Shown here: positions 1 through 7,250 of the stretch, one piece after another
Layout of the letters: the number at the start of each line of letters is the position of its first letter
Numbering within the stretch: the stretch's first letter is position 1
DNA from: Pelagibacteraceae bacterium AG-339-N18
GTDB taxonomy: Bacteria; Pseudomonadota; Alphaproteobacteria; Pelagibacterales; Pelagibacteraceae
Length of the DNA stretch: 7,250 nt
Direction: 5' to 3'
NCBI GenBank assembly: GCA_003282055.1
Contig: QCAD01000033.1
Location: 1-7,250, forward strand
Position numbers and translations under genes: made by a program
Notes under the pieces: generated by a model
Databases searched by the model: none
Told to the model about the DNA's origin: nothing
The model's input: only the letters and a program-made list of their open reading frames with translations

Positions 1-873
1 GGAGAAATTTCAAGTTGGAAAGCATACGCACCCGCACATGCAGGAAAGCTTGCAATAGAAGCTGTTGATAGAGTAATGCGTGGCGAAGGTGCTCCGAGTC
101 CAATTTATGAGGGTGAAGATAGTGTTATAGCAAGAATTTTAGATGGAAAGAAAGCATTATATAAAGTTCCACTTCCAAAAAGGAATGAAACTAAAAAAGC
201 TATACTTGAAACTTATACAAAAGAATATTCAGCTGAATATCAATCCCAAGCATTAATTGATCTAGCTAAAAAACTTAAAAAGAAAATATCAAATCTAAAT
301 CAAATAAAAAAAATAGATATCTATACCAGTCATCATACTCATTATGTGATTGGCACTGGTGCAAATGATCCTCAAAAAATGGATCCAAATGCTAGTAGGG
401 AAACATTAGATCACTCAATAATGTACATTTTTGCTGTAGCTCTAGAAGATGGTGATTGGCACCATGTAAAATCGTATGCGAAAAGAAGAGCAAAAAGAAA
501 AAGTACAATTAAAATATGGAGATCTATCAAAACTCATGAAGATAAAAAATGGACAAAAAGATATCACGATCCAAATCCAAAAAAAAAGGCATTTGGTGCA
601 AAAGTAGTAATAACTTTAAAAAATGGAAAAAAGATTGCTGAAGAACAGGGGGTTGCTGACGCTCACCCATATGGATCAAGGCCATTTAAAAGAAAAAACT
701 ATATAAAAAAATTTTTAACCCTAACTGAGGATATCATAGATAAAAAAGAAATAGATAGATTTTTAAAAACAGTACAAAATTTAAGAAAACTAAAGCCTGG
801 ACAATTAGATAGATTAAATATTGTAGTAAGAAAAAATAAAATTAAAAGAAATTTAAAAAAAGGTATTTTTTAA
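1..873 (+). CDS. prpD: 2-methylcitrate dehydratase PrpD, C-terminal part (5' end outside window)
   Basis: This cytoplasmic enzyme of the MmgE/PrpD family dehydrates 2-methylcitrate to 2-methyl-cis-aconitate in the methylcitrate cycle of propionyl-CoA breakdown. The reading frame is open from base 1, so the ATG at 76 is internal and the true start lies upstream. The 290 codons seen are roughly the last 60% of a protein usually about 480 residues long. Family hallmarks are the opening [16 protein letters not shown] segment (codons 1-16), the [10 protein letters not shown] segment just after base 90, and a strongly conserved stretch around 334-420 containing [17 protein letters not shown] and [18 protein letters not shown]. 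The C-terminal third is very lysine-rich and includes a run of nine A at 579-587, a possible slippage or sequencing-error site, although the frame is intact across it. The stop TAA shares its last A with the prpB start. Family assignment is secure. The prpD role rests on the adjacent prpB and prpC. Confidence 0.93.
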
Positions 874-1769
874 TGCACTTTGTTGAGAAAGAACCAATTC
901 AAAAGAGAAAAGATTTTTCAGAAAAATTAAAATCAAAAAAAATTCTAAGAGTGCCTGGTGCTTATAATCCACTTACTGCGAAGCTGATTGAGGAGATAGG
1001 CTACGATGCTGTCTATGTTTCAGGTGGAGTTATGGCTAATGATCTTGGATTTCCAGATATTGGTTTAACCACATTACAAGATGTTAGCACTCGTTCATAT
1101 TTGATCTCTAGAGTTACTAATCTTCCAACAATTGTTGACATAGATACAGGGTTTAAATCATGTAAAGAAACTATAGAAACTTTTGAAGAGTTTGGAATTA
1201 CTGGAGTTCATTTAGAAGACCAAATAGAAAGAAAGAGATGTGGACACTTAGATAATAAAGAATTGATATCAACTGATGCAATGGTGAAAAAAATTAAGGA
1301 GTGTGTTTCGGCAAAAAAAGATGAAAATTTCAAGATCATAGCTAGATCAGATGCAAAAAGTGTAGAGGGTATAAATAAAATGATTGAAAGATGTAAAGCT
1401 TATATCGAAGCCGGTGCAGAAATAATTTTTCCTGAAGCACTTCATGACGAAAAAGATTTTGAAAAAGTTAGAAAAGAACTTTCATGTTATCTATTAGCTA
1501 ATATGACTGAATTTGGAAAAACAAAATTATTAAACTACAAAGAGTTGGAAAATCTTGGATATAATATAGTTATTTATCCAGTTACAACACAAAGACTGGC
1601 AATGAAAAATGTTGAGGATGGTTTAAGAGACATTTATACAAATGGACATCAAAATAATATTATTGATAAAATGCAAACCAGAAAACGATTATATGATCTT
1701 GTAGATTATGAAAAATATAATAGTTTGGATGAAAAAATTTATAATTTTACCACAGAGGGTCATGAATAA
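873..1769 (+). CDS. prpB: 2-methylisocitrate lyase PrpB
   Basis: This lyase cleaves 2-methylisocitrate to pyruvate and succinate, the last step of the methylcitrate cycle, in the cytoplasm with Mg2+. The 298 residues match the usual PrpB length of about 296. The isocitrate lyase/PEP mutase signature KRCGH is at residues 121-125, with catalytic Cys123 at the same number as in E. coli PrpB. Other hallmarks are RVPGAYNPLTAKL near residues 26-37, the metal-site segment IVDIDTGF (87-94, Asp89 and Asp91), HLEDQ (113-117), IIARSDA (155-161) and ANMTEFG (209-215), the last typical of PrpB. The start overlaps the prpD stop by one base (TAATG). A weak Shine-Dalgarno AAGG lies at 860-863, and the next in-frame Met is residue 54, inside the barrel, so 873 is the likely start. 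PEP mutase or oxaloacetate decarboxylase is less likely given KRCGH and the neighbours. Confidence 0.95.
   Translation: MHFVEKEPIQKRKDFSEKLKSKKILRVPGAYNPLTAKLIEEIGYDAVYVSGGVMANDLGFPDIGLTTLQDVSTRSYLISRVTNLPTIVDIDTGFKSCKETIETFEEFGITGVHLEDQIERKRCGHLDNKELISTDAMVKKIKECVSAKKDENFKIIARSDAKSVEGINKMIERCKAYIEAGAEIIFPEALHDEKDFEKVRKELSCYLLANMTEFGKTKLLNYKELENLGYNIVIYPVTTQRLAMKNVEDGLRDIYTNGHQNNIIDKMQTRKRLYDLVDYEKYNSLDEKIYNFTTEGHE
1754..1759 (+). promoter_or_regulatory. Ribosome binding site of prpC
   Basis: AGAGGG sits nine bases before the prpC ATG at 1769, inside the last codons of prpB. It supports this start and shows that prpC can recruit ribosomes itself as well as by coupling through the TAATG overlap. 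Confidence 0.6.
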
Positions 1770-2893
1770 TGAGTGATGATATAAAGAAAGGCCTACTTGG
1801 AATTACTGTTGATGAAACAGAAGTTTCAAAAGTAATGCCTGAAATTAATTCCCTAACTTATAGAGGTTATGCTGCTCAAGATTTGTGTGCAAAATGTAAA
1901 TTTGAAGAGGTTGCTTATTTAATTTTAAATGGTGAACTTCCAAATAAAAAACAATTAAAAGCTTTTGAAAAAATTGAAAGAAAAGAGAGAAATTTGTCAA
2001 AAACCTTATTAGATGACATTAAAAAATTCCCAAAAAAGGCTCATCCAATGGATGTTGCAAGAACTGCTGTCAGTATAATGGGCCTTGAAGATAAAGATAC
2101 TAAAGATAATTCACCAAAATCAAACATGAGAAAAGTAATGAGAATTTTTGCTAAAACACCCGTTGCTTTAGCTGCATTTTATAGAATAAGAAATGGTAAA
2201 AAGGTTATTCCTCCTAAAAAAAAACTTTCCTTCTCTGAAAATTTTTTTCATATGTGTTTTGGAAAAGTGCCTAGTAAAGAAATAGTAAAAGCTTTTGATG
2301 TCTCATTAATTTTATACGCCGAACATAGTTTTAATGTATCAACATTTACAGCAAGAACTATCACAAGTAGTTTATCAGATATTCATGGGGCAATTACGGG
2401 AGCAATCGCTAGCTTGAAAGGTCCATTGCATGGTGGAGCTAATGAGGAAGTGATGCATATGATGAATAAAATCAAAAAACCTGAAAATGCTTTGAAATGG
2501 ATTAATAAAGCTCTAGATAATAAAGATGTTGTAATGGGTTTTGGTCATCGAGTTTATAAAAGCGGAGACTCTAGAGTCCCAACTATGAGAGAATATTTTG
2601 GAAAAGTTGCAAAAATCAAAAAAGATAAAAAGTTTGAAAAAATTTATGACATTGTTGAAAAAGTAATGATCGAGAGAAAGAATATTCATCCTAATGTCGA
2701 TTACCCTACTGGGCCTACATATCATTTAATGGGTTTTGATACAGATTTCTTTACACCAATTTTTGTAATTTCTAGAATTACAGGCTGGTCAGCTCATATT
2801 ATTGAGCAACATGCTGCAAATAAATTAATTCGACCACTTGCAAGCTACAAAGGTAACAAATATAGAAAAGTTATTCGTTTAAACCAAAGATAA
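1769..2893 (+). CDS. prpC: 2-methylcitrate synthase / citrate synthase family PrpC
   Basis: This enzyme condenses propionyl-CoA with oxaloacetate to 2-methylcitrate, the entry step of the methylcitrate cycle, in the cytoplasm. The 374 residues fit the short two-domain type II-like citrate synthases that include PrpC. The catalytic triad is visible: His221 in GPLHGGANEE, His260 in GFGHRVYKSGDSR, and Asp311 in NVDYPTGPTYH. The AEHSFNVSTFTAR motif (184-196) supplies another conserved active-site His, and the N-terminal LTYRGYAAQDL segment (29-39) is also typical. The start overlaps the prpB stop by one base (TAATG), with a good Shine-Dalgarno AGAGGG at 1754-1759. Lysine is about 13% of residues by my count. 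From sequence alone a citrate synthase cannot be excluded, because PrpC enzymes often accept acetyl-CoA. The methylcitrate role is inferred from being last in a prpD-prpB-prpC operon. Confidence 0.92.
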   Translation: MSDDIKKGLLGITVDETEVSKVMPEINSLTYRGYAAQDLCAKCKFEEVAYLILNGELPNKKQLKAFEKIERKERNLSKTLLDDIKKFPKKAHPMDVARTAVSIMGLEDKDTKDNSPKSNMRKVMRIFAKTPVALAAFYRIRNGKKVIPPKKKLSFSENFFHMCFGKVPSKEIVKAFDVSLILYAEHSFNVSTFTARTITSSLSDIHGAITGAIASLKGPLHGGANEEVMHMMNKIKKPENALKWINKALDNKDVVMGFGHRVYKSGDSRVPTMREYFGKVAKIKKDKKFEKIYDIVEKVMIERKNIHPNVDYPTGPTYHLMGFDTDFFTPIFVISRITGWSAHIIEQHAANKLIRPLASYKGNKYRKVIRLNQR

Positions 2894-2973
2894 TTAACCT
2901 AAAAACTCTTTAAAATAATCAATTTAATAAGACCTTTTTGAGATAAATCTTATAACTTATGTCAAAACGCGCC

Positions 2974-2989
2974 ATTTCTAATTAGAAAT
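2974..2989. promoter_or_regulatory. Perfect 16-base palindrome, possible operator
   Basis: ATTTCTAATTAGAAAT is an exact inverted repeat without spacer, ending 21 bases before the start codon at 3011. It lies in the 117-base gap between the prp operon and the dioxygenase operon. The symmetry and position suit a dimeric regulator binding near the promoter. As an RNA hairpin it would have only a six-pair A/U-rich stem with an AATT loop and is followed by AAAAC rather than a T run, so a terminator is less likely. In such an AT-rich background a palindrome of this size could also be chance. I found no clear -35/-10 pair in the gap. Confidence 0.35.
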
Positions 2990-3010
2990 AAAACTTTAAA
3001 ACTATTCCAA

Positions 3011-4009
3011 ATGAAAAATTCTAATAGCAATTTAAATACTAAAATATCTGACTCTACTGATATCTCTAAACCATGGGGTAAGGATAATCAGGCGTGGTGG
3101 GATTGGTATGTTGGTCTTGCAGATAATGATTTTAAAGAATATGAGATCATAAATATGTCCCCCTTACCAGATATTGTACTACCCAGTGATGATGATGTTA
3201 TCTCAGAATTAGCTGAGCCCTACCATTTGACTGATGATCAGATTAATTTTTTCAAAAAAAATGGTTTCATAAAACTTAAAAAGGTTTTCTCACCTGGGGC
3301 TGTGCTAAAACTTAGAGCTGAGTTAATTAATCTATTAAAAAAAAAGTTTAAAGTTGATCCAGATAAAGAAGCTAATGATCGATTCCTAAGCCTTGAGATG
3401 ATTTGGCCTGATAACCCTTTACTCCGTGCCTATGTTTTATCACCGCGTCTAGGGCAAATTTCGGCGAATCTTTTAGAAGTATCAGCTGTCAGACTTTACC
3501 ATGACAATGTGTTAGCAAAACAATCTGGTTGTGGTCGTACACCATGGCACTTTGATGATCATCATTTTCCGTTAGATACTAACGATGTAGTTACCGCCTG
3601 GGCCCCAGCACAGCCAACTCCTGTTGAGATGGGACCACTCTCTTTTGCCTATCCGCTTGATGTGCGCGAATTGGTTAAGGATGTCACCTTTGAAAAGACT
3701 GGCACTGGATATGACAGTGAGGTCTCAAAAATTTTTTCAAAAAATAATGTGAGCGTGAATGAAACTCCATTTGAACTTGGCGAAGTTAGCTTTCATCATA
3801 ATTTAAACTTTCATACCGCTTCACGCAACCGAACTAACCATAGCCGAATAGCATTAGCTAATACTTATTACAGAGATGGAGCAAGGGTAATCAATTCACC
3901 CACTATGGTCTCTGGTGACTGGCAGAAATTTATGCCCAATGTCAAACCAGGAGACATTGCTGTTAGTCCACTAAATCCAATTTGTTGGCCAATTAAAAGT
4001 AAATTATGA
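3011..4009 (+). CDS. PhyH-family Fe(II)/2-oxoglutarate dioxygenase
   Basis: A non-heme iron oxygenase of the phytanoyl-CoA dioxygenase (PhyH) family, which usually hydroxylates a small molecule using O2 and 2-oxoglutarate. The 332 residues have an N-terminal extension of about 70 residues with an unusual Trp-rich stretch (NQAWWDWYVGLAD, 26-38). The PhyH domain starts at LTDDQINFFKKNGFIKLKKV (73-92). The iron ligands are His180 and Asp182 in TPWHFDDHHF and His268 in LNFHTASRNR. Arg279, eleven residues after His268, matches the 2-oxoglutarate-binding Arg of the family, as in ectoine hydroxylase. All catalytic residues are therefore present. No signal peptide is seen. The gene is first in an operon with a methyltransferase and egtD, and overlaps the methyltransferase by four bases (ATGA). 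No Shine-Dalgarno precedes the ATG, but the next Met (49) would remove the Trp-rich segment. Lysine is only about 7.5%, unlike the flanking operons. The substrate is unknown; a methylated amino acid is my inference from the neighbours. Confidence 0.88.
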   Translation: MKNSNSNLNTKISDSTDISKPWGKDNQAWWDWYVGLADNDFKEYEIINMSPLPDIVLPSDDDVISELAEPYHLTDDQINFFKKNGFIKLKKVFSPGAVLKLRAELINLLKKKFKVDPDKEANDRFLSLEMIWPDNPLLRAYVLSPRLGQISANLLEVSAVRLYHDNVLAKQSGCGRTPWHFDDHHFPLDTNDVVTAWAPAQPTPVEMGPLSFAYPLDVRELVKDVTFEKTGTGYDSEVSKIFSKNNVSVNETPFELGEVSFHHNLNFHTASRNRTNHSRIALANTYYRDGARVINSPTMVSGDWQKFMPNVKPGDIAVSPLNPICWPIKSKL

Positions 4010-4926
4010 GAGACATAAATAATCAAAAGGGATTAAATTCCATTTGGACTGACAGTCTCACTCACAATGTGCATCCTAATGGAAATGCTTTAATTAACCA
4101 TTTAAAAATTATCCATCAAGAAAACGCTGGATTTACTGAAGTTTGTGCAAGTTCTTGTCGTGATAAAGTTGGACGTAATAGTTACGAATGGCTAGCTGAA
4201 CTTGTGCCAGATAATGAGGTTTCAAGTGTATTAGATCTTGCTTGTGGTTCTGGGCTATTATTAAAAATATTATTTGATCGTAATAAAAATTTAAATTTAA
4301 AAGGAGTAGACATGTGTCCTGAAGAACTAGCATTAGCAAAGACACGCCTTAAAAACAGTAAAGCTGATCTGATTGAGACAAATGCGCAAAATTTGAGAAT
4401 AATCAATGATAAATCCATTGATATAGTTTTATGCCATTGGGCTTTAACATTAATGGACCCGATAAACCCTGTGCTAAATGAAGTCAAACGAATTTTAACC
4501 TCTAAAGGTCGGTTTGCGGCAATAATTGATGGACCAATGAATATAGCACCCGGCTACAAAGAGGTTCACGATTTAATTTATAGTTATGTGCAGGAGGAGA
4601 TACCAAGTTATGGAGAGATTGATTTAGGTGATCCAAGGATACGAAAATCTGAAAGTCTGAGTATACTTGTTCATAAACTTTTTCCAGGAGCAAATGTAAC
4701 TATAGATACTAATGTTGTATTTATAGAAGGACCAGTTGCTCAAATAGCTGAAATCGCAGCTGGATTTTTTTATGCTACATTTGTCTTAAAGCCAGAGAAA
4801 AGAAAATTAATGATCAAAGGTCTATCTAAACTTCTCGCAGTATCCAAAAAAAATAATGATGCTGAGAGACAGGGACGTTTTTCAATGCCAATTAGTCGTC
4901 TTTTAGTTGTACCTGATATAAAATGA
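4006..4926 (+). CDS. Class I SAM-dependent methyltransferase
   Basis: A soluble methyltransferase with a Rossmann fold, 306 residues. Motif I is VLDLACGSGLLLKILF (75-90), the glycine-rich SAM loop. Asp102 in LKGVDMCPEEL is the likely ribose-binding acidic residue. DIVLCHWALTLMDP (139-152) is the motif around strand 4, and RILTSKGRFAAIID (162-175) is strand 5. The first 60 residues (with HQENAGFTEVCASSCRDK, 37-54) and the C-terminal lobe from about 190 are accessory regions that probably form the acceptor site. I do not recognise the exact subfamily or the acceptor atom. The gene overlaps the dioxygenase upstream and egtD downstream, each by four bases as ATGA, which implies co-translation. 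No Shine-Dalgarno is visible at its start, and no other Met occurs before residue 103. Composition matches the dioxygenase (about 7.5% Lys) and not egtD, so the two look co-inherited. O- or N-methylation of an EgtD-derived or dioxygenase-derived product is a guess. Confidence 0.88.
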   Translation: MRDINNQKGLNSIWTDSLTHNVHPNGNALINHLKIIHQENAGFTEVCASSCRDKVGRNSYEWLAELVPDNEVSSVLDLACGSGLLLKILFDRNKNLNLKGVDMCPEELALAKTRLKNSKADLIETNAQNLRIINDKSIDIVLCHWALTLMDPINPVLNEVKRILTSKGRFAAIIDGPMNIAPGYKEVHDLIYSYVQEEIPSYGEIDLGDPRIRKSESLSILVHKLFPGANVTIDTNVVFIEGPVAQIAEIAAGFFYATFVLKPEKRKLMIKGLSKLLAVSKKNNDAERQGRFSMPISRLLVVPDIK

Positions 4927-5846
4927 AATCATTTTCAGAAGAAGTAAGCCTAGGCCTAAGTAAGAGAAACAAAAAACTAAGTTCTAAATGGTTTTATGAC
5001 TTCAATGGATCAAAACTTTTTGAAAAAATTACTAAGTTGAAAGAGTATTATCCAACACGAATAGAAAAAAAAATTTTAAAAGAAAATAAAAATGAAATTG
5101 CTAATAAAATAGGCAAGGACGCTGTTTTAATTGAACCAGGCGCTGGAGACATCAAAAAAATAGCTATTTTTCTCAACAGCCTAAATAACCCAAAAAAATA
5201 TATACCTTTGGATATTTCTGAAGATTATATAACTAAAATATCTCAAGGTTTTAAAAAGAAATTTCCAAAAGTAGCTATTACTCCAAAAGGATATGATTTC
5301 TCTAGTAACAATAAACTTCCTTTTAAAATCAATTCGTCAGAAAATATAATTATTTTTTTTCCAGGATCAACAATCGGAAATTTTGAAAAAAATGAAGCTG
5401 TTAAATTTTTAAAAATACTTAAAACAAAATTTAAAGCAAAAAAAATTATAATTGGTGTTGACTTGATTAAAGACATTCCAACTTTAATTTCGGCTTACGA
5501 TGATAAAAAAGGTATAACTGCAGAATTTAACAAAAATATTTTACACAGAATTAACAATGAATTAGGTGGAGATATAAACTTAAATTTTTATAAACATTTA
5601 GCTATTTATAATAAAAAAAAAGAAAGAATTGAGATGAGATTAAAATCTAAAAGAAATAATAATATTAAAATAAACGGTTCAAAATATTTTATAAGAAAAA
5701 ATGAGGAGATTCATACTGAGAATTCTCATAAATACACAATAAAATCCTTCAAGAATATAGCTAAAGAAGCTGGATGGAAAATTAAGAAGACTTGGGTTGA
5801 TGACAAAAAACTTTTTAGTATCCATTTCCTAGATCTAGCTCTTTAA
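4923..5846 (+). CDS. egtD: L-histidine N-alpha-methyltransferase EgtD (hercynine synthase)
   Basis: EgtD transfers three methyl groups from SAM to the alpha-amino group of histidine to give hercynine, the first step of ergothioneine synthesis. At 307 residues it is close to the usual 320. Family motifs run throughout: KWFYDFNGSKLFEKIT (22-37), EYYPTR (41-46), IEPGAGDIKK (70-79), FFPGSTIGNF (145-154), GVDLIKD (178-184), AYDDKKGITAEFN (191-203), RIEMRL (235-240) and HTENSHKY (264-271). Positions matching the histidine-binding residues of mycobacterial EgtD appear conserved: Tyr25, Tyr42/43, Asn153, Tyr192, Met238, Glu266 and Ser268. Histidine is therefore the best-supported substrate. The gene overlaps the methyltransferase upstream by four bases (ATGA) and has no visible Shine-Dalgarno. 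Lysine is about 19%, host-like and far above its two operon partners. No EgtB sulfoxide synthase is in the window, so hercynine may be the end product, feed an egtB elsewhere, or be modified by the neighbours. Confidence 0.92.
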   Translation: MKSFSEEVSLGLSKRNKKLSSKWFYDFNGSKLFEKITKLKEYYPTRIEKKILKENKNEIANKIGKDAVLIEPGAGDIKKIAIFLNSLNNPKKYIPLDISEDYITKISQGFKKKFPKVAITPKGYDFSSNNKLPFKINSSENIIIFFPGSTIGNFEKNEAVKFLKILKTKFKAKKIIIGVDLIKDIPTLISAYDDKKGITAEFNKNILHRINNELGGDINLNFYKHLAIYNKKKERIEMRLKSKRNNNIKINGSKYFIRKNEEIHTENSHKYTIKSFKNIAKEAGWKIKKTWVDDKKLFSIHFLDLAL

Positions 5847-5851
5847 CTTAG

Positions 5852-5878
5852 TTATTGCTTTCTTTAAACAAGCAATAA
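5852..5878. terminator. Hairpin between convergent operons, possible two-way terminator
   Basis: TTATTGCTT (5852-5860) and AAGCAATAA (5870-5878) form a perfect nine-pair stem with a nine-base loop. It starts five bases after the egtD stop and covers the last codons and stop of the minus-strand DUF4149 gene. The position between two converging operons suits a shared terminator. The stem is A/U-rich and neither strand has a clear T run after it, so intrinsic termination would be weak. Other possibilities are an mRNA 3'-end-protecting structure or chance. Confidence 0.45.
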
Positions 5879-6253
5879 AACTAATAAAATCATCTGTACA
5901 AAATTTATAACAACAGAAATGAAATGTGAGTATTTAAATTTTTTATCCTGCTTCTCATCTCTATATTTATTAATTAATGGCATTAACAGATAGTTTGATA
6001 TGGCAAATAACGAGCTAATTGCTAATATTAAGTAGAGATCAACTCCCAACTTACTCAAAAATATAAATGTTAATAAAACAATTAAACTTATCCCTAAATT
6101 AACATTATAATAGAAGGGAAATATTCTTCTTATAAACTTTCGAGCATTATCTTCATCCAAGGTAGTAAATACCACTGGCGCAATTACAAATGAAAAAAAT
6201 AACATAATTCCTAAAACCATTGCCGTTAAATAAATACTAACTTGTTCAATCAT
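5864..6253 (-). CDS. DUF4149/TMEM205-like four-helix membrane protein
   Basis: A 129-residue inner-membrane protein of unknown function. Four hydrophobic segments are visible at about residues 6-29, 50-67, 71-92 and 110-129. The pattern fits DUF4149 (TMEM205-like): a first helix ending in APVVFTTL, a short amphipathic loop rich in Arg and Phe (RKFIRRIFPFYY, 38-49), MPLINKYRDE after helix 3 (91-100), and HFISVVINFVQMILL in helix 4 (110-124). The conserved polar residues Asn95, Arg98, Asp99, His110 and Asn117 are the kind this family keeps. It starts three bases after the stop of the 61-residue gene upstream, so the two are surely co-transcribed. Its stop codon lies in the loop of the 5852-5878 hairpin. 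The biochemical role of the family is not established; I cannot infer a function from the iron- and nucleotide-related neighbours. Confidence 0.82.
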   Translation of the reverse strand: MIEQVSIYLTAMVLGIMLFFSFVIAPVVFTTLDEDNARKFIRRIFPFYYNVNLGISLIVLLTFIFLSKLGVDLYLILAISSLFAISNYLLMPLINKYRDEKQDKKFKYSHFISVVINFVQMILLVLLLV

Positions 6254-6256
6254 AAT

Positions 6257-6442
6257 TTAGTTTTCTATTGAATTTTCTTCTTTCATTAATATTGGTCTTC
6301 CATCATGAGCAGTATTGAGAGGTATAATTTTTCCTTTATACTTTGCACATAAAGTTGGAGCACTTCTTAACTTTTCTCCTAATCTTACCTCTAAATCTAC
6401 AATAACTAATTTTGCGTCATTCAATTCTTTTAATATTTTCAT
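6257..6442 (-). CDS. Small conserved-looking protein of unknown function (61 aa)
   Basis: I do not recognise this 61-residue protein. It has a charged N-terminus, a predicted beta strand KLVIVDLEVRL (11-21), a central APTLCAKYKGKIIPLN segment (28-43) with a single Cys32, and an acidic tail. There is no signal peptide or membrane segment, so it is probably cytosolic. It is likely a real gene because it has the best Shine-Dalgarno of the minus-strand genes (AAGGAG, read leftward from about 6454), sits 32 bases after the heme-monooxygenase stop, and ends three bases before the DUF4149 start. No plus-strand gene competes for the region. Function cannot be assigned. Confidence 0.7.
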   Translation of the reverse strand: MKILKELNDAKLVIVDLEVRLGEKLRSAPTLCAKYKGKIIPLNTAHDGRPILMKEENSIEN

Positions 6443-6446
6443 ATTT

Positions 6447-6454
6447 CACTCCTT
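6447..6454 (-). promoter_or_regulatory. Strong Shine-Dalgarno of the 61-residue gene
   Basis: Read on the minus strand this is AAGGAGTG, four bases before the ATG whose first base is 6442. The AAGGAG core gives about six bases of spacing. It supports the small gene as real and fixes its start. Confidence 0.7.
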
Positions 6455-6474
6455 AGTTTAAGTTTAAGATATAT

Positions 6475-6777
6475 TTAAAGTACCACTTCAAAACCTTCAA
6501 AGTTAGGTGCTCCAAGATATAAATCTTTATGTTGTCCCGCATTTTTATGAGCTAATCTAAAATTTTCTGATTTAGTCCAGTTAATAAAATCATCTTTAGA
6601 ATTCCAAATACTATGAGAGGCGTATAATGAAAATTCCTCATTTTTTTCACCTTTAACTAAATGGAACTCTTTAAAACCTTTAACATCACTAAGGTGTGTA
6701 TCTCTTTCCCTCCAAACCTTTTCAAACTCGGCTTCTTTACCTAACACAATTTTAAACCTATTCATTGCGATAAACAT
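6475..6777 (-). CDS. IsdG-like heme-degrading monooxygenase (ABM domain)
   Basis: A 100-residue protein of the antibiotic biosynthesis monooxygenase (ABM) superfamily with features of IsdG-type heme oxygenases, which open heme to release iron. The N-terminus MFIAMNRFKI closely resembles staphylococcal IsdI. The Asn-Trp-His catalytic triad of that group appears at Asn6, Trp67 (DFINWTKSE) and His77 (LAHKNA), essentially the same numbering as IsdG/IsdI. GFKEFHLVKG (34-43) and SHSIWNSKDDF (54-64) are the usual strand segments. Whether it degrades heme in this organism is inference from these residues; some ABM proteins act on other substrates. The start at 6777 is preferred over Met5 because it aligns with IsdI. 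It has only a weak GAG upstream. It follows the nrdB stop by 43 bases and could be read through from nrdB or from its own promoter in that AT-rich gap. Confidence 0.8.
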   Translation of the reverse strand: MFIAMNRFKIVLGKEAEFEKVWRERDTHLSDVKGFKEFHLVKGEKNEEFSLYASHSIWNSKDDFINWTKSENFRLAHKNAGQHKDLYLGAPNFEGFEVVL

Positions 6778-6820
6778 TAGAGAATGCTCATTTGATATTT
6801 ATATGTATGTAATTTATATA
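6778..6820 (-). other. AT-rich gap between nrdB and the heme monooxygenase gene
   Basis: These 43 bases are almost all A/T. On the minus strand they include TATAAA- and CATATAAAT-like runs that could serve as a -10 element for the downstream genes. I see no convincing -35 partner and no terminator hairpin after nrdB, so read-through from nrdB is equally possible. Confidence 0.25.
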
Positions 6821-7250
6821 TTAACTAAAAGCTTCTACCCAAGTTCCTTGTGTGGATGCTTTAGAATATTCAGTTGCACGACCTTCAAAAAAGTTCATGT
6901 GCTCAACAGCATTTAGCATTGTATCTAACCAACCTAATGGATTTTTTTGGACATCATAAATAGGCTCTAGACCTAATTGAACTAATCTTCTGTTTCCAAT
7001 AAATCTAATGTAATCTTTGACTTCTTTTGCAGTCAAGCCTTCCATTGGACCCATTTCAAAAGCTAAATCAATAAAAGCATCTTCGTGTTCTATGATGGTT
7101 CTGCAAGCTTCGTAAAGTTCTTTTTTTAATTTTGCATTCCATATCTCTGGATTTTCTTTTATGAATTCTTTGAAAATTCTAATCATTGAATTGCAATGAA
7201 GAGTCTCATCTCTGACAGACCAGGTAACTATCTGACCCATTCCTTTCATT
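6821..7250 (-). CDS. nrdB: Ribonucleotide reductase class I beta subunit NrdB, C-terminal part
   Basis: NrdB houses the diiron centre and tyrosyl radical that drive NrdA to reduce ribonucleotides to deoxyribonucleotides in the cytoplasm. Only about the last 143 residues are in the window and the start lies beyond 7250; the Met codon at 7247-7249 is internal. The segment VTWSVRDETLHCNSM contains the E-x-x-H iron-ligand pair, corresponding to Glu238 and His241 of E. coli R2. Later hallmarks are the helix IIEHEDAFIDLAFEMG, the GNRRLVQLGLEPIYDV segment, and NFFEGRATEYSKAS near the end, which carries the conserved C-terminal Tyr of the radical-transfer path. The radical tyrosine itself would be upstream and cannot be checked. 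nrdA is probably further right, but that is inference. It is first of the minus-strand genes seen here. Confidence 0.94.
   Translation of the reverse strand, partial: MKGMGQIVTWSVRDETLHCNSMIRIFKEFIKENPEIWNAKLKKELYEACRTIIEHEDAFIDLAFEMGPMEGLTAKEVKDYIRFIGNRRLVQLGLEPIYDVQKNPLGWLDTMLNAVEHMNFFEGRATEYSKASTQGTWVEAFS

Follow-up and report, generated by a model that had tools for sequence, protein, structure and literature searches.

Three overlapping genes within a 7,250-nt window (i.e., the whole stretch of DNA analyzed here), the character of which is Pelagibacteraceae-like (SAR11), encode a PhyH-family Fe(II)/2-oxoglutarate oxygenase, a class I SAM-dependent methyltransferase (MT-B) and a predicted EgtD, L-histidine N-alpha-trimethyltransferase, and it is well supported that the three genes work as a unit. 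They are best read as a small operon making a sulfur-free, modified histidine betaine, a reading that is considered narrowly probable. More tentatively, hercynine may be converted by the trio, in what would be the first such route known, to a histidine betaine that is oxygenated, O- or N-methylated and free of sulfur; this undescribed metabolite would be made by SAR11 lineages in place of or beside ergothioneine by means of a mobile PhyH-MT pair joining any host EgtD.

EgtD is commonly taken as a marker of ergothioneine synthesis, and here it is encoded in SAR11 genomes in which EgtB was not detected. If the above reading is true, genomes may be credited with ergothioneine synthesis although their product is another betaine, and a marine metabolite is yet to be detected. 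In abstracts, SAR11 are described as outnumbering all other heterotrophic bacteria in the surface ocean, and those of these common bacteria that carry the trio probably make trimethyl-histidine, to which oxygen and another methyl group are then added, instead of or besides the antioxidant ergothioneine. Furthermore, the purpose of orphan EgtDs, a question raised in the excerpted text of PMC9516567, is made testable by three small enzymes and exact masses.

Gene layout and enzyme assignments

The PhyH gene (3011..4009, + strand; 332 aa), the MT-B gene (4006..4926, + strand; 306 aa) and egtD (4923..5846, + strand; 307 aa) are open reading frames coupled, exactly as originally predicted, by two ATGA overlaps on the + strand, at 4006..4009 (PhyH/MT-B) and 4923..4926 (MT-B/EgtD), and both of these -4 overlaps are shared with most trio loci. 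Neither the ORF list nor a Pfam-type profile search revealed egtB in the 7,250-nt window, and a promoter and terminator scan returned counts similar to those in shuffled sequence.

The window EgtD exceeds the TIGR03438 equivalog cut-off (354.7 versus 290.9 bits) and is matched by M. smegmatis EgtD structures with an E value of 2e-45. All 11 histidine-site positions checked are intact in this protein, bearing out the claim that its histidine-binding residues are preserved, as well as in 15 other aligned trio EgtDs; Y39, Y56, N166, Y206, M252, E282 and S284 are among the histidine-binding residues of the M. smegmatis enzyme. Judged by its sequence, the window EgtD is supported as a good histidine methyltransferase.

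The PhyH protein matches PF05721 at 51.9 bits against a cut-off of 22 and carries, in the right fold, the HxD...H iron triad and the arginine for 2-oxoglutarate that mark an oxygenase of this family. These ligands, i.e., H180, D182, H268 and R279, are invariant in 20 close homologues and also across 61 homologues with identities down to 38%, in agreement with the original prediction of a complete iron and 2-oxoglutarate ligand set. A conserved, W-rich N-terminal region is located at residues about 21-37. The predicted structure reached a pLDDT of 92.6 with the 61-row alignment and of 36 when built from the 20 close sequences. SnoN and SnoK were returned as the nearest folds to the model in a fold comparison with 50 listed entries; these proteins belong to nogalamycin biosynthesis and have non-amino-acid substrates, which is counted against the best reading. 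Small-amino-acid hydroxylases, among others, are matched as well, which is counted in favour of that reading. Enzymes hydroxylating a trimethylated amino acid are not prominent among the 50 entries, which excludes nothing.

MT-B is a generic class I SAM methyltransferase (Methyltransf_11, 58.7 bits), as had been proposed for the second gene, with DLACGSG as its SAM motif region in the alignment. None of the 25 listed of 29 matching NCBIfam models reached its cut-off, and MT-B was rejected as an OvoA methyltransferase domain, ovoA_Cterm not being among these 25 listed matches. Profile searches gave no substrate-naming family assignment for PhyH or MT-B, and this is likewise counted against the best reading.

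Recurrence of the trio and proposed mobility of the PhyH-MT pair

The order PhyH-MT-EgtD was observed in 48 of the 80 PhyH loci fetched, while EgtD adjoins PhyH in another arrangement in five more (three EgtD-PhyH-MT and two divergent EgtD/PhyH). The neighbourhood for which a search of related genomes had been suggested is thus conserved, and its limitation to one genome is ruled out by the same 48/80 loci. Both overlaps are of the -4 type in 34/48 trio loci, and dN/dS values of 0.10-0.29 were obtained across the three genes (window versus five relatives), all of which look, on this sequence comparison, to be under purifying selection. With its recurrence, preserved -4/-4 overlaps and low dN/dS values, the trio is far beyond chance. 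Several different neighbourhoods host the trio. Outside the groups above, PhyH at E <= 1e-50 is rare, being present in 3/244 genomes in the order of G047, 6/385 in the class of G047 and 2/200 in the order of G044; 43 stretches of viral contigs matched a pattern, none of which encodes a PhyH relative.

Presence and absence were counted in an even sample of 197 Pelagibacterales genomes, in which PhyH and MT-B are confined to the identical nine genomes. EgtD is present in 9/9 of these as against 18/188 PhyH-less genomes (Fisher p 4.6e-9), and among the 27 EgtD-positive genomes EgtB is encoded by 17/18 without PhyH versus 4/9 with PhyH (p 0.008). A second set comprises 50 PhyH genomes, the sources of 50 of the 80 loci; they were picked by the analyst, with many EgtB-trio loci omitted and with completeness unstated, and EgtD was found in 48 and EgtB exceeded its cut-off in only 13. 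The genome search found no EgtD in the remaining two (G023 and G026, completeness unstated), which is counted against the best reading.

The PhyH-MT pair might alternatively belong to an unrelated pathway, with EgtD nearby only via shared variable islands. The variety of neighbourhoods is consistent with such an origin, as are distant PhyH relatives that lie with MT-A (a second methyltransferase), with or without MT-B, beside transporters and without EgtD, and the genome G454 (PhyH-MT-A-MT-B), in which no EgtD match was found (completeness unstated) and which is counted against the best reading. In the more distant PhyH relatives, the oxygenase is accompanied by MT-A, MT-B or transporters with EgtD only elsewhere in the genome, a further point counted against the best reading. 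This explanation is nevertheless regarded as unlikely, given the above co-occurrence with EgtD (9/9 versus 18/188), the -4 overlaps preserved in most trios and the linkage to unrelated EgtD branches. For example, at loci L052, L059 and L073 the adjoining EgtD is only 37-38% identical to that of the window, as against 76-82% for PhyH, and is placed on a different branch of the EgtD tree; unrelated EgtDs of one lineage or more thus also adjoin the pair.

In the PhyH+MT tree, the trio clade also includes three loci (L029, L039 and L042) at which no EgtD adjoins the pair. Their genomes encode EgtD elsewhere, adjoining EgtB in two of the three, and the detached EgtD of the L039 genome is 44% identical to that of the window. 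MT-A was found in 0/45 Pelagibacterales versus 7/7 others among the 52 genomes searched, these seven being non-SAR11 genomes with the PhyH-MT pair. PhyH relatives on plasmids comprise eight records, all below 60% identity, and no EgtD is listed in the three plasmid neighbourhoods read (Streptomyces, Emticicia and Priestia).

Relation to EgtB and the candidate pathway

EgtB was found by profile search in none of the five genomes sharing the neighbourhood of the window (completeness unstated), and in G206, a single contig of 1,284,727 bases with the trio, the best EgtB-profile match scored 41.8 bits against a cut-off of 360. The suggestion that EgtB is merely elsewhere in the genome is unsupported by these results; for the window's own genome, the relatives are the basis on which a genome-wide lack of EgtB is inferred. 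No EgtB-profile match at E<=0.001 was obtained in G001-G005. Since the models for SenA and OvoA are also hit by an EgtB protein, either synthase would probably have appeared in the EgtB-profile search of the genomes. Rhodaneses are encoded in 12/12 genomes examined, two of them in an open frame of approximately 400 residues; the long rhodanese of G206, the end of which is cut off, has PDB matches to 1yt8, 6mxv and 2hhg only, none of which is named EanB.

Searches of the nearest relatives and of many other trio genomes found no EgtB, but at 19/48 trio loci its gene lies directly upstream of PhyH; the original claim that EgtB is replaced by the oxygenase and the methyltransferase was accordingly too strong. 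PhyH and MT look instead like add-ons to hercynine metabolism, with or without EgtB. At these 19 loci a product derived from ergothioneine is possible, and they raise, together with a Burkholderiales locus of the order EgtD-PhyH-MT-EgtB, the alternative that PhyH and MT act on ergothioneine or the EgtB product as late tailoring enzymes and not on hercynine. This is judged improbable, as EgtB was unmatched in 23/27 trio genomes searched and in 9/9 genomes with a detached EgtD and without an EgtB-EgtD pair, both counts being from the same analyst-chosen set, in which many EgtB-trio loci were omitted and completeness is unstated.

Ranking just below these alternatives, and doubtful, is an order of events in which PhyH first hydroxylates an amino acid, histidine in its free form or some other, and EgtD then trimethylates the product. 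Proline, leucine and ectoine hydroxylases acting on free small molecules do occur among the near folds of the PhyH model. Furthermore, the detached EgtDs of group D carry M252G and T163S (M. smegmatis numbering), which could widen the EgtD pocket. Against this order stand the intact residues at every checked histidine-site position of the trio EgtDs, the occurrence of the pair with ordinary EgtB-linked EgtDs, and the presence of M252G also in the EgtD of one PhyH-less genome (L121).

That the trio makes ergothioneine, or an analogue with selenium or sulfur, by a new route in which PhyH helps heteroatom installation is very unlikely: although EgtD without EgtB already led to the new sulfur enzyme MES, and EgtB or PhyH is present in 26/27 EgtD-positive Pelagibacterales genomes, profile searches revealed no sulfur-handling domain in PhyH or MT-B, EgtB and PhyH co-occur in 4/9 PhyH-positive genomes, and in the excerpted text of PMC9516567, according to which ergothioneine synthesis arose four times independently, a 2-oxoglutarate oxygenase is not named.

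In the preferred reading of a sulfur-free histidine betaine, EgtD would very probably trimethylate histidine to hercynine, which is the likely, if not strongly favoured, substrate that PhyH would oxidize with Fe(II), O2 and 2-oxoglutarate; the SAR11 hosts of the trio are aerobic marine bacteria. Hydroxylation of a saturated carbon is the most likely chemistry, and as to position, the beta-carbon beside the imidazole would be the best guess. MT-B would then add one methyl group, on the new hydroxyl or an imidazole nitrogen, although the chances that it acts on this product are evenly balanced. PhyH and MT would constitute a mobile pair relying on an EgtD that is either adjacent or encoded at another site of the same genome; EgtB may co-exist, and the pair would not need it. 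Presumably the product is hercynine with a hydroxyl group, further methylation or both, and as a betaine it may have the role of a solute or protectant.

Comparison with known systems

In the open-licence PMC literature, no gene cluster joining hercynine or EgtD with a 2-oxoglutarate or phytanoyl-CoA dioxygenase was found, some listings being judged by titles and the openings of abstracts, in keeping with the earlier statement that no described pathway with this gene trio is known. No report of ergothioneine in SAR11 was found there, nor was hydroxy- or methoxy-hercynine; methylhercynine does occur, in two papers. The excerpted text of PMC8779493 reports 6-methylhercynine, methylated on imidazole C-2, from a deep-sea sponge, and so shows a further-methylated hercynine, like the product proposed here, to be a marine natural product; it differs in not being oxygenated, and that text gives no genes and draws no link to the trio.

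EctD, proline hydroxylase H11, GriE and MysH have the fold and the iron/2-oxoglutarate ligands in common with PhyH, although identity is only about 15-20% and linkage to EgtD is particular to PhyH, the W-rich N-terminal region of which is an extra covered by few listed structures. With the aerobic ergothioneine pathway (EgtB-EgtD; full set EgtABCDE) the trio shares EgtD and hence hercynine, and some of its relatives have upstream genes for EgtB (best match the Cabther enzyme), glutamate-cysteine ligase and glutathione synthase. From an EgtB-type locus, the window and its closest relatives differ in showing no EgtB and in having egtD overlap in series with the genes for the additional methyltransferase and the PhyH oxygenase.

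According to the excerpted text of PMC9516567, some 80 genomes have EgtD and no known sulfurizing enzyme, and 55 of these are explained by the metallopterin-dependent synthase MES, a metallopterin domain fused to a cysteine desulfurase, with homologues in anaerobes. The EanB (rhodanese-like) and MES routes presented there resemble the trio in that EgtD is combined with an enzyme other than EgtB; their partners add sulfur, whereas in the trio EgtD is accompanied by a methyltransferase and an oxygenase dependent on O2.

Gene content, order and conservation of the PhyH-MT-EgtD trio

The trio of the window comprises, all on the forward strand, genes for a PhyH-type Fe(II)/2-oxoglutarate oxygenase (3011-4009), a class I SAM methyltransferase (MT; 4006-4926) and EgtD, the histidine N-alpha-trimethyltransferase that makes hercynine (4923-5846), and the two ATGA overlaps by which these genes had been proposed to be joined were confirmed in the window sequence. 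Gene calls and family searches place prpD (end only), prpB and prpC before PhyH, and, after EgtD on the opposite strand, genes for a DUF4149 protein and an ABM-domain protein together with a partial ribonucleotide reductase small subunit gene. The G+C content is 0.38 for PhyH, 0.34 for MT and 0.25 for EgtD, with prpDBC at about 0.30. The nearest loci (L001-L005) are contigs of Pelagibacteraceae genomes, which carry nrdB just downstream of the trio, as in the window, and, in four of the five cases, prpC before it, the contig of L003 starting just ahead of PhyH. The upstream neighbours differ in another large locus group (L007, 4349-12836, and similar), where sucA-sucB-lpd (2-oxoglutarate dehydrogenase type) directly precedes the trio, which itself lies ahead of priA. 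In some loci the trio is directly followed by an ABC-2 type transporter pair (L030, 5436-7128; L066, 6731-8423), which could represent a candidate exporter of the product.

The neighbourhood that the original prediction proposed to seek in related genomes was indeed found. An alignment scan of one-per-species genomes with PhyH returned 187 encoded relatives, the best 80 of which were fetched: 48 of these loci exhibit the order PhyH-MT-EgtD, three the order EgtD-PhyH-MT, two a divergent EgtD adjoining PhyH, and 27 the PhyH-MT pair without an adjacent EgtD. MT follows PhyH in all 80 loci, with a second, different methyltransferase (MT-A) intervening in L076-L079, and 34 of the 48 trio loci display -4/-4 overlaps. 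Comparison of the window with five relatives yielded dN/dS values of 0.12-0.14 (PhyH), 0.25-0.29 (MT) and 0.10-0.17 (EgtD). In a protein collection PhyH returned 4464 matches (E <= 0.001), the best 120 of which all show at least 71% identity, and, among the matches listed, one of the closest clusters represents 2323 sequences. The trio is real and conserved, in an ecologically dominant group. The genome of L073 also contains a second, short PhyH frame (L158, 6658-7287; 209 aa, 54% identical) without an adjacent MT.

Relationship of the trio to EgtB

In 19 of the 48 trio loci, the gene immediately preceding PhyH encodes an EgtB, the sulfoxide synthase that usually partners EgtD; the L016 copy scored 528.9 bits against a profile cut-off of 360, with Cabther EgtB as best structure matches. 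Contig permitting, a glutamate-cysteine ligase gene, a glutathione synthase gene and a pair of transporter genes lie further upstream, their families having been assigned on L016 and the other loci sharing the same gene clusters. Locus L006 possesses the same two transporter genes (EamA and MFS) upstream of PhyH, together with a different 184-aa gene and no EgtB, glutamate-cysteine ligase or glutathione synthase gene there; EgtB was not found in its genome, and the locus has the appearance of a natural EgtB loss next to an intact trio. No EgtB match was obtained in the five genomes (completeness unstated) of the window's neighbourhood group, nor one above cut-off in trio-carrying G206, a single contig of 1,284,727 bases. 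Given both EgtB-trio loci and trio genomes in which no EgtB was found, the enzyme is neither required nor simply replaced by the trio; the replacement as originally proposed is not supported. Beside a full EgtB, the L078 genome (labelled Thioalkalivibrio) carries a second EgtB-like frame (G049:C268:2238-3497; 328.9 bits, 667-aa open frame).

Among 197 evenly drawn Pelagibacterales genomes, PhyH (E < 1e-200) was present in nine and MT (E < 1e-130) in the identical nine, the next MT match lying at E 1.9e-8; seven other PhyH matches (E 1e-11 to 8e-4) were left out of the count. EgtD exceeded 100 bits in 27 genomes (24 above cut-off; seven matches below 20 bits dropped) and EgtB its cut-off in 21 (12 lower-scoring matches dropped, one a fragment at a contig end). 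EgtD occurred in 9/9 genomes with PhyH versus 18/188 without (p = 4.6e-9) and, among EgtD genomes, EgtB in 17/18 without PhyH versus 4/9 with it (p = 0.008), both p-values overstating independence because the genomes share ancestry. A second sample, chosen by hand, comprised 50 genomes that contribute 50 of the 80 loci, their completeness not given. In these, EgtD was found in 48 (42 above cut-off, the others weaker or fragmentary) and EgtB above cut-off in 13, one more being cut by a contig end.

EgtD partners of the PhyH-MT pair

The PhyH proteins of L052, L059 and L073 are 76-82% identical to that of the window, while their adjacent EgtDs are just 37-38% identical and form a separate, well-supported branch in a tree flagged for long branches and uneven composition. 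In the PhyH+MT tree, L029, L039 and L042 fall inside the trio clade (clade support 100/100); these loci carry the pair without adjacent EgtD and encode EgtD elsewhere, beside EgtB in the genomes of L039 and L042; the EgtD of the L039 genome is 44% identical to that of the window. Nine other pair genomes possess a detached EgtD (three being fragments), with no EgtB match in any of them. The pair thus appears to need some EgtD, no particular one, and does not need EgtB.

The surroundings of EgtD (about 5 kb each side) were fetched for six of these nine genomes (L113-L118). ABC transporter genes including a glycine-betaine-type binding protein surround EgtD in L113 (ProX/OpuAC-like binding protein, ProW-like permease and aminoethylphosphonate-type ABC genes), and genes of matching sizes do so in the other five. 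All six EgtDs, assigned to group D, carry M252G and T163S (M. smegmatis numbering) in the histidine pocket. Also near detached EgtDs are an adjoining GcvT-like gene (L118), a TauD-family oxygenase gene (L121, 5318-6415) and an HD-domain protein gene (L114, 4802-5353) with weak similarity to TmpB/Phn-HD oxygenases.

MT-A was present in 7/7 genomes outside SAR11 versus 0/45 Pelagibacterales (52 genomes searched). It is possible that EgtD substitutes for the missing MT-A in SAR11, against which stands the co-occurrence of EgtD and MT-A in the seven other genomes. Among distant PhyH relatives (L152-L156, 43-57% identity), MT-A lies beside PhyH in all five loci and MT in three, and all five genomes encode EgtD elsewhere. 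Family searches identified an MFS transporter in both L152 and L153; L153 also encodes sodium symporters, including one of the sodium/proline type, and its genes are matched in size and order, including MFS- and symporter-sized genes, in L154; these larger clusters of PhyH, both methyltransferases and transporters hint at a transported small molecule as product.

Proposed substrate and comparison with known hercynine metabolism

Since the pair seems to need an EgtD of any kind and does not require EgtB, we infer that hercynine is its simplest common substrate. PhyH would act as a hydroxylase, followed by MT, which suggests a putative hydroxylated and capped product. No description of a PhyH-MT-EgtD pathway was found in the open-licence literature searched. 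According to one study, EgtB or EanB is present in most EgtD genomes; about 80 others have none of the known sulfurising enzymes, 55 of these being accounted for by the metallopterin-dependent synthase MES (PMC9516567). Related betaines appear in two further reports: hercynine was detected in 9/10 cyanobacterial strains in a paper that presents betaines as compatible solutes (PMC3826126), and 6-methylhercynine is a betaine from a deep-sea sponge (PMC8779493).
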